Of a stretch of 64,000 bases of DNA, positions 1 through 64,000 are shown in pieces (within the stretch, counting starts at the first letter, position 1; the number at the start of each line of letters is the position of its first letter). The notes beneath the pieces were generated by a model. It did no database searches and was not told the origin of the DNA. It was given only the letters and a program-made list of their open reading frames with translations. This DNA comes from Sphingomonas xinjiangensis (GTDB taxonomy: Bacteria > Pseudomonadota > Alphaproteobacteria > Sphingomonadales > Sphingomonadaceae): NCBI RefSeq assembly GCF_014199255.1, contig NZ_JACIJF010000001.1, forward strand, positions 62,001 through 126,000, written 5' to 3'. The translations under genes were made by a program, and so were the position numbers.

Positions 1-2
1 CG

Positions 3-1493
3 ATCCGCTTTCACGACAACTGGATGCGCGCGGCAATGGTGCTGACGGGTGCCTGGGCGGCGCTGCTGGTGCTGTTCCACCGTGACACGGCCGACCTTGC
101 AACGATCTATTGGACCAACACGACCTTTGGCCACTGCCTGTTCGTGGCGCCGGTGGTCGGCTGGCTGGTGTGGCAGCGGCGGCGCGAACTGGCGCTGGTG
201 CGCCCCGAGGGCTGGTGGCCGGGACTCGTGCTGGTGCTGGGCGGCGGCTTGTGCTGGCTGATCGGCGATGCGGCGGGCGTGGCGCTGTTCCGGCACCTTG
301 GCCTGGTGGTGATGCTGCAAGGCGCGGCCATCGGCGTATTGGGGGCGAACGTCGCCCGGGCGCTGCTGTTTCCACTTTGCTACATGTTCTTCCTGGTGCC
401 GTTCGGCGAGTTTTTCGAGCCGCCGCTGCAGCAGCTGACGATCGGCATGGTGATGCCGCTGTTGCATCTGTTCGGGGTGCCGGCGAGCGTGGACGGGGTG
501 CTGATCACCACCTCCAACGGCTATTTCGAAGTCGCCGAGGCGTGTTCGGGCGCCAAGTTCCTGATCGCGATGATCGCCTATGGCGTGCTGGTCGCCAATG
601 TTTGCTATCGTTCGTGGCGGCGGCGGATCGCCTTCATGGCGCTGGCGCTGGTGGTGCCGGTGATCGCCAACGGGCTGCGCGCGTTCGGAACGATCTATGT
701 CGCCTGGTGGACCTCGGTCGAGCAGGCGACGGGCATGGACCACATCGTCTATGGCTGGTTCTTCTTCGCCTTTGTGATGGGGACGGTGCTGGCGATCGGG
801 TGGCGGTGGTTCGACCGCGATCCCGATGGACCCTGGTTCGACCCTGCGGCGCTTCAGGCGCAGGTGCCTGGGCGCATCGACGCGCAGATCGCGGCTATCA
901 TGGCGGTGCTCATCGCCGGGCTATTCTTCGGCTGGGCCGGTGCCATCGCCGCGCGGGCGACGCCGCTTGGTGCCGCGATGGAGCTGCCGCAGATCGCCGG
1001 CTGGCAGCGGCAGGGGCCGACTTCGGAATGGTCGCCCAACTTTCCGGAGGCCGATCGCTTCCTCCAGGCGCGCTATGTCGATCGGGCGGGGCGCGCCGTC
1101 GACGTGGCGGTGGCGCTCTATGCCGGGCAGGCCGAGGGCAAGGAGCTGGTCGGCTTTGGCATCGGCGCGATCCGCGAGAATGACCGCTGGGTGCGAGTGG
1201 CGGATATCGCGCCCGTGGCCGACGGACACGCGATCCGCATGGTCGACCCCGAACGGGTGGAACGCCAGACGGTTAGTTGGTACCGGGTCGGCGGCACGCT
1301 GACCGGGAGCGACAACCGCGTGAAGATCGAGACGTTGAAGACCAAGTTGCTGGGGCGCGATGAGACGGCGAGCGCGGTGCTGATTTCGGCCGAGCAGGGG
1401 CGGAATGGCGATGCAGGCGCGGTTATCCAGGACTTTCTCCAAGCGCTCGGACCCGTGGAAGCGTTGGCCGACGAACTCGCCGGCGCGCGCTGA
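3..1493 (+). CDS. xrtA: Exosortase A with fused EpsI domain (5' end outside window)
   Basis: Multi-pass membrane cysteine protease-like transpeptidase that sorts PEP-CTERM proteins and goes with exopolysaccharide export. The first ATG in the window is at 24, but the frame is open to the left edge and the residues before it fit the family, so the gene very likely starts upstream. Counting from that ATG, the exosortase catalytic set is visible: Cys174 in EACSGAK, Arg219 in NGLRAF and His240 in DHIVYGW. After the membrane domain (to about residue 300) comes a soluble EpsI-type domain running to the C-terminus. The stop TGA shares one base with the ATG of the next gene, so the two are coupled. 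Family assignment is secure; the start is not. Confidence 0.92.
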   Translation: MRFHDNWMRAAMVLTGAWAALLVLFHRDTADLATIYWTNTTFGHCLFVAPVVGWLVWQRRRELALVRPEGWWPGLVLVLGGGLCWLIGDAAGVALFRHLGLVVMLQGAAIGVLGANVARALLFPLCYMFFLVPFGEFFEPPLQQLTIGMVMPLLHLFGVPASVDGVLITTSNGYFEVAEACSGAKFLIAMIAYGVLVANVCYRSWRRRIAFMALALVVPVIANGLRAFGTIYVAWWTSVEQATGMDHIVYGWFFFAFVMGTVLAIGWRWFDRDPDGPWFDPAALQAQVPGRIDAQIAAIMAVLIAGLFFGWAGAIAARATPLGAAMELPQIAGWQRQGPTSEWSPNFPEADRFLQARYVDRAGRAVDVAVALYAGQAEGKELVGFGIGAIRENDRWVRVADIAPVADGHAIRMVDPERVERQTVSWYRVGGTLTGSDNRVKIETLKTKLLGRDETASAVLISAEQGRNGDAGAVIQDFLQALGPVEALADELAGAR

Positions 1494-3385
1494 TGTGCGG
1501 CATCGCGGGGCTATATTACCCCGCCCTGGCCAAGCCGGTCGATCCCGCCCGGATCATGGGCATGACCGACGCGCTGGCGCATCGTGGGCCGGATGGATCG
1601 GGCGTGTGGACTGCGCCCGGCGTAGGGCTGGGGCACCGCCGGCTGGCTATCATCGACTTGGCGTGCGGCGCGCAGCCGATGGTGACTCCTGAAGCCGATC
1701 TGGTCACCGTGTTCAACGGCGAAATCTATAATTTTCGCGAAGTGCGCGCAGAGTTGGAAGCGAAGGGCGCGCGCTTTGTGACCGACAGCGATACCGAGGT
1801 GTTGCTGCACGGCTGGCGCGCCTGGGGACCGGCGATGCTGCCCAAGCTCAACGGCATGTTCGCCTTCGCGCTGTATGACGTGCGGCGGCAGAGCCTGTTC
1901 CTGGCGCGCGACCGTTTCGGCGTGAAGCCGCTCCATTTTGCCCAGCTGTCGGACGGAGCGGTGGCGTTCGCCTCCGAGCTGAAGGGGCTGCTCGCGCATC
2001 CGCTGCTGCGGCGGCTGCCGGACTTCCGGGCCGTCGAGGATTATCTGGGGCTCGGCTATGTGCCCGATGACGCATCGATCGTGGCGGGGGTGCGCAAGCT
2101 TGCCGCCGGGCATTTCCTGCTGCTCCAGCGCGGCAAGCCGGTGCCGGAGCCGGTGCGGTGGTGGGACATCGATTTCTCACGGCGCACTGCCGGCAAGGTC
2201 AAGGACCTGGAAGCCGAACTGATCGAGCATATGCGCGCTGCCGTGCGCTCGCGGATGATCGCCGATGTGCCGCTTGGCGCCTTTCTGTCCGGCGGCGTGG
2301 ATTCGAGCGCGGTGGTCGCGCTGATGGCCGAGGCGAGCAAGACCGCGGTGAAGACCGCGACGATCGGTTTCGCCGAAGCGGATCATGACGAGCGGGCGTA
2401 TGCCCAGGCGGTGGCGGACCGCTTCGCCACCGCGCACCGTAGCCGCACCGTGGCCGCCGACGATTTCGTGCTGATCGATACGCTGGTGGCGGCGTTCGAC
2501 GAACCCTTTGCCGACGCTTCGGCGCTGCCCACCTACCGCGTGGCGCAATTAGCGCGCGAGAGCGTCACCGTAGCGCTGTCGGGGGACGGTGCGGACGAGG
2601 CGTTTGCCGGCTATCGCCGCTACAGGTTCTTCGCCGCCGAAGAGCGGGTGCGCGCGCTGCTGCCGCAGGGGCTGCGCGCCAATCTTTTCGGCCGGCTGGG
2701 GCAGGTTTATCCCAAAGCCGACTGGGCACCGCGGCCGCTGCGCGCCAAGACCACCTTGCTCGCGCTCGCCGAAGGGGGCGAGTTCGCTTATGCCAAGGCA
2801 GTGGGAGTGACCACCCCAGCGCTACGCGACGCGCTCTATACCAGCGCGGCCAAGCACCTGCTGGCCGGGCACAGCGCGGAGCGGCGCTACCTTGACGCGA
2901 TGCGCCAAGCGCCGGCGCGCGATGGACTCGATCGCGCGCAATATGCCGATATGCGTCATTGGCTGCCCGGCGACATCCTGACCAAGGTCGACCGCACCAG
3001 CATGGCGGTGGGCCTGGAGGCGCGCGAGCCGTTGCTCGACCATCGGCTGGTGGAGTTCGCCGCCACGCTGCCGCCGTCGCTGCGCATCCGGGCGGGGCAG
3101 GGCAAGTGGCTGATGAAGAAGGCCCTGGAGCCCTGGCTGCCCAAGGACATCCTGTACCGGCCCAAGATGGGGTTCGTGACGCCGGTCAGCGCATGGTTTC
3201 GCACCGCGCTGGCCGAGCAAGCGGCGGGGCTGGCGCGCTCGCCGGTGCTTGCCGGCACCGGTTGGTTCGAACCCGCGACCATCGAGAAGCTCGCGGCCGA
3301 CCACAAGGCGGGCAGGGCGGAGCATGGCCGTACGCTGTGGCAGTTGTTGATGCTCGAGCGCAGCCTGATGCGGCTGTTCGGCTGA
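1493..3385 (+). CDS. Asparagine synthase-like amidotransferase of the XrtA/PEP-CTERM system
   Basis: 630 residues. The protein begins MCGIAG, so Cys2 is the N-terminal nucleophile of a class-II glutamine amidotransferase domain (about 1-210). The second half is an asparagine-synthetase ATP-pyrophosphatase domain with the SGGVDSS loop starting at Ser266 and SGDGADE further on. The length and the position directly after xrtA match the exosortase-A-associated amidotransferase rather than housekeeping AsnB. It probably transfers an amide or amine to a sugar or other precursor in the exopolysaccharide locus; the true substrate cannot be read from sequence. Start overlaps the xrtA stop by one base (TGATG). 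Confidence 0.9.
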   Translation: MCGIAGLYYPALAKPVDPARIMGMTDALAHRGPDGSGVWTAPGVGLGHRRLAIIDLACGAQPMVTPEADLVTVFNGEIYNFREVRAELEAKGARFVTDSDTEVLLHGWRAWGPAMLPKLNGMFAFALYDVRRQSLFLARDRFGVKPLHFAQLSDGAVAFASELKGLLAHPLLRRLPDFRAVEDYLGLGYVPDDASIVAGVRKLAAGHFLLLQRGKPVPEPVRWWDIDFSRRTAGKVKDLEAELIEHMRAAVRSRMIADVPLGAFLSGGVDSSAVVALMAEASKTAVKTATIGFAEADHDERAYAQAVADRFATAHRSRTVAADDFVLIDTLVAAFDEPFADASALPTYRVAQLARESVTVALSGDGADEAFAGYRRYRFFAAEERVRALLPQGLRANLFGRLGQVYPKADWAPRPLRAKTTLLALAEGGEFAYAKAVGVTTPALRDALYTSAAKHLLAGHSAERRYLDAMRQAPARDGLDRAQYADMRHWLPGDILTKVDRTSMAVGLEAREPLLDHRLVEFAATLPPSLRIRAGQGKWLMKKALEPWLPKDILYRPKMGFVTPVSAWFRTALAEQAAGLARSPVLAGTGWFEPATIEKLAADHKAGRAEHGRTLWQLLMLERSLMRLFG

Positions 3386-3814
3386 TCAGCGGAACACCGC
3401 CATCGCGGCGTGCAGCGTCAGCGCTATCAGGGTCAGAGTGGAAAGGCCGAACAGCCAAAAACGCACGCGGACGCGGTTCACCGTCGCTTGCCACAGGCTG
3501 TGCGCGATTCGCAGGGCAACATAGGCCCAGGCGATCCAGGCATTCACGCCGTTGCCCTGGCCGCTGACCGCCAGCACGAGCGCGACGGCGTAGAACACCG
3601 TGGGCTGCTCGGTCAGGTGGTTGTAGTTGTGCGCCTTCCACTGCACCGTGGCGGGCAGGCCACGATCGGCATGTGCCCCGGTTGTGCCGACAAGCGTCCG
3701 CATCCGGATCCCGGCCGCGCGCATCGCCGGCAGCCGCGTGGCGACCGCCCAGACCAGCATCACCAGCGTCCAGGCGGCGAGCGCCACCACCGGCTTTAGG
3801 ATATCCGCGTTCAT
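3386..3814 (-). CDS. MAPEG family membrane protein
   Basis: 142 residues with about four hydrophobic segments. The core motif with KAHNYNHLTEQPT, an aromatic-rich helix and RIAHSLWQ matches the MAPEG family (membrane-associated eicosanoid and glutathione metabolism proteins), which in bacteria includes many proteins of unknown substrate. The ATG at 3814 overlaps the stop of the upstream esterase gene by four bases (ATGA), so both are read from one message. An ATG-less extension upstream is out of character for the family, so the shorter start was chosen. Function beyond family is unknown. Confidence 0.85.
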   Translation of the reverse strand: MNADILKPVVALAAWTLVMLVWAVATRLPAMRAAGIRMRTLVGTTGAHADRGLPATVQWKAHNYNHLTEQPTVFYAVALVLAVSGQGNGVNAWIAWAYVALRIAHSLWQATVNRVRVRFWLFGLSTLTLIALTLHAAMAVFR

Positions 3815-4776
3815 CGCGTGGCCGTCCAGCGGCCCAAGATCTCGGGCCAGGATCGTCCCGGCGCCTGGGCCGGCAGATGCAGCGCGCCGAAGCCGTGCCC
3901 GCCGCGCTCCAGCAGATGGGCTTCCACCGGCACCCGGACGCGCTGGCAAGCCTCAACCATCGCGAGGCTCTGCGCCACCGGCACCGTCGCATCATCCATG
4001 GCGTGGAGCAGCCAGATCGGGGGTGTGTCGGCAGTTATGCGGTTGAGCGGGGTGTAGCGCGCGAGCAGGCCGGGGTCGCGATTATCACCGAGCAGCATGC
4101 CGCTCGACCGGCTGTTCAAGCCGGCAGTGGCGAAGGATACCACGGGATAGACCAGCCCGGCATAAGCGGGCCGCGCCGGCTGGGTGTCGGCTGCGTCCAC
4201 CGGCGCATAGACACGGTCGGCGTGGCCCACCGCCAGCATCGCGCCGAGATGCCCACCCGCGGAAAAGCCGAGCAGGCCGAGCCTGGCGGGATCGATCCGG
4301 TACTTCGCGGCATTGGCTCGGATCAGCCGCATCGCTCGCTGCGCGTCCTGCAGCGGCACGTCGGCATGGTTTCTCCAGCCTTCACGGGGGAGGCGATAGG
4401 CGAGCACGAAGACGGTGATCCCCTGTGGGTTCAGCGCGGCGGCTACATCGATGCCTTCGTTGCTGACCGACAGAAAGCCATAGCCGCCGCCGGGGATCGA
4501 CAGCACCGCGCGGCCATCGGGCTTTTTCGGTCGGTATACCGCGACATAGGGCCGGTCGATGCCGCGTAGCCACAGCTCGGCGCCCTGATAGCCATTGCGT
4601 TCGCTGCTCGGCGTAGGAAGCCGGGAGGGCGCACCGGGCGGGGTGTTCGGCCAGAGTGGGAAGTGTTCCGCAGGCGGCCAGACGACTGGCGGTGGAGCCG
4701 CCTGCTGCGCGGTGGCCATGGTTGCAAGCGGCAGGGTCGCTGCAACGCCGATCAGGCTCCGGCGGTCGATCTCCAT
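3811..4776 (-). CDS. Alpha/beta hydrolase, acetylxylan-esterase/BD-FAE-like, exported
   Basis: 321 residues. The N-terminus has twin arginine-like DRRSLIGVAATLPLA followed by AxA-type residues, so it is probably exported by Tat or Sec. The oxyanion motif PGGGYGF is at 95-101, the nucleophile Ser172 sits in GFSAGGH, and Asp and His candidates lie in HAMDDATVP and GGHGFG near the C-terminus. This arrangement is that of the carbohydrate-esterase/lipase group (BD-FAE type). It is likely a periplasmic deacetylase or esterase acting on sugar esters; substrate is inferred only from family. Overlaps the MAPEG gene downstream. Confidence 0.87.
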   Translation of the reverse strand: MEIDRRSLIGVAATLPLATMATAQQAAPPPVVWPPAEHFPLWPNTPPGAPSRLPTPSSERNGYQGAELWLRGIDRPYVAVYRPKKPDGRAVLSIPGGGYGFLSVSNEGIDVAAALNPQGITVFVLAYRLPREGWRNHADVPLQDAQRAMRLIRANAAKYRIDPARLGLLGFSAGGHLGAMLAVGHADRVYAPVDAADTQPARPAYAGLVYPVVSFATAGLNSRSSGMLLGDNRDPGLLARYTPLNRITADTPPIWLLHAMDDATVPVAQSLAMVEACQRVRVPVEAHLLERGGHGFGALHLPAQAPGRSWPEILGRWTATR

Positions 4777-4788
4777 CCTCTTTCCCCT

Positions 4789-5187
4789 TTATCGGTCGTT
4801 CTGCTGGCGCGTGTCGAAGGCGGCGCGTGCCGCCTCGATCCGCGTCAGATTATGTTCGGCCCAGGTCCAAACACCGCAAAATGCCGCCCCGAGGCTGTAG
4901 CCGAGTTCGGTCAGCCGGTATTCGACGCGCGGTGGGATCACGGGGTGCACGGTACGCTGCACGAGCCCGTCGCGCTCCATCTGGCGCAACGTTTGGGTGA
5001 GCATCTTTTGGCTGATGCCGGGCACCAGCTTGCCGATGCGCGTGAAGCGCTGCTCGCCATGATCGGCCAGCACCTCAAGGATCAGCATCGTCCATTTGTC
5101 AGCGACCCGGCCGATCACGTCGGTAACCAGCGCGTCCACGTGCGGATCGGTGTCCGGCCATGGCTTGGTGGGCAACTGCGCCGTCAC
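4789..5187 (-). CDS. HxlR family winged-helix transcriptional regulator
   Basis: 132 residues. The central segment with RVADKWTMLIL, a helix-turn-helix around GISQKMLTQTLRQMERDGLV and the wing VIPPRVEYRLTELG is diagnostic of HxlR/MarR-like winged-helix repressors or activators that sense redox or electrophiles. There is no obvious conserved N-terminal cysteine, so it is not a clear thiol sensor. Start is GTG at 5187, preceded by a GGGAG ribosome site. It is divergent from the short-chain dehydrogenase gene at 5291; the shared 100-bp intergenic region holds palindromes, so it probably controls that gene and itself. Confidence 0.92.
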   Translation of the reverse strand: MTAQLPTKPWPDTDPHVDALVTDVIGRVADKWTMLILEVLADHGEQRFTRIGKLVPGISQKMLTQTLRQMERDGLVQRTVHPVIPPRVEYRLTELGYSLGAAFCGVWTWAEHNLTRIEAARAAFDTRQQNDR

Positions 5188-5217
5188 ATCACTCTCCCGC
5201 AGGTGCGTATAAATCTT

Positions 5218-5261
5218 TCCGGTGCCTTCTTACCGGACGATCGTAGCGGAATATATCCGCT
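5218..5261. promoter_or_regulatory. Candidate operator palindromes between HxlR and SDR genes
   Basis: In the divergent promoter region two dyads are seen: AGCGGA-ATATA-TCCGCT at 5245-5261 (perfect 6-bp arms, AT-rich centre) and TCCGG...CCGGA at 5218-5237. The first lies about 30 bases before the dehydrogenase start. HxlR regulators usually bind short dyads in the region between themselves and their target. Assignment as operator is inference. Confidence 0.5.
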
Positions 5262-5290
5262 GCCATCAACCTGCACACAGGAGACGGCAG

Positions 5291-6058
5291 ATGAAGCGCA
5301 GCGGCAATACTATCCTGATCACCGGCGGTGGCAGCGGCATCGGCGAAGCGCTTGCGCACCGCTTCCATGATGCGGGCAACAAGGTGATCATCGCCGGCCG
5401 GCGACTGGAGGCGCTGGAAAACGCTTCAGCGGGCCGAGACGACATCCACGCGATGCAGCTCGATGTCGAAAGCGCCGAGGGCGTGGAGGATTTCGCCCGG
5501 GGCGTGCTGGCCGAGCATCCTGATCTGAACGTCGTGATCCACAATGCAGGCATCATGCGGTTCGAGGTGCTCGATACCCGGCGCGACCTTGCTGATGCGG
5601 AGGCGACGATCACCACCAACCTTCTCGGGCCGATCCGTCTGACCAATGCGCTGATCGATCACCTGGTCGCGGCGCAGAATGCGGCGGTCGTCACCGTCAC
5701 GTCCGGCCTGGCCTTCGTGCCGCTGGTGGCTACGCCGACCTATTCGGCGACCAAGGCGGCGATCCATTCCTATACCGTGGCGCTCCGCGACGCGCTGAAC
5801 GGCAAGGTGGAAGTGATCGAGCTAGCACCCCCAGGCGTTCAGACCGAGCTGACCCCGGGGCAGGAAAATCGTCCAGGCTACATGCCGCTCGGCGAGTTCA
5901 TCGACGAAGTGATGGCGCTGTTCGCCCAGGAGCCGACTCCTTCGGAGATTCTGGTCGAGCGGGTACAAGGGCTGCGCTTCGCCGAGCGGGAAGGGCGGTT
6001 CGATGCCGCGCTGGAGATGATCAACGAGTTCGCCCGCAAGGCGCGCGAGGGGCAGTAA
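5291..6058 (+). CDS. Short-chain dehydrogenase/reductase (DltE-like)
   Basis: 255 residues of a classical SDR. The Rossmann motif TGGGSGIG begins at Thr11, NAG follows at the usual place, a serine lies in TVTSG, and the catalytic pair is Tyr151 and Lys155 in YSATK. An AGGAGA ribosome site precedes the ATG at 5291; a longer reading frame upstream lacks support. The DltE-like subgroup has unknown substrate. Divergent from an HxlR regulator, a very common arrangement in which the regulator responds to an electrophile that the dehydrogenase or its neighbours detoxify. Confidence 0.9.
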   Translation: MKRSGNTILITGGGSGIGEALAHRFHDAGNKVIIAGRRLEALENASAGRDDIHAMQLDVESAEGVEDFARGVLAEHPDLNVVIHNAGIMRFEVLDTRRDLADAEATITTNLLGPIRLTNALIDHLVAAQNAAVVTVTSGLAFVPLVATPTYSATKAAIHSYTVALRDALNGKVEVIELAPPGVQTELTPGQENRPGYMPLGEFIDEVMALFAQEPTPSEILVERVQGLRFAEREGRFDAALEMINEFARKAREGQ

Positions 6059-6094
6059 CCGCTTCCGATCCTCGACCGTGCTGCTGCGTCAGGC

Positions 6095-6724
6095 TCAGGC
6101 GGCTGTTGGATATGCGCTGCCGGTTTGGATCGGCGCGCGATCGGCGATGTCGAGGGCGGTTTCCACTCGCGCGATCCAGCGTTCCAGCGCGGGAAAGGCG
6201 GCCAGATCGAGCCCGCCCTCGTCCGCCATACGCGTATACGCCACCAGAGAAAGGTCGGCCAGAGTGACTTGGCTTCCGACCAGGAAGTCGGAGCCCGTGA
6301 CAGCCCTGTCGAGCCGTTGGAGCGCGGAGCGTGCCCGGTCGACCAGTTTCGGGTCCAGCTCGGCAACCGGCTTGCCAAGATATCTGACCTGGAACCGGGC
6401 GACCGCGACATAGGGTTCGTGACTATACTGCTCCCAAAACAGCCATTCGAGCATCCTGGCGCGATCATAGGGCGTATCGGGAATCAGGGAGGATCCGTCG
6501 GCCAGATACAAGATGATTGCGTTGGATTGCGCCAGGGTCCGGCCGTCGGCAAGGATCACCGCGGGCACCTGACCCGCCGGGTTGATGGCTAGGAACTCGG
6601 GAGAGCGGGTCGCACCGTCGAGAACCCCGGTTTCGATCCATTCATAGTCGAGCCCGAGATACTCCGCGGTCCATTTGACCTTCAGGCAATTGCCGGAGAT
6701 CGAATCGCCATAGACCTTAAGCAC
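6095..6724 (-). CDS. Glutathione S-transferase family protein
   Basis: 209 residues. The N-terminal thioredoxin-like domain opens with KVYGDSISGNCLKVKW and has the cis-proline motif GQVPAV and the glutathione gamma-glutamyl contact segment LAQSNAI. An all-helical C-terminal domain follows, including SQVTLADL. This is a cytosolic GST with a serine or cysteine near the active-site helix (SGNC). Start is GTG at 6724, preceded by AGGAG eight bases upstream. It converges with the dehydrogenase gene, separated by 36 bases. Confidence 0.9.
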   Translation of the reverse strand: MLKVYGDSISGNCLKVKWTAEYLGLDYEWIETGVLDGATRSPEFLAINPAGQVPAVILADGRTLAQSNAIILYLADGSSLIPDTPYDRARMLEWLFWEQYSHEPYVAVARFQVRYLGKPVAELDPKLVDRARSALQRLDRAVTGSDFLVGSQVTLADLSLVAYTRMADEGGLDLAAFPALERWIARVETALDIADRAPIQTGSAYPTAA

Positions 6725-6882
6725 GAGGCTTTCTCCTGAACTTTAAGATCACTGTGCCGCCAAGCACCGGGCTGGGCAAGGCGCGGCGAGGTTGCGGCGC
6801 AACCGCGCTCGCACGACCGGAGGCGGCGAGCAGAAACGCCAGCATCTGGCGGCACCAGCTGGAGGTGGCGTAAGAGCCACGC

Positions 6883-7440
6883 ATGATCGTTCGCATGCTC
6901 GCCTTGTTCGCCGCGGCTATCCTGGCGGAACCTGTGTCTTATGACCTGACGCCGATCCGCCTCCAGGCAGGCGTGAACCCGGTGCAGGATATTGCAGGTG
7001 ACGGGCAGAACGGGAGCATTTCGCTGGACTGGCGGGAGAATGGCAATGCCTGGGCCTATGACATCTTCATGGTGCGCGTCGGCGGGTCGATCGCCACGAT
7101 CGGGGACAAGGACTTCATCACCGATCAGCCGCATACCGGCGAAGACGCCATCCGCGCAGTGCGCTTCGCGCGGGGCAAACATGCGGGCAAGTCGACCACC
7201 TTCGCCCTGGTGGCGGACCGCAAAATAGAAGAGGCGGTGCCCGATCCGGCGGCGACGACGATCACCATCTATGCCCTGGTGGCCAATGAGGACGGTATCG
7301 GCACGCCGTACCATTTCGTCCAGGCGAAGCAGCTTCACTCCAAGCGCCGCTACTGCAACGCCCATATGGCCTTGTTCACGGAGCTTCGCCTGCCGCTCCC
7401 CAAAAGCTATGATGGGTTGTCGTCTCCGGATGGCTGCTGA
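6883..7440 (+). CDS. Exported protein of unknown function, weakly CarG-like
   Basis: 185 residues. A short hydrophobic N-terminus (MIVRMLALFAAAILAE) looks like a signal peptide, so the mature protein is likely periplasmic. The segment DGDG-like (IAGDGQNGSISLDWRENGNAWAYDIFMVRV) resembles what I remember of CarG-type carbapenem self-resistance proteins, but this is only a motif-level impression. It ends with LPLPKSYDGL and a Cys-terminal tail. A second in-frame ATG at 6895 would shorten it by four residues. A GTGGC/GCCAC stem lies between a GGAGG and the first ATG. Function unassigned. Confidence 0.65.
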   Translation: MIVRMLALFAAAILAEPVSYDLTPIRLQAGVNPVQDIAGDGQNGSISLDWRENGNAWAYDIFMVRVGGSIATIGDKDFITDQPHTGEDAIRAVRFARGKHAGKSTTFALVADRKIEEAVPDPAATTITIYALVANEDGIGTPYHFVQAKQLHSKRRYCNAHMALFTELRLPLPKSYDGLSSPDGC

Positions 7441-7473
7441 CCCGCCCGCCAGGATCGGTTTCCCACTGCGGGG

Positions 7474-7833
7474 TCATTGATAGCGAAGGGTCTTTTCGAA
7501 CCCCTCATTCGCCTTGGTCATCTTCGCCACCTTCCGCAGATGGCCGCGGACATGGCGTTCGAACCGGACATCGTCATAGATGCCGGTGACTGGATAATCC
7601 TCCTGCGCGATCAGCTCTTTGATCCGCCTGGCGAATGCTGCCTGGTCGTCGCTGCAATCCGCCACGGTGAGCGCGCGGCACGCCCATTCCTCCGCGGCCG
7701 CCTTGTCATAGTCATCCTGCGCTTCGTAGCCGCGCCGGTCGGCTGCCGCCTGGTCGAGCTTCGACGCGGCGAGTCTCCGCGCGAGCCAGGTCCGCACCTG
7801 CTCCCCGTTCCATGCTTTCGCCGACACCGTCAT
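7474..7833 (-). CDS. Conserved hypothetical, small helical charged protein
   Basis: 119 residues, rich in Ala, Asp, Glu and Arg, with no signal peptide or membrane segment. It reads as a run of amphipathic helices and starts MTVSAKAWNGEQVRTWLARRLAAS. An upstream GGAG six bases before the ATG supports the start. I recognise no domain. It lies just downstream of the polyamine genes on the same strand, but a strong hairpin at 7893-7924 separates it, so it is probably transcribed separately. Confidence 0.65.
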   Translation of the reverse strand: MTVSAKAWNGEQVRTWLARRLAASKLDQAAADRRGYEAQDDYDKAAAEEWACRALTVADCSDDQAAFARRIKELIAQEDYPVTGIYDDVRFERHVRGHLRKVAKMTKANEGFEKTLRYQ

Positions 7834-7892
7834 TCGTTTCTCCAGGGATCATGCCCCGTCTTTAACCCGCTGCCCCTTCGCAGGAGCAATGA

Positions 7893-7924
7893 AAACGGCG
7901 GCAGGATCGCTCCCGCCGCCGTTT
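7893..7924 (-). terminator. Rho-independent terminator after the deoxyhypusine-synthase-like gene
   Basis: Perfect 10-bp stem (AAACGGCGGC with GCCGCCGTTT) and a 12-base loop; read on the minus strand the stem is followed by a T run. It sits 25 bases past the stop of the polyamine gene. Confidence 0.8.
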
Positions 7925-7948
7925 CCGCGTCCCTTATGGAAGAGGCGC

Positions 7949-9028
7949 TTACTTGAAGAGCTTCGCCCAGCCGCGCTTGGCGCGGTTCTTCCAGTGACCA
8001 CGGTGATAGGCGTCCGACGCCAGCAGCGGCATGACCGAACCGGCTTCGGCGAACACCATCTGCTCGATCCCGGTGTTAACCTTGCCCCAGCTCGCGGCCT
8101 CCTGCAGCGTCGAAGACGAGCAGGCGCCGTCGCGCACGTCAGCAACAGTGATCTGCACTGCATACTTGTGCACGGCGACATCGTCGTGGCCGAGGATCTC
8201 GGCGCACACCACCGTGTCCTGGATGAAGTTCTTCGGCACGCCACCGCCGATCATGAGGAGGCCGGTGGTGCCGGCTTCGATCTTGATCTGGGTCAGCTCG
8301 CGGAAGTCCGCGACCGCGTCGATCATCAGGTACGGACGGCCTTCCTTGGCCGCGTCGACCTGGTGCTTGACGAGACCGAAGCCCGCCGAGCTGTCGACGA
8401 ACGCGGGGCAGAAGATCGGCACGTCATGTTCATAAGCGAGCTTGACGAGGCTGTTCTCCTTCTTGCCATGCTCCACGAGGTACTTGCCCATCTCGCGAAT
8501 GAACGCGCGCGAGCTGTACGCCTTAGGCTCGAGCGACTCGGCGATCTCGAAGATCGTGTGGTCGACGTTCTGGAGCGCTTCCTCGTCGATATAGGTATCG
8601 TAGATGCGATCGATGTAGAGCGAGCGCAGCGTGTCGTCATCGGGGATCTCAAGCGCCTGATAGTGCTTGTGGCCAAGCCCTTCGAAGAAATCCATGTCGA
8701 CAATGGTTGCGCCCGTGGCGACGATGCAGTCGACCATGTTGTTGCGCACCAGCTCGGCATAAAGGTCCATGCAGCCGCCCGCCGATGTCGATCCGGCGAT
8801 CACCAGGCAGACGGTGCAGTCGGGATCGGCGAGCATCTGGTTGTAGATGCCGGTGGCGCGGCCCAGGTCGCGGCTGGTGAAGCTCATGTCCGACATCGCA
8901 TCGATGATCGGGCGCGCGTCGAACGACTTGATGTCGACGTGCTTCACTTCCTTCGAAAGCAGTTCCTGCTTGCGGGTGTCGTTGATCGGCGCATTTGCCG
9001 CGGCGGTCTTGGTGAGGGTATCGGTCAT
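7949..9028 (-). CDS. Deoxyhypusine synthase-like protein (homospermidine / bis(guanidino)-azanonane synthase type)
   Basis: 359 residues of the deoxyhypusine synthase superfamily. NAD-binding motifs (AGSTSAGGC, GGGVPKN) and the catalytic lysine Lys316 in SWGK are present. Bacteria of this type lack eIF5A, so the enzyme cannot modify that factor. Family members in bacteria transfer the aminobutyl group to a small diamine, giving homospermidine or, from agmatine, 1,9-bis(guanidino)-5-aza-nonane. The adjacent upstream fold-III decarboxylase on the same strand would supply the diamine. Which product is made cannot be decided from sequence. A 114-base gap with a UUCG hairpin separates the two genes. 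Confidence 0.88.
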   Translation of the reverse strand: MTDTLTKTAAANAPINDTRKQELLSKEVKHVDIKSFDARPIIDAMSDMSFTSRDLGRATGIYNQMLADPDCTVCLVIAGSTSAGGCMDLYAELVRNNMVDCIVATGATIVDMDFFEGLGHKHYQALEIPDDDTLRSLYIDRIYDTYIDEEALQNVDHTIFEIAESLEPKAYSSRAFIREMGKYLVEHGKKENSLVKLAYEHDVPIFCPAFVDSSAGFGLVKHQVDAAKEGRPYLMIDAVADFRELTQIKIEAGTTGLLMIGGGVPKNFIQDTVVCAEILGHDDVAVHKYAVQITVADVRDGACSSSTLQEAASWGKVNTGIEQMVFAEAGSVMPLLASDAYHRGHWKNRAKRGWAKLFK

Positions 9029-9089
9029 GGTTGCCCTTTGGCTATCCAGAACCCGCCGTCGTTATATGGGGACGCGGAAACCCGTAGCA

Positions 9090-9115
9090 CCTCCTCCCGC
9101 CGAAGCGGGAGGAGG
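9090..9115 (-). repeat. Intercistronic hairpin with UUCG tetraloop
   Basis: Perfect 11-bp stem (CCTCCTCCCGC / GCGGGAGGAGG). Read on the minus strand, in the message of the two polyamine genes, the loop is UUCG closed by C-G, the most stable tetraloop type. No T run follows, so it is more likely an RNA-stability or processing element, or a dispersed intergenic repeat, than a terminator. Confidence 0.6.
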
Positions 9116-9142
9116 AAACCTATATAGTGTAAGCCTTTGACG

Positions 9143-10384
9143 TTACAGCTTTACGACGTTCGTCGAGCGGCGTTCCTGCATATCGTCCTGCTCGCGATAC
9201 ACCGACAGCATCGGCTCGTCGCCTGCGACCACCGTCTCGCCCGAGCCGAAGCCGTTGAAGGCGGTACGCATCGCCGCACCATAGGCTCCGAGCATGCCGA
9301 TCTCAAAATAATCGCCGGTGCTCGTGTCCGCCGGAAGCGGGAACGGACCCTGCATGAAATCGAGATCGTCGCAGGTCGGACCCCAGAAGCTGAAATCCAT
9401 GTCGCGCGCGTCGGAATCCGGCTCGCGCAGCAGCTGCACCGGATACTTCCAGCCGATATGTGCGGCATCGAACAGCGTGCCATAGGCGCCGTCGTTGATG
9501 TACAGTTCGTTGCCGCGGCGGCGCTCGACACGCACCACGACCGACGAATATTCCGCACAAAGCGAACGGCCCGGCTCTGCCCAGAGCTCGGCCGAATAGC
9601 TGATCGGCAGGCTCTCGAACGCGCGGTGGATCGTTTCGAAGAAACGCTCCAGCGGCGGCGGCGTCATGCCCGGATATGCCGAGGGGAAGCCGCCGCCGAC
9701 ATCGATCACATCGACGGTAACCGCCGCGTCGACAATCGCCGCGCGGACGCGCTCCATCGCATTGGCATAGGCATCCGGCGACATGGTCTGGCTGCCAACG
9801 TGGAAGCAGATGCCGAGCGCATCGGCGACCTGGCGGGTCGCGACGAGCAGCTCCTTGGCCTCGGTGTGGCTCACGCCGAACTTCGAACCCAGGCTAAGCT
9901 TGGCATATTCGGACGAGACGCGCAGGCGCACGCACAGCGTCAGGTCGGTCGCACCTTCGGTGGCGCGCACGATCTTGTCGAGCTCTTCCAGGCTGTCGAG
10001 CGAGAAGGTCCGCACGTCGTGCTGGAAATAGGCTTCGGCGATCGCCTCTTCCGACTTGACCGGGTGCATAAAGCAGCAGGTCGCGTCCGGCAGCGTCGCC
10101 TTGACGAGACGCACCTCGGCAATCGAGGCGGTGTCGTAGTGGGTGATGCCGTTGGCCCAAAGGATGCCGAGGAGATCGGGCGATGGATTCGCCTTCACCG
10201 CGTACATTGAGCGACCCGGAAACTTCTCGACAAAGAAGCGGGCAGCCCGCGCCGCAGCGTGGGGACGAACGATCGTGACCGGATCAACCGGACGTCGCTT
10301 GGCGATGTCGATGCCCGCGCCGGGGATGGCGGAACGGGCGGTCGAGAGGGGCGCTAACCCCAGCGCGCGAGGATGCTGGTGCAA
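9143..10384 (-). CDS. Fold-III PLP-dependent decarboxylase (ornithine/arginine type)
   Basis: 413 residues from a TTG start at 10384. This start is chosen because GGAGG lies nine bases upstream and the protein then begins HQHPRALGL; the longer frame to 10453 would place that site inside the gene. Alanine-racemase-fold decarboxylase features: PLP lysine Lys64 in YAVKAN, glycine loop 230-232, EPGR at 270-273, and the catalytic cysteine Cys338 in GPTCDD. These fit ornithine decarboxylase of the short bacterial type; lysine or other basic amino acids are possible. It supplies the diamine for the synthase downstream. The start region appears to be inside a structured leader RNA. Confidence 0.9.
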   Translation of the reverse strand: MHQHPRALGLAPLSTARSAIPGAGIDIAKRRPVDPVTIVRPHAAARAARFFVEKFPGRSMYAVKANPSPDLLGILWANGITHYDTASIAEVRLVKATLPDATCCFMHPVKSEEAIAEAYFQHDVRTFSLDSLEELDKIVRATEGATDLTLCVRLRVSSEYAKLSLGSKFGVSHTEAKELLVATRQVADALGICFHVGSQTMSPDAYANAMERVRAAIVDAAVTVDVIDVGGGFPSAYPGMTPPPLERFFETIHRAFESLPISYSAELWAEPGRSLCAEYSSVVVRVERRRGNELYINDGAYGTLFDAAHIGWKYPVQLLREPDSDARDMDFSFWGPTCDDLDFMQGPFPLPADTSTGDYFEIGMLGAYGAAMRTAFNGFGSGETVVAGDEPMLSVYREQDDMQERRSTNVVKL

Positions 10385-10489
10385 TTCAAGGGACCTCCAA
10401 ATGCCTTGCGGCAAACATTGACGAAACAGCTGCCTTGCGGTTGGAAGTCCCATGGGGCAGCGGAAGGCGGCATTTAGGGGCGAGGTCCC
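10385..10489 (-). promoter_or_regulatory. Structured leader RNA of the decarboxylase gene (speF-leader-like)
   Basis: Read on the minus strand, an upstream pair of blocks GGGACCTC (10489-10482) and AAATGCC (10475-10469) is exactly complementary to GGCATTT (10405-10399) and GAGGTCCC (10397-10390). The last block contains the GGAGG ribosome site, so the closing helix of about 15 bp would hide it. Inside are a GCTGCC/GGCAGC helix and two copies of CCGCAAGGCA (29 bases apart), one of which can fold as a GCAA tetraloop hairpin that competes with the closing helix. Alphaproteobacterial ornithine decarboxylase genes are known to carry the speF RNA motif; identity with that family is inferred from position and structure, not proven. 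Confidence 0.6.
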
Positions 10490-10537
10490 CCCATGTAAAG
10501 TGATTCGAGATACGGATTTGTACGGCGGGGGTGAGAT

Positions 10538-11506
10538 GTGACGATTTTGCGACAGCCTACGTCGGCGGGGGTGCGAGACGCCGCCGCCAAAGTAACCGCT
10601 ATCCTACCACAAACACCTCTTATTGTTGAAAAAATCAAAGGAGTGCCGGTCGCGTTTAAGGCCGAATCGCTGCAGCCGACCGGCGCGTTCAAGATCCGTG
10701 GCGCGTGGCATCGGCTTACCGCTGTCGACGCAGATACGCGGCGAAGCGGCGTCGTGGCGTTCTCGTCGGGCAATCACGCGCAGGGCGTCGCCTGGGCCGC
10801 GTGGAAGCTGAACATGCCAGCGATCATCGTCATGCCGGCCGATGCGCCCAAGGTGAAGCTTGAGGCGACGCTGGCGTTGGGCGCCGAAATTGTCCGCTAT
10901 GACCGCGTGACCGAGAGCCGTGAGGAGATCGCGGCGCAGCTTGCCAGTGCGCGGGGCGCCACCTTGGTGCCGAGTTTCGACGATCCGTGGGTGATCGAAG
11001 GGCAGGGAAGTGCTGGCGTCGAAGCGGCCGGCCAGATGCGCGACGCTAAGTTACCGGCGCCCACGCGGGTCGTTGTGCCCTGTGGCGGCGGCGGCCTGGC
11101 TGCGGGGATCGCGCTGGCGCTGTCGGATGCGAGTGTGACGGTGGTCGAGCCTGAAGGCTGGGACGACATGGGTCGGAGCTTGGAACTGGGGCGCATCGTA
11201 CCTGTGGGCGAGAGCGCGCCGGACACTGCCTGCGACGCCTTGCAGACCAAGCTGGTCTCGGCGCTGACCTTCGATGTTCTCGCCCGGCGCGGCGCCGTGG
11301 GCATCGCCGTCAGTGAGGCCGAGATACGCCATGCCCAGCGCTGGGCAGCGGCCAAGCTGCGGATCGTGTTGGAGCCCGGCGGAGCGGTGGGACTTGCCGC
11401 GCTGCTTGCGGGAAAGGTCGAGGTCCAGCCCGGCTTGCTGGTGATCCTGTCGGGGGGCAATGCCGATCCCGAAGCCTATGCGGCTGTGCTAGGGGACAGG
11501 CCATGA
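10538..11506 (+). CDS. PLP-dependent threonine/serine dehydratase-like enzyme (fold type II)
   Basis: 322 residues. PLP lysine Lys52 in TGAFKIRGA, SSGNHAQG at 76-83, the phosphate loop CGGGGLA at 182-188, and SGGN near the C-terminus place it with catabolic threonine dehydratases, serine racemases and threo-hydroxyaspartate ammonia-lyases. It has no ACT regulatory domain, so it is not the biosynthetic IlvA. Start is GTG at 10538; an ATG two bases earlier is out of frame and stops at once. Divergent from the decarboxylase gene. Its last four bases overlap the next small gene (ATGA). Confidence 0.88.
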   Translation: MTILRQPTSAGVRDAAAKVTAILPQTPLIVEKIKGVPVAFKAESLQPTGAFKIRGAWHRLTAVDADTRRSGVVAFSSGNHAQGVAWAAWKLNMPAIIVMPADAPKVKLEATLALGAEIVRYDRVTESREEIAAQLASARGATLVPSFDDPWVIEGQGSAGVEAAGQMRDAKLPAPTRVVVPCGGGGLAAGIALALSDASVTVVEPEGWDDMGRSLELGRIVPVGESAPDTACDALQTKLVSALTFDVLARRGAVGIAVSEAEIRHAQRWAAAKLRIVLEPGGAVGLAALLAGKVEVQPGLLVILSGGNADPEAYAAVLGDRP

Positions 11507-11685
11507 AAGCAACTCCGATGGGCGCCGTGCTGGCCAATGTGATGAGCGTGCTTACGCGCGGGCTCGGCTATTTCCTCTACGCACTGCTGTTCGCCATTTA
11601 TCGGCGCGATCTGCGTTTCATCACCTTGTTCGCATGCGTCGCAGTAGTGGCTGGGGTATTCATCTGGTGGCGGTGGTTGATCTGA
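11503..11685 (+). CDS. Small membrane protein of unknown function
   Basis: 60 residues with one or two hydrophobic helices (ALLFAIY and FACVAVVAGVFIWW) and a basic connecting segment RRDLR. It is coupled by ATGA overlap to the dehydratase gene upstream and by one shared base (TGATG) to the next small gene. I recognise no family. Tight coupling on both sides and a normal amino-acid composition support a real gene. Confidence 0.6.
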   Translation: MKATPMGAVLANVMSVLTRGLGYFLYALLFAIYRRDLRFITLFACVAVVAGVFIWWRWLI

Positions 11686-11852
11686 TGCTGGACCCGCAAC
11701 TGAACCCGTTGCTGCTGAGCGCCGCCGTGATCGCCATGTTCGCTTTGGTATGGGGCGGTATCCGCACGCTACGAAATGATCGCCAGCGCGGCGTGCTGAT
11801 GCTGGTCGCCGCGCTGGTGCTGCTGGGGAATCTGCTGATCTGGTCGGTCTAG
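11685..11852 (+). CDS. Small membrane protein of unknown function
   Basis: 55 residues, starting MLDPQLNPLLLSAAVIAMF, with two predicted membrane helices separated by a charged loop (RTLRNDRQRG). The ATG at 11685 shares a base with the stop of the previous small gene; a longer in-frame start at 11634 would overlap that gene by 50 bases and is less likely. Together the two small proteins could form a membrane pair, which is speculation. Confidence 0.6.
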   Translation: MLDPQLNPLLLSAAVIAMFALVWGGIRTLRNDRQRGVLMLVAALVLLGNLLIWSV

Positions 11853-11872
11853 CCTCCCCTTAAAAGGGGAGG
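11853..11872. terminator. Short palindrome between converging genes
   Basis: CCTCCCCTT/AAGGGGAGG with a two-base centre, immediately after the stop of the small membrane gene and just before the converging hydrolase gene. It may act as a bidirectional terminator, although no clear T run follows. Confidence 0.45.
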
Positions 11873-11882
11873 CGCAGCCGCG

Positions 11883-12539
11883 TCACTTGATTGGCGAGTT
11901 CGGGTCGAGCCGCATGTCGAGATACTTGTCCACCGAGCCCATCAACTGCGGCATCTCATGTTCGAAGAAATGGTTCGCGGCTGGGATGGTGTCGTGATGG
12001 ATGGTGATGTGCTTCTGGGTACGCAGCTTGTCGACCAGCTTCTGCACCGCGCCGGGCGTTACGACTTCGTCATTCTCGCCCTGGATGATGATGCCTGAGG
12101 ACGGGCAGGGGGCAAGGAAGGTGAAGTCGAACATGTTGGCCGGCGGCGCGATCGAGATGAAGCCGCGAATCTCAGGCCGCCGCATCAGCAGCTGCATGCC
12201 GATCCACGCGCCGAAGCCGAAGCCGGCGACCCAGGTCGTCTGGGCTTCGGGATGGAAGCTCTGCACCCAGTCGAGCGCGCTTGCCGCATCCGACAATTCG
12301 CCGATGCCGTTATCGAAGGTGCCCTGGCTCTTGCCTACCCCGCGGAAATTGAAGCGAAGTGTCGCGAAGCCGCGGCGCTGAAACGTCTTGTACAGCTCCT
12401 GCACGATGCGGTTGTTCATCGTGCCGCCGGCATTGGGATGAGGGTGGAGGATCATCGCCACAGGCGCACGCGGACGCGGGGCAGGAGCGAAACGGCCTTC
12501 GAGGCGACCTTCAGGGCCGGGGAATATGACTTCGGGCAA
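11883..12539 (-). CDS. Alpha/beta hydrolase (CocE/NonD-like, small cytosolic)
   Basis: 218 residues from a TTG start at 12539. The protein then begins PEVIFPGPEGRLEG, the usual opening of this family, and an AAGGG lies eight bases upstream. Motifs: HPHPNAGGTMNN (oxyanion region), RFNFRGVGKSQG, a nucleophile elbow reading GFGFGA where Ser is expected, and IQGENDEVV with a later NHFF histidine. The missing serine in the elbow is usual for this subgroup and makes hydrolase activity uncertain. Divergent from the desulfurase gene with an 81-base gap. Confidence 0.8.
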   Translation of the reverse strand: MPEVIFPGPEGRLEGRFAPAPRPRAPVAMILHPHPNAGGTMNNRIVQELYKTFQRRGFATLRFNFRGVGKSQGTFDNGIGELSDAASALDWVQSFHPEAQTTWVAGFGFGAWIGMQLLMRRPEIRGFISIAPPANMFDFTFLAPCPSSGIIIQGENDEVVTPGAVQKLVDKLRTQKHITIHHDTIPAANHFFEHEMPQLMGSVDKYLDMRLDPNSPIK

Positions 12540-12620
12540 CGCAGGACCCTTCTGATCTGGAGACGCGCTGTGGAGCGCGGGAATTTGCGCGCTATATAAG
12601 CGCCGCGCCCCTTTTCGCAA

Positions 12621-13709
12621 ATGGAACGAGACTTGTCCGACCGCATCTATCTGGATCATGCCGCGACCACGCCGATGCTGCAGGAGGCGATCGCCGCCGT
12701 ACAGGACGGCATGGCGGCCTGGGCGAACCCGTCCTCCCCCCATGCGGCAGGCCGGGCAGCGCGTGCCCAGTTGGAGGGTGCACGTTCCCGGATCGCCGCC
12801 GCCTATGGCTGGGCGCATGAACTGGTGCTCACCAGCGGCGCCAGCGAGGCGCTCCACCTGGCGCTCGCCCGATCGGTTGCCGAGCGCCGCCTGATCACCG
12901 CCGTCGAGCATGATGCTGTGCTGCGCTGTTCTGAAGGGGCGGGCGTGCTTCCGGTCGATGCCGGCGGTCTGCTCCGCCTGGACGCGCTACGCGCGGCTTT
13001 GGCCCGGGACGGGAGAACGCTTGTTTGCATCCAGTGGGCGAATAGCGAGACCGGCGTGCGCCAACCGATCGAGGCCGTGGCGCATATCGTCCACGAAGCC
13101 GGCGGGCTCCTGCTCGTCGACGCCGCGCAGATGCCGGCCCGCGCCGATGCCGCGGTGTTGCGTCACGCCGATCTGGTCGCGGTTTCGGCGCACAAGCGCG
13201 GCGGGCCGCCGGGTATTGGCGCGCTGCTGGTGCGCGACTTCGCGGCACTGATGCCGAGCGGGGGTCAAGAAAAGGGATATCGTTCCGGCACCGAAAACTT
13301 GCCCGGAGCACTCGGCTATGCCGCCGCGCTTGAGGTTCCTGAAGACCTTGCCCATCTTACGGGCCTGCGGCGGCAGCTCGAAGACCGGATTCTCTCGAAA
13401 GGTGGCGAGATCGTGGGGGCGAAAAGTCCCCGTAGCCCGCTGATCGGCGCCTATCGGATGCCCGGCGTTTCCGCCGCCGCCCAGTTGATCCGCTTCGACT
13501 TGGCTGGAATCGCAGTGTCCGCTGGCAGCGCCTGCTCGTCGGGGAGCATGCGCCCCAGCCATGTGCTGAGCGCGATGGGCTGGTCCGAGCCCGAGCTGCG
13601 CGAAGTGATCCGAGTAAGCTTTGGCCGCTCCACCGATGCGATCGAGGTGGACCGCTTTGCCGACCTGTGGAGCGGAATCGCCGCCGAAGCGGGGGCGCGC
13701 GCCGCATGA
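12621..13709 (+). CDS. Cysteine desulfurase-like aminotransferase class V (first paralog)
   Basis: 362 residues. It opens with IYLDHAATTP, has the PLP lysine Lys192 in SAHKRGG, and a mobile-loop cysteine Cys305 in SAGSACSSG. These are the hallmarks of group-II/NifS-like cysteine desulfurases that take sulfur from cysteine. It overlaps by ATGA with a second gene of the same family and exactly the same length. It lacks the usual IscU/IscR neighbours, so it may provide sulfur for thionucleosides or cofactors rather than general Fe-S clusters. Confidence 0.88.
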   Translation: MERDLSDRIYLDHAATTPMLQEAIAAVQDGMAAWANPSSPHAAGRAARAQLEGARSRIAAAYGWAHELVLTSGASEALHLALARSVAERRLITAVEHDAVLRCSEGAGVLPVDAGGLLRLDALRAALARDGRTLVCIQWANSETGVRQPIEAVAHIVHEAGGLLLVDAAQMPARADAAVLRHADLVAVSAHKRGGPPGIGALLVRDFAALMPSGGQEKGYRSGTENLPGALGYAAALEVPEDLAHLTGLRRQLEDRILSKGGEIVGAKSPRSPLIGAYRMPGVSAAAQLIRFDLAGIAVSAGSACSSGSMRPSHVLSAMGWSEPELREVIRVSFGRSTDAIEVDRFADLWSGIAAEAGARAA

Positions 13710-14794
13710 TCTATCTCGATTACCAGGCGACGACGCCGCTGGCACCCGAGGCTTTGCACGCCATGCTTCCATGGCTGGAGAAGAGCCACGCCAACCCCCA
13801 TTCGCCGCATGCACCCGGCCGTGCTGCGAGAGCCGCTATCGAGGTCGCGCGTCAGCAAGTGGCGGCGCTGTTGCCCGCCGAGGGTACACTCAGCTTCACC
13901 AGCGGCGCCACCGAAGCGCTCAATTGGGCGATCAAAGGTAGCATGGGCCCGATCGTCACGCTGGCGACCGAACATGCTGCCGTGCTCGACACTGTCGCCG
14001 CCGAGGCGCGCCGTGGCCGGGAAGTCACCGTGCTTCCGGTGAAGCCCGACGGCCTGGTGGACCTAGACGCCGCCCGCGCCGCGATCCTACCCGGAACCGG
14101 GCTGGTCGCCGCAATGCTGGTGAACAACGAGATCGGCGTCGTTCAGCCGATCGCCGAGTTAGCCTACCTGGCGCATGCTGCTGGCGCGCTGATGCTGTGC
14201 GACGCCGTCCAGGGTTATGGCCGCGTCGCGGTTCCCGCCACCTGCGACCTTGTCGCGATCTCGGCGCACAAGGTGCATGGCCCCAAGGGGGTCGGCGCGC
14301 TGTGGATGCGTCACGGCGTGACGTTGGAGCCGCTGATGCACGGCGGCGGCCAGGAAGCGGCAGGCCGATCAGGCACGCTCTCGCCGGCGCTGTGTGCGGG
14401 CTTCGGCGCCGCGGCCAAGGCGGCTGCAGACCGACAGGATGCAGACCGGGCGCATGTCGAAGCGTTGTTTGCTGCTGCACGCGAGCAGATGGCCGGCTGG
14501 ACGCTGAACGGCGCCATGGACCAGCGCTATCGGGGGAACCTCAATCTGCGCCTGGCCGGCGTGGATGTCGCCCGCCTGATGTCCGACCTGCGGGACATCG
14601 CCTTTTCCGCAGGGTCTGCCTGCGCGAGTGGATCGGGGCGCACCAGCCATGTGCTCCGGGGAATCGGCTTCTCGGATGCGGAGGCGCGTTCCAGCATTCG
14701 TTTGGGCTTCGGCCGCTACACCACAGCCGAGGAACTGGAGGCCGCTTTGTCCCGTATCGATGCCGCCGCTCGGGCGCAGCGGATCGCCGCATGA
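13706..14794 (+). CDS. Cysteine desulfurase family protein (second paralog)
   Basis: 362 residues starting IYLDYQATTP. The PLP lysine is Lys189 in SAHKVHGPKG and the catalytic loop cysteine is Cys306 in SAGSACASGSGRTSHVL. It is a diverged tandem paralog of the gene before it, with which it overlaps by four bases. Both retain the residues for activity, so they could form a heterodimer or serve different acceptors. The gene overlaps the ferredoxin start by ATGA, giving a three-gene translationally coupled unit. Confidence 0.9.
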   Translation: MIYLDYQATTPLAPEALHAMLPWLEKSHANPHSPHAPGRAARAAIEVARQQVAALLPAEGTLSFTSGATEALNWAIKGSMGPIVTLATEHAAVLDTVAAEARRGREVTVLPVKPDGLVDLDAARAAILPGTGLVAAMLVNNEIGVVQPIAELAYLAHAAGALMLCDAVQGYGRVAVPATCDLVAISAHKVHGPKGVGALWMRHGVTLEPLMHGGGQEAAGRSGTLSPALCAGFGAAAKAAADRQDADRAHVEALFAAAREQMAGWTLNGAMDQRYRGNLNLRLAGVDVARLMSDLRDIAFSAGSACASGSGRTSHVLRGIGFSDAEARSSIRLGFGRYTTAEELEAALSRIDAAARAQRIAA

Positions 14795-15126
14795 TCCAGA
14801 TTCATTTCGTCAGCGCCGATGGCGGTCGGACCCAGACCGCCCAGGCAGCCGAGGGCGACCGTCTGCTGGACGTGGCGCAGAATACCGGACAGCCGCTGGA
14901 GGGAACCTGCGAAGGACAGATGGCGTGTTCGACCTGCCACGTGATCGTCGCACCTAAGGATTTCGCCCGCCTCGCTCCCGCCAGCGAAGAGGAGGAGGAC
15001 ATGCTTGATCTAGCTATGGGCGCGGCCCGCACTAGTCGGCTTGCCTGTCAAATCGTGCTGAACGCAGGGTTGGACGGCCTCACCGTCAAGATGCCGGGCG
15101 CCCACCGCGACATGCAGGGCCGCTGA
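14791..15126 (+). CDS. Adrenodoxin-type 2Fe-2S ferredoxin
   Basis: 111 residues. The cluster ligands are Cys40, Cys46, Cys49 and Cys86, in the C-x5-C-x2-C-x36-C spacing of the adrenodoxin/Fdx-ISC group. It probably donates electrons for sulfur mobilisation by the desulfurase gene it overlaps (ATGA). It ends 40 bases before the SRP RNA. Confidence 0.93.
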   Translation: MIQIHFVSADGGRTQTAQAAEGDRLLDVAQNTGQPLEGTCEGQMACSTCHVIVAPKDFARLAPASEEEEDMLDLAMGAARTSRLACQIVLNAGLDGLTVKMPGAHRDMQGR

Positions 15127-15164
15127 AGCCCCTTGCCTGGCGCGCCAGCTTCGCCCATATGCGC

Positions 15165-15259
15165 CGCGGGAGTCGGGCGGACGGTACCGTCGCCAACCCG
15201 GTCAGGTCCGGAAGGAAGCAGCCGCAACGATTTCGTCCCGGGTCGTTCCGGCTCCCACC
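15165..15259 (+). ncRNA. ffs: Bacterial small signal recognition particle RNA (4.5S)
   Basis: The conserved apical part GTCAGGTCCGGAAGGAAGCA is intact near 15199-15218, with the GGAA tetraloop, and the terminal arms GGGAGTCGG (15168-15176) and CCGGCTCCC (15248-15256) pair. It binds Ffh, whose gene is at 44506. Position directly before dnaX is the usual one in this group. Exact ends are uncertain by several bases. Confidence 0.93.
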
Positions 15260-15358
15260 TCAGCGCCTTTAATTCGGCCTCGATTGGATGCGCAGTCTGA
15301 TCGCTGCATCTGCGCTGATGCTTCGACAAACCGGACTGCCACGCCTACATAGGCCGCA

Positions 15359-16981
15359 ATGTCCGAATCCCTTCTTGGCCTCGACGAACCGCCTCAGCCT
15401 CGCCAGGAGGCGTACCGCGTTCTTGCGCGCAAATACCGGCCGCAGACCTTCAGCCAGCTCATCGGCCAGGACGCGATGGTCCAGACTCTGGGCAATGCGA
15501 TCAAGCGCGGCCGGCTGGCGCATGCGTTCCTGCTGACCGGCGTCCGCGGGGTCGGCAAGACCTCAACCGCGCGGCTGATCGCCAAGGGGCTGAACTGCGT
15601 CGGGTCGGACGGCCAAGGTGGGCCGACGATCGACCCGTGCGGCATGTGCGAACCCTGCCGCGCCATCGCCGAGGGCCGCCATATCGACGTGATCGAAATG
15701 GACGCCGCCTCGCACACCGGCATCGACGATATCCGCGAGATCATCGAGGCATCTCGATATTCGGCGGTGTCGGCGCGCTACAAGATCTACATCATCGACG
15801 AAGTGCACATGCTTTCAAAGGCCGCGTTCAACGGCCTGTTGAAGACGCTCGAAGAGCCCCCCGCGCATGTGAAGTTCCTGTTCGCGACGACCGAAGTGAA
15901 CAAAGTGCCGGTCACGGTGCTGTCGCGTTGCCAACGCTTCGACTTGCGCCGCATCCCCGCCGAAACGCTTGCCGAGCACTTCTCGCGCGTGGTTGCCGCC
16001 GAGCAGGTCGAGGCCGAGCCTGAAGCGCTGGCGTTGATCGCGCGCGCGGCGGAGGGTTCAGCGCGTGACGGGTTGTCGATCCTCGACCAGGCGATCGCCC
16101 ATGCGGGGCTGGAGGGGGAGGGCGTACGCACCGACGCGGTGCGCCAGATGCTGGGCCTCTCCGACCGTGGTGCGATGCGAGCATTGTTCGGGTTGCTGCT
16201 CGAAGGAGACGCGCGCGGCGCATTGGCTGCGCTACGTGGCCAATATGATCTGGGCGTCGACCCGCAGGCGGTGCTGAAGACGCTGCTGGAGACGGTGCAC
16301 GGCGTTACGCTTGCCAAGCTCAACAGCACGCCCGCCGCGGCGCAGTCAGCGGAGGAACTGGGGTCGCTGCACGACTGGGCCGGGGCCCTGTCGTTCCCGG
16401 CTTTGCACCGCCTGTGGCAATTGCTTCTGCGTGGCCATGACGAAGTGGCCAAGGCGGCGCTGCCCATCGAAGCGTGCGAAATGGCGCTCCTGCGCGTGAT
16501 CCATGCCTCGCAGATGCCTGATCCCGGCGAACTCGCGCGGCAGATCGCTGCCGGTGCGATCACGGCGCCCGCGCCCGTAGCCCCGCAGCCAAGTGCCCCC
16601 GACCCGGCTCTCCCGGCGAGCATGGCCGCGCTTGCCGCGCATCTTGAAGCGAACAAGCGCTATCAGCTGGCGCAGCAAGTGCGCGATTATCTGCGCCCGT
16701 CGAAGTTCGACGGTCCCGACGTCGAGTTCGGCGCGGCGCGATCGTTGCCGATCGACTTCTTGAAGGAGCTTGGTGCGGCGTTGCGCGATACGACCGGTAC
16801 CAATTGGCGGCTGCGCTGCGTTGAAGGCGTGACTGCCTTGACGCTGCGCGAAGAGCAGGCCGCGAACGAGGAAGCCGAGCGCAATGCCGTGCTGAACTCG
16901 CCACTGGTCCGGGCTGCGCGTGAAGCCTTTCCCGAAGCCGAGCTTGTCGGCTGGAGCAATCAACGGAGTACCTACGGATGA
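15359..16981 (+). CDS. dnaX: DNA polymerase III subunits gamma/tau
   Basis: 540 residues, the clamp-loader ATPase. Walker A GVRGVGKTS at 61-69, zinc-binding cysteines Cys80, Cys94, Cys97 and Cys100, Walker B with the DEVH box (IIDEVHML), then the SRC arginine finger and a C-terminal tau-specific region. I see no obvious A-rich slippery site, so production of a short gamma form is not evident. Overlaps ybaB by ATGA. Confidence 0.95.
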   Translation: MSESLLGLDEPPQPRQEAYRVLARKYRPQTFSQLIGQDAMVQTLGNAIKRGRLAHAFLLTGVRGVGKTSTARLIAKGLNCVGSDGQGGPTIDPCGMCEPCRAIAEGRHIDVIEMDAASHTGIDDIREIIEASRYSAVSARYKIYIIDEVHMLSKAAFNGLLKTLEEPPAHVKFLFATTEVNKVPVTVLSRCQRFDLRRIPAETLAEHFSRVVAAEQVEAEPEALALIARAAEGSARDGLSILDQAIAHAGLEGEGVRTDAVRQMLGLSDRGAMRALFGLLLEGDARGALAALRGQYDLGVDPQAVLKTLLETVHGVTLAKLNSTPAAAQSAEELGSLHDWAGALSFPALHRLWQLLLRGHDEVAKAALPIEACEMALLRVIHASQMPDPGELARQIAAGAITAPAPVAPQPSAPDPALPASMAALAAHLEANKRYQLAQQVRDYLRPSKFDGPDVEFGAARSLPIDFLKELGAALRDTTGTNWRLRCVEGVTALTLREEQAANEEAERNAVLNSPLVRAAREAFPEAELVGWSNQRSTYG

Positions 16982-17301
16982 AGAGCCTAGAAGACATCAT
17001 GGCCATGGCGCAAAACGTCCAGGCCGAGCTTAGCAAGGCGCAGGAGAACCTGGACACGATCGAAGTCGAAGGTGCGTCCGGCGGCGGCTTGGTCAAGGTT
17101 CGAGCATCGGCAAAGGGCCGCATCATCGGCATCCACATTGATGATTCGCTGCTCAACCCGTCGGAGAAGGGCATGCTGGAGGATCTGCTTGCCGCAGCCT
17201 TCAACGATGCACGTGCAAAGGCCGACGCGCAGTCACATGAAGCGATGAGCAAGATGACCAGCGGCCTTCCACTGCCGCCGGGCTTCAAGCTGCCGTTCTG
17301 A
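16978..17301 (+). CDS. YbaB/EbfC family nucleoid-associated protein
   Basis: 107 residues, with a helical N-terminus containing MAMAQNVQAELSKAQENL, a central beta segment and the C-terminal MTSGLPLPPGFKLPF tail typical of the family. The homodimer binds DNA as tweezers. Almost always encoded next to dnaX, as here, where the two genes overlap by four bases. Confidence 0.95.
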   Translation: MKSLEDIMAMAQNVQAELSKAQENLDTIEVEGASGGGLVKVRASAKGRIIGIHIDDSLLNPSEKGMLEDLLAAAFNDARAKADAQSHEAMSKMTSGLPLPPGFKLPF

Positions 17302-17367
17302 TCTGCATCAGGAACCATCCTCCTCTTTCCTCAGTTCACGCCTGCAAGGTTACAGAGGAGAAAGTTC

Positions 17368-17649
17368 ATGGTTGATCGTATCGTTGAGCGTACCGACGGC
17401 GTCACTGCGGAGCGGGTAACGGAAACCAACACCGGCGGCACCGTGGTGGTCGAGCGTCGCGGCAGCGGCGCAGGTCTGCTGATCGGGCTCGCGGTGTTGA
17501 TCCTGGTGGTGGTCGGGGCGCTGTACCTGATCAACCAGAACAACCGTGAAGCGGTGAAGACCGATGCGATCACCGGTGCTGCCGAAAGCGTCAGCGATGC
17601 CGCTAAGGATGTCGGCGACGCGGCCAAGGACGCCACCAAGCCGAACTGA
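17368..17649 (+). CDS. Small single-pass membrane protein
   Basis: 93 residues: a hydrophilic N-terminus (MVDRIVERTDGVTAERV), one strong membrane helix (GLLIGLAVLILVVVGALYLI, about 36-55) and a charged alanine-rich tail with repeated DAAKD units, likely an amphipathic helix. AGAGGAGA precedes the ATG. Similar small envelope proteins are common in sphingomonads but no function is assigned. Confidence 0.7.
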   Translation: MVDRIVERTDGVTAERVTETNTGGTVVVERRGSGAGLLIGLAVLILVVVGALYLINQNNREAVKTDAITGAAESVSDAAKDVGDAAKDATKPN

Positions 17650-17654
17650 TGATC

Positions 17655-17688
17655 AGCCCGCCGTCCCCGTTATCGGCTGCGGCGGGCT
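17655..17688. terminator. Probable bidirectional terminator between converging genes
   Basis: AGCCCGCCG pairs with CGGCGGGCT across a 16-base loop and is followed by TCTCTC on the plus strand. It lies between the 93-residue membrane gene and the converging mtgA gene. Confidence 0.55.
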
Positions 17689-17692
17689 TCTC

Positions 17693-18451
17693 TCATCGCA
17701 CGCAGGCATCCAGTCCGTCATTGCGGACGACCCCGATCCTTGCGGTGATGGCATTGCCGTAGCGGCGGGTATAACCGCGGGGGGCAATGCCGGCGCGCTT
17801 CTTGGGGAGCGGCAGTACGGCGGCGATCTGTGCGGCTTCGCGCGCACTCATTCGTGAAGCATCGTGCTTGAAATAGCGCAGCGAGCCGGCATTCACGCCA
17901 TAGGTTCCGATGCCCGTTTCCGCGACATTAAGATACACCTCCATGATCCGGCGCTTGCCCCAGAGGTTCTCGATGAGGAAGGTAAACCACGCTTCCAGTC
18001 CCTTTCGGGCATAGCCACCGCCCTGCCATAGGAAGACGTTCTTCGCCGTCTGCTGGCTGATCGTCGATCCTCCACGGATCCGCCCGCCATTCTGGTTGCG
18101 GCGATAGGCTGCCTGGATCGCAGCGAAGTCGAAGCCCTGATGCTGGCAGAAGCGGGCATCCTCCGCAGCGATCACTGCGCGCGGCATGGTCCGGTCGATC
18201 TGTTCGATCGGCATCCAGCGTTTGTTGACCCGGTGGCCTTGGACGACATCGCCGAGCATCGTCAGGGTGATCGGCGGATTGACGAAGCGGAACAGCGCGA
18301 CCAGCAGCAGCGAGCCCAACAGGAAGATCAGCGCCAGCATGGCCAGCATCTTGGCGACGCGGAAAAGCAGGGGCCGACGCGTCTTTTGGCGCTTCGCACC
18401 CTTGCGCGATGTGCTTGCACCTTTGTTCGCGTCGCTTCGCCGGTCAGTCAT
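17693..18451 (-). CDS. mtgA: Monofunctional peptidoglycan glycosyltransferase
   Basis: 252 residues from the ATG at 18451 (an in-frame start six codons earlier is possible). The N-terminus is strongly basic and is followed by one membrane anchor (MLAMLALIFLLGSLLLVAL). The GT51 catalytic motif with EDARFCQHQGFDF and the second motif GGSTISQQTAKNVFLW are intact. It polymerises lipid II into glycan strands in the periplasm and has no transpeptidase domain, so it is MtgA and not a class-A penicillin-binding protein. Confidence 0.93.
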   Translation of the reverse strand: MTDRRSDANKGASTSRKGAKRQKTRRPLLFRVAKMLAMLALIFLLGSLLLVALFRFVNPPITLTMLGDVVQGHRVNKRWMPIEQIDRTMPRAVIAAEDARFCQHQGFDFAAIQAAYRRNQNGGRIRGGSTISQQTAKNVFLWQGGGYARKGLEAWFTFLIENLWGKRRIMEVYLNVAETGIGTYGVNAGSLRYFKHDASRMSAREAAQIAAVLPLPKKRAGIAPRGYTRRYGNAITARIGVVRNDGLDACVR

Positions 18452-18523
18452 GCCGGACGCTTGCCGCATCGGGGCAGATCCTACAAGGCGCAGGCGCGAT
18501 CTCGCCGTGTCCGATATGCTCGT

Positions 18524-19042
18524 CTAGCGCGGGGGGCCGGCCAGTTCGACGTCCTTGCCGCTGAACACCAGCGCCGCCATGGCCGCTGCCGCGATCAGCG
18601 CGCCGACCGCCAGCCATAGACCATAATGCCAGTTCACGCTGATCATCGCCGCCGCGGTGTGTTCCAGGCCACTGGCCTCACCGCCTCGGCCCCTGGACGC
18701 CTGCTCCAGCAACGCCGCCTTGGAATAGCGCGAGGTGCCCAGCCAGATAAACGCCAGAGCGGCGGCACTGCTACCGAGTGACAGCGCGGCGGTGATCTTG
18801 CTTCGGCGGAGGAACACCACCAGCAGGCCGACCGCGACCATGGCCAGCGCGATCACCAGCCACAGATTCCAGTCGCTCGTCGTGGGCACCCTGCTGCTTG
18901 GAAGATCGGAAGTGAACCTGCCGAAGGTCAGCCCGAAGCCGGTCGCCGACACCAATCGGTTGCTGGAGCAGGAGACGCTCATCCACGGCAAAAGGAATGT
19001 CAGCAGTGCAACAGCCTTGGGTATCTTGATCCAACGCCACAT
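18524..19042 (-). CDS. Multi-pass membrane protein of unknown function
   Basis: 172 residues with an N-terminal hydrophobic segment (AVALLTFLLPWMSVSC) and at least three further membrane helices. The start at 19042 is preceded by a G-rich ribosome site; a longer frame to 19105 has none. The pattern of a short LPWMSVSCSS loop after the first helix is seen in small bacterial membrane proteins of unknown role. Encoded downstream of rpoH on the same strand with a 77-base gap. Confidence 0.7.
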   Translation of the reverse strand: MWRWIKIPKAVALLTFLLPWMSVSCSSNRLVSATGFGLTFGRFTSDLPSSRVPTTSDWNLWLVIALAMVAVGLLVVFLRRSKITAALSLGSSAAALAFIWLGTSRYSKAALLEQASRGRGGEASGLEHTAAAMISVNWHYGLWLAVGALIAAAAMAALVFSGKDVELAGPPR

Positions 19043-19119
19043 AAAAATGCCCCCCGGCTGAGACCGAGGGGCACCCTTATTCAGGCCGCCAAGACCTGTC
19101 CACAAAGACCGTGAAGCGA

Positions 19120-20025
19120 TCAGTGTGCGACGAGCAGACGCTTCTCACCAGCGAGCCGCATCATCGCCTTTTGCAGCTTCTCGAAGGCGCGAACCTCGAT
19201 CTGGCGAACACGTTCGCGCGACACGCCATACACCTGGCTCAATTCCTCGAGTGTTTTGGGGTCGTCGGTGAGACGTCGCTCGGTCAGGATGTGCTTTTCG
19301 CGTTCGTTGAGATCGTCGAGCGCTTCCTGAAGCATGGTGTGGCGGACATCGGCTTCCTGCGCCTCGGCAACCGCTTCGTCCTGAAGCTGACCCTCGTCCT
19401 GAAGCCAATCCTGCCACTGCCCTTCGCTGTCCTCCCGCATCGGCACGTTGAGCGACGTGTCGCCACCCATTGCCATGCGGCGGTTCATCGACGTGACCTC
19501 TTCCTCGGTCACCCCCAGATCGGTGGCGATCTTGGCAAGGTGCTCGGGGCTGAGATCGCCATCCTCGAACGCATCGAGCTTGGCCTTCATCCGGCGTAGG
19601 TTGAAGAACAGCTTCTTCTGCGCGGCGGTGGTGCCCATCTTCACGAGCGACCAGGAGCGCAGGATGAATTCCTGGATCGAAGCGCGGATCCACCACATCG
19701 CATAGGTGGCAAGGCGGAAGCCCCGATCGGGCTCGAACTTCTTCACGCCCTGCATCAGACCGATATTGCCTTCCGAGATCAGCTCGGACACGGGCAGGCC
19801 ATAGCCGCGATAGCCCATCGCGATCTTCGCCACGAGCCGCAGGTGCGAAGTGACCAACTGTGCCGCCGCGTCGGTGTCGCCATGCTCCTGGAAGCGCTTG
19901 GCGAGCATGTACTCCTTTTCGGGGCTCAGGATCGGAAATTTCTTGATCTCGGCCAGGTAGCGATTGAGGCTCGCCTCACCGCCGAGAGCGGGGATCGTCG
20001 CTGGGACGTTGCTGCCGCTAGCCAT
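19120..20025 (-). CDS. rpoH: RNA polymerase sigma factor RpoH (sigma-32)
   Basis: 301 residues. Region 2 (EGNIGLMQGVKKFEPDRGFRLATYAMWWIRASIQEFILRS, shown here only as a locator, residues about 80-120) contains the RpoH box region, and region 4 has the helix-turn-helix TLEELSQVYGVSRERVRQIEVRAFEKL near the C-terminus. It directs heat-shock transcription. The ATG at 20025 has GGGAG nine bases upstream; an overlapping GTG at 20031 is less likely. A near-perfect 13-bp inverted repeat just before the ribosome site may fold in the message. Confidence 0.94.
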   Translation of the reverse strand: MASGSNVPATIPALGGEASLNRYLAEIKKFPILSPEKEYMLAKRFQEHGDTDAAAQLVTSHLRLVAKIAMGYRGYGLPVSELISEGNIGLMQGVKKFEPDRGFRLATYAMWWIRASIQEFILRSWSLVKMGTTAAQKKLFFNLRRMKAKLDAFEDGDLSPEHLAKIATDLGVTEEEVTSMNRRMAMGGDTSLNVPMREDSEGQWQDWLQDEGQLQDEAVAEAQEADVRHTMLQEALDDLNEREKHILTERRLTDDPKTLEELSQVYGVSRERVRQIEVRAFEKLQKAMMRLAGEKRLLVAH

Positions 20026-20047
20026 GATCACATTCTCCCTTCAATCA

Positions 20048-20074
20048 GACCAACAGCTTTCAAAGCTGGTGGTC
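20048..20074 (-). promoter_or_regulatory. Inverted repeat in the rluD-rpoH gap
   Basis: GACCAACAGCTTT / AAAGCTGGTGGTC around a single central base, 12 of 13 positions paired. In the minus-strand message it ends about seven bases before the rpoH ribosome site. It could be the rluD terminator without a T run, a protein site, or a fold that affects rpoH translation. Confidence 0.45.
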
Positions 20075-20081
20075 CAGAAAC

Positions 20082-21035
20082 TCATACGATGAGTTTGTTG
20101 AACAGTTCCTGCATGTCAGCAGGCATTTCGCTTTCGAACGCCAAAGCGTGGCTTTTCACCGGGTGGATGAACCCCAGAAGCGCCGCGTGCAAGGCCTGAC
20201 GCTGGAAACCGAGTGTTGCCAGAACGCCGCGATGCGCGGTTCGGGTGCTTCCATAAACCGGATCGCCGAGCAGCGGATGGCCGATCGAAGTCATGTGCAC
20301 ACGCACTTGATGGGTTCTTCCGGTCTCAAGTCGGCATTCGACCAGAGCTGCTTCCCGAAGTTGGTGAAGGTGCCGCCAATGGGTGGTGGCGTGCTTGCCT
20401 TGCCCCGAGGGGACGACGGCCATCTTCTTGCGGTTTGTCGACGAGCGGGCGAGGTTGGCGTGGACGGTTCCGCCCGAAGTTGACGGACGCCCCGCAACGA
20501 TGGCCTTGTAGCGGCGGTCGATCGAGTGGACCTTGAACTGGCGCGCGAGACCTTCATGCGCCCGGTCGGTCTTCGCCGCCACCATCAGCCCCGACGTATC
20601 CTTGTCGATGCGGTGGACAATGCCCGGCCGCGCGACGCCGCCGATGCCCGACAATTGCCCGGCACAGTGGTGGAGCAGGGCGTTGACCAACGTACCGTCG
20701 AGATTGCCGGCGGCGGGGTGGACGACCAGCCCGGCCTGCTTGTCGATGACGATGAGATGTTCGTCCTCGAACACCACGTTCAAGGCGATGTCCTGCGCTT
20801 CGTTGTGCGCAGGCTCAGGCTCAGGCACCGCAACGCTGAACAGCGCGCCTGCCGCAGCCTTGCGCGCCGGATCGCGGGCGAGGCCGTCGGGGCCGGTCAC
20901 CGCGCCCGAGGAGATCAGCACCTTCAGCCGTTCACGCGACAGGATCGGCACCGCCTCGGCAAGTGCGCGGTCGAGCCGCCAGCCATGCGCGCCCTCTGAA
21001 ATGCGCGCCTCGATGATGGAAACCCCCCGGTTCAT
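20082..21035 (-). CDS. rluD: RluA/RluD family 23S rRNA pseudouridine synthase
   Basis: 317 residues. An S4-like RNA-binding domain is at the N-terminus (RLDRALAEAVPILSRERLKVLISSGAV), and the catalytic motif HRIDKDTSGL has the nucleophile Asp144. Length and domain order match RluD, which makes pseudouridines in helix 69 of 23S rRNA, though RluC-type specificity cannot be excluded from sequence alone. Starts 12 bases from the divergent JAMM gene. Confidence 0.9.
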   Translation of the reverse strand: MNRGVSIIEARISEGAHGWRLDRALAEAVPILSRERLKVLISSGAVTGPDGLARDPARKAAAGALFSVAVPEPEPAHNEAQDIALNVVFEDEHLIVIDKQAGLVVHPAAGNLDGTLVNALLHHCAGQLSGIGGVARPGIVHRIDKDTSGLMVAAKTDRAHEGLARQFKVHSIDRRYKAIVAGRPSTSGGTVHANLARSSTNRKKMAVVPSGQGKHATTHWRHLHQLREAALVECRLETGRTHQVRVHMTSIGHPLLGDPVYGSTRTAHRGVLATLGFQRQALHAALLGFIHPVKSHALAFESEMPADMQELFNKLIV

Positions 21036-21047
21036 TGTGTAAACAAG

Positions 21048-21452
21048 ATGGTAATGCGGTGTTGGATTTCAAGAACGGTGCTGGAGGCAATCCGGCGGGA
21101 ATCCGCGATCGTTGCGCCTGAGGAAGGGTGCGGGCTGCTGTTCGGCGACGCCGACGCGATACTTGGCTGGACGCCCGCGCGCAACGTCGCGGCCGAGCCC
21201 GAGCGCCGGTTCGAGATCGATCCGGCAGCGCTGTTCGCGGCGATCCGCGCGGAGCGGGCAGGGGGCCAGCCACTCGCTGGATATTGGCATTCGCACCCGA
21301 GCGGCGATCCGACACCGTCGCGAACCGATGCGGCGATGGCGGCGCCCGACGGCAAGCTGTGGCTGATCCTGGGCGGCGAGTTCCGGCTGTGGCGCGCCGG
21401 CACATCGGGACTGCACGGGCGCTTCGCGGAAGTGGGCATCGAAATCGGCTGA
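21048..21452 (+). CDS. M67 family metallopeptidase (JAB/JAMM domain)
   Basis: 134 residues. The JAMM zinc motif is complete: Glu25 or Glu26 in PEEGCG, then His81, His83, Ser91 and Asp94 in HSHPSGDPTPSRTD. Bacterial members cut ubiquitin-like sulfur carriers or release cysteine from carrier thiocarboxylates. No sulfur carrier gene is adjacent, so the partner is unknown, although cysteine desulfurases lie 7 kb away. Two ATG codons (21048 and 21054) are possible starts. Confidence 0.88.
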   Translation: MVMRCWISRTVLEAIRRESAIVAPEEGCGLLFGDADAILGWTPARNVAAEPERRFEIDPAALFAAIRAERAGGQPLAGYWHSHPSGDPTPSRTDAAMAAPDGKLWLILGGEFRLWRAGTSGLHGRFAEVGIEIG

Positions 21453-21530
21453 ACCGCCCCGCAACCGCTGGAACGTTCCGCAGCCGCAACACGTTAGCAT
21501 TGCTCCTTTCCCTACATGGAGCGCTTTACC

Positions 21531-21680
21531 ATGCTTTGGACTCTCGCGATCATCCTGCTCGTGCTCTGGGCACTGGGCTTTCTGGCTTTCCACGTCACCA
21601 GCGGCCTGATCCACATCCTGCTGGTGGTCGCGCTGATCGTCGGCCTGATCCAGCTCTTCACCGGCCGCCGCGCGGTATAA
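21531..21680 (+). CDS. lmo0937-type small membrane protein
   Basis: 49 residues: MLWTLAIILLVLWALG, a short polar turn and a second helix IHILLVVALIVGLI, ending in TGRRAV. This two-helix plan is that of the lmo0937 family, found widely in bacteria and of unknown function. GGAG lies nine bases before the ATG at 21531; an in-frame ATG at 21516 would add five residues. Confidence 0.82.
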   Translation: MLWTLAIILLVLWALGFLAFHVTSGLIHILLVVALIVGLIQLFTGRRAV

Positions 21681-21770
21681 CATGACCATGGCGTCCCCAG
21701 TGCGCGCTGCTTGCAGCTTGGGCCTCGCTGGGCCAAAGAAGCCGCTGGGGACAGCCGGAGCCGAAATCCT

Positions 21771-22415
21771 TTGAATATCAGCGCAACCGATTTCGCCAGC
21801 CTGCTTTGCTCAAGGCTGTGCCACGACCTGCTGAGCCCGGTCGGCGCGCTCAACAACGGCCTGGAACTGCTCGCCGACGAGCATGATCCGGAGATGCGCG
21901 CGCGCTGCCTGGAACTGCTCAGCGAAAGCGCGAAAGCGTCGGCCAACAAGCTGAAATTCTTTCGCCTGGCGTTCGGCGCCGCGGGCGGCTTTGGCGAGAC
22001 CGTCGACACGCGCGAGGCGCATGCGGCTATCGAAGGGCTGTTCGGCGACAATCACCGCGTCAAGATCGGTTGGATGATCGAAGATCCGGTGCTGCCCAAG
22101 CACGCCATCAAGGTGCTGCTGAACCTGGCACTGATCGGCGGCGACGCGCTGATCCGCGGCGGGCAGCTGGATATCGGCGCCGAGATTGCCGACGACCATA
22201 TGGAAATCGTGGTGCGCGCGGACGGCCCGCGCATCGTGCTCGATCCCGAACTGCGCTCAGCGCTCGCCGGCGGCAGTGCCGATCTGCCGATCACGCCGCG
22301 CGCCGCCGCGGCCTACCTTGCCCATGCGCTGGTGACGCAAGGCGAGGGCGTGCTGCAAGTGAGCCCTCCGGAGTCCGACGTGCTGCTGTTCGGCGCGAGT
22401 TTCCGCGTCAGCTGA
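21771..22415 (+). CDS. chpT: Histidine phosphotransferase ChpT-like
   Basis: 214 residues from a TTG start at 21771, supported by GGAG ten bases upstream and by the normal family opening (NISATDFASLLCSRLCHDLLSP). The phospho-accepting histidine is His18 in the CHDLLSPVGAL motif, inside a dimerisation helix followed by a degenerate ATPase-like domain. In Caulobacter ChpT relays phosphate from CckA to CtrA and CpdR; here the same role is inferred. An ATG at 21711 would add 20 unusual residues. Confidence 0.88.
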   Translation: MNISATDFASLLCSRLCHDLLSPVGALNNGLELLADEHDPEMRARCLELLSESAKASANKLKFFRLAFGAAGGFGETVDTREAHAAIEGLFGDNHRVKIGWMIEDPVLPKHAIKVLLNLALIGGDALIRGGQLDIGAEIADDHMEIVVRADGPRIVLDPELRSALAGGSADLPITPRAAAAYLAHALVTQGEGVLQVSPPESDVLLFGASFRVS

Positions 22416-22555
22416 TCCGTCCCGCCGGTGCGAACCGATAGCGGCGCGCGCCGCAGGGAGCGTGCGGTCGACAAGCCGATTTCTGCCGGATCGTGAAACC
22501 GTGTTGATCTAAATCGAGATCGGCAACTATAAGCTATCAGCGGCATTCGTCTGAT

Positions 22556-22798
22556 ATGCCTAGCTATTCCTTTCACCTGCAAACCGCGCGCTCCACTCAG
22601 TTGATGCAGGGGAGTGGACGTGATTTCCCCGACCTCCGGTCAGCACTTGCCGAGGCTCAGCGCGCCGCCCGGTCGCTGATCCACAAGCAGGTGCGCCGCG
22701 CGCCCTGTGCGTTGCACGGCAGCCTGGACATTCGCGACGAGCGCGGATCGGCGGTCGCGCGCATCCTGCTTGCCGAGGTGGCACGGCAAATCTCGTGA
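22556..22798 (+). CDS. DUF6894-type small protein
   Basis: 80 residues. The pattern of a YSFHLQ strand, an acidic-hydrophobic FPDLRSALAEAQRAARSLI helix and a C-terminal LDIRDERG strand fits the small alphaproteobacterial DUF6894 family. No function is known. Its stop overlaps a possible GTG start of the peptidase downstream. Confidence 0.68.
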   Translation: MPSYSFHLQTARSTQLMQGSGRDFPDLRSALAEAQRAARSLIHKQVRRAPCALHGSLDIRDERGSAVARILLAEVARQIS

Positions 22799-22821
22799 AG
22801 GATGGAGTAGGACACACTCCC

Positions 22822-24666
22822 ATGCCGGCATCGCAGCCCGCCGAGCCGCCAGTTCCGGAAGACCGGGCATTTCCCGGGACCATTCGCCTGCATGTCGATG
22901 CGCGCGATGTGCTGCGCCGCATCTTCAAGGTACGCGAGATCATTCCAATCGAGCAGCCAGGACAGCTGGTGTTGCTGTTTCCCGAGTGGCTGCCCGGCTA
23001 CCATGCGCCACAGGCGCCGATCGAATTGTTCGCCGGCCTGAAGATCCAGGGCGCGGGGCGCGATCTCGCCTGGAAGCGGCATCCGACGCAGGTGCATGCA
23101 TTCTATGTCGATGTTCCTGAAGGCGTGCGGGAGATCGAGGCCGAGTTCCAGTTCCTGTCTCCCACCGATCCGGCGCAGGGCCGCGTGGTCGTCGGCCCCA
23201 CGCTGTTGAGCCTGCAATGGAACGCCGTGCTGCTGTATCCGGCGGGATATTTCGCGCGGCAGATCGCAGTGGAAGCCACGCTGACCCTGCCGGACGAATG
23301 GCAGGCGGCTTGTGCGCTGAAGGAGGCCGCACGGGAGGCGGCGACGATCACGTTCGAAACGGTGCCGCTCGACGTCCTGGTGGACTCCCCGGTGTTCGCC
23401 GGCCGGTATTTCCAACGCCTCGCCCTGGACGAGCGCGCCGAGGTGCACCTGAACATCGTCGCGGACAGCCCCGAATTGCTGGCGGTAACGCCGGACAAGA
23501 TCGCGCCCCACCGCGCGCTGATCGCGCAGACCGACGCGCTGTTCGGTACCCGCCACTTCGATCGCTATGAAGTGTTGCTCGCGCTCAGCGAAGAGATCGG
23601 CAGCATCGGCGTGGAGCATCACCGGTCGTGCGAGGCCGTGACGGTGAAGAACTATTTCAGCGACTGGGACGCGACCTTTTCCCGGCGCGACACCGTGCCG
23701 CACGAATTCGTGCACAGCTGGAACGGCAAATATCGCCGCGGTGCCGATTCCTGGACGCCCAGTTTCGACCAGCCGATCCGCAACAGCCTGATGTGGGTGT
23801 ATGAAGGGCAGACCCAATATTGGGACCGAGTGCTTTGCGCGCGGTCCGGATTGTGGACGGCGGAACAGGCGATGCAGGCCATCGCGCTGACCGCCGCCAC
23901 GCAGGAGGTTCGTGCGGGAAGCCGGTGGCGGCCGATGAGCGATACGACCCGTGACCCGATCATCGCCGCGCGCGCCGCGCTGCCCTGGGCGAGTTGGCAG
24001 CGCAGCGAAGATTATTATGCCGAAGGGTCGCTGGTGTGGCTGGACGTGGATACGCGGATCCGCGAACTTTCCGGCGAGGCACGCTCGCTGGACGATTTCG
24101 CGCAGCGTTTCTTCGGAACGGGAGAGGCGGGGGATTGGACCACCAACACCTATGACTTCGAGGAAGTCATCACGTGCTTGAACGATCTGGCGCCCTTCGA
24201 TTGGCGCGCGTTCTTCCTGGACAAGATTGAAGGCAAGCATGAGGGCGCGCCGCTTGCGGGCATCGAGCGCGGCGGATTCCGCCTGACCTATCGCAGCGCC
24301 CCGAGCGCCTATTGGGCGAACACGGAGAAAGTCGCCGAGAACGTGAACCTGATGTTCTCACTGGGCCTGATCGCCAGTGAGACTGGCAATGTGCAGGAAG
24401 TGTTGTGGGAAGGTCCGGCGTTCGACGCCGGACTGACCACGGGCACCACGCTGCTGGCAGTCAATGGAGACGCCTATTCCGCCGAAGCGCTGAAGCGGGC
24501 GGTTGCGGCAGCAGCGAGTGGCGAGGGGCTGTCGCTGCGCGTTCGTGCCGGCAAGCAGGAGCGCGAGGCCGACATCCGCTACACGGGCGGACATCGCTAT
24601 CCGCACCTGGAGCCGGTCGAGGGCGCACGCCCGAGGCTGTTGGAGATATTGGCGCCGCGTTCATGA
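22822..24666 (+). CDS. M61 family metallopeptidase with PDZ domain
   Basis: 614 residues from the ATG at 22822 (a GTG at 22795 overlapping the previous stop is the alternative). The zinc motif is HEFVH with His294, Glu295 and His298 in HEFVHSWNGKYRR, followed by the third-ligand region WVYEGQTQYW. A C-terminal PDZ domain (about 500-590) is recognisable from the LWEGPAFDAGLTTGTTLLAVNG segment. This is the glycyl-aminopeptidase family. No signal peptide is evident, so location is uncertain. Confidence 0.9.
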   Translation: MPASQPAEPPVPEDRAFPGTIRLHVDARDVLRRIFKVREIIPIEQPGQLVLLFPEWLPGYHAPQAPIELFAGLKIQGAGRDLAWKRHPTQVHAFYVDVPEGVREIEAEFQFLSPTDPAQGRVVVGPTLLSLQWNAVLLYPAGYFARQIAVEATLTLPDEWQAACALKEAAREAATITFETVPLDVLVDSPVFAGRYFQRLALDERAEVHLNIVADSPELLAVTPDKIAPHRALIAQTDALFGTRHFDRYEVLLALSEEIGSIGVEHHRSCEAVTVKNYFSDWDATFSRRDTVPHEFVHSWNGKYRRGADSWTPSFDQPIRNSLMWVYEGQTQYWDRVLCARSGLWTAEQAMQAIALTAATQEVRAGSRWRPMSDTTRDPIIAARAALPWASWQRSEDYYAEGSLVWLDVDTRIRELSGEARSLDDFAQRFFGTGEAGDWTTNTYDFEEVITCLNDLAPFDWRAFFLDKIEGKHEGAPLAGIERGGFRLTYRSAPSAYWANTEKVAENVNLMFSLGLIASETGNVQEVLWEGPAFDAGLTTGTTLLAVNGDAYSAEALKRAVAAAASGEGLSLRVRAGKQEREADIRYTGGHRYPHLEPVEGARPRLLEILAPRS

Positions 24667-24745
24667 TCTGAAGCGATGGCGCGACGCGTGAAAGAATAAA
24701 CATAGATAGACGCGCGGCGTGGACCAGGCATGATACCGCTTTGGC

Positions 24746-24958
24746 ATGTTAGCCAAACGTATCTTCGACTATATCGAGGGGCGAAAGCCCAATGCATTGT
24801 GCGATAGTTGCATAGCTGTTGAGGTGCGCAGCTCAACCTCTGCCGTGTCCCAGGTGACTTCGGTGCTTGGCCTGACCAATGACTTCACACGGGTTCCGGC
24901 GAACTGCCCGGCTTGTGGCGAGCAGCGGCCGCTTATCAAGGCGGGCGGCACCGAGTAG
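24746..24958 (+). CDS. Small zinc-ribbon-like protein
   Basis: 70 residues with two CxxC pairs, CDSC near residue 19 and CPAC near residue 54, which likely bind one zinc ion. The rest has a short helix (LAKRIFDYIEGRKP) and a TSVLGLTNDFTRV segment that could be a helix-turn-helix remnant. Function unknown. Confidence 0.65.
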   Translation: MLAKRIFDYIEGRKPNALCDSCIAVEVRSSTSAVSQVTSVLGLTNDFTRVPANCPACGEQRPLIKAGGTE

Positions 24959-25064
24959 CGCGGGTGGCCCGCATTTGGCCAGGCATCACAGCGGGCGCGC
25001 GGATAACGCGGAATTAACCCTCGAGCCCGCATGAGGGCCGGTGCAAATTTGCCACCGGGGCCCC

Positions 25065-27392
25065 ATGGACGACCTGCTTCAGGAATTCATTGCCGAAACG
25101 CGCGAAACGCTGGAGGCGTTGTCGGGTGAGATCGTCGCCTGGGAGGCGCATCCGGAGGATAGCGCCCGGTTGGATGCGATCTTCCGCTTCGTCCACACGG
25201 TGAAGGGGAGCTGCGGCTTTCTAGACCTGCCGCGGCTGGGGCGGCTGAGCCATGCCGCCGAAGATGTGCTGGCGCAGGTCCGCGCAGGTGACCGCGCGCC
25301 CGACCGCGCGCTGGTGAACGCCGTGCTGTCGGTGGTGGACCGGATCGGCGAACTGGTCGAGGCGATCGAATCGGGCGCAAGCCTGGAGGCCAATGGCGAC
25401 GAATTGCTGATCGCGGCGCTTGCCGAGGGCACGCAGGAAGTGGCGCAGGCGAGCGGTCCGGCTGCCCAGCGCAGCGCGGCGCGTAGTGTACGGCTGAACG
25501 TCGACCTGCTCGACCGGATGATGTCGGGCATGTCCGACATGGTGCTGGCGCGCAACGAGCTCGCGCGCCGGCTGCGCAACGGTGACATCGATCCCGCGAT
25601 CGAGGCCGCGCTGGAGCGGCTGTCGATGACCGTCGGCGAGATGCGGGACACGGTCACGCGCACCCGCATGCAGAAGATCGACGCGCTGTTCTCCGCGCTG
25701 CCGCGCATGGTGCGCGACACTGCGGCCGGGCTGAGCAAGTCAGTGATGCTGCACATCGACGGGTCGGACGTCGAACTCGACCGCGAGATGATCGAAGTGA
25801 TGCGCGACCCGCTGGTCCACATCATCCGCAACTCGATCGACCACGGCATCGAGGCGCCGCAGCAGCGCCGTGCCGCGGGCAAGCGCGAGAACGGGCGGCT
25901 GAGCGTCTCGGCGCGCCAATCGGGCAACCAGATCATCGTCGAGATCGCCGATGACGGGCGGGGCATCGACACCGAAAAGCTGATTGCCAAGCTGGTGGCG
26001 AGCGGACGCGACGAGCAGCAGCTGCGGCGCGTGTCCGACCGCGCCAAGCTGGGGCTGATCTTCGAGCCGGGACTGTCGAGCAAGGACGAAGTCACCGAGG
26101 TATCGGGGCGCGGCGTCGGCATGGACGTGGTGCGTGCGGCCATCGAGCAGATCGGCGGCCGCATCGAACTGGACAGCGTTGCCGGCAAGGGGCTGCGCAT
26201 CACCATCCATGTGCCACTGACGCTGTCGATCATCTCGGCCATCGTCGTGGGCGTGGGCAGCCAGCGCTTCGCGATCTCACGCCAGGCGATCGAGGAGATC
26301 GTGACCGAGCGGAGCGACGCGATCCGCATCGACACGCTGGGCAGCACGCGCATTGCCACCGTGCGCGACCGACGGATGCCGCTGGTCGATCTTTCCGGGT
26401 TGCTGGGCATCGAGCAGGGGCAGAGCGATGGCGGGCGGATGCTGGCGATCGTGAGCGTGAGCGATGGCAGCTATGCGCTGGCCGTCGACACGGTGCTGGA
26501 CAATGAGGAACTGGTGGTGAAGCCCGCCTCGCCCGCGGTGATGTCGACCGGGGTGTATGCCGGGCAGACGCTGCCCGACAGCGGGCTGCCGATGCTGATG
26601 CTGGATTGCGCGGGCATGGCGCACGTCGCCGGACTGGATTTCAGCCGCGAGGCCGTCGAGGCGTTCGAGGAAGAAGCGCAGGCGGTGGAGCCGAGCGGAT
26701 TGCCGGCGCTGTTGTTCGTCGACCTGGACGGCGCCCGGCGCGCGGTGCCGCTGGCGGCGGTGGACCGCGTGGAGCAGGTCGACGGAATGGCGGTGCGCTA
26801 TGCCGCGGGCCGGTTCCGGGTGACCATCGACGGGCGAATACTGCCGCTTGCCGCACAAGGCGCACTGGATGGCCGCGAGCGGCTGAGCGTGCTGCGGCTC
26901 AAGGATGGCGACAACGAAGTGAGCTACGCCATCGACGAGGCGCTGGATATCATCCTGTTGCCTGAAGACATGGTGCCGGCACGCGAGCCCGGGCCGGTAG
27001 CGGGCCTGGCGCTGGTCGAGGGCGAGCAGATCGAGCTGCTCGATATCCTCTGGGTGTTCGACGAGCATGCCGATCGTGGCGGGAATGACGGGGCGGACGC
27101 GCCCTTGTGCCTGATCGCGGGGGATAGCGACGGATGGATGACCTCGTTCGTGCGGCCGTTGCTGGAGACGGCGGGCTACCGCGTCGTCACGGCGCTGGCG
27201 CCTGGCGAAGCGCCGGCGGTGGTATTGACGCCCGAAGAGGGGGCGCCGGCAGAAACAGCCAAGGCGCCGCTGGTGCGGCTGCGCCGGCGCCGCGCGGCGT
27301 CTGGAGCGAATGACGACAGTGTCTATCGGTACGACCGTGCCGGCCTGCTCTGCGCGATGGAGGCCCGCATGGCGGGCGGAAGGCTTAACTGA
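25065..27392 (+). CDS. cheA: Chemotaxis histidine kinase CheA
   Basis: 775 residues. HPt domain with phospho-histidine His44 in FVHTVKGSCGF, then directly a dimerisation domain, an ATPase domain with IRNSIDHGIE and DDGRGID motifs and a CheW-like domain. No CheY/CheB-binding P2 domain is apparent. A second CheW-like segment and a short receiver-like tail (LCLIAGDSDGWMTSFVRPLLETAGYRV to RYDRAGLL) follow; the tail lacks the phospho-acceptor. The ATG at 25065 starts at the HPt domain; an earlier in-frame start at 25041 is less likely. It heads the cheAWYBR cluster. Confidence 0.93.
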   Translation: MDDLLQEFIAETRETLEALSGEIVAWEAHPEDSARLDAIFRFVHTVKGSCGFLDLPRLGRLSHAAEDVLAQVRAGDRAPDRALVNAVLSVVDRIGELVEAIESGASLEANGDELLIAALAEGTQEVAQASGPAAQRSAARSVRLNVDLLDRMMSGMSDMVLARNELARRLRNGDIDPAIEAALERLSMTVGEMRDTVTRTRMQKIDALFSALPRMVRDTAAGLSKSVMLHIDGSDVELDREMIEVMRDPLVHIIRNSIDHGIEAPQQRRAAGKRENGRLSVSARQSGNQIIVEIADDGRGIDTEKLIAKLVASGRDEQQLRRVSDRAKLGLIFEPGLSSKDEVTEVSGRGVGMDVVRAAIEQIGGRIELDSVAGKGLRITIHVPLTLSIISAIVVGVGSQRFAISRQAIEEIVTERSDAIRIDTLGSTRIATVRDRRMPLVDLSGLLGIEQGQSDGGRMLAIVSVSDGSYALAVDTVLDNEELVVKPASPAVMSTGVYAGQTLPDSGLPMLMLDCAGMAHVAGLDFSREAVEAFEEEAQAVEPSGLPALLFVDLDGARRAVPLAAVDRVEQVDGMAVRYAAGRFRVTIDGRILPLAAQGALDGRERLSVLRLKDGDNEVSYAIDEALDIILLPEDMVPAREPGPVAGLALVEGEQIELLDILWVFDEHADRGGNDGADAPLCLIAGDSDGWMTSFVRPLLETAGYRVVTALAPGEAPAVVLTPEEGAPAETAKAPLVRLRRRRAASGANDDSVYRYDRAGLLCAMEARMAGGRLN

Positions 27393-27817
27393 TGTCGAAC
27401 CTGTACCTGATCGCCCATATCGCCGGGCGGGTCGTCGCGATCGATTCCGACCAAGTGGAATCGGTGGTGGACATCGGCGAAGTGACTGCGGTGCCGCGCG
27501 CGTCGCGCCATGTCCGTGGGCTGGCGGCGCTGCGCAGCCGCGTGGTGACGGTGGTCGATACCCAGTCGGCGCTGGGCCATGCGGAACGATCCTCGGGAAG
27601 CCGGGCGGTCATCACGCAGGTGGAGGGGCATCATTACGCGCTGCTGGTCGACCAGCTGGACGATGTCGCGCCGTTCGAGCTGCGGCCACTTGGCGGCGGC
27701 GTGGCGCTGGACGCGGCGTGGCGCGCTGCGGGCCGGGGCATCGTCGAGCGCGACGGGGAGCCGATCCTGGCGATCGACCTTGCCGCGCTGGTGCCCGGCC
27801 AGGCGAGCACGCACTGA
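27392..27817 (+). CDS. cheW: Chemotaxis coupling protein CheW
   Basis: 141 residues, a single CheW beta-barrel domain with the motif VRGLAALRSRVVTVVDT. It links CheA to receptors. The ATG shares one base with the cheA stop (TGATG), so translation is coupled. Confidence 0.9.
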   Translation: MSNLYLIAHIAGRVVAIDSDQVESVVDIGEVTAVPRASRHVRGLAALRSRVVTVVDTQSALGHAERSSGSRAVITQVEGHHYALLVDQLDDVAPFELRPLGGGVALDAAWRAAGRGIVERDGEPILAIDLAALVPGQASTH

Positions 27818-27901
27818 AGTTTTTTGCGGCGCAACCGGCGCTTACCCGGCCACTGCCGCTATGATTAGATGATACACCTGTAAACCGGGGAACAGGGAAA
27901 C

Positions 27902-28267
27902 ATGAAGACTTGTCTCGTCGTCGATGACTCCAAGGTTATACGCAAGGTCGCGCGGCACATCCTCGAGACGCTGAACTTCGAGGTGCGCGAGGCCGGCGAC
28001 GGCCGCGAGGCGCTGGATGCGTGCCTCGATACGCCGCCCGACGTGATCCTGCTCGACTGGAACATGCCGGTGATGAGCGGCATGGATTTTCTGCGCGCGC
28101 TCAAGGACTCCGACATCGCGCAGCGGCCCAAGGTGGTGTTCTGCACCACCGAGAACGGCATGGCCTATATCCGCGCCGCCATCGAAGCGGGTGCCGACGA
28201 ATATGTGATGAAGCCGTTCGATCGCGAGACGCTGGAAAGCAAGCTTCAGATCGTCGGCGTCGCCTGA
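27902..28267 (+). CDS. cheY: Single-domain response regulator, CheY type
   Basis: 121 residues. Acidic pocket Asp8-Asp9, phospho-acceptor Asp52 in LLDWNMP, the Thr at 82-83 and Lys104 in KPF are all present. No output domain. It lies between cheW and cheB, so it is likely phosphorylated by the CheA encoded here; with no flagellar genes in the window, its target may be motility or another system. Confidence 0.93.
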   Translation: MKTCLVVDDSKVIRKVARHILETLNFEVREAGDGREALDACLDTPPDVILLDWNMPVMSGMDFLRALKDSDIAQRPKVVFCTTENGMAYIRAAIEAGADEYVMKPFDRETLESKLQIVGVA

Positions 28268-28288
28268 TCCGGCCGAAGCGAGCCTGAG

Positions 28289-29365
28289 GTGGCGTTCAGT
28301 CCCCGCCTGGCCAAGGGGCAGAAGCCGGGCGGTTCCCTGGGGCCTGCCCAGGTGCTGATCGTCGACGATTCGCTGGTGGCGCGTTCGGTGCTGGGCCGCA
28401 TGGTGGCGGGCACCGGACGGTTCGAAGTCGCCGCAGCGCTGAGCAATGTTCCGGCCGCGCTGGATTTCCTCAAGGCGAACCGCGTCGACGTGATCCTGCT
28501 CGACATAGAAATGCCCGGCATCGACGGACTGACCGCGCTGCCCGACATGCTACAGGCAGGTGGCAGCGCCAAGGTGCTGATCGTGTCGTCTTCCGCCGAC
28601 GAGGGCGCTGCAGCTTCGGTGCAGGCGCTGGCGCTGGGTGCTGCCGACACGCTGGTGAAGCCGGGTATCGGCGCGTTCGGCGGGCGCTTTGCCGAAGTGC
28701 TGAGCGAGCGGCTGACTCGGTTGCTGGGCGGACAGGCCGATCTCGCCCCGCATGGCGGCCGCAGCTTCGGACCATTGCCGACGCCAGCCGGCTTCGACAT
28801 TGTGGCGATCGGCGCTTCCACTGGCGGCATTCATGCGCTCGGCCAGCTCTTGCGTGGCATTCCGCAGGATTTCCGCGTGCCCATCCTGGTGACCCAACAC
28901 CTCCCGATATCGTTCATGAGCTATTTCGCCGCGCAGCTGGCGGTGCTTGGCGGTCGCCCCTGCGATGTGGCGACGGACCGGATGCGCGTCCGCCCGGGGC
29001 GGATCGTCATCGCGCCGGGCGATGCCCATATGCGCGTGACGCGCGTGGGAGACGGCGTGGCGATCCGGCTGACCAACGAGAGGGCGCCCAGTGGCTGCAT
29101 GCCCTCGGTCGACCCGATGTTCGAGACGGTAGCCGAGGTGTTCGGCGCGCGGGCGCTGGGCGTGGTCCTGAGTGGCATGGGCCGCGACGGATCCGAAGGT
29201 GCGAAGCTGCTCAGCCAGAGCGGCAGCCGGATATTCGTCCAGGATCGTGAAACGTCGGTGGTGTGGGGCATGCCCGGAGCCGTCGCAAAGGCTGGGCTTG
29301 CCACAGCAGTGTTGCCGCCCGAGGAAATCGGGCGATTGATCGCACGCGGGGAGCATTGCGCATGA
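28289..29365 (+). CDS. cheB: Chemotaxis protein-glutamate methylesterase CheB
   Basis: 358 residues: receiver domain with acceptor Asp72 (LLDIEMPG), then a methylesterase domain with catalytic Ser177 (GASTGG), His204 (TQHLP) and Asp300 (GMGRDG). It removes methyl groups from receptor glutamates and so drives adaptation with CheR. Start is GTG at 28289 with a weak ribosome site. Overlaps cheR by ATGA. Confidence 0.93.
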   Translation: MAFSPRLAKGQKPGGSLGPAQVLIVDDSLVARSVLGRMVAGTGRFEVAAALSNVPAALDFLKANRVDVILLDIEMPGIDGLTALPDMLQAGGSAKVLIVSSSADEGAAASVQALALGAADTLVKPGIGAFGGRFAEVLSERLTRLLGGQADLAPHGGRSFGPLPTPAGFDIVAIGASTGGIHALGQLLRGIPQDFRVPILVTQHLPISFMSYFAAQLAVLGGRPCDVATDRMRVRPGRIVIAPGDAHMRVTRVGDGVAIRLTNERAPSGCMPSVDPMFETVAEVFGARALGVVLSGMGRDGSEGAKLLSQSGSRIFVQDRETSVVWGMPGAVAKAGLATAVLPPEEIGRLIARGEHCA

Positions 29366-30228
29366 GAGCGACGCTGACTCCCTCCGCCAGCGGTTCATCG
29401 AGCGCGATGAACATGATCGCCGCGCTGCTCGAACAACGTGCCGGACAGCAGATAGCGGCCAACCGGGCCTGGCGGATCGAGACGGCGCTCAAGCCGCTCT
29501 TGCGGGTGCGCGGATTAAAGACGCTCGACGAACTGGTGGCGCAGTTGAGCGCATCGCGCACCGGTGAGCTGGGCGACCAGGTTGTCGACGCACTGCTCAA
29601 CCAGGAGACCAGCTTCTTCCGTGACGCGATGGTCCTCGACACGGTTTCGGAGGCGATACGGGCGATCCAGGCAGCCAATCCAGAGCGCCGGGTGCGGATA
29701 TGGTCGGCAGGGTGCTCGACGGGCCAGGAGCCGCTGAGCCTGGCTATGCTGCTGACCGAGAAAGGCATGATGCAGGACGCGCTTGCTCCGGAAATCGTCG
29801 CGACGGACATATCGCCTGCCGCGCTGAACCGCGCGCGCGCCGGACGTTATTCGCAGTTCGAGATCCAGCGCGGACTGCCAGTCCGCCGCATGGTGACGTG
29901 GTTCGAGAGCATCGGAGGCGATTGGGTCGCCAAGCCCGAATTGGTGCGACGCGTCCAGTTTCGCCAGCACAATCTGACAAGCGATTGCGCACCCGCTGGC
30001 CGGTTCGACTTGATCCTGTGCCGCAATGTCATGCTGTATTTCTCGCCGACGGTACGGCGCCAGGTGTTCGACATCCTCTCCAGCGCGGTGCGTCCGGGCG
30101 GCCTGCTGGTGCTCGGCGCCGGGGAAACGGTGATCGACCTTACCGAGCATTTCAACCCGAGCGAACAGTTCCGCGGCTTCTATGCCGCGGCGGATGGGGC
30201 GACGCCCACCTTGACGACTGCCCGCTGA
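29362..30228 (+). CDS. cheR: Chemotaxis protein methyltransferase CheR
   Basis: 288 residues. N-terminal helical domain, then a SAM-dependent methyltransferase domain with IWSAGCSTGQEPLSLAM, the ATDISPAAL segment and the DLILCRNVMLYF motif. The start at 29362 overlaps the cheB stop; the reading frame extends further upstream inside cheB but that part is not CheR-like. It methylates receptors, and its probable substrate is the receptor gene at 56390 or genes elsewhere. Confidence 0.93.
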   Translation: MRATLTPSASGSSSAMNMIAALLEQRAGQQIAANRAWRIETALKPLLRVRGLKTLDELVAQLSASRTGELGDQVVDALLNQETSFFRDAMVLDTVSEAIRAIQAANPERRVRIWSAGCSTGQEPLSLAMLLTEKGMMQDALAPEIVATDISPAALNRARAGRYSQFEIQRGLPVRRMVTWFESIGGDWVAKPELVRRVQFRQHNLTSDCAPAGRFDLILCRNVMLYFSPTVRRQVFDILSSAVRPGGLLVLGAGETVIDLTEHFNPSEQFRGFYAAADGATPTLTTAR

Positions 30229-30271
30229 TCCTTGCTTGCGGCGTGCCCCGTGGCGGCTCTACCATCGCGCC

Positions 30272-30973
30272 ATGCTTAGCGGTCTTCCCATCGACGAGGC
30301 GCCGTCGCCCAATTTCGACGCGCGTTTGCTGCCGGTCACGATGATCGTGCTGCACTATACCGGCATGGAGAGTGGTGCTGCGGCAGTCGCGCGTCTGCGC
30401 GATCCCGAAGCCAAGGTGTCCGCCCATTATCTGGTGGAGGAGGACGGATCGATCCTGCGCATGGTCGACGAGGACAAGCGCGCCTGGCACGCCGGGCGAT
30501 CGCACTGGCGCGGGATCAAGGATGTGAATTCGGCCTCAATCGGCATCGAGATCGTCAACCCGGGCCATGAATTCGGCTATCGCCCGTTCACCGACGCGCA
30601 GATGAGCTCGCTCATCCCGCTGGTTGCCGACATAAAGGATCGACACCAGATCACCCGCGGCAATGTCGTTGGCCATTCGGATATCGCCCCTGCCCGCAAA
30701 CAGGACCCGGGCGAGCTGTTCAACTGGCATGCGCTGGCCCGATTGCGCCTGGCATTGCCGCGCCCGACGAAGAATCTGGTCGATCCGGGCTGGCCGGACG
30801 CAGGGTTCATGCTGGCGCTCGAGCGGTTCGGCTATGATGTGAGCGATGCCACGGCGGCGGTGACCGCATTTCAGCGACGCTTTCGCCCCGAGATGATCGA
30901 CGGCGAGATCGACATGGAATGCCGCTGCCTGTTGCTGGCGCTGCTGTTGCCCAAGCCGCAAGGCGACGACTGA
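30272..30973 (+). CDS. N-acetylmuramoyl-L-alanine amidase (AmpD type)
   Basis: 233 residues. An amidase_2 domain with the zinc-ligand regions VLHYTGM, AHYLVEEDG and GHSDIAPARKQDPG, followed by a C-terminal peptidoglycan-binding-like helix bundle (FMLALERFGYDV to FQRRFRP). No signal peptide is seen, so it is likely a cytosolic recycling enzyme that cleaves anhydro-muropeptides, though the binding domain is more typical of AmiD. A typical AmpD lacks the extra domain. Confidence 0.9.
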   Translation: MLSGLPIDEAPSPNFDARLLPVTMIVLHYTGMESGAAAVARLRDPEAKVSAHYLVEEDGSILRMVDEDKRAWHAGRSHWRGIKDVNSASIGIEIVNPGHEFGYRPFTDAQMSSLIPLVADIKDRHQITRGNVVGHSDIAPARKQDPGELFNWHALARLRLALPRPTKNLVDPGWPDAGFMLALERFGYDVSDATAAVTAFQRRFRPEMIDGEIDMECRCLLLALLLPKPQGDD

Positions 30974-31074
30974 GCGTTCGGGAAGAAGGTTTCGCGCCCC
31001 TTAATCATCTTCCGGCATTGTCCTGCCTGTACCATCGCTGTCACGCTCCAGGTTTGAGGGAAGCGGAGAATGAC

Positions 31075-31422
31075 ATGTTGGACAATGGAGGGCTGCGGCG
31101 GCCGGTAACCCTTGGCCCTGTTCGCGTGCGCCTTACTGGTGTGGTGAAGGGGGAGTCCGACCACAATATCGCGTCGGTGAACGCGCCCACGGTGGCCGAA
31201 GCCACCGCTGCACTGCACCGGACGGCGCGCGTAAACGGCGCGGACGCCGTCGTACAAGTCAGTTCGGATCATCGCCGAACGGCATTGGCAACCGGACCTT
31301 TATCGGTCGAGACTTTGGTCGAGGTTCAGGCATGGGGCGTGGCGGTCTCGGAGATGCACGAGATGCTGGATACCCAGCCGGCTGGTGGCGACCACGCGCC
31401 CCCGACCGGACGCAATGCATGA
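31075..31422 (+). CDS. Hypothetical protein, possibly YbjQ-like
   Basis: 115 residues from the ATG at 31075, with GGAG seven bases upstream. The stretch GVVKGESDHNIASVNAPTVAEATAALHRTARVNGADAVVQV has the look of a small alpha/beta oligomer-forming domain such as YbjQ, but the match is weak. The frame is open further upstream without a good start. It ends 67 bases before the RNase P RNA. Confidence 0.55.
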   Translation: MLDNGGLRRPVTLGPVRVRLTGVVKGESDHNIASVNAPTVAEATAALHRTARVNGADAVVQVSSDHRRTALATGPLSVETLVEVQAWGVAVSEMHEMLDTQPAGGDHAPPTGRNA

Positions 31423-31488
31423 CGCCGTTGTTTCGCGGAGTGGCGGTTTAGGCTTCCATCCTTCGTGCTTCCCGCTATCAGCGCTCCG

Positions 31489-31861
31489 GTCAGAGGGTTG
31501 GGCGGCCGCGTTGGCACCGCAAGGTGTCACCGAGGAAAGTCCGGGCTCCACGGAACAACGGTGCCGGGTAACGCCCGGCGGGGGCGACCCCAGGGAAAGT
31601 GCCACAGAGAGCAGACCGCCCACTGCCGGAGACGGTAAGGGTAAGGGTGAAAGGGTGCGGCAAAAGCGCACCGCGCGACCGGTAACGGAAGCGGCATGGT
31701 AAACCCCACCGGGAGCAAGACCGAATAGGGACGGCACATGCGCCTCGTTCCGGCGCGTCGTCCGGGTTGGTTGCTGGAGCGGCGGAGCGATCCGTCGCCT
31801 AGAGGAATGGTCGCACAGCCCCTTCGGGGGTGGACAGAACCCGGCTTATAGACCCTCTGGC
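31489..31861 (+). ncRNA. rnpB: RNase P RNA component, class A
   Basis: The 5' arm GTCAGAGGGT (31489-31498) pairs with the 3' arm ACCCTCTGGC (31852-31861) to form P1. The universally conserved GAGGAAAGTCCGGGCTCC begins near 31531, and the matching CAGAACCCGGCTTATAG is near 31835. It processes tRNA 5' ends. Length about 373 bases fits alphaproteobacteria. Confidence 0.95.
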
Positions 31862-31939
31862 TTTTCTTTCTGGAGCTTCCCGTCCGGAAGGAGAGGCGCC
31901 TAGCCTTTCAGGGCTCGCGCTCCTATCTGCCTCAAACCT

Positions 31940-32476
31940 ATGGCAAGACATACCCGATCCAGTGACTGGGGCTTTCCGCGCTGGCGCCCTTATGGTGCCG
32001 AACGCGAGGCTGTGAAGGTGCGCCTGTGCGACCGGCATGGCTGCGAGGCACCCGGCGACCGGCCTGCGCCCAAGTCGCCCAACAATCCCGAGCGCTGGTA
32101 TTTCTGCGAGACGCACGCCGCAGAGTACAATCGCAACTGGAATTATTTCGAAGGGTTGGATGCGGAGGAAGCCGCCCGGCGCGAAGCCGATGAACGGCGC
32201 GACGCGAGCGGCTACACCGAATCGCGGCATAATGGCTGGGCTGGGCCCGGCGACGGCAGCCGCTCGCGCGACGAGATGCGGGCGCTCGAGGTCCTCGGCC
32301 TGGAAGTGGACGCCGAGTTCGAGGCGGTCCGCATGGCCTGGCGGCGGCTGGCCAAGTCCAATCATCCCGACGTGAAGCCGAACGACGCCGAGGCCGCAAA
32401 GCGGTTCCAGGCGATCCAGGCGGCCTATGAAGTGCTGAAGACCGCCGAGGAGCGCCGGATTTGGAAGCCGGATTGA
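31940..32476 (+). CDS. J-domain (DnaJ) protein
   Basis: 178 residues. The J domain is at the C-terminus, about 115-175, with the HPD motif in KSNHPDVKPND, an unusual position because J domains are mostly N-terminal. The N-terminal half holds cysteine and histidine residues (CDRHGCE, CETHAAEY) that may bind a metal. It likely stimulates DnaK for a specific client. Ends overlapping the next gene by 16 bases. Confidence 0.88.
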   Translation: MARHTRSSDWGFPRWRPYGAEREAVKVRLCDRHGCEAPGDRPAPKSPNNPERWYFCETHAAEYNRNWNYFEGLDAEEAARREADERRDASGYTESRHNGWAGPGDGSRSRDEMRALEVLGLEVDAEFEAVRMAWRRLAKSNHPDVKPNDAEAAKRFQAIQAAYEVLKTAEERRIWKPD

Positions 32477-32772
32477 AGACGCTTCGCTCGAACTGGTCGG
32501 ATGCCATCCTGGTCTGCGCCAAATGCTCCAAGAAGCTGGACGGCGGGTTCGGGCCCAAGGGCAAGACGCCGCTCGGCAAGGCGTTGCGCAAACATCTGCA
32601 TTTAAAGAAGGGCCGGCGCGCCGAAGCCGGCATCGTCGAGGTGAGGTGCCTGGGCGTGTGCCCGCGTGGGGCGGTTACGGTGGTGAAAGGCGCGCAGAGC
32701 CGCGAATGGCTGCTGGTGCCTGAGGGCGCAGATCTGGACGCGGTGGCGACGGATCTGGGGCTTGGGGCCTAG
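32461..32772 (+). CDS. (2Fe-2S) ferredoxin-like thioredoxin-fold protein
   Basis: 103 residues. Cysteine pairs CAKC near residue 19 and CLGVCPRGAV near the middle fit the thioredoxin-like 2Fe-2S ferredoxin family. The TTG at 32461 is taken as the start because GAGGAG lies eight bases upstream inside the preceding gene; a second TTG at 32473 is possible. Overlap with the J-domain gene suggests coupled expression. Confidence 0.78.
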   Translation: MEAGLKTLRSNWSDAILVCAKCSKKLDGGFGPKGKTPLGKALRKHLHLKKGRRAEAGIVEVRCLGVCPRGAVTVVKGAQSREWLLVPEGADLDAVATDLGLGA

Positions 32773-32777
32773 CGCGG

Positions 32778-32871
32778 CCCCTTCGTCATCCCGGACTCGA
32801 GCCAGAATCCCGCTTTCTCCACCAGCGCCCGCAACCGACACCCCGGCTCAGGGCCCAGGGTGACGAAGGGG
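32778..32871. repeat. Intergenic inverted-repeat element
   Basis: CCCCTTCGTCA (32778-32788) and TGACGAAGGGG (32861-32871) are exact 11-base inverted arms around a less ordered core beginning TCCCGGACTCGAGCC. A similar start, CGTCATCCC, recurs at 33338. This resembles small palindromic dispersed repeats in sphingomonad genomes. Confidence 0.5.
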
Positions 32872-32895
32872 GAGAATGACTCGTCGTCGCCCCAA

Positions 32896-33303
32896 TCAGT
32901 CGGCGTAGCGCGTGGCGGTTTCGCGGATCAGGGCGATCATGTTGGGAATGCCCTGGGTCCGGTTCGAGCTGAGCTGGCTGCGTAGATCGAAGGGGGCGAG
33001 CGCGGCTTCGATGTCGGTCGACAGGATGTCGCCTGGTGCGCGATCCTGCACGGCGAGCAGCACGAGCGCGATGATCCCCTTGGTGATCGCCGCGTTCGAA
33101 TCGGCGAGGAAATGGAGCGCGCCGTCCTCGCGCCGCATCGGGTAAACCCAGACCGATGCCGAACAGCCGCGGACAAGGGTGGCGTCCGTCTTGAGCGGAT
33201 CGGGCATCGGCTCCAGTGCGCGGCCCAGATCGATCAGCAGGCGATAGCGGTCGTCCGCGTCGAGGAATTCATATTCGTCTTGAAGATCGGCGAGGCTGGT
33301 CAT
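32896..33303 (-). CDS. sufE: SufE family sulfur-transfer protein
   Basis: 135 residues from the ATG at 33303. The catalytic cysteine is Cys47 in VRGCSASVWV, followed by the acidic-hydrophobic DSNAAITKGI segment. SufE accepts persulfide from SufS for Fe-S cluster assembly. The suf genes are not adjacent. The conserved SNRTQGI segment near the C-terminus is present. Confidence 0.92.
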   Translation of the reverse strand: MTSLADLQDEYEFLDADDRYRLLIDLGRALEPMPDPLKTDATLVRGCSASVWVYPMRREDGALHFLADSNAAITKGIIALVLLAVQDRAPGDILSTDIEAALAPFDLRSQLSSNRTQGIPNMIALIRETATRYAD

Positions 33304-33413
33304 GCCGGCGCTATAGCGGCCCTCGCTTCGTGCCGTCATCCCCGCCGAGGCGGGATCCGGAAATTACTGGCCGAGCGGCGATACGGCTCCGGACCCTTGC
33401 CAAGCGGGTGCAG

Positions 33414-33662
33414 TCAGAGGTCCACGCCGGCGGCGATCGCCTCGAGCTTGCGGATGCGTTCCTTGAGGTCCGCCATTTCGATGCGAGCGCCAGCGGAGGG
33501 CTGGGCAGGGGCTGCGTCGAGCGGCTGGGCGCCGCGGCCGAGTTCCTGCTGCTTCAGCGTCAGCCAACCGCGCCAGCCCGAAAGCCCGGCGGCGGTGACC
33601 ATGGCCAGGCCGGCGAGGCCCGATACGGCACAGGTGATGTAGAGTTCGGGATCGTGGGGCAC
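33414..33662 (-). CDS. Small membrane protein at the end of the psp operon
   Basis: 82 residues from a GTG at 33662, with GGGAGG six bases upstream. An N-terminal membrane helix (CAVSGLAGLAMVTAAG) is followed by an amphipathic helix ending ADLKERIRKLEAIAAG. It lacks the full shared tail of its neighbours but keeps the RIRKLE part. Probably the last gene of the expanded psp operon. Confidence 0.68.
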   Translation of the reverse strand: MPHDPELYITCAVSGLAGLAMVTAAGLSGWRGWLTLKQQELGRGAQPLDAAPAQPSAGARIEMADLKERIRKLEAIAAGVDL

Positions 33663-33677
33663 GTCATGCCTCCCTAG

Positions 33678-33953
33678 TCAGGCGTTGTTCTTGGTACGCA
33701 GCGCCTCGATCTCGCGGTCGAGCCGGGTGCTGCTGGTCTCGTTGTCGGTGATGACGCGTTCGAGCACCTGCACGCGGTCCTTGAGCGTACGGATCTCGTC
33801 ACGGAGCCGGGCGGTCTCGGCCGCCAGCGCCGGATCGGGGCGGTGGAAAACCTCGTTGCCGTGCCGGTCCTTCGCGATCCCGTGCCGCGCCTTGATCACG
33901 CTGCCGATGGTGACCACGATGATGATCGCGACTACCATTTCGAACGGGTTCAT
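33678..33953 (-). CDS. PspB-like membrane/coiled-coil protein
   Basis: 91 residues from the ATG at 33953. One membrane helix (MVVAIIIVVTIGSVI), a linker ARHGIAKDRHG, and a coiled-coil tail with DRVQVLERVITDN...LDREIEALR. The linker and tail recur in the proteins at 34402 and 34753. Likely sits in the inner membrane with the helix tail in the cytoplasm, like PspB. Function inferred only from location. Confidence 0.8.
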   Translation of the reverse strand: MNPFEMVVAIIIVVTIGSVIKARHGIAKDRHGNEVFHRPDPALAAETARLRDEIRTLKDRVQVLERVITDNETSSTRLDREIEALRTKNNA

Positions 33954-33983
33954 CCCTATACTCCCTGTCTGGTGCAAGCCGCT

Positions 33984-34109
33984 TCATTTGGCCTGTTGCT
34001 GGTCGCGCGCCAAGCGCATTGCGCGGCGAACGGGGCGGTCCCGGGCTTCGGCGAGGGCAACAGCGCCCCCGCACAGTGCGGTGAGCACTGCGAAAACGGC
34101 AATCATCAT
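33984..34109 (-). CDS. 41-residue membrane peptide in the psp operon
   Basis: Translation gives a start MMIAVFAVLTALCGGAVALAE, which is one hydrophobic helix or a signal peptide, then a basic tail (RDRPVRRAMRLARDQQQAK). AAGGA lies nine bases before the ATG at 34109. It fills the gap between two psp-operon genes on the same strand, has a normal start and stop, and is probably real although too short for usual gene callers. Confidence 0.6.
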   Translation of the reverse strand: MMIAVFAVLTALCGGAVALAEARDRPVRRAMRLARDQQQAK

Positions 34110-34121
34110 GGTGGCTTGTCC

Positions 34122-34388
34122 TTAGTTGAGCGGCGCGTCGCGCAGCCGCTCGATTTCATCGGCGACAGCGATGCCGCGGTCGGTGACGATGCGTTCCAGA
34201 ACGCGAACCCGTTGTTCGAGCCGTTCGGTCTGGGCGGCGTATTGCGCGGCCTTTTCGGCGACCATCTGTGATTCGAGTTCCATCTGGCGCTCCTTGAGCT
34301 TGAACCAGGGGCGGACGAACACGCCGCCGAAGATGGCGAGCAGCCCACAGCTGATGCCGAGGATCGGGACGAGGATGGGGCTGATCAT
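34122..34388 (-). CDS. PspB-like membrane/coiled-coil protein
   Basis: 88 residues. A membrane helix (ILVPILGISCGLLAIFGGVFV) leads into a charged helix with KLKERQMELESQ and the shared tail RVRVLERIVTDRGIAVADEIERLR. Closest in layout to PspB, which binds PspC and PspA in enterobacteria. Confidence 0.82.
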   Translation of the reverse strand: MISPILVPILGISCGLLAIFGGVFVRPWFKLKERQMELESQMVAEKAAQYAAQTERLEQRVRVLERIVTDRGIAVADEIERLRDAPLN

Positions 34389-34401
34389 CGAATGCTTCCT
34401 T

Positions 34402-34728
34402 TCAGTTGGTCTTGCGGAGTTGTTCGATCTCGCGGTCGAGGCTCACGGCGCTGTCGGTGACGATGCGTTCGACATTGGCCAGGCGGTCCTTGATCGAGCC
34501 GAGTTCCGCGCGAAGCTGGGCGTTCTCCTGGCTGAGCAGCTTGATCCGCTCCATCGCCTGGTCGTTCTCCTTGGGGTAGATAGCCTGGCCCCAGGCGCCG
34601 TTAAGCGGATAGCCATTCTTGATTCGCAGCCAGGTGGTGAGCACCCAGCCAACAATCCCGAACCCGCCGAGTACGATGCCTCCGGAAATGATCCAGAAGA
34701 GGCGCGGGATTAGGTCATCGTGCAACAT
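34402..34728 (-). CDS. PspB-like membrane/coiled-coil protein
   Basis: 108 residues. Membrane helix FWIISGGIVLGGFGIVGWVL, linker RIKNGYPLNG, then a coiled coil with ENAQLRAELGSIKDRLANVERIVTDSAVSLDREIEQLR. The linker motif (R/K)-x-(K/R)-x-G-Y-P and the VERIVTD...REIE tail are shared with its neighbours. Confidence 0.82.
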   Translation of the reverse strand: MLHDDLIPRLFWIISGGIVLGGFGIVGWVLTTWLRIKNGYPLNGAWGQAIYPKENDQAMERIKLLSQENAQLRAELGSIKDRLANVERIVTDSAVSLDREIEQLRKTN

Positions 34729-34752
34729 GTGGCTTCTTTCGATCTTGAGGCT

Positions 34753-35043
34753 TCAGCGCAGTGCGTCGATTTCGCGGGCGGTCCGCTCGGCGGGATCCGT
34801 GGCGATCCGTTCGAGGACCGCGATCCGCTCTTCGAGGCGGCTGATCTGGCCGGTAAGGCGGCCATTCTCGCTCGAGAGCAGTTCGATCTTCCGCTCGGCA
34901 TCGGGGTCGCCCTTGTGGCTGACCCCGTTCCAATCGCTCTCCACCGGGTAGCCGTGGCGGGCACGGATCCAGTTGTTGAGCACCACGCCAAAGGTCGAGA
35001 TCGCGATGATGGCGATGACGAAGCCTGGTCCACTCCAGCTCAT
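34753..35043 (-). CDS. PspB-like membrane/coiled-coil protein
   Basis: 96 residues. Membrane helix (GFVIAIIAISTFGVVL), linker RARHGYPVESDWNGVSH, and a coiled-coil tail RLEERIAVLERIATDPAERTAREIDALR. Nearest paralog of the 34402 gene. Lies directly after pspC. Confidence 0.82.
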   Translation of the reverse strand: MSWSGPGFVIAIIAISTFGVVLNNWIRARHGYPVESDWNGVSHKGDPDAERKIELLSSENGRLTGQISRLEERIAVLERIATDPAERTAREIDALR

Positions 35044-35080
35044 GATTATTCCTCCCTGTTACGACGCCCCGGCGATTGGC

Positions 35081-35455
35081 TCAGCGCAGGCTGTCGATCT
35101 CGTCCGCCAGGCGCGTGTTGCGGCTGGTGTAGAACATTTCGATGTCGGCCAGACGGCGATCGATGTCGCGGAACTTGGAGCGGACCTCGGCGGTGGAGCG
35201 GCTCGGGTTCGAGCGCACGCCCTGCCAGAACTTCGCTTCTTCGGGCCCCTGATAGAGTCCGGCCGGCTTGTTCGGCGCCATCCAGGCAATCAGCACATAG
35301 GCGACGATGTTCATCGGGAAGATCGCGAAGCTGAGCATCACGAAGCCGACGCGGAGCCAGATGGCATCGATGCCGGTATATTCCGCCAGGCCCGAACACA
35401 CGCCCAGCCATTTGCTGTTCTGCTTGTCGAGATAGAATTTGGTACGAGCGGACAT
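35081..35455 (-). CDS. pspC: Phage shock protein C
   Basis: 124 residues. The PspC domain (KWLGVCSGLAEYTGIDAIWLRVGFVML) includes one membrane segment with a second (NIVAYVLIAWMAP), and a cytoplasmic tail RDIDRRLADIEMFYTSRNTRLADEIDSLR. This tail resembles the tails of the small paralogs downstream. PspC senses envelope stress together with PspB and controls PspA. Two bases after the pspB stop. Confidence 0.9.
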   Translation of the reverse strand: MSARTKFYLDKQNSKWLGVCSGLAEYTGIDAIWLRVGFVMLSFAIFPMNIVAYVLIAWMAPNKPAGLYQGPEEAKFWQGVRSNPSRSTAEVRSKFRDIDRRLADIEMFYTSRNTRLADEIDSLR

Positions 35456-35457
35456 TT

Positions 35458-35727
35458 TCAGTTCCTCCTCGAGATGTCGTAGGGGCTCGCATCGCGTTGG
35501 GCGGAGAGCGGCCGGAAGTCGGGATTGTCGGCGGCGATGATGCGTTCGACGGTGAGCAGGCGCTCCTCAAGCTGCTTGGCGGTGTAGAAGAGCTCGTCGA
35601 GCAGCTTCTCGTCCTCGCCGGTGATCGTGGCCGACTGCTTCCACTTGGTGATGTAGTGCATGATCACCCAGGGGAGCCCGATGAAGAGCATCCCCACGAT
35701 GACGATGGGCAGGAAGACGTCTTCCAT
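35458..35727 (-). CDS. pspB: Phage shock protein B
   Basis: 89 residues: one membrane helix (LPIVIVGMLFIGLPWVIM) and a coiled coil with DEKLLDELFYTAKQLEERLLTVERIIAADNPDF. The gene starts three bases after pspA ends. PspB and PspC form the membrane part of the stress sensor that recruits PspA. Confidence 0.9.
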   Translation of the reverse strand: MEDVFLPIVIVGMLFIGLPWVIMHYITKWKQSATITGEDEKLLDELFYTAKQLEERLLTVERIIAADNPDFRPLSAQRDASPYDISRRN

Positions 35728-35730
35728 GGA

Positions 35731-36399
35731 TCAGGCTCCCCGGTTCATCCGCGCCTTGAGCGCTTCGAGTTCGGCGTCGACCTTTTCCGACGAACGCAGC
35801 TCGGCAATCTCTTCGTCCAGCGTCTTGGGCTGGCCGCCCAGGCCCGCGGCATCGGCGCGGCCTTCGGCCATGTCGACCCGGCGTTCGAGCACGTCGAAGC
35901 GGGAGAAAGCATCCTGCATCTTTGCGCCGTTGGTCATCTCGCGCAGGCGGAAGCGGTTGTTGGCGCTTTCCAGTCGCGCGGTGATCGAATTCTGACGGGT
36001 GCGGGCCTCGCGCAGCTTGTTCTGCAGCTTGTTGATGTCCTCTTCGGCGGCCTTGAGCGCGTCGTCGAGCACCGCGATCTCCGCGCTCAGCTGGCCGCAC
36101 ATGTCGCCTGCCTTCTGCTTTTCGACCAAGGCGGCCTTGGCGAGGTCCTCACGGCCCTTGCTCAGTGCCAGCTCGGCCTTCTCGGTCCAGCTTTCCTGAA
36201 GCTTTTCCAGCTTGGCGATATGGCGGCGCATTTCCTTCTGGTCGGCGATGGTGCGTGCGGCGGAGGCGCGAACCTCGACCAGCGTTTCCTCCATTTCGAG
36301 GATGATCATGCGGATCATCTTGGCCGGGTCTTCAGCCTTGTCGAGCAGGTCGGTGACGTTGGCGGCGATGATGTCGCGGGTTCGCGAAAAGATACCCAT
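35731..36399 (-). CDS. pspA: Phage shock protein A
   Basis: 222 residues, almost entirely coiled coil, starting MGIFSRTRDIIAANVTDLLDKAEDP. It belongs to the PspA/IM30 ESCRT-III superfamily, which coats damaged membrane and, in enterobacteria, inhibits PspF. The ATG at 36399 is seven bases from AGGAG; an in-frame ATG two codons earlier is too close to it. It follows a hairpin-rich leader. Confidence 0.94.
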   Translation of the reverse strand: MGIFSRTRDIIAANVTDLLDKAEDPAKMIRMIILEMEETLVEVRASAARTIADQKEMRRHIAKLEKLQESWTEKAELALSKGREDLAKAALVEKQKAGDMCGQLSAEIAVLDDALKAAEEDINKLQNKLREARTRQNSITARLESANNRFRLREMTNGAKMQDAFSRFDVLERRVDMAEGRADAAGLGGQPKTLDEEIAELRSSEKVDAELEALKARMNRGA

Positions 36400-36422
36400 G
36401 TACATACTCCTTGTTTTGGTAA

Positions 36423-36483
36423 CCGCCGGAAGGGTTTGAGAACCCTCCCGGCGGGGTCCGCTCGCCGGGGCATTGGCGAGCGG
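36423..36483 (-). promoter_or_regulatory. Two strong hairpins before pspA
   Basis: In the psp message, between the 35-residue gene and pspA, there are two stems: CCGCTCGCC/GGCGAGCGG (36458-36483) and a longer CCGCCGG-AGGGTT/AACCCT-CCGGCGG (36423-36454) with one mismatch. Neither is followed by a T run on the minus strand, so they may protect pspA mRNA or act as a partial attenuator. Confidence 0.5.
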
Positions 36484-36496
36484 ATTACGGTCGTCC

Positions 36497-36604
36497 TTAG
36501 GCGATCGCCGGGCCGACCGCGCCGGCCATCAGTACGACGCTGGCGAGAAGGGCGATGGTGGCGGCGGCGAAGGCGCTGCGGACGGTGGTGGCTTGGTAGG
36601 TCAT
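36497..36604 (-). CDS. 35-residue peptide, first gene of the psp operon
   Basis: Translation starts MTYQATTVRSAFAAATIALLA and ends VGPAIA, a hydrophobic helix that could be a signal peptide or a membrane peptide. GGGAA lies about eight bases before the ATG at 36604. It sits about 50 bases downstream of the sigma-54 promoter and before pspA, so it would be the first product made on stress. Supported by start site, ribosome site and position only. Confidence 0.6.
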   Translation of the reverse strand: MTYQATTVRSAFAAATIALLASVVLMAGAVGPAIA

Positions 36605-36662
36605 TGTCTCGTTCCCTGAACCTAGTGTTCATTCGCCCGTTTGCCGGGCTTGCCACTTCATC

Positions 36663-36678
36663 AGCAGGAAGCGTGCCA
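36663..36678 (-). promoter_or_regulatory. Sigma-54 (RpoN) promoter of the psp operon
   Basis: Read on the minus strand the sequence is TGGCACG-CTTC-CTGCT, matching the -24/-12 consensus TGGCACG-N4-TTGCW at all but one position, with exact spacing. Transcription would start about 12 bases downstream, near 36651, and run through the 35-residue gene and pspA. It requires an activator, PspF, encoded on the opposite side. Confidence 0.8.
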
Positions 36679-36709
36679 GTTCCGCAAAGTCGCGGAAAAT
36701 CGGAGGGTT

Positions 36710-36725
36710 AGGCGGCTATCCGCCT
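36710..36725. promoter_or_regulatory. Candidate PspF enhancer palindrome
   Basis: AGGCGG-CTAT-CCGCCT, perfect 6-bp arms, about 35 bases upstream of the -24 element and 55 bases before the pspF ATG. Placement fits an upstream activator site for PspF that could also self-regulate pspF. Inferred from position and symmetry. Confidence 0.5.
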
Positions 36726-36779
36726 GAAGATGCAAATTAGCGGTTGCGAAGAATTGGGAAATTGTCCCAAGATTTCGTC

Positions 36780-37805
36780 ATGGAGCGGGCAACGCAGGTG
36801 ATTGGTCAGTCGGGAGCCTTTCTCGACGCACTGGAATTGGCCAGCCGGGCGGCGGCACTTGATCGCCCGGTGCTCGTCATCGGCGAGCGCGGGACCGGCA
36901 AGGAGTTGGTGGCCGAGCGGCTGCACCGACTAAGTCCGCGCTGGGACGGGCCGCTGGTGGTGATGAACTGCGCCGCGTTGCCGGAAACGCTGATCGAAGC
37001 CGAGCTGTTCGGCCATGAGTCCGGCGCCTTTACCGGTGCGACCAAATCGCGAGCCGGCCGTTTCGAAGAAGCCGATGGCGGCACCTTGTTCCTCGACGAA
37101 CTGGGCACGCTGTCGATGGCGGCGCAGGACCGGTTGCTGCGCGCAGTGGAATATGGCGAGATCACCCGCATTGGCGCCTCCAGGCCGATCCGCGTCGACG
37201 TACGCATCGTCGCGGCAACCAACGAGCATCTGCCCGAGCGTGTCGAGAAGGGGACGTTCCGCGCCGACCTTCTCGACCGGCTGTGCTTTGAAGTGGTGAC
37301 GCTGCCGCCGTTGCGCGCGCGGCGCGGCGACATCGAAGTGCTTGCCGACTTTTTCGGACGGCGGATGGCGGCGGAAATCGGTATGGACGCATGGCCGGGC
37401 TGGGGACCGAACGCGCTCGACATGCTGCTGCATCACGACTGGCCGGGCAATGTCCGCGAGTTGCGCAACGTCGCCGAGCGGGCGGTGTATCGCTGGGGGC
37501 GCGAAGGGCCCGTGGATGCGATCCAGATCGATCCGTTCGCGTCCCCCTATCGGCCAAGGACGGTGTCGCCGGCCACTGAGGCGCCGGCGGACACTATCTT
37601 GTCGACGCGGAAAAGCGAGGCGGAGCCCGTCGCCACGGCGGGCGACTTCAAGTCGCGAGTTGCTGGGTTCGAGCGGCAGCTGCTTACCCGCGCGCTTGCC
37701 GAGCATCGCTTCAACCAGCGCAACACCGCCGAGGCGCTGGGGCTGAGCTATGACCAGTTGCGCCACGCTTTGAAGCGGCATGGGCTGCTGGGGGCGAGTG
37801 GTTGA
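36780..37805 (+). CDS. pspF: PspF-like sigma-54-dependent activator
   Basis: 341 residues from the ATG at 36780. AAA+ domain with Walker A GERGTGKE at 35-42, the sigma-54-binding loop GAFTGA at 82-87 and a Walker B GGTLFLDE. A Fis-type helix-turn-helix is at the C-terminus (NTAEALGLSYDQLRHALKRH). There is no N-terminal sensory domain, which is the diagnostic trait of PspF. Divergent from the psp operon it would activate. Confidence 0.9.
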   Translation: MERATQVIGQSGAFLDALELASRAAALDRPVLVIGERGTGKELVAERLHRLSPRWDGPLVVMNCAALPETLIEAELFGHESGAFTGATKSRAGRFEEADGGTLFLDELGTLSMAAQDRLLRAVEYGEITRIGASRPIRVDVRIVAATNEHLPERVEKGTFRADLLDRLCFEVVTLPPLRARRGDIEVLADFFGRRMAAEIGMDAWPGWGPNALDMLLHHDWPGNVRELRNVAERAVYRWGREGPVDAIQIDPFASPYRPRTVSPATEAPADTILSTRKSEAEPVATAGDFKSRVAGFERQLLTRALAEHRFNQRNTAEALGLSYDQLRHALKRHGLLGASG

Positions 37806-37909
37806 GCCGCGCTGGAATTTCATTGAGAGATACGCTGGCGAAACGAGTTTGCGGGAGCCATATGCGCTCCATCGCGTTGCTCGCGTGAACCCCTGAAAGG
37901 AGACTTCAG

Positions 37910-38524
37910 ATGGCCTTCGAACTGCCGCCGCTGCCCTACGCCTATGATGCGCTGGAACCGACCATCGACAAGGAGACGATGACGCTCCACCACGACAAGC
38001 ATCACGCCGCCTACACCAACAAGCTCAACGAAGCGGTGAGCGAGGATGCGAGCCTGGAAGGCAAGAGCATCGAGCAACTGCTGGGCCAGATGTCGAACGC
38101 CCCGGCCAAGCTGCGCAACAATGGCGGCGGCTTCTGGAACCACGACTTCTTCTGGAAGACGATGGGTCCGAACGCGGGCGGCGCGCCGACCGGCGCCCTG
38201 GCCGAGGCGATCGACGCCAAGTTCGGATCGTTCGATGCGCTGAAGGAGCAGTTCAACACGGCCGGCGCCAATCAGTTCGGTTCGGGCTGGGCATGGCTGA
38301 TCGTCAATGGATCGGGCGAGCTGGAGATCACCTCCACCCCGAACCAGGACAACCCGCTGATGGACGTCGCACCCGTAAAGGGCACGCCGATCCTGGGCAA
38401 TGACGTCTGGGAGCACGCTTATTACGTGACCTATCGCAACGACCGTCCCGGCTATCTGAAGGCGTGGTGGAACGTCGTGAACTGGGACGTGGTGTCCGAG
38501 CGCTACGCAGCCGCCAAGGGCTGA
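37910..38524 (+). CDS. Superoxide dismutase, Fe/Mn family
   Basis: 204 residues. Metal ligands His27, His78, Asp165 and His169 are all present. Second-sphere residues look Mn-type: glycines precede FWNH and the segment TPNQDNPLM carries the Gln typical of Mn enzymes, so it is a Mn or cambialistic enzyme although many relatives are annotated Fe. No signal peptide, so cytoplasmic. An AAGGAG ribosome site precedes the ATG, and a strong terminator follows. Confidence 0.94.
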
Positions 38525-38572
38525 AAAGATTGATCCTGGCCCCTGCCTTCGTGCGGCAGGGCAGGTTTGGAG

Positions 38573-38606
38573 CGGCCGGGGCTTTGCCTCGGCCGTTTCT
38601 GTTTTC
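38573..38606 (+). terminator. Rho-independent terminator of the superoxide dismutase gene
   Basis: CGGCCGGGGC pairs with GCCTCGGCCG (one G-T pair) around a TTT loop, followed by TTTCTGTTTTC. Confidence 0.85.
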
Positions 38607-38664
38607 GGGCGCGCAGACGCGCGCGCCCACCTCCGGCCCTCCCTGCGAGCAGGGCGGGGCGCGC

Positions 38665-39675
38665 TTAGCGCGGGGCGGCGAGCGGCGTAGCTGAACCTGC
38701 CGGTGCGGCGAACACCGGGTGGCCATTCCTGGCGAAGGTCACGCGCTGGATGCGCGGCGAGCGCTTGGCGGTGCACTTCATGTCCGGGCCGGGATTGGCG
38801 TGGTAGACGATCCATTGTTCGCCGCCAGGCGTGGTGAAGAAGCCATTGTGCCCGGGCGCATAGACGCCCGCCGCAGGCGATTTGGCGATCACCGGCTGCG
38901 GCGCCTTGGTCCAGGCAGCGGCGTCGAGCGGATCGCTGCCGGGGCGTGCGTGCAGAAGGCCGATGGCATAGTCGTCGGACCAGCAGGCGCTGCCCGAATA
39001 GCTGAGAAACAGGTCACCCTTTGGACCCTGAAGGAATTCGGGACCTTCGAGGATCTGACGGCCGCCCTGCCGCTCCCAAGGCTGGTCGGGGCGGGCGATG
39101 ATCGTCTCTGGCCCTTGCAGCGTCCAGGGATTGGACATGGCGACGATCGCTAGCGGGCTGTCGCTGCCCACATAGGGCGAATAGACGAAGTATCGCTTGC
39201 CGCGATCAGTGAAGGTCGTCCCGTCGATGCCGGTATGCGCGGTCTTCAGCCGGCCACGGTCGGTCCATTGCCCCTGGCGCGGATCGGCGTTCGCATTCTC
39301 CAGCACGAAGATGCCGCGATGCGCGTCGTCGTCATGATCGGCATCGGCGGCGGTGTAGTAGAGATACCATTTGCCATCGATGCGGTGCAGCTCGGGCGCC
39401 CAGATCGAGCGGGCGTTCGGCCCCTTGGCGGCAGGGCGCCAGACCACGGCCTCCTGTGCATCCTTGAGCCGGGTGAGATCGCGGGTGGCGCGGATCGCCA
39501 ATCGGTCGCCGAGCGTGTGCATGTAGTAATAGATGTCGCCATCGCGGACGATCCAGGGATCGGCGCCCGAATCCAGCAGCGGATTGCTGAACTGGCGTGG
39601 CGCATCGCCCGCCATCAGCACGGGCGCGGTGCCGGCGAGTAGGGCAAGCGCGGCGTATCGGAGCAGGCGCGTCAC
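38665..39675 (-). CDS. Glycoside hydrolase family 43 protein, exported
   Basis: 336 residues from a GTG at 39675. Signal peptide (RLLRYAALALLAGTAPVLMA), then a five-bladed propeller with the general-base Asp in SGADPWIVRDGDIYY, the RSIWAPELH segment and the acid Glu in GPEFL. Family members cut arabinose or xylose from plant glycans; exact sugar is unknown. Stands alone, with no SusCD-like partner nearby. Confidence 0.88.
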   Translation of the reverse strand: MTRLLRYAALALLAGTAPVLMAGDAPRQFSNPLLDSGADPWIVRDGDIYYYMHTLGDRLAIRATRDLTRLKDAQEAVVWRPAAKGPNARSIWAPELHRIDGKWYLYYTAADADHDDDAHRGIFVLENANADPRQGQWTDRGRLKTAHTGIDGTTFTDRGKRYFVYSPYVGSDSPLAIVAMSNPWTLQGPETIIARPDQPWERQGGRQILEGPEFLQGPKGDLFLSYSGSACWSDDYAIGLLHARPGSDPLDAAAWTKAPQPVIAKSPAAGVYAPGHNGFFTTPGGEQWIVYHANPGPDMKCTAKRSPRIQRVTFARNGHPVFAAPAGSATPLAAPR

Positions 39676-39688
39676 AAAGCTCTCCAGC

Positions 39689-40306
39689 TCAGCCCTCGGG
39701 CGGGATCGGGGTGTCCTCTGGCTTCTCTAGCTGCAAGCCGTGGCGCATCAGCATGGGAATGTTGATCATCGCGAACACCAATGTCAGCGGGATCACCGTC
39801 CAGGTCTTGAACGTCACCCACTGATCCCAGGTGAGCACGTGGCGCATCACTTCGTTGAGCACCGCCATCGCCACGAAGAACCCGGCCCAGTTGATGGTGA
39901 GAAGCCGCCAGCCCTTGGCCGAGAGCCCGGGATAAGCCGTTTCGAGCAGCATCTGAAGCAGCGGCTTCCGCGCGATCACGCCATAGCCGAGGATCACCGC
40001 GAACATCGTGTACACGATCGTCGGCTTGATCTGAATAAAGGTCTGGTCGTGGAAGTAGATGGTCAGCGCGCCAAAGGGCAGCACCAGCGCCGCGGTGATC
40101 CACAGCATCGGCGAGATGTGCTTCGCCTTCCACCAGGAAAGCACCATGGCACCGACCATGGCGACCATGAACGCGGCGGTGGCGGAGATGACGCGCTGGA
40201 TCTGCAATCCCGGCGCATAGCTGTTGACCAGAAAGAAGACGGCGAGCGGACCGAGGTCGATCAGCATCCGCATACCCGGCGAAAGCGGCGTTCTGACTTT
40301 ATCCAC
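39689..40306 (-). CDS. yciB: Inner-membrane-spanning protein YciB / septation protein IspZ family
   Basis: 205 residues from a GTG at 40306 that overlaps the ftsY stop by eight bases. Multiple membrane helices with RMLIDLGPLAVFFLVN and the KPTIVYTMFAVILGYG segment. The family is involved in cell-envelope integrity and division. Frame-wise longer starts inside ftsY are unlikely. Confidence 0.9.
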   Translation of the reverse strand: MDKVRTPLSPGMRMLIDLGPLAVFFLVNSYAPGLQIQRVISATAAFMVAMVGAMVLSWWKAKHISPMLWITAALVLPFGALTIYFHDQTFIQIKPTIVYTMFAVILGYGVIARKPLLQMLLETAYPGLSAKGWRLLTINWAGFFVAMAVLNEVMRHVLTWDQWVTFKTWTVIPLTLVFAMINIPMLMRHGLQLEKPEDTPIPPEG

Positions 40307-41237
40307 GGACCAGTTCCTCGACGCCGGAGATGATGCGCGCGACTTCGCTGGCGTTGAAGGGCCGTAGATCGTCGACTTTCTCCCCCACGCCGATGGCATG
40401 GATGGGCAGCCCGTATTTTTCCGCCGCCGCGACGAGCACGCCGCCCCGGGCGGTGCCGTCGAGCTTGGTCATGACGAGCCCGGTGACGCCGGCCACTTCC
40501 TTAAACACTTCAATCTGGTTGAGCGCGTTCTGGCCCGTAGTCGCGTCGAGCACCAGCACCACGTCATGGGGGGAGGCGGGGTTGAGACGGCCGAGCACGC
40601 GGCGGATCTTCGCAAGCTCGTCCATCAGCTCCCGCTTGTTTTGGAGCCGGCCTGCAGTGTCGACGATCAGGATGTCGGTGCCGCGCTCCGTCGCCTGCTT
40701 CACCGCCTCGAACACGATGCCGGCGGCGTCACCGCCCTCTGCGCCCGAGACGATCGGGACGCCGATGCGGTCCGCCCAGGTGCGAAGCTGGCCGATGGCA
40801 GCGGCGCGGAAAGTGTCGCCGGCGGCGACCATGACGCTGTAATCCTGTTCCAGGAACAGGTTGGCCATCTTGGCGATGGTGGTGGTCTTGCCCGACCCGT
40901 TGACGCCGATCACCAATATCACCTGGGGACGCGGAAAGGCTTCGATCTCGATCGGCTTGGCGACCTTTGCCAGCACCTTCTCGACTTCCTCGGCAACCAC
41001 CAAGCGGATGCCGAGCTCTTCCATGTTCCGCTCGAACTGCCCCTCGGCCAGGCGCGCGCGCACGCGGGCGGCGGTCTCCGGCCCGAGATCGGAGGCGATC
41101 AGCGCTTCCTCGATCTCGTCCAGCGTGCTCTCATCCAGCCGGGCGAGGCTGAGGCCGGCAAGGTTGCCGAGCAGCCGGTCCGAGGTCTTGCGGAAGCCGC
41201 CGAGCAGGCGATCGTGCCAGGAAGGATTGGTGCTCAT
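40299..41237 (-). CDS. ftsY: Signal recognition particle receptor FtsY
   Basis: 312 residues from the ATG at 41237. The NG domain has the P-loop GVNGSGKTT at 111-119, DTFRAAA, DTAGR and TKLDGTARGG motifs. The acidic N-terminal extension of E. coli FtsY is short here, as in other alphaproteobacteria. It receives the Ffh/SRP RNA ribosome complex at the membrane. Overlaps mtaB by ATGA. Confidence 0.95.
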   Translation of the reverse strand: MSTNPSWHDRLLGGFRKTSDRLLGNLAGLSLARLDESTLDEIEEALIASDLGPETAARVRARLAEGQFERNMEELGIRLVVAEEVEKVLAKVAKPIEIEAFPRPQVILVIGVNGSGKTTTIAKMANLFLEQDYSVMVAAGDTFRAAAIGQLRTWADRIGVPIVSGAEGGDAAGIVFEAVKQATERGTDILIVDTAGRLQNKRELMDELAKIRRVLGRLNPASPHDVVLVLDATTGQNALNQIEVFKEVAGVTGLVMTKLDGTARGGVLVAAAEKYGLPIHAIGVGEKVDDLRPFNASEVARIISGVEELVRG

Positions 41238-42505
41238 GCGTGGATCTCTGTCTTCATGTCTGTGCCATCGGCGGCGGAAAGGCTGGCGACAAGCCCCGTG
41301 TCGCTCACGCCCGTGATCCTGGCCTGCCGGATCGCGCCTACCGGGCCGGGCGGCATGCGGACTTCGGCGAAGTTGCCCGCATGGCCCCGATCCCCGGGAC
41401 GTTCGGTCAACACGGCCTGAGTGGTGCCGACCAGGCTTCGCAGCCAGGCGCCACGGCGCTCGGCCGCCCGGGCGCGCAGGCGGGCGGCGCGGGACTTCAC
41501 CACGTCCGGCGCGACGTGCGGCATGCGCGCGGCAGGGGTGCCGGCGCGCGGCGAATACGGGAAGATGTGCGGGTGGACGATGTCGCAATCGTCCAGAAGC
41601 GCGAGGGTGTTGGCAAACATCGCCTCGGTCTCGGTCGGGAAGCCGGCGATGAGGTCGGCACCGATCGCGATGTCGGGCCGGGCATGCTTGAAACGCTCGA
41701 TCAGTCGTACGCTGTCGGCGCGGCCATGGCGGCGCTTCATGCGCTTCAGCACCATGTCGTCGCCGGCCTGAAGCGAGAGATGGACGTGCGGCATCACGCG
41801 GCCTTCCTGCGTGAGGAGCGCGAACAGGCGGTCGTCGATCTCCACGCCGTCCAGCGAGGAGAGGCGCAGGCGCTGCAAGTGGGGAACATGATTGAGGATG
41901 CGTTCGACCAATCGGCCAAGCGTGGGCGCACCGGGAAGATCGGGTCCGTAGCTGGTGAGATCGACGCCGGTCAGCACCACTTCGGCATGATGATCGGCGA
42001 GCGACGCGACGCGGTCGATGATGGCACCGGCGGGCACCGAGCGGCTGTTGCCGCGCCCTTGCGGGATTGCGCAGAAGGTGCAGCGATGGTCGCAGCCATT
42101 CTGCACTTCGACAAAGGCGCGGGCGTGGGTGGAGAAGCTGGCGGCGAGATGCGGCGCGGTTTCGCGGACGGCCATGATGTCCTGGACCAGGACTGGCGCG
42201 GTGGAGGCCCAGGCATCGGCATCGAGCTTTTCGACATTGCCGATGACTCGATTCACTTCGGGCATGGCGGCGAAGCTGGCCGGATCGATCTGGGCCGCGC
42301 AGCCGGTGACGATCAGTTCGGCGTCGGGAGCATCGCGGCGAGCGCGGCGGATCGCCTGGCGCGTCTGCTTCACCGCCTCGTTCGTGACGGCGCAGCTGTT
42401 GACCACCACCGTGTCGCGATCCGCCAGCAACGCGCGGATGGATTCACCCTCCGCCAGGTTGAGACGGCAACCCATGTTGATAACGCGAGGCTGAGCGGTG
42501 GGCAT
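41234..42505 (-). CDS. mtaB: tRNA (N6-threonylcarbamoyladenosine-37) methylthiotransferase
   Basis: 423 residues. The N-terminal cluster cysteines are Cys13, Cys38 and Cys69, and the radical-SAM triplet is Cys138, Cys142 and Cys145 in CDHRCTFC. A TRAM-like C-terminal segment follows. Size and the IPQGRGNSRS motif fit MtaB rather than MiaB or RimO. Start ATG at 42505. Confidence 0.92.
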   Translation of the reverse strand: MPTAQPRVINMGCRLNLAEGESIRALLADRDTVVVNSCAVTNEAVKQTRQAIRRARRDAPDAELIVTGCAAQIDPASFAAMPEVNRVIGNVEKLDADAWASTAPVLVQDIMAVRETAPHLAASFSTHARAFVEVQNGCDHRCTFCAIPQGRGNSRSVPAGAIIDRVASLADHHAEVVLTGVDLTSYGPDLPGAPTLGRLVERILNHVPHLQRLRLSSLDGVEIDDRLFALLTQEGRVMPHVHLSLQAGDDMVLKRMKRRHGRADSVRLIERFKHARPDIAIGADLIAGFPTETEAMFANTLALLDDCDIVHPHIFPYSPRAGTPAARMPHVAPDVVKSRAARLRARAAERRGAWLRSLVGTTQAVLTERPGDRGHAGNFAEVRMPPGPVGAIRQARITGVSDTGLVASLSAADGTDMKTEIHA

Positions 42506-42609
42506 GTGGCTGCGATCTAGGGTCGCGGTAGCCGGAAGTCCACGCAAAGCGCAGCGCGGGACGACATCCGGCGAACGTGAAATCGGTCGCGCGCGCTGTC
42601 AGCGGGGGA

Positions 42610-44241
42610 TCAGGAGACGCGACGGAGCGGGCGTGGATCGGCGGCGGGCTCAACGGGAAAATTCGGCTGCTGAAGCAGGCGGCGTTCGGCGAGCAGGCGG
42701 CGGACGCCCGCCTGAGGCAGGGGGCGGCCGTAATGCCAGCCCTGCGCCTTGGCACAGCCCATTGCGCGCAGCCGCTCCTCGATCGCGGCGTCCTCTACGC
42801 CCTCAGCGGTGATCGGCAAATGGAGGCTTTCGCCAAGCGACACGATCGCGTTCACGATCGCGACGGAGTCCGCGCTTTCGTTCAGCGACATCACGAAGCT
42901 CTTGTCGATCTTGATGCGATCAAAGGGCAGCGCGCGCAAATGGGCGAGCGACGAATAGCCCGTGCCGAAATCGTCCAGGGCGAGGCGCACGCCCTGGTTC
43001 TTGAGGCTGCCGACGATCGACTGGGCGAGCGGGAGATTGTCGAACAGAGAGCTTTCGGTGATCTCGACTTCGAGGCGGTTGGCGGGGAAGCCGGTCTCGG
43101 TCAGCGTCTTGATGACCTTTTGCGCGAGCCAGGCATCGCGCAGCTGCCAGGGCGAGATGTTGATCGACAGAGTAAGGGACGAGTCCCAGTCGCGCGCCGC
43201 CTGGAACGCCTGGCGCATGATCGACAGCGACAGCTCGGCGATCATTCCGGTTTCCTCGGCGATCGGGATGAACTGTTCCGGGCTGATCATGCCGCGGGTG
43301 GGGTGTTCCCAGCGGGCGAGCACTTCGAAGCCATGGAGCCGGCCGGTGGTGAGATCGATCTGCTGCTCGAAATAGGGCACCACTTCCTGGCGGGGAATGG
43401 CGAGGCGCAGGCCGGATTCGAGTTCGTTGCGGACCTGAAGGTCGCGCTCCATCGACTGATCGAACCAGGCAAAGCGGTTCCGCCCCGCCTTTTTGGCCTG
43501 GTACATCGCGATGTCGGCCGAGCGCATCAGCGCATCGATGCTGGCGCAGTCGAAATCGGAGCGTGCCACGCCGAGCGAACAACTGACATGGAGCTGAAAA
43601 CCCTCCGCATCGAAGGGCTGTGCCATCCGGCTCACCAGCTTTTCAGCGATCCGCTCGACCATGCTCGGATCGCCTGGATCGAACAGGAAGCCGCACGCGA
43701 ACTCGTCGCCGCCCAGCCGCGCAGTGAGCGACATCGGCGGGAGAACTTCGGCCATGTCCCGCGCGACCGTGCGCAACAGCGCGTCGCCCACGGCGTGGCC
43801 GTGCATGTCGTTGATCGATTTGAAATGATCGAGGTCGAGCATGATCAGCGCCATTGCGCGGCGGCGGCGCTCGGCCCGGGCGAACATCGCCGCGCCTTCT
43901 TCGGCCAGGCTGCGGCGATTGAGGAAGCCGGTGAGCGGATCGCGCTTGGCGAGTTGCTGGGCCCGTTCCTCAGCGGCGGTGCGGACCTGCACTTCCTGGC
44001 TGAGCGCGCTGTGACGCCGCCAGCCGAACAGGATCAGCGCGACGTTGAGCAGCAGCGCGATCACCAGCTGCTGATCGGCGGGCCTGCCGTTGTGGAAATA
44101 ATATTCAACCGTTTGGGAGAGAACCGAGCTGCCCGTGCCTACAAAGAGGAGAATGGCGGCGACGCTTATCGCGCCAGTCAGCAGGTGCCCTCGCGGCGCG
44201 GCGGGCGGTTCCTGCATGTCCTCGTCATAGCGCACCGACAT
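42610..44241 (-). CDS. GGDEF and EAL domain protein
   Basis: 543 residues. Two N-terminal membrane helices, a GGDEF domain with GGDEF at 177-181 (no inhibitory RxxD site just before it) and an EAL domain with EVL at 306-308 and DDFGTGYS at 423-430, which still fits an active phosphodiesterase. It may make or break cyclic di-GMP. No sensory domain is visible. Divergent from ffh with a 264-base gap. Confidence 0.9.
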   Translation of the reverse strand: MSVRYDEDMQEPPAAPRGHLLTGAISVAAILLFVGTGSSVLSQTVEYYFHNGRPADQQLVIALLLNVALILFGWRRHSALSQEVQVRTAAEERAQQLAKRDPLTGFLNRRSLAEEGAAMFARAERRRRAMALIMLDLDHFKSINDMHGHAVGDALLRTVARDMAEVLPPMSLTARLGGDEFACGFLFDPGDPSMVERIAEKLVSRMAQPFDAEGFQLHVSCSLGVARSDFDCASIDALMRSADIAMYQAKKAGRNRFAWFDQSMERDLQVRNELESGLRLAIPRQEVVPYFEQQIDLTTGRLHGFEVLARWEHPTRGMISPEQFIPIAEETGMIAELSLSIMRQAFQAARDWDSSLTLSINISPWQLRDAWLAQKVIKTLTETGFPANRLEVEITESSLFDNLPLAQSIVGSLKNQGVRLALDDFGTGYSSLAHLRALPFDRIKIDKSFVMSLNESADSVAIVNAIVSLGESLHLPITAEGVEDAAIEERLRAMGCAKAQGWHYGRPLPQAGVRRLLAERRLLQQPNFPVEPAADPRPLRRVS

Positions 44242-44426
44242 TGCCGGCCTGTCCTCCCGAATGATGTCGGCGGTTCTTCCACGCGGGAAGTGTAGATCGG
44301 GTTAAGCGAGGGCGCCCGATCGCGCTTCAGCGTCCGGTAAGCGGTTGGTTGCAAAATCGACTTGGCTGGGGTAAACGGCGCCCGACCGTTCCCGTGGGAC
44401 GCGAGACATCAACGCCCCGAGGGGTG

Positions 44427-44470
44427 ACGCCGGCCAACGAGGTTTCGTTCGCCGGCGTGTTTTGCGTTTA
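44427..44470 (+). terminator. Terminator-like hairpin in the ffh leader
   Basis: ACGCCGGC-AACGA pairs with TCGTT-GCCGGCGT (one C/C mismatch) with a GGTT loop and then GTTTTGCGTTT. It ends about 35 bases before the ffh ATG and no plus-strand gene lies upstream, so it would end a short leader or small RNA and could attenuate ffh. I recall an RNA family named after ffh leaders; this is untested. Confidence 0.6.
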
Positions 44471-44505
44471 GCGGGTCCGGCGATGTTTTTGGAGTGGTTG
44501 GGCCC

Positions 44506-45993
44506 ATGTTCGACAGTCTGAGCGATCGGCTTGGCGGTGTATTCGACCGGTTGCGGGGGCGCGGTGCGCTTACCGAGGCCGATGTGCGTACCGCCATGCG
44601 CGAAGTGCGCGTCGCGCTGTTGGAAGCCGATGTGGCGCTGCCGGTGGCCCGCAGCTTTGTCGAGAAGATCACCGAACAGGCGATCGGCCAGAACGTGCTG
44701 CGTTCGGTGACGCCGGGCCAGCAGGTCGTGAAGATCGTCCATGACGGGCTGATCGACATGCTGGGTTCGGATACCGCCGAGCTGGAGATCGACGTCACTC
44801 CGCCCGCAGTCATCATGATGGTGGGTCTGCAGGGGTCGGGTAAGACCACCACCACGGCCAAGATCGCGCGCCTGCTCAAGAAGCAGGGCAAAAAGGTCAT
44901 GATGGCGTCGCTGGACGTCAATCGCCCGGCCGCGCAGGAGCAGCTGGCGGTGCTTGGCACCCAGATTGAGGTGGTGACGCTGCCGATCGTAGCGGGCCAG
45001 CAGCCGGTGGATATCGGGCGGCGTGCGCTGCAATCCGCGAAGCTCCAGGGCTTCGACGTGGTGATGCTCGACACTGCGGGCCGCCTGCACGTCGATCAGG
45101 CGCTGATGGACGAGATGAAGGCGGTCGCCGACATCGCTCGTCCGCAGGAAACGCTGCTGGTCGTCGACAGCCTGACCGGCCAGGACGCGGTGAACGTCGC
45201 GTCGAGCTTCTCCGAGCAGGTGGCGCTGACCGGCGTGGTGCTGACCCGCATGGACGGCGATGCGCGCGGTGGTGCTGCGCTGTCGATGCGTGCGGTCACC
45301 GGCAAGCCGATCAAGTTTGCCGGCATGGGCGAGAAGCTGGACCAGATCGAGCCGTTCCATCCCAAGCGGGTGGCCGGGCGCATCCTGGGCATGGGCGACG
45401 TCGTCAGCCTGGTGGAGCGTGCCGCGGAGTCGATCCAGCAGGAAGACGCCGAGCGCATGGCGAACCGGCTCGCCAAGGGCCAGTTCGACATGAACGACCT
45501 GCGCAGCCAGTTGCAGCAGATGCGCAACATGGGCGGGCTGGGCGCGCTGGCCGGCATGATCCCGGGCATGAAGAAGGCCCAGGCGGCGATGGCCGGCGGC
45601 GCGATGGACGAGAAGATCCTGCTGCGCATGGACGCGATGATCACGTCGATGACGGTGAAGGAGCGCGGCAAGCCCGAGCTGATCAACGCCAAGCGCAAGA
45701 TCCGCATCGCCAAGGGCAGCGGCACCACGGTTCAGGACGTAAACAAGCTGCTCAAGATGCATCTCGAGATGCAGACCGCCATGAAGAAGCTGCGCAAGAT
45801 GGGCGGCCTGAAGGGCATGCTGGGCATGCTCGGCAAGGGTGGACCCGGCGGCGGCATGGCTGGGCTGGGCAACGCGCTGGGCGGCGCCGAAATGGGCGAC
45901 ATGATGGGCAAGATCGGCGGCGGGCTTCCGGGCCTTCCCGGTGGCGCCAAGCTGCCGCCCGGTTTCGAGAACATGTTGAACAAGAAGAAGTAA
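44506..45993 (+). CDS. ffh: Signal recognition particle protein Ffh
   Basis: 495 residues. NG domain with P-loop GLQGSGKTT at 107-115 and DTAGR, followed by the methionine-rich M domain with MRNMGGLGAL and MKKLRKMGGLKGML. It binds the SRP RNA at 15165 and signal sequences at the ribosome. The ATG at 44506 has GGAG 11 bases upstream. Confidence 0.95.
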   Translation: MFDSLSDRLGGVFDRLRGRGALTEADVRTAMREVRVALLEADVALPVARSFVEKITEQAIGQNVLRSVTPGQQVVKIVHDGLIDMLGSDTAELEIDVTPPAVIMMVGLQGSGKTTTTAKIARLLKKQGKKVMMASLDVNRPAAQEQLAVLGTQIEVVTLPIVAGQQPVDIGRRALQSAKLQGFDVVMLDTAGRLHVDQALMDEMKAVADIARPQETLLVVDSLTGQDAVNVASSFSEQVALTGVVLTRMDGDARGGAALSMRAVTGKPIKFAGMGEKLDQIEPFHPKRVAGRILGMGDVVSLVERAAESIQQEDAERMANRLAKGQFDMNDLRSQLQQMRNMGGLGALAGMIPGMKKAQAAMAGGAMDEKILLRMDAMITSMTVKERGKPELINAKRKIRIAKGSGTTVQDVNKLLKMHLEMQTAMKKLRKMGGLKGMLGMLGKGGPGGGMAGLGNALGGAEMGDMMGKIGGGLPGLPGGAKLPPGFENMLNKKK

Positions 45994-46029
45994 TCCAACC
46001 TCTTATCATTCGAAGAAGGAAATGAAGTA

Positions 46030-46428
46030 ATGGCTCTCTCTATGCGTCTCTCGCGCGGCGGTTCCAAGAAGCGTCCGTACTATCGGATCGTCATTGCGGA
46101 TGCGCGTTCGCCCCGCGACGGCAAGTTCATCGAGAAGATCGGCACCTACAACCCGCTGCTCGCCAAGGATTCGGGCGAGCGCATCAAGCTGGACACCGAG
46201 CGTGCCGCACACTGGCTGAAGATGGGCGCGCAGCCGACGGACCGCGTCGCTCGCTTCCTGGACACCACCGGCGTCAAGGAGCGCACCGCGCGCAACAACC
46301 CGAACAAGGGTGTTCCGGGCGAAAAGGCCAAGGAGCGCGCAGAAGAGCGTGCCGAGAAGGCCCGTGCTGCCGAGGAAGCCGCCAACGCTCCGGCAGAGAC
46401 CCCGACCGAGGAAGCCGCCGAGGCGTGA
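46030..46428 (+). CDS. rpsP: 30S ribosomal protein S16
   Basis: 132 residues. The core ([22 protein letters not shown]...) is standard, and an alanine/glutamate-rich C-terminal tail (about 95-132) makes it longer than the usual 80-90, as in other alphaproteobacteria. GAAGGA precedes the ATG. Classic neighbour of ffh, rimM and trmD. Confidence 0.95.
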
Positions 46429-46482
46429 GGAACTTGCCGGCTGTCATGCGTTCCGTAAGGGACAGCACCAAAGGAGCGCATG

Positions 46483-46641
46483 ATGGCCGGCAATATGCCC
46501 AACGGAACCGGACCTGACGATCAGTCCGACAAGGACAATCCGGGTGGCGATACCCTCAACCCCAGCGGCGTATCGACCGATGCGCCTGCCGAGGGTGACG
46601 AGGAATCCGAACCCAAGCAGCCGGGATCGCCGCAGGGCTGA
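46483..46641 (+). CDS. Small acidic disordered protein
   Basis: 52 residues (MAGNMPNGTGPDDQSDKDNPGG...), rich in Asp, Glu, Gly and Pro, with no hydrophobic core. AAGGAG lies six bases before the ATG at 46483; an ATG three bases upstream is also in frame. It sits between rpsP and rimM. Function unknown. Confidence 0.6.
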   Translation: MAGNMPNGTGPDDQSDKDNPGGDTLNPSGVSTDAPAEGDEESEPKQPGSPQG

Positions 46642-46761
46642 GACGCAGGCGGACGGAGCAACGCTTCGTCAGCCGGTGAGGGCAGGGGTCCGAAGCGCAT
46701 GTGCCATCCGGCGCATCGCTTTTGGGCCCCTTTCTTTTGAACGGACGATGGATGAGATGGC

Positions 46762-47241
46762 ATGACTTCCGAAAAGACGGTTACGCTTGCTGCCGTCATC
46801 GGCGCACACGGCATCGCCGGAGAGGTTCGGCTGAAGGTCTTCGCCAACGATCTGGCCAGCTATAAGAGTTTCAATGGCGGGGCGCTGACGCTCAAGAGCC
46901 TGCGCACCGGATCGAACGGTGCGATCGCCCGCTTTGCTGAAGTTCCCGACCGCAACGCCGCCGAAGCCTTGCGGGGAACGGCGCTGACGGTGCCGCGCTC
47001 TGCGCTGCCCGCGCTGGACGAGGGCGAATATTATCATGTCGACTTGATCGGACTGCCGGCGGTCGACGAAAGCGGCGCGGCCCTGGGACAGGTGGTCGCG
47101 GTCGATGATTATGGCGCTGGCGACGTGATCGAGATCGAGATGCCCGAGGGCAAGCGCTTCATGGTGCCGATGAACGCGCAGGCGGTTTCCGATTGGAACG
47201 CCGAACGGCTGGTGGTGGCAGAGGACTTTATAGAGCGGTGA
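46762..47241 (+). CDS. rimM: Ribosome maturation factor RimM
   Basis: 159 residues: N-terminal RimM barrel starting VTLAAVIGAHGIAGEVRLKVFAND and a C-terminal PRC-barrel with DLIGLPAVD...GQVVAVDDYGAGD. It helps assemble the 30S head around S19. Followed by an intergenic repeat rather than directly by trmD. Confidence 0.93.
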   Translation: MTSEKTVTLAAVIGAHGIAGEVRLKVFANDLASYKSFNGGALTLKSLRTGSNGAIARFAEVPDRNAAEALRGTALTVPRSALPALDEGEYYHVDLIGLPAVDESGAALGQVVAVDDYGAGDVIEIEMPEGKRFMVPMNAQAVSDWNAERLVVAEDFIER

Positions 47242-47249
47242 AGGTGTAC

Positions 47250-47380
47250 TCCTCCTGGCGCGGGGAGGGGGACCGCTCGCGCAGCGAGTGAGGGAGGGGG
47301 ATCTCCCCGAGCAAATCGCCATTCGGGTAACCCCCTCCACGATGCTGTGCATGGCTCCCCTCCCCGTACCGGGAGGATTT
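47250..47380. repeat. Intergenic inverted repeat after rimM
   Basis: Two 21-base arms (from 47250 and from 47356) are inverted copies with about three mismatches; inside, CTCGC-GCA-GCGAG forms a second small stem. The right arm ends in TTTT. Probably a dispersed sphingomonad repeat that doubles as a terminator between converging genes. Confidence 0.55.
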
Positions 47381-48282
47381 TACCGCCGTATCGGCCTTTG
47401 AGCATTGAGCGTGTTGCGGATGGTGGTGGCGGCGACGCCAGCTTCGCCCATAGCGTGGCTGATCTGGTCGAGCCCTTTCGCGACATCACCGGCGGCGAAC
47501 AGACCCGGAACGGTGGTTCGCTGGTGATCGTCGACTTCCAGGCAGCCATCCTCCGCCGCGCGGGCGCCCGCCTGCACCGCCAGCGTCGACCGTATGCGCG
47601 ATCCCAGTGCCGGGTAGACGCTGTCGAAGCACAGGCGGCCCTGTGCGGTGTCTAGCGCGATCTGGTCGCCCTCAATCGCCCAGTTGCCGCAGGGGCCATC
47701 GATGCGCGCGATACCGGCATCGTCGAGCTGATCGGTGAGTGCGGTGTCGAGTTCATGCGCTTCTGGGGCGATCATCGTCAGGTCGGCCGTGAAACCGCGG
47801 ATGAACAGTGCCTCGCGCATGCCGTGCTCGCCGGTACCGATCACGCCGACGCGCTTGTCGGTGACTTCATAGCCGTCGCAAACCGGGCAGTAGCGCAAGA
47901 GGCCGCGCTGCAGCGCTTCGTCGTGCAGGTCGTCGGGCATGTTGGGCCGGTGGTTGACCACGCCGGTAGCGAGCAGGACCGAGCGGGCGGCGAATTCGCG
48001 ATCGCCGACGCGGACGGCGAAGCCTTCTTCAAGAACGCGCAGGCCGGTGACTTCGGCCTGTTCCCGAGTGGCGCCGTATTTTTCCGCTTGCTCGAGCATG
48101 AGGCCGAGCAGGTCCTTGCCCGATATCCCGTCGGGATAGCCGGCATGATTATGGGTACAGGGGATCAGCGCGGCGCGGCTCGAACCGGAATCGAACATCC
48201 GGATTCGGAGGTGGTAGCGCGCGAGATAGATGGCGGCGGTGAGCCCGGCGGGTCCTGCGCCGATGATGATGCAGTCGTCCAT
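47380..48282 (-). CDS. Thioredoxin-reductase-like NAD(P)/FAD-dependent oxidoreductase
   Basis: 300 residues. FAD motif GAGPAG at 8-13, the redox pair Cys132 and Cys135 in CPVCDGYE, a NADPH-binding GTGEHG and the C-terminal [15 protein letters not shown]. It is a low-molecular-weight thioredoxin reductase type, but neighbours give no partner. The start at 48282 is the ATG before the FAD motif; the frame continues upstream without a family match. Inserted, in reverse orientation, between rimM and trmD. Confidence 0.87.
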
Positions 48283-48328
48283 GGTGCGGCGTAGCGCGCG
48301 GCGCGCGGGTTCGTTCCTTGATGGGTCT

Positions 48329-48640
48329 ATGGAGAATGTATATACAGGATGTATATACGGGGATGGTGATGAGCGAAGGTATCGCGCCAAGGTCTTCAAG
48401 TCAGGCAATTCGCTCGCGTTGCGACTGCCCAAGGCGCTGGGCCTTAGGGAAGGTACTGAGATGCGCGTGCGCGAGGAAGCCGGGCACTTTGTGGTGGAGC
48501 GGGCAGAGCCTGCGCCGCGCAAGATCAACCTGGATGGCATCTGGGGCGCCATCCCCGGGCTGAAGCCGCTTTCGCCCGAGGATCGGGTGTTCGAGGAGCG
48601 GGAGCTCGACTGGGACGGGAAGCTGTTGAAGCGTGACTGA
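48329..48640 (+). CDS. vapB: AbrB-type antitoxin VapB
   Basis: 103 residues from the ATG at 48329. The SpoVT/AbrB swapped-hairpin domain is seen in [21 protein letters not shown], followed by a C-terminal toxin-neutralising tail ([21 protein letters not shown]). No later in-frame start exists before that domain. The first 30 bases carry a pair of GTATATAC boxes. Stop overlaps the vapC start. Confidence 0.8.
48338..48358. promoter_or_regulatory. Paired GTATATAC palindromes at the start of vapB
   Basis: Two identical 8-bp palindromes at 48338-48345 and 48351-48358, centres 13 bases apart. They lie inside the first codons of vapB as annotated. AbrB-type antitoxins bind such repeated palindromes, so this is the likely VapBC operator or part of its promoter; the exact vapB start is therefore uncertain. 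Confidence 0.5.
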
Positions 48641-49010
48641 GCCGGTGTTCATGCTGGACAGCAACATCCTGATCTACGTGCTCAAATCCGCCTTTCCGAA
48701 TCTACGACGACGGATCGAGGCGGCGGATGTAGGTATGGTTGCAACCTCGTCGATCGCATATGCGGAGGTCATGTTAGGCGCACAAGCGAGCGGTGCCGCA
48801 GAGCAGGCTGAGCGTGTGTTCCAGGTGGTCTCCGTGCTGCCGTTCGATCAGGTGGCCGCGCGGGCCTATGCGGGATTGCCGTTCAGGCGAGGACGTTTCG
48901 ATCGGCTGATCGCCGCGCATGCGCTGTCGCTGGGGTTGACGCTGGTGACGAACAACGACGGCGACTTTGCCGCTGTGCCGGGCCTGAAAATTGAGAATTG
49001 GACCAAGTGA
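48633..49010 (+). CDS. vapC: PIN-domain toxin VapC
   Basis: 125 residues from a GTG at 48633. The acidic active site of the PIN ribonuclease fold is complete: Asp9 (MLDSN), Glu45 (AYAEV), Asp90 ([10 protein letters not shown]) and Asp109 or Asp111 (NNDGDF). VapC toxins cut tRNA or rRNA. The last bases AAGTGACC overlap a GTG start of trmD (GTGA). Confidence 0.88.
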
Positions 49011-49741
49011 CCTTCGCTGCCACCATATTGACGCTGTATCCGGAGATGTTTCCCGGGCCGCTGGGGCTTTCGCTTGCCGGACGTGGGCTGCGCGAGGGGT
49101 TGTGGAGCTTGGAGACAGTGCAGATCCGAGACTTCGCGCCGGATAAGCACCGTACCGTGGACGACACGCCAGCGGGGGGCGGCGCGGGGATGGTGCTGCG
49201 CGCCGATGTGCTCGGCGCGGCGCTGGATAGCGTGGCGCCGGGACGGCCAGTGCTGGCGATGACGCCGCGGGGGGCGCCGTTGACGCAGGAGCGGGTGCGG
49301 GCGCTGGCTGCCGGGCCGGGGATGACGATCCTGTGCGGGCGATTCGAGGGGTTTGACGAGCGGCTGCTGGAGGCGCGCGACGTCGCGCAGATCTCGATCG
49401 GCGACTATATCCTGTCGGGCGGGGAGATGGCGGCGATGACGCTGCTGGATGCTTGCATTCGGCTGATCCCTGGCGTAATGGGCGCGGCTTCAAGCGGCAT
49501 GGACGAGAGCTTCGAAACGGGGCTGCTCGAATATCCGCAATATACCCGACCTGTTGAATGGGAAGGGCGCACGATCCCCGAAGTGCTGCGATCGGGGGAT
49601 CATGCGAGGATCGAATCCTGGCGACGTGCCCAGGCGGAGACCGACACACGGCTACGGAGGCCGGACCTTTGGGAGCGCCACGAGGGCGCTCGGGTTCAGT
49701 CTCCCTCTGGCGCGCGGCAACGAAACGGGAAACAGACATGA
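49007..49741 (+). CDS. trmD: tRNA (guanine-37-N1)-methyltransferase
   Basis: 244 residues from the GTG at 49007 that overlaps the vapC stop. The SPOUT trefoil-knot region has [14 protein letters not shown] and [11 protein letters not shown] with the family C-terminal SPSGARQRN. The enzyme methylates G37 of several tRNAs and is usually essential. Overlaps rplS by ATGA. Confidence 0.93.
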
Positions 49742-50127
49742 ACGTCATCCAGACGCTCGAAGCCGAGCAGATCGCCAAGTTCACTGGCGACAAGAAGATT
49801 CCGGAATTCCGCCCCGGCGATACGCTGCGCGTCGGCGTGAAGGTCGTCGAAGGCGAGCGCACCCGCGTTCAGAACTTCGAAGGCGTGTGCATCGCCCGCG
49901 CCAACAAGGGCATGGGTTCGAGCTTCACCGTGCGCAAGATTTCGTTCGGTGAAGGCGTGGAGCGCGTGTTCCCGCTGTATTCGCCGAACACTGATTCGAT
50001 CGAAGTCGTTCGTCGCGGTGTCGTGCGTCGTGCGAAGCTCTACTATCTGCGTGGTCGCACCGGTAAGTCGGCGCGTATCGCCGAGCGCCGCGACCCGCGT
50101 CCGACCGAGGTCGCCGCAGCCGAGTAA
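49738..50127 (+). CDS. rplS: 50S ribosomal protein L19
   Basis: 129 residues starting [15 protein letters not shown], with the conserved [18 protein letters not shown] and [24 protein letters not shown] segments. The ATG overlaps the trmD stop by four bases. A near-perfect terminator follows. Confidence 0.95.
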
Positions 50128-50149
50128 GCTTTGGCTTCAAGAACAGAGA

Positions 50150-50178
50150 AAGGCGCGGTGGCTTGGCCACCGCGCCTT
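50150..50178 (+). terminator. Rho-independent terminator after rplS
   Basis: A 13-bp perfect stem AAGGCGCGGTGGC/GCCACCGCGCCTT with a TTG loop, followed by CTTCGTTTG. Confidence 0.88.
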
Positions 50179-50244
50179 CTTCGTTTGTACGATGTTGCCC
50201 AGTCTTGTTGACGCGTAGACGCGCGCACTGACCCAGTATCGGGG

Positions 50245-50671
50245 TTACTCGGCGTCCTGAAGCTGATCGCGCAGGACCGACTGGTAGCAACGTTCCACCA
50301 CCGTCATGCTTTCGACCGACATCCAATCGTCCTTCAGCACGCAGCCGAACTCTTCCTTGAAATAATCCTCGCCGCGCTCGATCTCTGAGAGCAAGGCCTT
50401 GTCACCGCGGCCGAGCACGCGGCGCAGGACTTCCCAGGGGGCGGTGGATGGTGGCCGCCGCCGAGCCGTAATCGGCCGGCGTACCGCCCTGCGCACGGCT
50501 GCGTGCGGAGAGAGCGTCGACCGCTTCGCGGCGCTCGGCAGCCATTTCGGTGAAGAACTGGGCATAACGGCCCGCATCCGCGTGCTCCGCGGCGTGTTCA
50601 TAGCCGCGTACGCTGTCGATCGTGGTGACGATCAGATCATCGAGCTTCGAAACGTCGTGGTCGGTGGACAT
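50245..50671 (-). pseudogene. PA2169/DUF2383-type four-helix protein, frameshifted
   Basis: The N-terminal part (MSTDHDVSKLDDLIVTTIDSVRGYEHAAEHADAGRYAQFF...) and the C-terminal part (WEVLRRVLGRGDKALLSEIERGEDYFKEEFGCVL...DQLQDAE) of one family member lie in two different frames. The switch is in a run of five G at 50437-50441 on the plus strand (five C in the gene); removing one base gives one continuous protein of about 141 residues. The family is a ferritin-like/stress four-helix bundle. A single indel suggests a recent mutation or a sequencing error. Confidence 0.78.
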
Positions 50672-50866
50672 GGTGATTCATCATCTGCGGTTCGCATGCA
50701 GCAACGGGGAGCCGGCAGGGGCGCTTCCAAAAAAGCTGGTTAGCGCGCGCTCCATAAGCTTGCGGTCGTGCGGACGGGAAAGCCGGCGCGGCCTTTACCC
50801 GGCGGGCGGGCTCCGCGATAGGTCATGTTCCCCGCGTCCGCGGGTGATGCTCCGGAGAGTTGTGGG

Positions 50867-53110
50867 ATGCACAAATGGTTGCTGGGAATGGCATTGGCCG
50901 CAGTTGGAAGTGCCGGCATGAGCAGTGAGGCGGCGGCGCAGGCGGCGGGCCAAGCGCTCACGCTTGAGCGTATCTTCGGCAGCCCAGACCTGAATGGTCA
51001 GACCCCGCGTGCGCCTAGGCTGTCCCCCGACGGCAAGTATCTGACGCTGTTGCGCAACCGGGCCGACGAGAAGGAGCGGTTCGACCTGTGGGCGATGGAC
51101 ACCAGCAGCGGGCAATGGCGCATGCTGGTCGACTCCAAGAAGATCGGATCGGGTGCCGAACTGTCGGAAGCCGAGAAGATGCAGCGCGAGCGGCTGCGCA
51201 TCGGCGGCAGCAAGGGCGTGGTCGCTTATGGTTGGGCACCGGACGGCAAGTCGATCCTGGTGCCGCTGGACGGGGACTTGTACCTCGCGACGTTGGACGG
51301 GCAGACACGGAGGCTGACCCAGACGGCGCAGGGCGAGCTGAACCCGGTGGTGAGCCCGGCGGGCGGGTTCGTCAGCTTCGTGCGTGACCAGAACTTGTAT
51401 GTCCAACCGCTGGCCGGCGGGGCGGAGAAGCAGCTGACCACCACCGGCGCCGGGACGGTGCATTGGGGCGAGGCCGAGTTCGTCGCGCAGGAGGAAATGG
51501 ACCGGCGCACCGGCTATTGGTGGTCGCCCGACGACGCGCTGGTCGCCGTGGAGCGGTTCGATGAGGCGCCGGTGGGCGTGGTCCGCCGCGCCGCAATCGG
51601 TGCCGAGGGCACCAGCATCTATGAGCAGCGCTATCCGGCCGCCGGCACGCCCAACGTGCTGATCGAGCTGTTTGTGCTCAACCCGGTCACGGGCGGGCAA
51701 GTGAAGGTGGACCTGGGGTCGGACCCGGACATCTATCTGGCGCGAGTCGATTGGGCGCCCGATGGCAAGACGCTGTACGTGCAGCGGCAGAGCCGGGACC
51801 AGAAGCGGCTCGACATGCTCAAGGTCGATTCGGCGTCGGGCAAGGCTTCGGTGCTGTTCAGCGAGACCATCCGGCCTGAAGCCAAGGGTAAGAGCTGGCT
51901 GAACCTGACCGACGCATATCATTTCATGCCTGATGGCAGCCTCATCTGGGCGTCGGAACGCAGCGGGTTCCAGCATCTGTATCGCTTCGCCAAGGGCAAG
52001 TGGACGCCGCTGACCAGGGGGCCGTGGGTGGTCACCGATCTGGTGGGCGTGGACGAGGCTCGGGGGCGGTTGTTCTTCACCGCGAACAAGGACGACCTGC
52101 TGGAGCAGCAGCTTTACGCGCTGGACCTGGCGCATCCGGAGAAGATCACGCGGCTGACCGAGGCCGGCTGGAACAATGGCGCGACCATGGACGGCGCGGC
52201 AACGCGGGCGATCGTGACGCGATCGAGCCCCAGCCATCCGAGCCAGGTGTATCTCGCCGACGCCGCCGGCAAGCGGATCGCCTGGGTTGAGGAGAATGCG
52301 CTCAAGCCGGGGCATCCTTACTACCCCTATGTCCAGGGGCATCAGAAGACGCAGTACGGATCGTTCAAGGCCAAGGATGGCACGACGCTGTACTGGGAAA
52401 TGATCACGCCCGCCATGGAGCCAGGCAAGAAGTACCCCGTGTTCTTCGAGCATTATGGCGGCCCGGGCACCGGGCAGCAGGTGATGCACCGCTGGACCGG
52501 CGCATTGCCGCAATATCTGGCGGACCGCGGCTATATCTATTTCCGGATCGATAATCGCGGGTCGTTCAACCGTGGCAAGGAATTTGAGGACCATATCTAT
52601 CACGCGATGGGCACGGTGGAGGTCGAGGATCAGGTTGCCGGCGCAGACTATCTGAAGACGCTGCCATTCGTGAATCCCAAGAAGATCGTCACCTATGGCT
52701 GGTCCTATGGCGGCTATCTGTCGCTCAAGATGCTGGAAAAGGCACCGGGGGTGTTCGCCGCCGCGGTGTCGGGCGCGCCGGTCACTCGATGGGAACTGTA
52801 CGACACGCATTATACCGAGCGGTATTTGGGAGATCCCAGAAAGGACCCGCAAAGCTATGCGTCGTCCGACGCGCTGGCGGAGGCGGGGAATATCCGCGAT
52901 CCGTTGCTGCTGATCCACGGCATGGCGGACGACAATGTGGTGTTCGAGAATGCCACCGTGTTCGCGGCGCGGATGCAGGCGCAGGGCAAGCCGTTCGAGA
53001 TGATGTTCTACCCCGGCCAGACCCACCGCGTCGGTGGCCCGGGGGTGAGCGTGCATCTGTGGGAAACGATCCTGAACTTCCTGGATCGGTATACCAAGGA
53101 CGCAAAGTAG
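50867..53110 (+). CDS. Peptidase S9 (dipeptidyl peptidase IV-like), exported
   Basis: 747 residues from the ATG at 50867, with GGAG eight bases upstream. Signal peptide (KWLLGMALAAVGSAG...), beta-propeller domain, then a prolyl-oligopeptidase hydrolase domain with Ser613 in GWSYGGY, the Asp in HGMADDN and the His in GQTHRV. It cleaves dipeptides after proline or alanine in the periplasm. A later member of a group common in sphingomonads. Confidence 0.93.
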   Translation: MHKWLLGMALAAVGSAGMSSEAAAQAAGQALTLERIFGSPDLNGQTPRAPRLSPDGKYLTLLRNRADEKERFDLWAMDTSSGQWRMLVDSKKIGSGAELSEAEKMQRERLRIGGSKGVVAYGWAPDGKSILVPLDGDLYLATLDGQTRRLTQTAQGELNPVVSPAGGFVSFVRDQNLYVQPLAGGAEKQLTTTGAGTVHWGEAEFVAQEEMDRRTGYWWSPDDALVAVERFDEAPVGVVRRAAIGAEGTSIYEQRYPAAGTPNVLIELFVLNPVTGGQVKVDLGSDPDIYLARVDWAPDGKTLYVQRQSRDQKRLDMLKVDSASGKASVLFSETIRPEAKGKSWLNLTDAYHFMPDGSLIWASERSGFQHLYRFAKGKWTPLTRGPWVVTDLVGVDEARGRLFFTANKDDLLEQQLYALDLAHPEKITRLTEAGWNNGATMDGAATRAIVTRSSPSHPSQVYLADAAGKRIAWVEENALKPGHPYYPYVQGHQKTQYGSFKAKDGTTLYWEMITPAMEPGKKYPVFFEHYGGPGTGQQVMHRWTGALPQYLADRGYIYFRIDNRGSFNRGKEFEDHIYHAMGTVEVEDQVAGADYLKTLPFVNPKKIVTYGWSYGGYLSLKMLEKAPGVFAAAVSGAPVTRWELYDTHYTERYLGDPRKDPQSYASSDALAEAGNIRDPLLLIHGMADDNVVFENATVFAARMQAQGKPFEMMFYPGQTHRVGGPGVSVHLWETILNFLDRYTKDAK

Positions 53111-53120
53111 ACGTTCTGGG

Positions 53121-53154
53121 ACGCTGTTCCCCGGCCTCTGCCGGGGAACAGCGT
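53121..53154. terminator. Bidirectional hairpin between converging peptidase genes
   Basis: Perfect 15-bp stem ACGCTGTTCCCCGGC/GCCGGGGAACAGCGT with a CTCT loop, between the ends of the S9 and M2 peptidase genes. No long T run on either side. Confidence 0.65.
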
Positions 53155-53158
53155 GGCT

Positions 53159-54973
53159 TCACCAGCCTTGGGGCTGGCCCTTGTTCTGCTGGTCGAGCCA
53201 GGTCTTGAGCGGGGCGAAATAGTCCATCATCGCCTTGCCCGATATTTCCCGGCTGCCGGTGAAGGTCTGGAGCGCGTCGGGCCAGGGCTTGGACGCGCCC
53301 ATTTCCAGCATCTTGTTCAGCCGCGCGCCGACTTCCTTGTTGCCGTAGAAGGAGCAGCGGTGGAGCGGCCCCTTCCAGCCGGACTGGTCGCAGGCTGCCT
53401 TGAAGAACTGGAACTGGAGCAGGCGGGCGAGGAAGTAGCGCGTATAGGGCACGCTGCCTGCGACGTGATACTTGCCACCGGCGTCGAACTTGGTCTCGTC
53501 GCGCGCCACCGGGGGCACGATGCCCTGATACTGGAGGCGCAGCTGGTCCCAGCCGGCCTGGTACTGGGTCGGCTTGATCTGGCCCGAGAAGATGTTCCAG
53601 CGATATTTGTCGACCAGCAGGCCGAAGGGCAGGAACGCGACTTTGTCCATCGCCTGGCGCAGCAGCAGGCCGGTGTCCTTGTCGGCGCTGGGAACCTGCG
53701 CCTTTTCGAGCAGGCCGATCTGGGTGAGATATTCGGGCGTGATCGACAGCGCGACAAAATCGCCGATCGCTTCATGGAAGCCGTCGTTCGCGCCGTTGCG
53801 ATAGAGCAGCGGCTGGTTCTTGTACGCCCGCTGGTAGTAATTGTGGCCAAGCTCATGGTGGATCGTGACGAAATCGTCGCCGTTGACCTTGATGCACATT
53901 TTGATCCGGATGTCGTCCTTCTCGTCCAGGTCCCAGGCCGAGGCGTGGCACAGCACTTCCCGGTCAGCGGGCTTCAGGAACAGCGAGCGCTGCCAGAACG
54001 TCTCCGGTAGCGGGGCGAAGCCGAGCGAGGAATAGAAGCCCTCGCCGGTCTGGACCATCTTGCGCCAGTCATAGCCTTTGGCCTTGAGCAGTTCACCAGT
54101 GTCGAAGCCGAGGCCGCCTGATCCCTTGGGCGCGACCACGTCATAGATGTTGCCCCACTCCTGGGCCCACATGTTGCCGAGCAGATCGGCGCGGATCGGG
54201 CCGGTCTTGCGCTGCACCGCGTCGCCATATTTCTCGTTCAGCTTGCGGCGGACATAGGTGTGGAGCGAGACGTAAAGCGGCTTGACCTCGTTCCACAGCT
54301 TGTCGGTTAGCTTGGCGAACTCCTCGGGCGGCATGTCATAGGCCGAACGCCACATCGTGCCCGTGTCGGGGAAGCCCAGGTCGCGCGCGCCCTGATTGGC
54401 AATGCCGGTCATCTTGGCATAGTCGCCGCGCATCGGCGCGCCGACCTGGTCGTTCCAGCTGACCCACATTTCCTTCAATTCGGCAGGGTTGCGGCTTTCG
54501 CCCATCGCCGCTTCGATGTCGCTGCCGTTGATCGGCTTGCCGTTCAGCGTGCCCTTGCCGCGCGCGTACATCGAGCCGAGCTTGGTCGAGATGTCCGACA
54601 GTGTCTGCGCCGCGCCCGGCGTGGTGGGAGCGGGAAGCGTGATCGCGCTGCGCAGCATGGTGAGCTGGCGCTGCTGCTCAGCCGTGAGCCCCGACGCCTT
54701 CTGAAAGCGCGCGGCTTCGCCGGCATAGCGCACCGCCATCTCGGTGCCGCGGGCGCTATAATCGGCGGCGAGGGCGTCGGTGTCGTCGTTGACATAGGTG
54801 GCGTTGATCCAGGCGACGCGCTGCGCCGTCAGGTTGAACTCGGTCACTTCCTTCTGGACGCGGTCGAGGAAGGCCTGGGCTTCGGCTGCGCTGGGTGCCT
54901 GGGCCGTTTGCGACACCGCCGGCGTAGCGAGGAAGGCGGCGAGGGCGAGCATCGAAATGCCGGTGCGGATCAT
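53159..54973 (-). CDS. Peptidase M2 (angiotensin-converting-enzyme-like), exported
   Basis: 604 residues from the ATG at 54973. Signal peptide (IRTGISMLALAAFLATPAVS). The zinc motif HELGH is at His373-Glu374-His377, preceded by DFVTIHH and followed by the downstream region with GANDGFHEAIGDF giving the third ligand. A periplasmic dipeptidyl carboxypeptidase, the bacterial homolog of ACE. The start chosen is the ATG after a ribosome site; a TTG six codons earlier is possible. Confidence 0.93.
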   Translation of the reverse strand: MIRTGISMLALAAFLATPAVSQTAQAPSAAEAQAFLDRVQKEVTEFNLTAQRVAWINATYVNDDTDALAADYSARGTEMAVRYAGEAARFQKASGLTAEQQRQLTMLRSAITLPAPTTPGAAQTLSDISTKLGSMYARGKGTLNGKPINGSDIEAAMGESRNPAELKEMWVSWNDQVGAPMRGDYAKMTGIANQGARDLGFPDTGTMWRSAYDMPPEEFAKLTDKLWNEVKPLYVSLHTYVRRKLNEKYGDAVQRKTGPIRADLLGNMWAQEWGNIYDVVAPKGSGGLGFDTGELLKAKGYDWRKMVQTGEGFYSSLGFAPLPETFWQRSLFLKPADREVLCHASAWDLDEKDDIRIKMCIKVNGDDFVTIHHELGHNYYQRAYKNQPLLYRNGANDGFHEAIGDFVALSITPEYLTQIGLLEKAQVPSADKDTGLLLRQAMDKVAFLPFGLLVDKYRWNIFSGQIKPTQYQAGWDQLRLQYQGIVPPVARDETKFDAGGKYHVAGSVPYTRYFLARLLQFQFFKAACDQSGWKGPLHRCSFYGNKEVGARLNKMLEMGASKPWPDALQTFTGSREISGKAMMDYFAPLKTWLDQQNKGQPQGW

Positions 54974-55051
54974 GGAAGTACCTTCAAGCAAAGGAGGAAT
55001 TTTCGGACAGTCGCGCGCGGCCGGAGCGGGGTCAAGATGGCAGGTGTAGGC

Positions 55052-55822
55052 TCAAGCGGCGGCGAAGAAGTCCAGGATCGCACGGCCGAGTTCCGGGCGC
55101 GACACTGCGCTCATGTGATTGCCCGGGATTTCCACGAAATGTCCGTGGGGAAGAAGATCGGCGACGTCCTGGGCGGAGCCGTTGTCGAAATCCTCGGCGC
55201 CCGCGACAACGATTGCGGGCTGCGGGATCGCGGCGATGCGTTCCTGGGGCGTGTCGACAAAGGTCCCAAGGATCAGCAGGAGTGCTTCCGGATCGCCCTT
55301 GGTGGTCTTGAGAAAGGCCTCGGTCATCCATTCGGTGCTGCCGCGCTCGAAGCTGCCGAGGTTGGTGAGCACGCGCCGGAAATACGCGCCGCGGCCTTCG
55401 GTGGCGAGCAGGCCGCTCAGCCCCATGCCGCACAGCGCTGCACGCCTAGGGCTCGCGCCGTTGGCGAGCATACGGACGACCGTACGCGCGCCGAGCGAAT
55501 AGCCGCCCAGATCATAATCGATGAGGCCGAGATGCCGGATCAGGGCCAGCCCGTCATGCATCAGCACGTCCGGGGGATAAGCGGCGGGATCGTGTGGCTT
55601 TGCGCTTTCGCCATGCGCACGCAGATCGGGAAGGATGACCCGGAACCCGGCATCAGCGAGCAGTGCCGCATGGCCGTATTTTATCCAGTTCACATACGCG
55701 GTCGAGAAATAGCCATGGATCAGAACGATAGGGCGGCCTGCGGCATGCCCCACTTCGTGCCACGCCAGGTCGAAGCCGTCGAAGCTTGTGAAGCGATGCG
55801 TCTTAATCGGGAAGTCTGCCAA
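55052..55822 (-). CDS. Alpha/beta hydrolase
   Basis: 256 residues from a TTG at 55822, which overlaps the preceding GFA gene by 20 bases. The lid and core motifs HGYF, GYSLGAR (nucleophile Ser) and GNHMS with a late His are typical of soluble esterases. The nearby ribosome site is weak, so the start is uncertain. Substrate unknown. Confidence 0.85.
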   Translation of the reverse strand: MADFPIKTHRFTSFDGFDLAWHEVGHAAGRPIVLIHGYFSTAYVNWIKYGHAALLADAGFRVILPDLRAHGESAKPHDPAAYPPDVLMHDGLALIRHLGLIDYDLGGYSLGARTVVRMLANGASPRRAALCGMGLSGLLATEGRGAYFRRVLTNLGSFERGSTEWMTEAFLKTTKGDPEALLLILGTFVDTPQERIAAIPQPAIVVAGAEDFDNGSAQDVADLLPHGHFVEIPGNHMSAVSRPELGRAILDFFAAA

Positions 55823-56246
55823 GTTTTTCCATCCAGCGTTGAACCATGCTCTGGTTCTGATCGGTCCGTGAGGCGGGCAAGTGGCTGGTGTCAAGCCAAT
55901 CGCGGTGCCAGCTCTCGATGCCGGAATGCTCGACAGCCCTGAAGCGCTCGGGAGCATCGAAGCTCCCGACAGTCAGGTCCATGCGGTCATGGTCATACGC
56001 CTCATAGGTCAGGGGCGTCCCGCAGTGCGCGCAGAAGCCGCGCTCGGCGATTGGAGAAGAACCATAGCGGTCCGGCTCGGTTGCCCATCTCACGTCGCGT
56101 TTCGGCAGGTTCTTAAAGGCGATCGAAACGCCGCCGGTCGCGCGCTGACACATGCGGCAATGGCAGAGATAGGCGTCGTCGTCCTCGATCGACGCTTGGT
56201 AGCGGATACGCCCACACTGGCATCCGCCGGTTACCTGATCCGCCAT
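55803..56246 (-). CDS. GFA family (glutathione-dependent formaldehyde-activating) protein
   Basis: 147 residues. Zinc-binding cysteines lie in CQCG, CHCRMC and CAHCGTP, the CENP-V/Gfa fold. Most members are small enzymes of unknown substrate rather than true formaldehyde-activating enzymes. GAGGAG six bases before the ATG at 56246 supports the start. Confidence 0.9.
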   Translation of the reverse strand: MADQVTGGCQCGRIRYQASIEDDDAYLCHCRMCQRATGGVSIAFKNLPKRDVRWATEPDRYGSSPIAERGFCAHCGTPLTYEAYDHDRMDLTVGSFDAPERFRAVEHSGIESWHRDWLDTSHLPASRTDQNQSMVQRWMEKLGRLPD

Positions 56247-56389
56247 TGCCCTGCTCCTCAATCCAGCGCGTGGTCCTAGGTAGTTGTCCTGAGGCGGCGA
56301 ACCCCACCGTCAAATTTTCCTATGATGCAAGGGAGTCATACCAGGATTGGGCATGCTGCTGCCCCCGTTCTTTGCAAAATGAGGTCGTC

Positions 56390-58170
56390 TTGTTCACCCG
56401 TATCCGAAATCTTCCACTCGCGACCAAGACAACGGCGCTGACCATCTGCGCGCTGTTGCTGCTTGCCGTCTCAACCTTCGTCGTGAGCGACAACGCCGTC
56501 ACGACCGAAGCCGCACGCACAGCGTCCGAACGTCAGGAGACGAACATGCGCGTCGCATGGAGCGTGCTGCGCAACCATGGGGCGGAATTCCGGCGCGACG
56601 GCGACAAGCTGTATGTCGGTGACAAGTTGCTCAACAACTGGTCGGACCCGGTCGATGAAGTCAAGACGCTGGTCGGTGGCACCGCGACGGTGTTTGCCGG
56701 TGACATGCGCGTCACCACCAACGTGACCAAGCCGGACGGCAGCCGCGCAGTCGGCACGCCGCTGGCCCCGGGTGCGACCTATGATGCGGTGTTGAAGGAA
56801 GGCAAGCCGTATCGCGGCGAGGCGGAGATCCTAGGAAAGTGGTTCTACACCGCCTATGATCCCATCAAGAACGCTGCCGGCGAGACCATCGGCGTACTGT
56901 ATGTCGGCATTCCCAAGGAAGATGTCGTTGCATCGATCGGGGACCTGCGCCGTTCGATGGCGATCGCCGGCCTGTTGATCGCGATGGCCGCCACTGCGCT
57001 TTGTTTCCTGGTCAACCGTGCCATGTTCCGTCCGTTGGGGCAGATGGACAAGGCTATGCAGCGGCTTGCCGCGGGCGAAACCAGCGTCGACATCCCGGCG
57101 CGTGACCGCGCCGACGAGATCGGCCGCATGGCCGCGGCACTGGAAGTGTTTCGTCAGGCGACGATCGCAAAGCAAGCCGCTGAGGCGAGTAATGCCGAAG
57201 CGCAGGCCGATCGCGCCAAGGCGATGGATGCGCTGGGCGAAGCGCTGACCGGTTTGTCCGACGGCGATCTGACGGTGGAACTGGCCCGCGACTTCCCACG
57301 CGACTATGCAGCGCTTGCGCACACTTCAACAGCGCGGTCGCCAAGCTCCGCGAGCTGATCGGGTCGGTTGTCGAGAGCACCGACTCGATTCGCACGGGTT
57401 CAAGCGAGATCGCGAGTGCTTCGGAGGATCTAGCGCGCCGCACCGAGAGCAATGCTGCCAGCCTGGAGGAAACCTCCGCCGCTATCACCCAGATGAGCGA
57501 GCGGATCAGCTTCACGGCACAGGCTGCGACGAAGACGTTGTCGCGTGCCGATGAGGCGATCACGGTAGTGGGTTCGGGCCGCAGCACCACCGACGAAGCG
57601 GTGCAGGCGATGTCGCGGGTTTCCGAAAGCGCGAAGGGCATCGACAGCGTCATCGAGGGGCTGGACAAGATCGCGTTCCAGACGCGCGTTCTTGCCATGA
57701 ACGCAGCCGTGGAAGCGGGCCGGGCCGGCGAGGCGGGCCGCGGCTTCGCTGTGGTTGCGGACCTGGTTTCTGCACTCGCCATGCGCGCCGAAGAAGAGGC
57801 CGGGCGGGCACGCGACCAGCTGACCGCCACGCGCGGCGAGGTGGACCTTGCTGTCGGCGCAGTCGAGCGCGTCGATCAATCGCTTTCGCAGATCGTCGGC
57901 ACCGTGAATGAAGTGCACACGCTACTGGGCACCATCTCGGCCGACAATAATGCTCAATCGCAGGCCATCCGGGAGGTCAGTACCGCCATCGGCACGATGG
58001 ATCATTCGACGCAGCAGAACGCGGCGATGGTGGAGCAAACCTCTGCCGCAGCGCGCCAGCTGACCGATCAGGCTGCCGAGCTCGACCGCATGGCACGCGC
58101 ATTCCGTGTGAGCGGTAAGGGGCCGATCCGCCCGAAATCGTTTAGCCCGATGTCGCCCAAGGGGCGGTGA
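56390..58170 (+). pseudogene. Methyl-accepting chemotaxis protein, frameshifted
   Basis: Starts at a TTG (56390) with GAGG five bases before. The N-terminal part has a membrane helix, a Cache-like periplasmic sensor (about 45-190), a second helix and a HAMP segment (RPLGQMDKAMQRLAAGE...). The frame then breaks between 57311 and 57325, where one base appears to be missing, and continues in another frame with a normal methyl-accepting signalling domain (FQTRVLAMNAAVEAGRAGEAGRGFAVVA). Inserting one base restores LR-x-x-FNSAVAKLREL. This is either an inactivated receptor or a sequence error; it is the only receptor in the window. Confidence 0.85.
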
Positions 58171-58221
58171 TCGGGAAGGCCCGCGCTAAAGCGCGACCGT
58201 CCCTGGAGCCATTGGTAAAAA

Positions 58222-58252
58222 GGGCGGGTGCTGCTGCACCCGCCCCATTTTG
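58222..58252 (+). terminator. Rho-independent terminator after the chemoreceptor gene
   Basis: GGGCGGGTGC pairs with GCACCCGCCC around a TGCT loop, followed by CATTTTGTT on the plus strand. Confidence 0.8.
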
Positions 58253-58290
58253 TTGGGTCACGCTATCCCCACCACGCAGGGGTACGGTTT

Positions 58291-59319
58291 TCAGTCGGCC
58301 TTTTGCAGGTGTCGGCGACCGAGAAGCTCGGCAATCTGAACCGCGTTCAGCGCCGCGCCCTTGCGGAGATTGTCACTGACGCACCAGAGAGACAGACCGT
58401 TGTCCACCGTGGAGTCCTCGCGCACGCGGCTGACGAAGGTCGCGTATTCGCCGACGCATTCGATCGGTGTGACATAGCCGCCATCTTCACGCTTATCGAT
58501 CAGCATGATGCCGGGAGCTTCACGCAGGATCGACTGTGCCTGTTCGGCCGAGATCTCGTCCTCGAACTCGATATTGATCGCTTCGGAGTGGCCGACGAAT
58601 ACCGGGACCCGCACGCAGGTTGCCGTCACCTTGATCTTGGGGTCCAGGATCTTCTTGGTTTCGACCACCATCTTCCATTCTTCCTTGGTCGATCCGTCGT
58701 CGAGGAAGCTGTCGATATGGGGGATCACGTTGAAGGCGATCTGCTTGGTGAACTTCTTCGGGTCGGCCTGGTCGCCGACGAAGATGTTGCGGCTCTGCTC
58801 GAAGAGCTCATCCATACCCGCCTTGCCCGCGCCGGAAACGGACTGATAGGTCGCGACGACCACCCGCTTGATCTTCGCAGCGTCATGCAGCGGCTTGAGC
58901 GCGACCACCATCTGGGCAGTGGAACAGTTCGGATTCGCGATGATGTTCTTGGCCCGGTACCCGTCGATCGCTTCCGGATTCACTTCCGGCACGATCAGCG
59001 GCACGTCGGGGTCCATGCGGTAGAGCGAGGCATTGTCGATCACCGTGCATCCCGCAGCGGCGAACTTCGGCGCGTATTGGGCCGAGCCTTCCGAGCCGAT
59101 CGCGAACAGCGCCATGTCCCAACCGGTGGGGTCGAAATGCTCGATATTCTGAACCTTGAGCTGTTTGCCGGTCTCGCCAAAGTCGATCATGTCCCCCGTC
59201 GAGCGCGACGATGCCACTACGGCGATCTCGTCGATCGGGAATTCCCGCTCGGCCAGGATGTTCAGCATTTCGCGCCCGACGTTTCCGGTGGCGCCAGCGA
59301 CCACGACACGGTAGCCCAT
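58291..59319 (-). CDS. asd: Aspartate-semialdehyde dehydrogenase
   Basis: 342 residues. Rossmann motif GATGNVG at the N-terminus, the catalytic Cys132 in NPNCSTAQM, and the conserved GHSEAINIEFE motif with its active-site His. It makes aspartate semialdehyde for lysine, threonine and methionine synthesis. ATG at 59319. Monocistronic here. Confidence 0.95.
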   Translation of the reverse strand: MGYRVVVAGATGNVGREMLNILAEREFPIDEIAVVASSRSTGDMIDFGETGKQLKVQNIEHFDPTGWDMALFAIGSEGSAQYAPKFAAAGCTVIDNASLYRMDPDVPLIVPEVNPEAIDGYRAKNIIANPNCSTAQMVVALKPLHDAAKIKRVVVATYQSVSGAGKAGMDELFEQSRNIFVGDQADPKKFTKQIAFNVIPHIDSFLDDGSTKEEWKMVVETKKILDPKIKVTATCVRVPVFVGHSEAINIEFEDEISAEQAQSILREAPGIMLIDKREDGGYVTPIECVGEYATFVSRVREDSTVDNGLSLWCVSDNLRKGAALNAVQIAELLGRRHLQKAD

Positions 59320-59491
59320 TTGCGTCCTTTTCCTCTATCCGCCCATGAGGGGCGGGGACGCACCTGTAAGCGTGCGGCCAGCGAATGGAAACGCTTTCGC
59401 CTGTTCGGTATGGAAAGCGAAGCTTTAGGGCGCGGATGTCGACGCGACGTGCCGTTATGCCCTAAGCTGCATCCGCGAAGGGGGAACCAAC

Positions 59492-60235
59492 ATGATCAAA
59501 TACGCACTCGCACTCACACTGCTCGGCACGTCATCCGGCGCGCTGGCGCAGGCCGCGCCGACCACCGGACCGGTATCGGTGGAGATCCTGGCCGCGGGAC
59601 AAATCAGGCAGCCGGCGAACCGCTACCGTCTTGAAGTCACCTTGACCGCGAAGGGCGCCGATGAAGCGGCGGCGGGCGCAGCACTGGCCGCAGCGCGCGC
59701 CAAATTGCTCCAGCAACTGGCCGGCCTGAACGTGCGCGAGGCGCTTGCCGAGAACGCTGCGCCGACGTCGGTCGCCGGCCTCGTGGCAAGTTTTGGCGGC
59801 CGGACCAAGACCAGCTTCTCGACTGAGATCCCCGACGAAGGCAGCGACGAGACGCCGCAATCGACTGCCAGCAGCAAGTTGATGTTGGACGCACCCAGCC
59901 GCGCGGCGGTGGATGCCGCCAAGCCTGTGATCGAAGCGAATGACGGAACGCTGTCCGACGATGTGCTTCCGCTGTTGATCGACTATGTTGTGCCGACGCG
60001 CCAAGCCAAGGCAGACGCACTGAAGAAGGCGCAGTCCGAAGCGGACTCCTATGCCGCCTCGCTGGGCCTGCGCCGCGCCACGATCACTAAGATCAGCGAA
60101 CGTCAGGATCTGACCGCCGGAGCGATCAACTTCGTCGGCCAGATCGTATCCACTTTCGCGCCCAAGTCCGAAACCCAGTCGGACGAGGTGACGGTTCAGG
60201 CGAACCTGACGGTCGAGTTTCAGCTGACCCGCTGA
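59492..60235 (+). CDS. SIMPL domain (DUF541) periplasmic protein
   Basis: 247 residues. Signal peptide (IKYALALTLLGTSSGALAQA) and then the SIMPL domain with repeated alpha/beta units (SVEILAAGQIRQPANRYRLEVTLTAKGADE...). Family members form rings in the periplasm and are linked to oxidative or outer-membrane stress. AAGGGGGAAC precedes the ATG. Confidence 0.88.
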   Translation: MIKYALALTLLGTSSGALAQAAPTTGPVSVEILAAGQIRQPANRYRLEVTLTAKGADEAAAGAALAAARAKLLQQLAGLNVREALAENAAPTSVAGLVASFGGRTKTSFSTEIPDEGSDETPQSTASSKLMLDAPSRAAVDAAKPVIEANDGTLSDDVLPLLIDYVVPTRQAKADALKKAQSEADSYAASLGLRRATITKISERQDLTAGAINFVGQIVSTFAPKSETQSDEVTVQANLTVEFQLTR

Positions 60236-60236
60236 G

Positions 60237-60383
60237 CTATTCGGGGATCTCGTCGGGAATCGTGTTCTCGTCGGCGACCCCCGCATCGAACGAACCCGAG
60301 GAGTCGGTGCCGTCCGGGTGATGGGCGTGACCGCCTTCCTCGGTTTCGAGCGTATTGGGGTCGGTTGGTTCGGGGTTCATCAT
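60237..60383 (-). CDS. Small acidic protein of unknown function
   Basis: 48 residues (MMNPEPTDPNTLETEEGGHAHHPDGTDSSG...), highly acidic with several histidines, so possibly metal-binding or disordered. AGGAG precedes the ATG at 60383 by about seven bases. It lies convergent with the SIMPL gene. Confidence 0.6.
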   Translation of the reverse strand: MMNPEPTDPNTLETEEGGHAHHPDGTDSSGSFDAGVADENTIPDEIPE

Positions 60384-60457
60384 GGCGCTCTCCTTGTAGG
60401 AAGAACGCGTTCGCGTGGACATTGCTCCTCCCCGTTCGCACGCGGAGGCTCGATGGA

Positions 60458-61909
60458 TCAGCGGAATGGTGGCTCGTTGAAGGCGCGGAGCTTGCGGCTG
60501 TGGAGCTTGGCGCCTTCGCGGCGGAGTTCCTCCACCGTTTCGATGCCGATGCGCAGGTGCTCGTTGATCGCACGTTCGTAGAAGCGGTTGGCTTGGCCGG
60601 GCAGCTTGAGCTCGCCGTGGAGCGGCTTGTCCGAGACGCACAGCAAGGTGCCGTAGGGAACGCGGAAGCGATAGCCCTGCGCGGCCAGGGTGGCGGATTC
60701 CATGTCGACGCCGACGGCGCGGCTCAGGGAGAAGCGTAGGGCTGATTGCGAGTAGCGCAGTTCCCAATTGCGGTCGTCGGTGGTGACGATGGTGCCGGTA
60801 CGCAGGCGCTGCTTTAGTTCGTCTCCCGACTGGCCGGAGACGGTCTCCGCTGCGCGGGCGAGCGCGAGCTGGACCTCGGCGATCGCGGGAATAGGGATTT
60901 CGGGCGGAAGCACGTCGTCCATGATGTGATCGTCGCGCAGATAAGCGTGCGCCAGGACATAGTCGCCAATACGCTGGCTCGGACGCAGCCCGCCGCAATG
61001 GCCGATCATCAACCACGCCTCGGGCCGGAGCACGGCAAGGTGATCGGTGATCGTCTTGGCGTTGGACGGTCCGACGCCGATATTGACCAGCGTGATGCCA
61101 GTGCGGCCCGGCGCCATCAGGTGATAGGCGGGCATCTGATGCCGGCGCCACGCGCTGTCGGTGACCAGCCGGTCCATGTCCTCGGGCCGCTCGATGACGA
61201 TGCCGCCGGCGCCCGAGACGCCCGTGAAGCGGCTGGGCTCGCCGTTTTCACGCGGACCCAGCTGGCTGCATGCCCAGCGGACGAATTCGTCGACATAACG
61301 GTGATAGTTGGTGAACAGGATGTACTGCTGGACATGCTCCGTCGGGGTGCCGGTGTAGTGGCGCAGCCGGGCGAGCGAGAAGTCTGTGCGCAGTCCGTCG
61401 AACAGCGCGAGCGGACGCGTGTTATCATGGCTGATCCACAGCCCGTCGGCGATCTCGTCGCCGATATGGGCGAGCTCAGTGGCGGGGAAGTGCCGCGCGA
61501 GTTCGCTGACCGACACCTGGTCAAGGCTCAGCGCGTGACCGGGATCGAGCACATAGGCGAAGGGGATTTCCTGACGGCCGGGCCGCGCTTCGACCTCGAC
61601 GTCGTAATCCTCAACGAGGAAGGTCAGCTGCTCGATGAGGTAGTCGGCAAACGTCGCCGGCTTGGTCACGCTTATCCGGTAGCTTCCCGGCTCCACCAGC
61701 CGGCCAAACGAGCGCCTCGGGACCGGGCGCTCGGTGCCGCCGCGATAGGTGACGTGGATCTCGGGGTAGGCGAAGGAGCCGTCGCTGCGGCTTTCGGGTG
61801 GCGGCGGCGTGCCGTGCGTGAGATAGCGGGTGAGGGCGGACTGAAGCCGCTCGACCGAGGCGCTGTAAAGCCGGTCTAGCTCGGCGACGATGTCGGATGC
61901 GCGTGTCAT
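60458..61909 (-). CDS. amn: AMP nucleosidase
   Basis: 483 residues. An N-terminal regulatory domain and a C-terminal nucleoside-phosphorylase-fold catalytic domain (GHCGGLRPSQRIGDYVLAHAYLRDDH, DMESATLAAQGYRFRVPYGTLLCVSDKPLHGE). It splits AMP into adenine and ribose 5-phosphate. ATG at 61909. Length matches the family. Confidence 0.93.
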   Translation of the reverse strand: MTRASDIVAELDRLYSASVERLQSALTRYLTHGTPPPPESRSDGSFAYPEIHVTYRGGTERPVPRRSFGRLVEPGSYRISVTKPATFADYLIEQLTFLVEDYDVEVEARPGRQEIPFAYVLDPGHALSLDQVSVSELARHFPATELAHIGDEIADGLWISHDNTRPLALFDGLRTDFSLARLRHYTGTPTEHVQQYILFTNYHRYVDEFVRWACSQLGPRENGEPSRFTGVSGAGGIVIERPEDMDRLVTDSAWRRHQMPAYHLMAPGRTGITLVNIGVGPSNAKTITDHLAVLRPEAWLMIGHCGGLRPSQRIGDYVLAHAYLRDDHIMDDVLPPEIPIPAIAEVQLALARAAETVSGQSGDELKQRLRTGTIVTTDDRNWELRYSQSALRFSLSRAVGVDMESATLAAQGYRFRVPYGTLLCVSDKPLHGELKLPGQANRFYERAINEHLRIGIETVEELRREGAKLHSRKLRAFNEPPFR

Positions 61910-61956
61910 CTTCCACGGCTAAGCCGTCAAAGGCCGGCTGGCAAGTGGGTGGGCGG

Positions 61957-61980
61957 AGCCCCTCCCGCGTGGGAGGGGCT
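61957..61980. terminator. Hairpin between amn and the 90-residue gene
   Basis: AGCCCCTCCC/GGGAGGGGCT with GCGT loop, just past the stop of the 61990 gene on the minus strand. It may end that message; no T run follows. Confidence 0.55.
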
Positions 61981-61989
61981 CACACCGGC

Positions 61990-62262
61990 TTACTTCTTGG
62001 CGTCGGCCTTGTCCTTCGTGGCGCCGGCCTTGTCGCTCTTTTCGTCATTATCCCCGCGCAGCTGGGTTACGGCATAGGCTGCGCCGCCCACGGCTGCTGC
62101 AGCGCCGGCTGCGATGGCTGCAGCCGCAACGGGGTGCTCCTTCACCGCATTGACCGTGGCGTCCACAGCGTCGCCGATCGCGTCTTGCGCGGTCTTGATG
62201 AAGGAGGTGTTCGAATCCTCGTTCTTGGCCGAGGTTTCGCCGCTGTTCTTGATGTCTGCCAT
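61990..62262 (-). CDS. Small membrane-anchored stress-type protein
   Basis: 90 residues: a hydrophilic N-terminal segment (IKNSGETSAKNEDSNTSFIKTAQDAIG), a membrane helix rich in Ala and Gly (HPVAAAAIAAGAAAAVGGAAYAV), and a lysine/aspartate-rich tail. The layout resembles DUF883-type ElaB-like ribosome-binding membrane proteins but the match is only general. Confidence 0.7.
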   Translation of the reverse strand: MADIKNSGETSAKNEDSNTSFIKTAQDAIGDAVDATVNAVKEHPVAAAAIAAGAAAAVGGAAYAVTQLRGDNDEKSDKAGATKDKADAKK

Positions 62263-62334
62263 GACCTATCTCCCTAAGGAATTGCGCAGCTGCAACTCGC
62301 GTTGCAGTGCGGCAGTTCCGCAAGCGAAACCGTT

Positions 62335-62817
62335 TTACAGTCGGGCGAGCAAATAGTCGGCCGAGCTGACTTCGAACTGGCCGGGCGCCTCGACATACAA
62401 CTGCTCGATTACGCCATCGTTGACGAGCATCGAGAAGCGCTGCCCGCGCGTGCCCATGCCATAGGCCGAACCGTCCATTTCAAGACCCAGCGCCTTTGGG
62501 AACGCGCCGTTGCCGTCGGCGAGCATCGTCACCTTGCCCTCCACACCGGACGCCTTGCCCCAGGCTTCCATGACGAAGGCGTCGTTTGCGGCGGTGCAGG
62601 CGACTTCATCCACGTCCTTGGCCTTCAGTGCATCCGCCTTTTCCACGAATCCAGGCAGGTGGCGCGCCGAGCAGGTTGGGGTGAAGGCGCCGGGCACGGA
62701 GAAGAGCGCGACGCGGCGGCCGGCGAAGAACGCGTCGGAGCTGATCTGCTCGGGACCATCTTCGGTCACCTTGACGAAGGTGGTGGCGGGAATGCGGTCG
62801 CCGGTCTGGATGGGCAT
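62335..62817 (-). CDS. Peroxiredoxin, Prx5-like
   Basis: 160 residues. Peroxidatic Cys49 in GAFTPTCSARHLPGF. The family reduces peroxides with a glutathione or thioredoxin partner. Cysteines elsewhere are few, so the mechanism is probably 1-Cys or 2-Cys atypical. ATG at 62817. Confidence 0.92.
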   Translation of the reverse strand: MPIQTGDRIPATTFVKVTEDGPEQISSDAFFAGRRVALFSVPGAFTPTCSARHLPGFVEKADALKAKDVDEVACTAANDAFVMEAWGKASGVEGKVTMLADGNGAFPKALGLEMDGSAYGMGTRGQRFSMLVNDGVIEQLYVEAPGQFEVSSADYLLARL

Positions 62818-62927
62818 GCGGTTTCTCCCTGTCTGAAGCCGTTTGCGCCGGCCTAAGCGAGCCCAGATGCGCGGGCAAGCGCTACCGGAATTGGGGAGCC
62901 AATATGCCGCCGGTAAGTTAGACCGCT

Positions 62928-63488
62928 ATGGAGTCGACGCCTTTTCTCACCGGACAGTTCTTGCTCGCCATGCCTGGGATCGGCGATCCCCGGTTCGAGC
63001 GCGCAGTGATCGCAGTGTGCGCGCATGACGAAGAGGGAGCGCTGGGCATCGGCATCGGGGAGACGATCGAGGGATTGGGGCTTCACGAGGTGCTGCGGCA
63101 GTTCGAGATCGATCCAGGCGATGCGCCCGACAGCCCGGTGCATTTCGGCGGTCCGGTGGAGCCGCGTCGTGGGTTCGTGCTGCACTCCACCGATTGGAGC
63201 GGGCAGGACACGGTGGATGTCTGCGGACGCTGGGCTTTGTCCGGAACGGTGGACGTGCTGCGGGCGATCGCGGAGGGCAAGGGGCCGGGGCAGTGGCTGG
63301 TGGCGCTCGGCTATGCCGGCTGGGGCGAGGAGCAACTGGACCAAGAGCTGTCGCGGCACGGCTGGTTCAGCACAGTGGGTGATCCCAGATTGATGTACGA
63401 AGTCGCTGCCGCAGATCGGTGGGAAGAAGGGTTCGTCGGCGCGGGTGTCGATCCGCGGATGCTGGCGAACTGCACCGGCAGGGCGTGA
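62928..63488 (+). CDS. YqgE/AlgH family protein
   Basis: 186 residues with the family pattern GQFLLAMPGIGDPRFERAVIAVCAHDEEGALG near the N-terminus and WRVALGYAGWGEEQLDQE in the C-terminal half (here VALGYAGWG). AlgH-type proteins have been linked to regulation of alginate and other outputs, but molecular function is unclear. ATG at 62928. Confidence 0.9.
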   Translation: MESTPFLTGQFLLAMPGIGDPRFERAVIAVCAHDEEGALGIGIGETIEGLGLHEVLRQFEIDPGDAPDSPVHFGGPVEPRRGFVLHSTDWSGQDTVDVCGRWALSGTVDVLRAIAEGKGPGQWLVALGYAGWGEEQLDQELSRHGWFSTVGDPRLMYEVAAADRWEEGFVGAGVDPRMLANCTGRA

Positions 63489-63495
63489 CGGCACT

Positions 63496-63927
63496 GTGGT
63501 CCGGCAACTAGAGCATCTCGTCGACGCCCAGAAGTCTGTCTACGCGAATGCGCTGGCCGAGTTGAGGGCCGGTCGCAAACGCACGCATTGGATGTGGTTC
63601 GTTTTCCCGCAACTCGCCGGATTGGGGAGGAGCGAGACTGCGCGCTTCTACGCGTTGCGATCGGCAGACGAGGCGCGGGCTTACTGGGAGCACCGCGTGC
63701 TAGGACTGCGCTTGCGGGAAGCAACCGCGGCTGCGATCGGCAGCGGCGCGGAAGCAGGGGTGCTGTTCGGCCATCCCGATGATTTGAAGTTCCGTTCGTG
63801 CATGACGCTGTTCAGAGAGGTCGCACCACAGGAGCCGCTGTTTGGTGAGGCCATCGGCCGATTGTGCCGGGGCGAGGCGGATCCGCTCACGCTGCGGCTG
63901 TTGAGAGAGGGACATTGCGCCGCATGA
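63496..63927 (+). CDS. DUF1810 family protein
   Basis: 143 residues from a GTG at 63496. The diagnostic stretch HLVDAQKSVYANALAELRAGRKRTHWMWFVFPQL is at the N-terminus, followed by helices with YALRSADEARAYW and GHPDDLKFRSCMTLF. The family has unknown function; it is often cited as a macrodomain-associated or calpastatin-like protein. A longer GTG start at 63445 overlaps yqgE by 44 bases and is less likely. Confidence 0.88.
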   Translation: MVRQLEHLVDAQKSVYANALAELRAGRKRTHWMWFVFPQLAGLGRSETARFYALRSADEARAYWEHRVLGLRLREATAAAIGSGAEAGVLFGHPDDLKFRSCMTLFREVAPQEPLFGEAIGRLCRGEADPLTLRLLREGHCAA

Positions 63928-63935
63928 GCGCAGTC

Positions 63936-63955
63936 ATATAAAGATATCTTTATAT
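63936..63955. promoter_or_regulatory. Perfect 20-bp AT-rich palindrome, candidate ArsR-family operator
   Basis: ATATAAAGATATCTTTATAT, every position paired, nine bases after the DUF1810 stop and before the right edge. AT-rich palindromes of this type are typical for ArsR-family regulators, and I recall a similar one for the SahR/methionine regulators of alphaproteobacteria. It likely controls a gene just outside the window. Confidence 0.6.
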
Positions 63956-64000
63956 CACCTTGCGATGGCGGCCATAGGAGAGTAGGGCGCAGCCCATCGC

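Follow-up and report, generated by a model that had tools for sequence, protein, structure and literature searches.

The 64,000-nucleotide stretch of Sphingomonas xinjiangensis DNA analyzed here (the window) contains a psp operon; operons of this type guard the inner membrane during stress. Six small genes, designated T1 to T6, lie behind pspABC on the same strand; pspF is divergent, and a sigma-54-type site is found upstream. PspA, PspB, and PspC each scored above the curated family cut-offs and are encoded in psp operon order. The features of the locus are as follows.

36744..37805, plus strand: pspF, sigma-54 activator, divergent (TIGR02974, E 3.7e-140, above cut-off)
36664..36678, minus strand: sigma-54 (-24/-12) type promoter site TGGCACGCTTCCTGC, score 13.8/15
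36497..36604, minus strand: 35-aa single-helix ORF between the promoter site and pspA
35731..36399, minus strand: pspA (TIGR02977, E 1.1e-83; PF04012, E 1.2e-40)
35458..35727, minus strand: pspB (PF06667, E 7.3e-25; TIGR02976, E 8.1e-21)
35081..35455, minus strand: pspC, with a T-like C-terminal tail (TIGR02978, E 1.3e-31; PF04024, E 3.2e-16)
34753..35043, minus strand: T1, membrane helix, RARHGYP linker, helical tail
34402..34728, minus strand: T2, membrane helix, GYPLxGxWGQAIYP-type linker, helical tail
34122..34388, minus strand: T3, membrane helix, EKAAQYAAQTERLEQRVRVLERIVTDRG tail
33984..34109, minus strand: T4, 41-aa membrane peptide
33678..33953, minus strand: T5 (ATG start), MNPFEMVV membrane helix, KARHGIA linker, helical tail
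33414..33662, minus strand: T6, terminal gene, membrane helix and short DLKERIRKLEAIAAGVDL tail

The six T genes follow pspC with gaps of 6 to 37 bases when T5 is taken from a TTG, the start of an alternative ORF that begins at 33977. A simple scan of the coding strand from 32700 to 36900 found no terminator-like site. The 35-aa ORF has homologs in four near relatives (dN/dS, 0.29 to 0.50). An original prediction, made from the letters of the window, had placed further genes after pspA, pspB, and pspC on one strand, with a 41-residue membrane peptide (T4) among them, and both points held. It had also given every extra gene a membrane helix plus a coiled coil; T4 is a membrane helix without a coiled coil, and in T6 the shared tail is reduced to a short and weaker form. 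A linker like R-x-R-H-G-Y-P had been attributed to three of the proteins; the motif is exact only in T1, with RIKNGYP in T2 and KARHGIA in T5.

The C-terminal tail and its relation to PspC and PspB

T1, T2, T3, and T5 carry the tail signature L-x-x-R-x-x-V-L-E-R-I-x-T-D...L-x-x-E-I-x-x-L-R. Across 57 members, its T, I, and L columns are invariant and its R, E, D, and R columns nearly so. The part of each protein after residue 40 was shuffled 1,000 times with heptad phase preserved. Profiles of one class scored the window members of the other T classes above all 1,000 shuffles in 12 of 12 comparisons, and profile-profile probabilities between T classes were 98.7 to 99.9. A search of the organism's own genome with the T family profile gave eight matches up to E 10: the four T genes (E 8e-32 to 2e-22, with T1, itself a row of the profile, at the top with 8.1e-32), PspC (9.9e-5), two places elsewhere (0.18 and 0.41), and PspB (2.5). 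Thus, only the four T genes and the PspC tail matched below E 0.01 in the whole genome. Judged on these comparisons, T1, T2, T3, and T5 are homologous paralogs, in agreement with the common, alignable C-terminal motif that had been predicted for these four genes.

The motif had also been predicted in PspC, and the T profile match to the PspC tail bears this out. The T tail aligned over 37 columns with the PspC C terminus (approximately positions 72 to 121 of TIGR02978), up to the last residues, where PspC ends in L-A-D-E-I-D-S-L-R. The profile-profile probability was 94%, and none of 1,000 shuffles reached the score in any of four comparisons (T1, T2, T3, and T5). Unlike PspC, the T proteins have only one membrane helix, and a Pfam search found no PF04024 domain in T1 to T6. 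For PspB, the T score was reached by 3 to 9 of 1,000 shuffles, and the likeness is confined to the first half of the T signature. Direct profile matches were 1.5% for PspB versus the PspC tail and 36% for the PspC tail versus PspA. The T6 profile matched T with a probability of 95.7 but gave no match to PspB (1.2) or to the PspC tail (0.1). At the level of profiles, then, the T tail clearly resembles the C-terminal tail of PspC and weakly resembles PspB.

Generic coiled-coil character was ruled out as the origin of the tail likeness for T1, T2, T3, T5, and the PspC tail, since the T profile is specific within its own genome, the profile-profile probabilities are high, and heptad-preserving shuffles fell short of the score; for PspB and T6, the likeness may still be generic. 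It is very improbable that the similarity is only convergent coiled-coil composition. Sub-threshold Pfam matches do include generic coiled coils (bZIP and ZapB), and in a search for a solved structure for the T family, at E up to 1, the best 60 of 125 matches were helical proteins with no relation to it, prefoldin and haemagglutinin among them (best E, 0.007). Convergence would not, however, be expected to yield 16 T-T and T-PspC comparisons beyond the reach of the shuffles, a genome-specific profile, or invariant and near-invariant tail columns.

T proteins and PspB (PF06667 and TIGR02976) are alike in being small, with a single membrane helix near the N terminus, positively charged residues immediately on its inner side, and a helical cytoplasmic domain, and they share the motif R-L-x-x-x-E-R-I and the operon. 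The T proteins differ in their class-specific linkers, their several copies per operon, and their PspC-like end, T-D...E-I-x-x-L-R. They also fall below all curated PspB cut-offs (25.6 bits for PF06667 and 51.7 bits for TIGR02976); the best scores were 16.9 bits for T3 with PF06667 and 15.8 bits for T5 with TIGR02976. Because the T genes lie under the PspB and PspC cut-offs, the predicted name "PspB-like" is right and "PspB" would be too strong. PspD and PspG of enterobacteria are likewise accessory Psp proteins, PspG being described as a membrane protein under PspF control; however, no PspD, PspG, or other curated Psp model was among the Pfam and NCBIfam matches of T1 to T6 at E up to 1.

Classes, conservation, and operon context

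In 88 of the 91 psp loci examined from sphingomonads, pspC is followed by one to six T genes (range over all loci, 0 to 6), so the block that the original prediction expected in other Sphingomonadaceae is conserved. Gaps in these loci are short (median, 21 bases). T6 is present in 84 of the 91 loci and is the last gene in all 84. The T1 class has 53 members in 51 loci, the T3 class 75 members in 68 loci, and the T5 class 92 members in 85 loci, T5 usually being the last T gene ahead of T6. T4 was found in 6 of 101 loci, that of the window and five of the same genus.

For 295 of the 297 T members, the best match is in another genome and not in the paralog alongside. Because of this the copies appear to be old, and recent tandem duplication was ruled out. 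In the tree, T2 formed a single clade (support, 100), a T3 clade included two others (99), 12 of 15 T5 sequences grouped together (95), and T1 and T2 were joined (95) with T2 nested inside T1. T2 also has its own linker, in which G-Y-P-L and W-G are invariant in 10 sequences found without the motif as bait. On this evidence the T copies are about four old classes, neither fresh nor interchangeable. The predicted homology of the tails was upheld, but repeated duplication in the sense of fresh copies, and the interchangeability of the coiled coils, had to be given up.

pspF is adjacent and divergent in 90 of the 91 family loci. In 79 of the 91, the 500 bases upstream of pspA contain a sigma-54-type site with a score of at least 13, compared with 12 of 91 for an internal 3-kb control. 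The T block is best read as the distal portion of a sphingomonad psp operon under PspF/sigma-54 control, with which it would be cotranscribed.

With T2 as the query, T2 itself or a closely related T gene was found in 158 of 199 family genomes; by a hand count, tested with kinship ignored, matches occurred in 157 of the 186 genomes that encode PspA and in 1 of the 13 that lack it. The same query matched none of 50,697 phage records at E 0.01. In a plasmid collection it matched one record, a Sphingomonas parapaucimobilis replicon of 880 kb; a mobile origin of the block was rejected.

Sister families often have one T-related gene away from psp. Ten neighbors of such orphans comprised two sigma-70 factors; one each of EAL, GAF, acetyltransferase, TetR, and TonB receptor; and three without a match. 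A sigma-54 site with a score of at least 13 was found upstream of 0 of 20 sister-family orphans versus 2 of 60 control stretches, and the idea that they form a second sigma-54 target like pspG was discarded. Since these genes lie off psp and lack the site, the family can function without psp linkage. This, together with the unrelated neighbors, is what would be expected if the T proteins were a separate group of small membrane proteins whose genes became established behind psp in the sphingomonads, the tail reflecting old homology and any contact with PspA, PspB, or PspC having been lost. We consider that quite unlikely, as psp linkage is kept across the sphingomonad family, T presence is tied to PspA, and three f8 loci (L200, L217, and L218) likewise have a T-like gene within their psp operon.

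Predicted topology and possible roles

Of the 297 T members, 292 have more K and R on the C-terminal side of the membrane helix, as do all 100 of the PspB proteins compared. An AlphaFold2 model of T2 has helices at residues 2 to 38 and 55 to 107 (mean pLDDT, 78), with one long cytoplasmic helix. From hydropathy, charge counts, and this model, the T proteins are predicted to be N-out/C-in with one N-terminal membrane helix, the layout of PspB. A PspC model (pLDDT, 57) was too poor for use. The T genes are under purifying selection: dN/dS was 0.11 to 0.54 for T1, T2, T3, T5, and T6, compared with 0.16 to 0.61 for PspB and PspC. Constraint on T4 is weaker (0.38 to 0.79).

We propose, with a probability of roughly 0.55, that the T proteins are induced through PspF and act, in an N-out/C-in orientation, as partners of the PspB-PspC-PspA switch. 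Lying downstream of pspA, the T genes would rise with induction. Their products may use their tails to enter the PspB/PspC membrane complex, retain the PspC tail or compete for it, give PspA extra membrane docking sites, and so feed back on the switch once induced. Passages on the psp partner switch (PMC5596341 and PMC3068692) are in keeping with such a role and tie the PspC region homologous to the T tail to PspA contact. Counted against a partner role were the weak PspB likeness, including the 1.5% direct match of PspB to the PspC tail, the 36% match of the PspC tail to PspA, T scores under the PspB cut-offs, and the T-like genes of sister families that lie away from psp and lack a sigma-54 site.

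The T proteins may instead be effectors rather than regulators, either membrane anchors that distribute PspA polymers across damaged areas or proteins that stabilize the membrane directly, and would then play no part in the PspC switch. The position of the T genes behind pspA and the same promoter-type site would suit this possible but clearly less probable reading, as would their variable number, which is tolerable for a dosage-type effector. A tail in common with a PspC region that the above passages tie to PspA contact, however, suggests specific contacts, as do the class-specific linkers, and T-like orphans occur outside psp. If the T proteins are partners of the switch, it is further conceivable, though rather unlikely, that the switch is combinatorial: at least four old classes with their own linkers would join PspC and PspA in varying sets, each class reporting a different membrane disturbance or setting a different threshold, and T6 would cap the assembly.

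The array had been thought undescribed. In the passages available from Ravi et al. 2024 (PMC11237479), one clause mentions "PspB duplicates" among psp operon genes, and a fusion in which PspC carries a divergent PspB at its C terminus is reported with one example (AOL22920.1). Both extra PspB-like operon genes and a PspB-like element at the PspC end are thus on record there; beyond those passages are the classes, order, terminal T6, tail motif, distribution, and orphan genes. No literature on psp was found for Sphingomonas or Novosphingobium, and Sphingomonadaceae items with "phage shock" concerned other subjects, judged by title. In one annotated record, the genes at the T position are named hypothetical proteins.

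The T proteins define a family without its own Pfam or NCBIfam model, consisting of a membrane helix and an L-E-R-I-x-T-D...E-I-x-x-L-R tail. Most knowledge of the psp switch comes from enterobacteria, which have a single PspB and a single PspC. Judged by the T2 matches, most members of a large bacterial family encode additional proteins with tails of the same type. Since sensor-like tails occur in up to six extra proteins, the switch may have several partners here, compared with one elsewhere. If the T proteins act in the switch, they would be natural variants for testing how PspC chooses between PspB and PspA.

Layout of the psp locus

The source genome (4.47 Mb, 64 contigs) carries six small genes, T1 to T6, behind pspABC.

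Features of the psp locus (window coordinates)
pspA, pspB, pspC: minus strand; all exceed curated cut-offs
pspF: divergent from pspABC; TIGR02974, E 3.7e-140
36664-36678: sigma-54-type site, TGGCACGCTTCCTGC
34753-35043, minus strand: T1
34402-34728, minus strand: T2
34122-34388, minus strand: T3
33984-34109, minus strand: T4, a 41-residue membrane peptide
33678-33953, minus strand: T5
33414-33662, minus strand: T6, the terminal gene
32896-33339, minus strand: next ORF past T6

Gaps from pspC through T6 were 6 to 37 bases (6 with T5 taken from TTG). No sigma-70-like site was found in positions 32700-36900 of the window, and the two terminator-like sites there both lie on the strand opposite to the array. 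The gene behind the array in Sphingomonas parapaucimobilis is annotated as a SufE family protein. An RNase P RNA of class A lies about 1.5 kb from the array end (31490-31864, plus strand). Between the sigma-54-type site and pspA is a 35-residue membrane or signal-like ORF (36497-36604, minus strand), which is conserved in four near relatives and gives only one match in its own genome; this position is held by ORFs of similar composition in several further loci, among them L071, L072, L114, L115, L117, L144, and L156.

Ravi et al. 2024 (PMC11237479) briefly mention "PspB duplicates" in psp operons; a T-type array was not found in the examined passages of Popp et al. 2022 (PMC9239133). According to excerpts on Zymomonas mobilis, ethanol stress and xylose medium raise pspA, pspB, and pspC (PMC3495753, PMC8645129). 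There, ZMO1065 is pspC and ZMO1067 is SufE; therefore, one annotated gene occupies the array's place, judged by locus number alone. ZMO1062, numbered just before pspA and called "pspD", changes together with pspA.

The shared tail and its relation to PspB and PspC

A C-terminal tail common to four of the T proteins had been proposed, and profile and shuffle tests established it as real for T1, T2, T3, and T5, where it reads L-x-x-R-x-x-V-L-E-R-I-x-T-D...L-x-x-E-I-x-x-L-R. Among 57 aligned members, the T, I, and L columns showed no variation, and conservation of the R, E, D, and R columns was 90% or more. A profile of these 57 members (the window's four T proteins included), searched against six frames of the whole source genome up to E 10, gave 8 matches in all: the four T genes (E 8e-32 to 2e-22), PspC (E 9.9e-5), PspB (E 2.5), and two places elsewhere (E 0.18 and 0.41). 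One-class profiles were also compared with the window's other proteins and with 1000 shuffles of each that kept heptad phase after residue 40. Real sequences outscored all 1000 shuffles in 12 of 12 T-T and 4 of 4 T-PspC comparisons, while the scores against T profiles were reached by 3 to 9 of 1000 shuffles for PspB and by 0 to 1 of 1000 for T6.

Profile-profile comparison gave 98.7 to 99.9% among T classes. Set against other proteins, T reached 96% with T6, 94% with both PspB (over 22 columns) and the PspC tail (over 37 columns), and 2% with PspA, the control. Counting against our reading, the PspC tail scored 1.5% with PspB, 0.1% with T6, and 36% with PspA, and T6 scored 1.2% with PspB. These comparisons thus give no direct PspB-PspC or T6-PspB link; it is T that bridges them. 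No T member reached the curated PspB or PspC cut-offs. For seven T-like proteins from other families, the best NCBIfam match was PspB or PspC in every case, always below threshold, and six had a weak Pfam match to PspB (the best match in one).

Classes and distribution of the T genes

The repeated duplication originally proposed was not borne out as a fresh event: for 295 of 297 members the best match was a gene of another genome, above any neighboring paralog. By sequence comparison, we read the T genes as old classes. Reciprocal best hits yielded five T groups (92, 75, 66, 53, and 11 members). A tree (74 proteins, 101 columns), the check proposed with the original prediction, left 37 of 71 inner branches without resolution and the orphans' place unsettled. 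T2 formed a single clade (support 100) nested within T1 (T1 plus T2, support 95), T3 grouped with two others (99), and 12 of 15 T5 proteins fell together (95); class labels changed 10 times, versus 47 with shuffled labels. The T2 linker G-Y-P-L...W-G did not vary among 10 T2 sequences retrieved on whole-protein similarity, which form the only independent count, nor among 41 T2 sequences, 40 of them fetched with the motif as one of two baits. Between the window and five relatives, dN/dS was 0.11 to 0.54 for T1, T2, T3, T5, and T6, indicating purifying selection, 0.38 to 0.79 for T4, 0.16 to 0.61 for PspB and PspC, and 0.13 to 0.20 for PspA.

PspA was matched in 186 of 199 Sphingomonadaceae genomes, and a T2 query found a T gene in 158: 157 of the 186 with PspA versus 1 of the 13 without, the latter a 66%-complete genome (Fisher P = 1.5e-8, ignoring kinship). 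We fetched 100 stretches, comprising 90 family psp loci (mostly one per genus, among the matches listed) and 10 from the order's other families. With the window, the family set held 91 loci, two from a single genome and three found via T2 matches, a slight bias toward T presence. As predicted, the block is conserved in relatives, with T genes in 88 of 91 loci. Excluding T4 and T6, 3 loci had no T gene, and 7, 7, 36, 25, 8, and 5 loci had one to six, respectively. The commonest order was T1-T2-T3-T5 (13 of 91); T1, T2, or T3 was often absent, and T3 precedes T1 or T2 in other loci. T6 was present in 84 loci and terminal in all 84. A profile of 300 T members matched 454 of 5596 same-strand ORFs in 101 loci (E 0.001), all already recognised psp-locus genes, including 63 PspC, 63 T6, and 28 PspB.

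The T2 query also matched named records of Sphingomonas, Sphingobium, Novosphingobium, Stakelama, Hephaestia, Chakrabartia, and Sphingosinicella, among others. Of at least 548 such records we examined 80, which, being chosen by T2, inform only on gene order. Each of the 80 carried PspABC and two or more T genes, 40 had the order A-B-C-T1-T2-T3-T5-T6, and 78 had T6; the other two are probably L265 and L299, whose contigs end just behind T2. One record titled Bacillus sp. 2B10 (L276, RPSH01000019.1) contains a gene for a T2 relative (78% identity) and is probably a mislabelled or contaminated assembly. In S. parapaucimobilis YK209 (L301, NZ_CP155749.1), an 880-kb "plasmid" bears the psp locus, close to ftsY and superoxide dismutase; this replicon may instead be a second chromosome or a product of assembly. 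Genome G113 has two psp loci (L124, L125), the second lacking pspB, T genes, and an adjacent pspF and keeping T6.

Of the 10 loci from other families, nine lacked T genes and one (family f8) had one. At the order level, the A2 profile matched 269 of 296 genomes, with one match, sometimes two, in each matching genome outside the family; four f4 genomes had neither a PspA nor a T match. At the class level, 22 of 385 genomes matched. Five belong to the family; one, G438, is from another order and has two T-like genes next to putative dut and coaBC (read by eye); the remaining 16 match at E 2.7e-9 to 8.7e-4, often in long frames (two re-scored).

Twenty-three genomes outside the family, picked because they gave matches, were re-read. 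In families f2 and f5 to f8, most matches were T-like proteins of about 70 to 115 residues with one membrane helix; in G038, the match was PspC itself. Three f8 loci carry the T-like gene inside psp; for the others, the 3-kb stretch examined contained no PspA, PspB, or PspC. Such orphans (L197-L199, L201-L215, L219, L172) come from sister families and one genome of another order. Ten neighboring genes included two sigma-70 factors (L198, L219); the rest were EAL, GAF, acetyltransferase, TetR, TonB receptor, or unmatched. In L166 (G049, family f8), L200, and L218, the psp operon contains another short ORF with a PspC domain, and a single T-like gene comes after it; this arrangement may represent an early form of the array.

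Topology and proposed role

K+R counts predicted a cytoplasmic tail for 292 of 297 T members, 82 of 84 T6, and 100 of 100 PspB proteins. In the predicted T2 model, a loop separates the membrane helix (2-38) from a single long helix (55-107; pLDDT 78, pTM 0.34). Cytoplasmic PspB-PspC contacts silence the response, according to the title of a paper cited in PMC5596341. In E. coli, according to PMC3068692, PspA contact and induction require the PspC leucine zipper motif; the paper places that region in the periplasm, a second topology also being proposed. With a tail that combines the PspB motif with the ending of PspC, and with genes lying behind the sigma-54-type site of psp, the T family is best read as extra partners that would take part, through putative contacts, in the PspB/PspC/PspA exchange of the psp switch.
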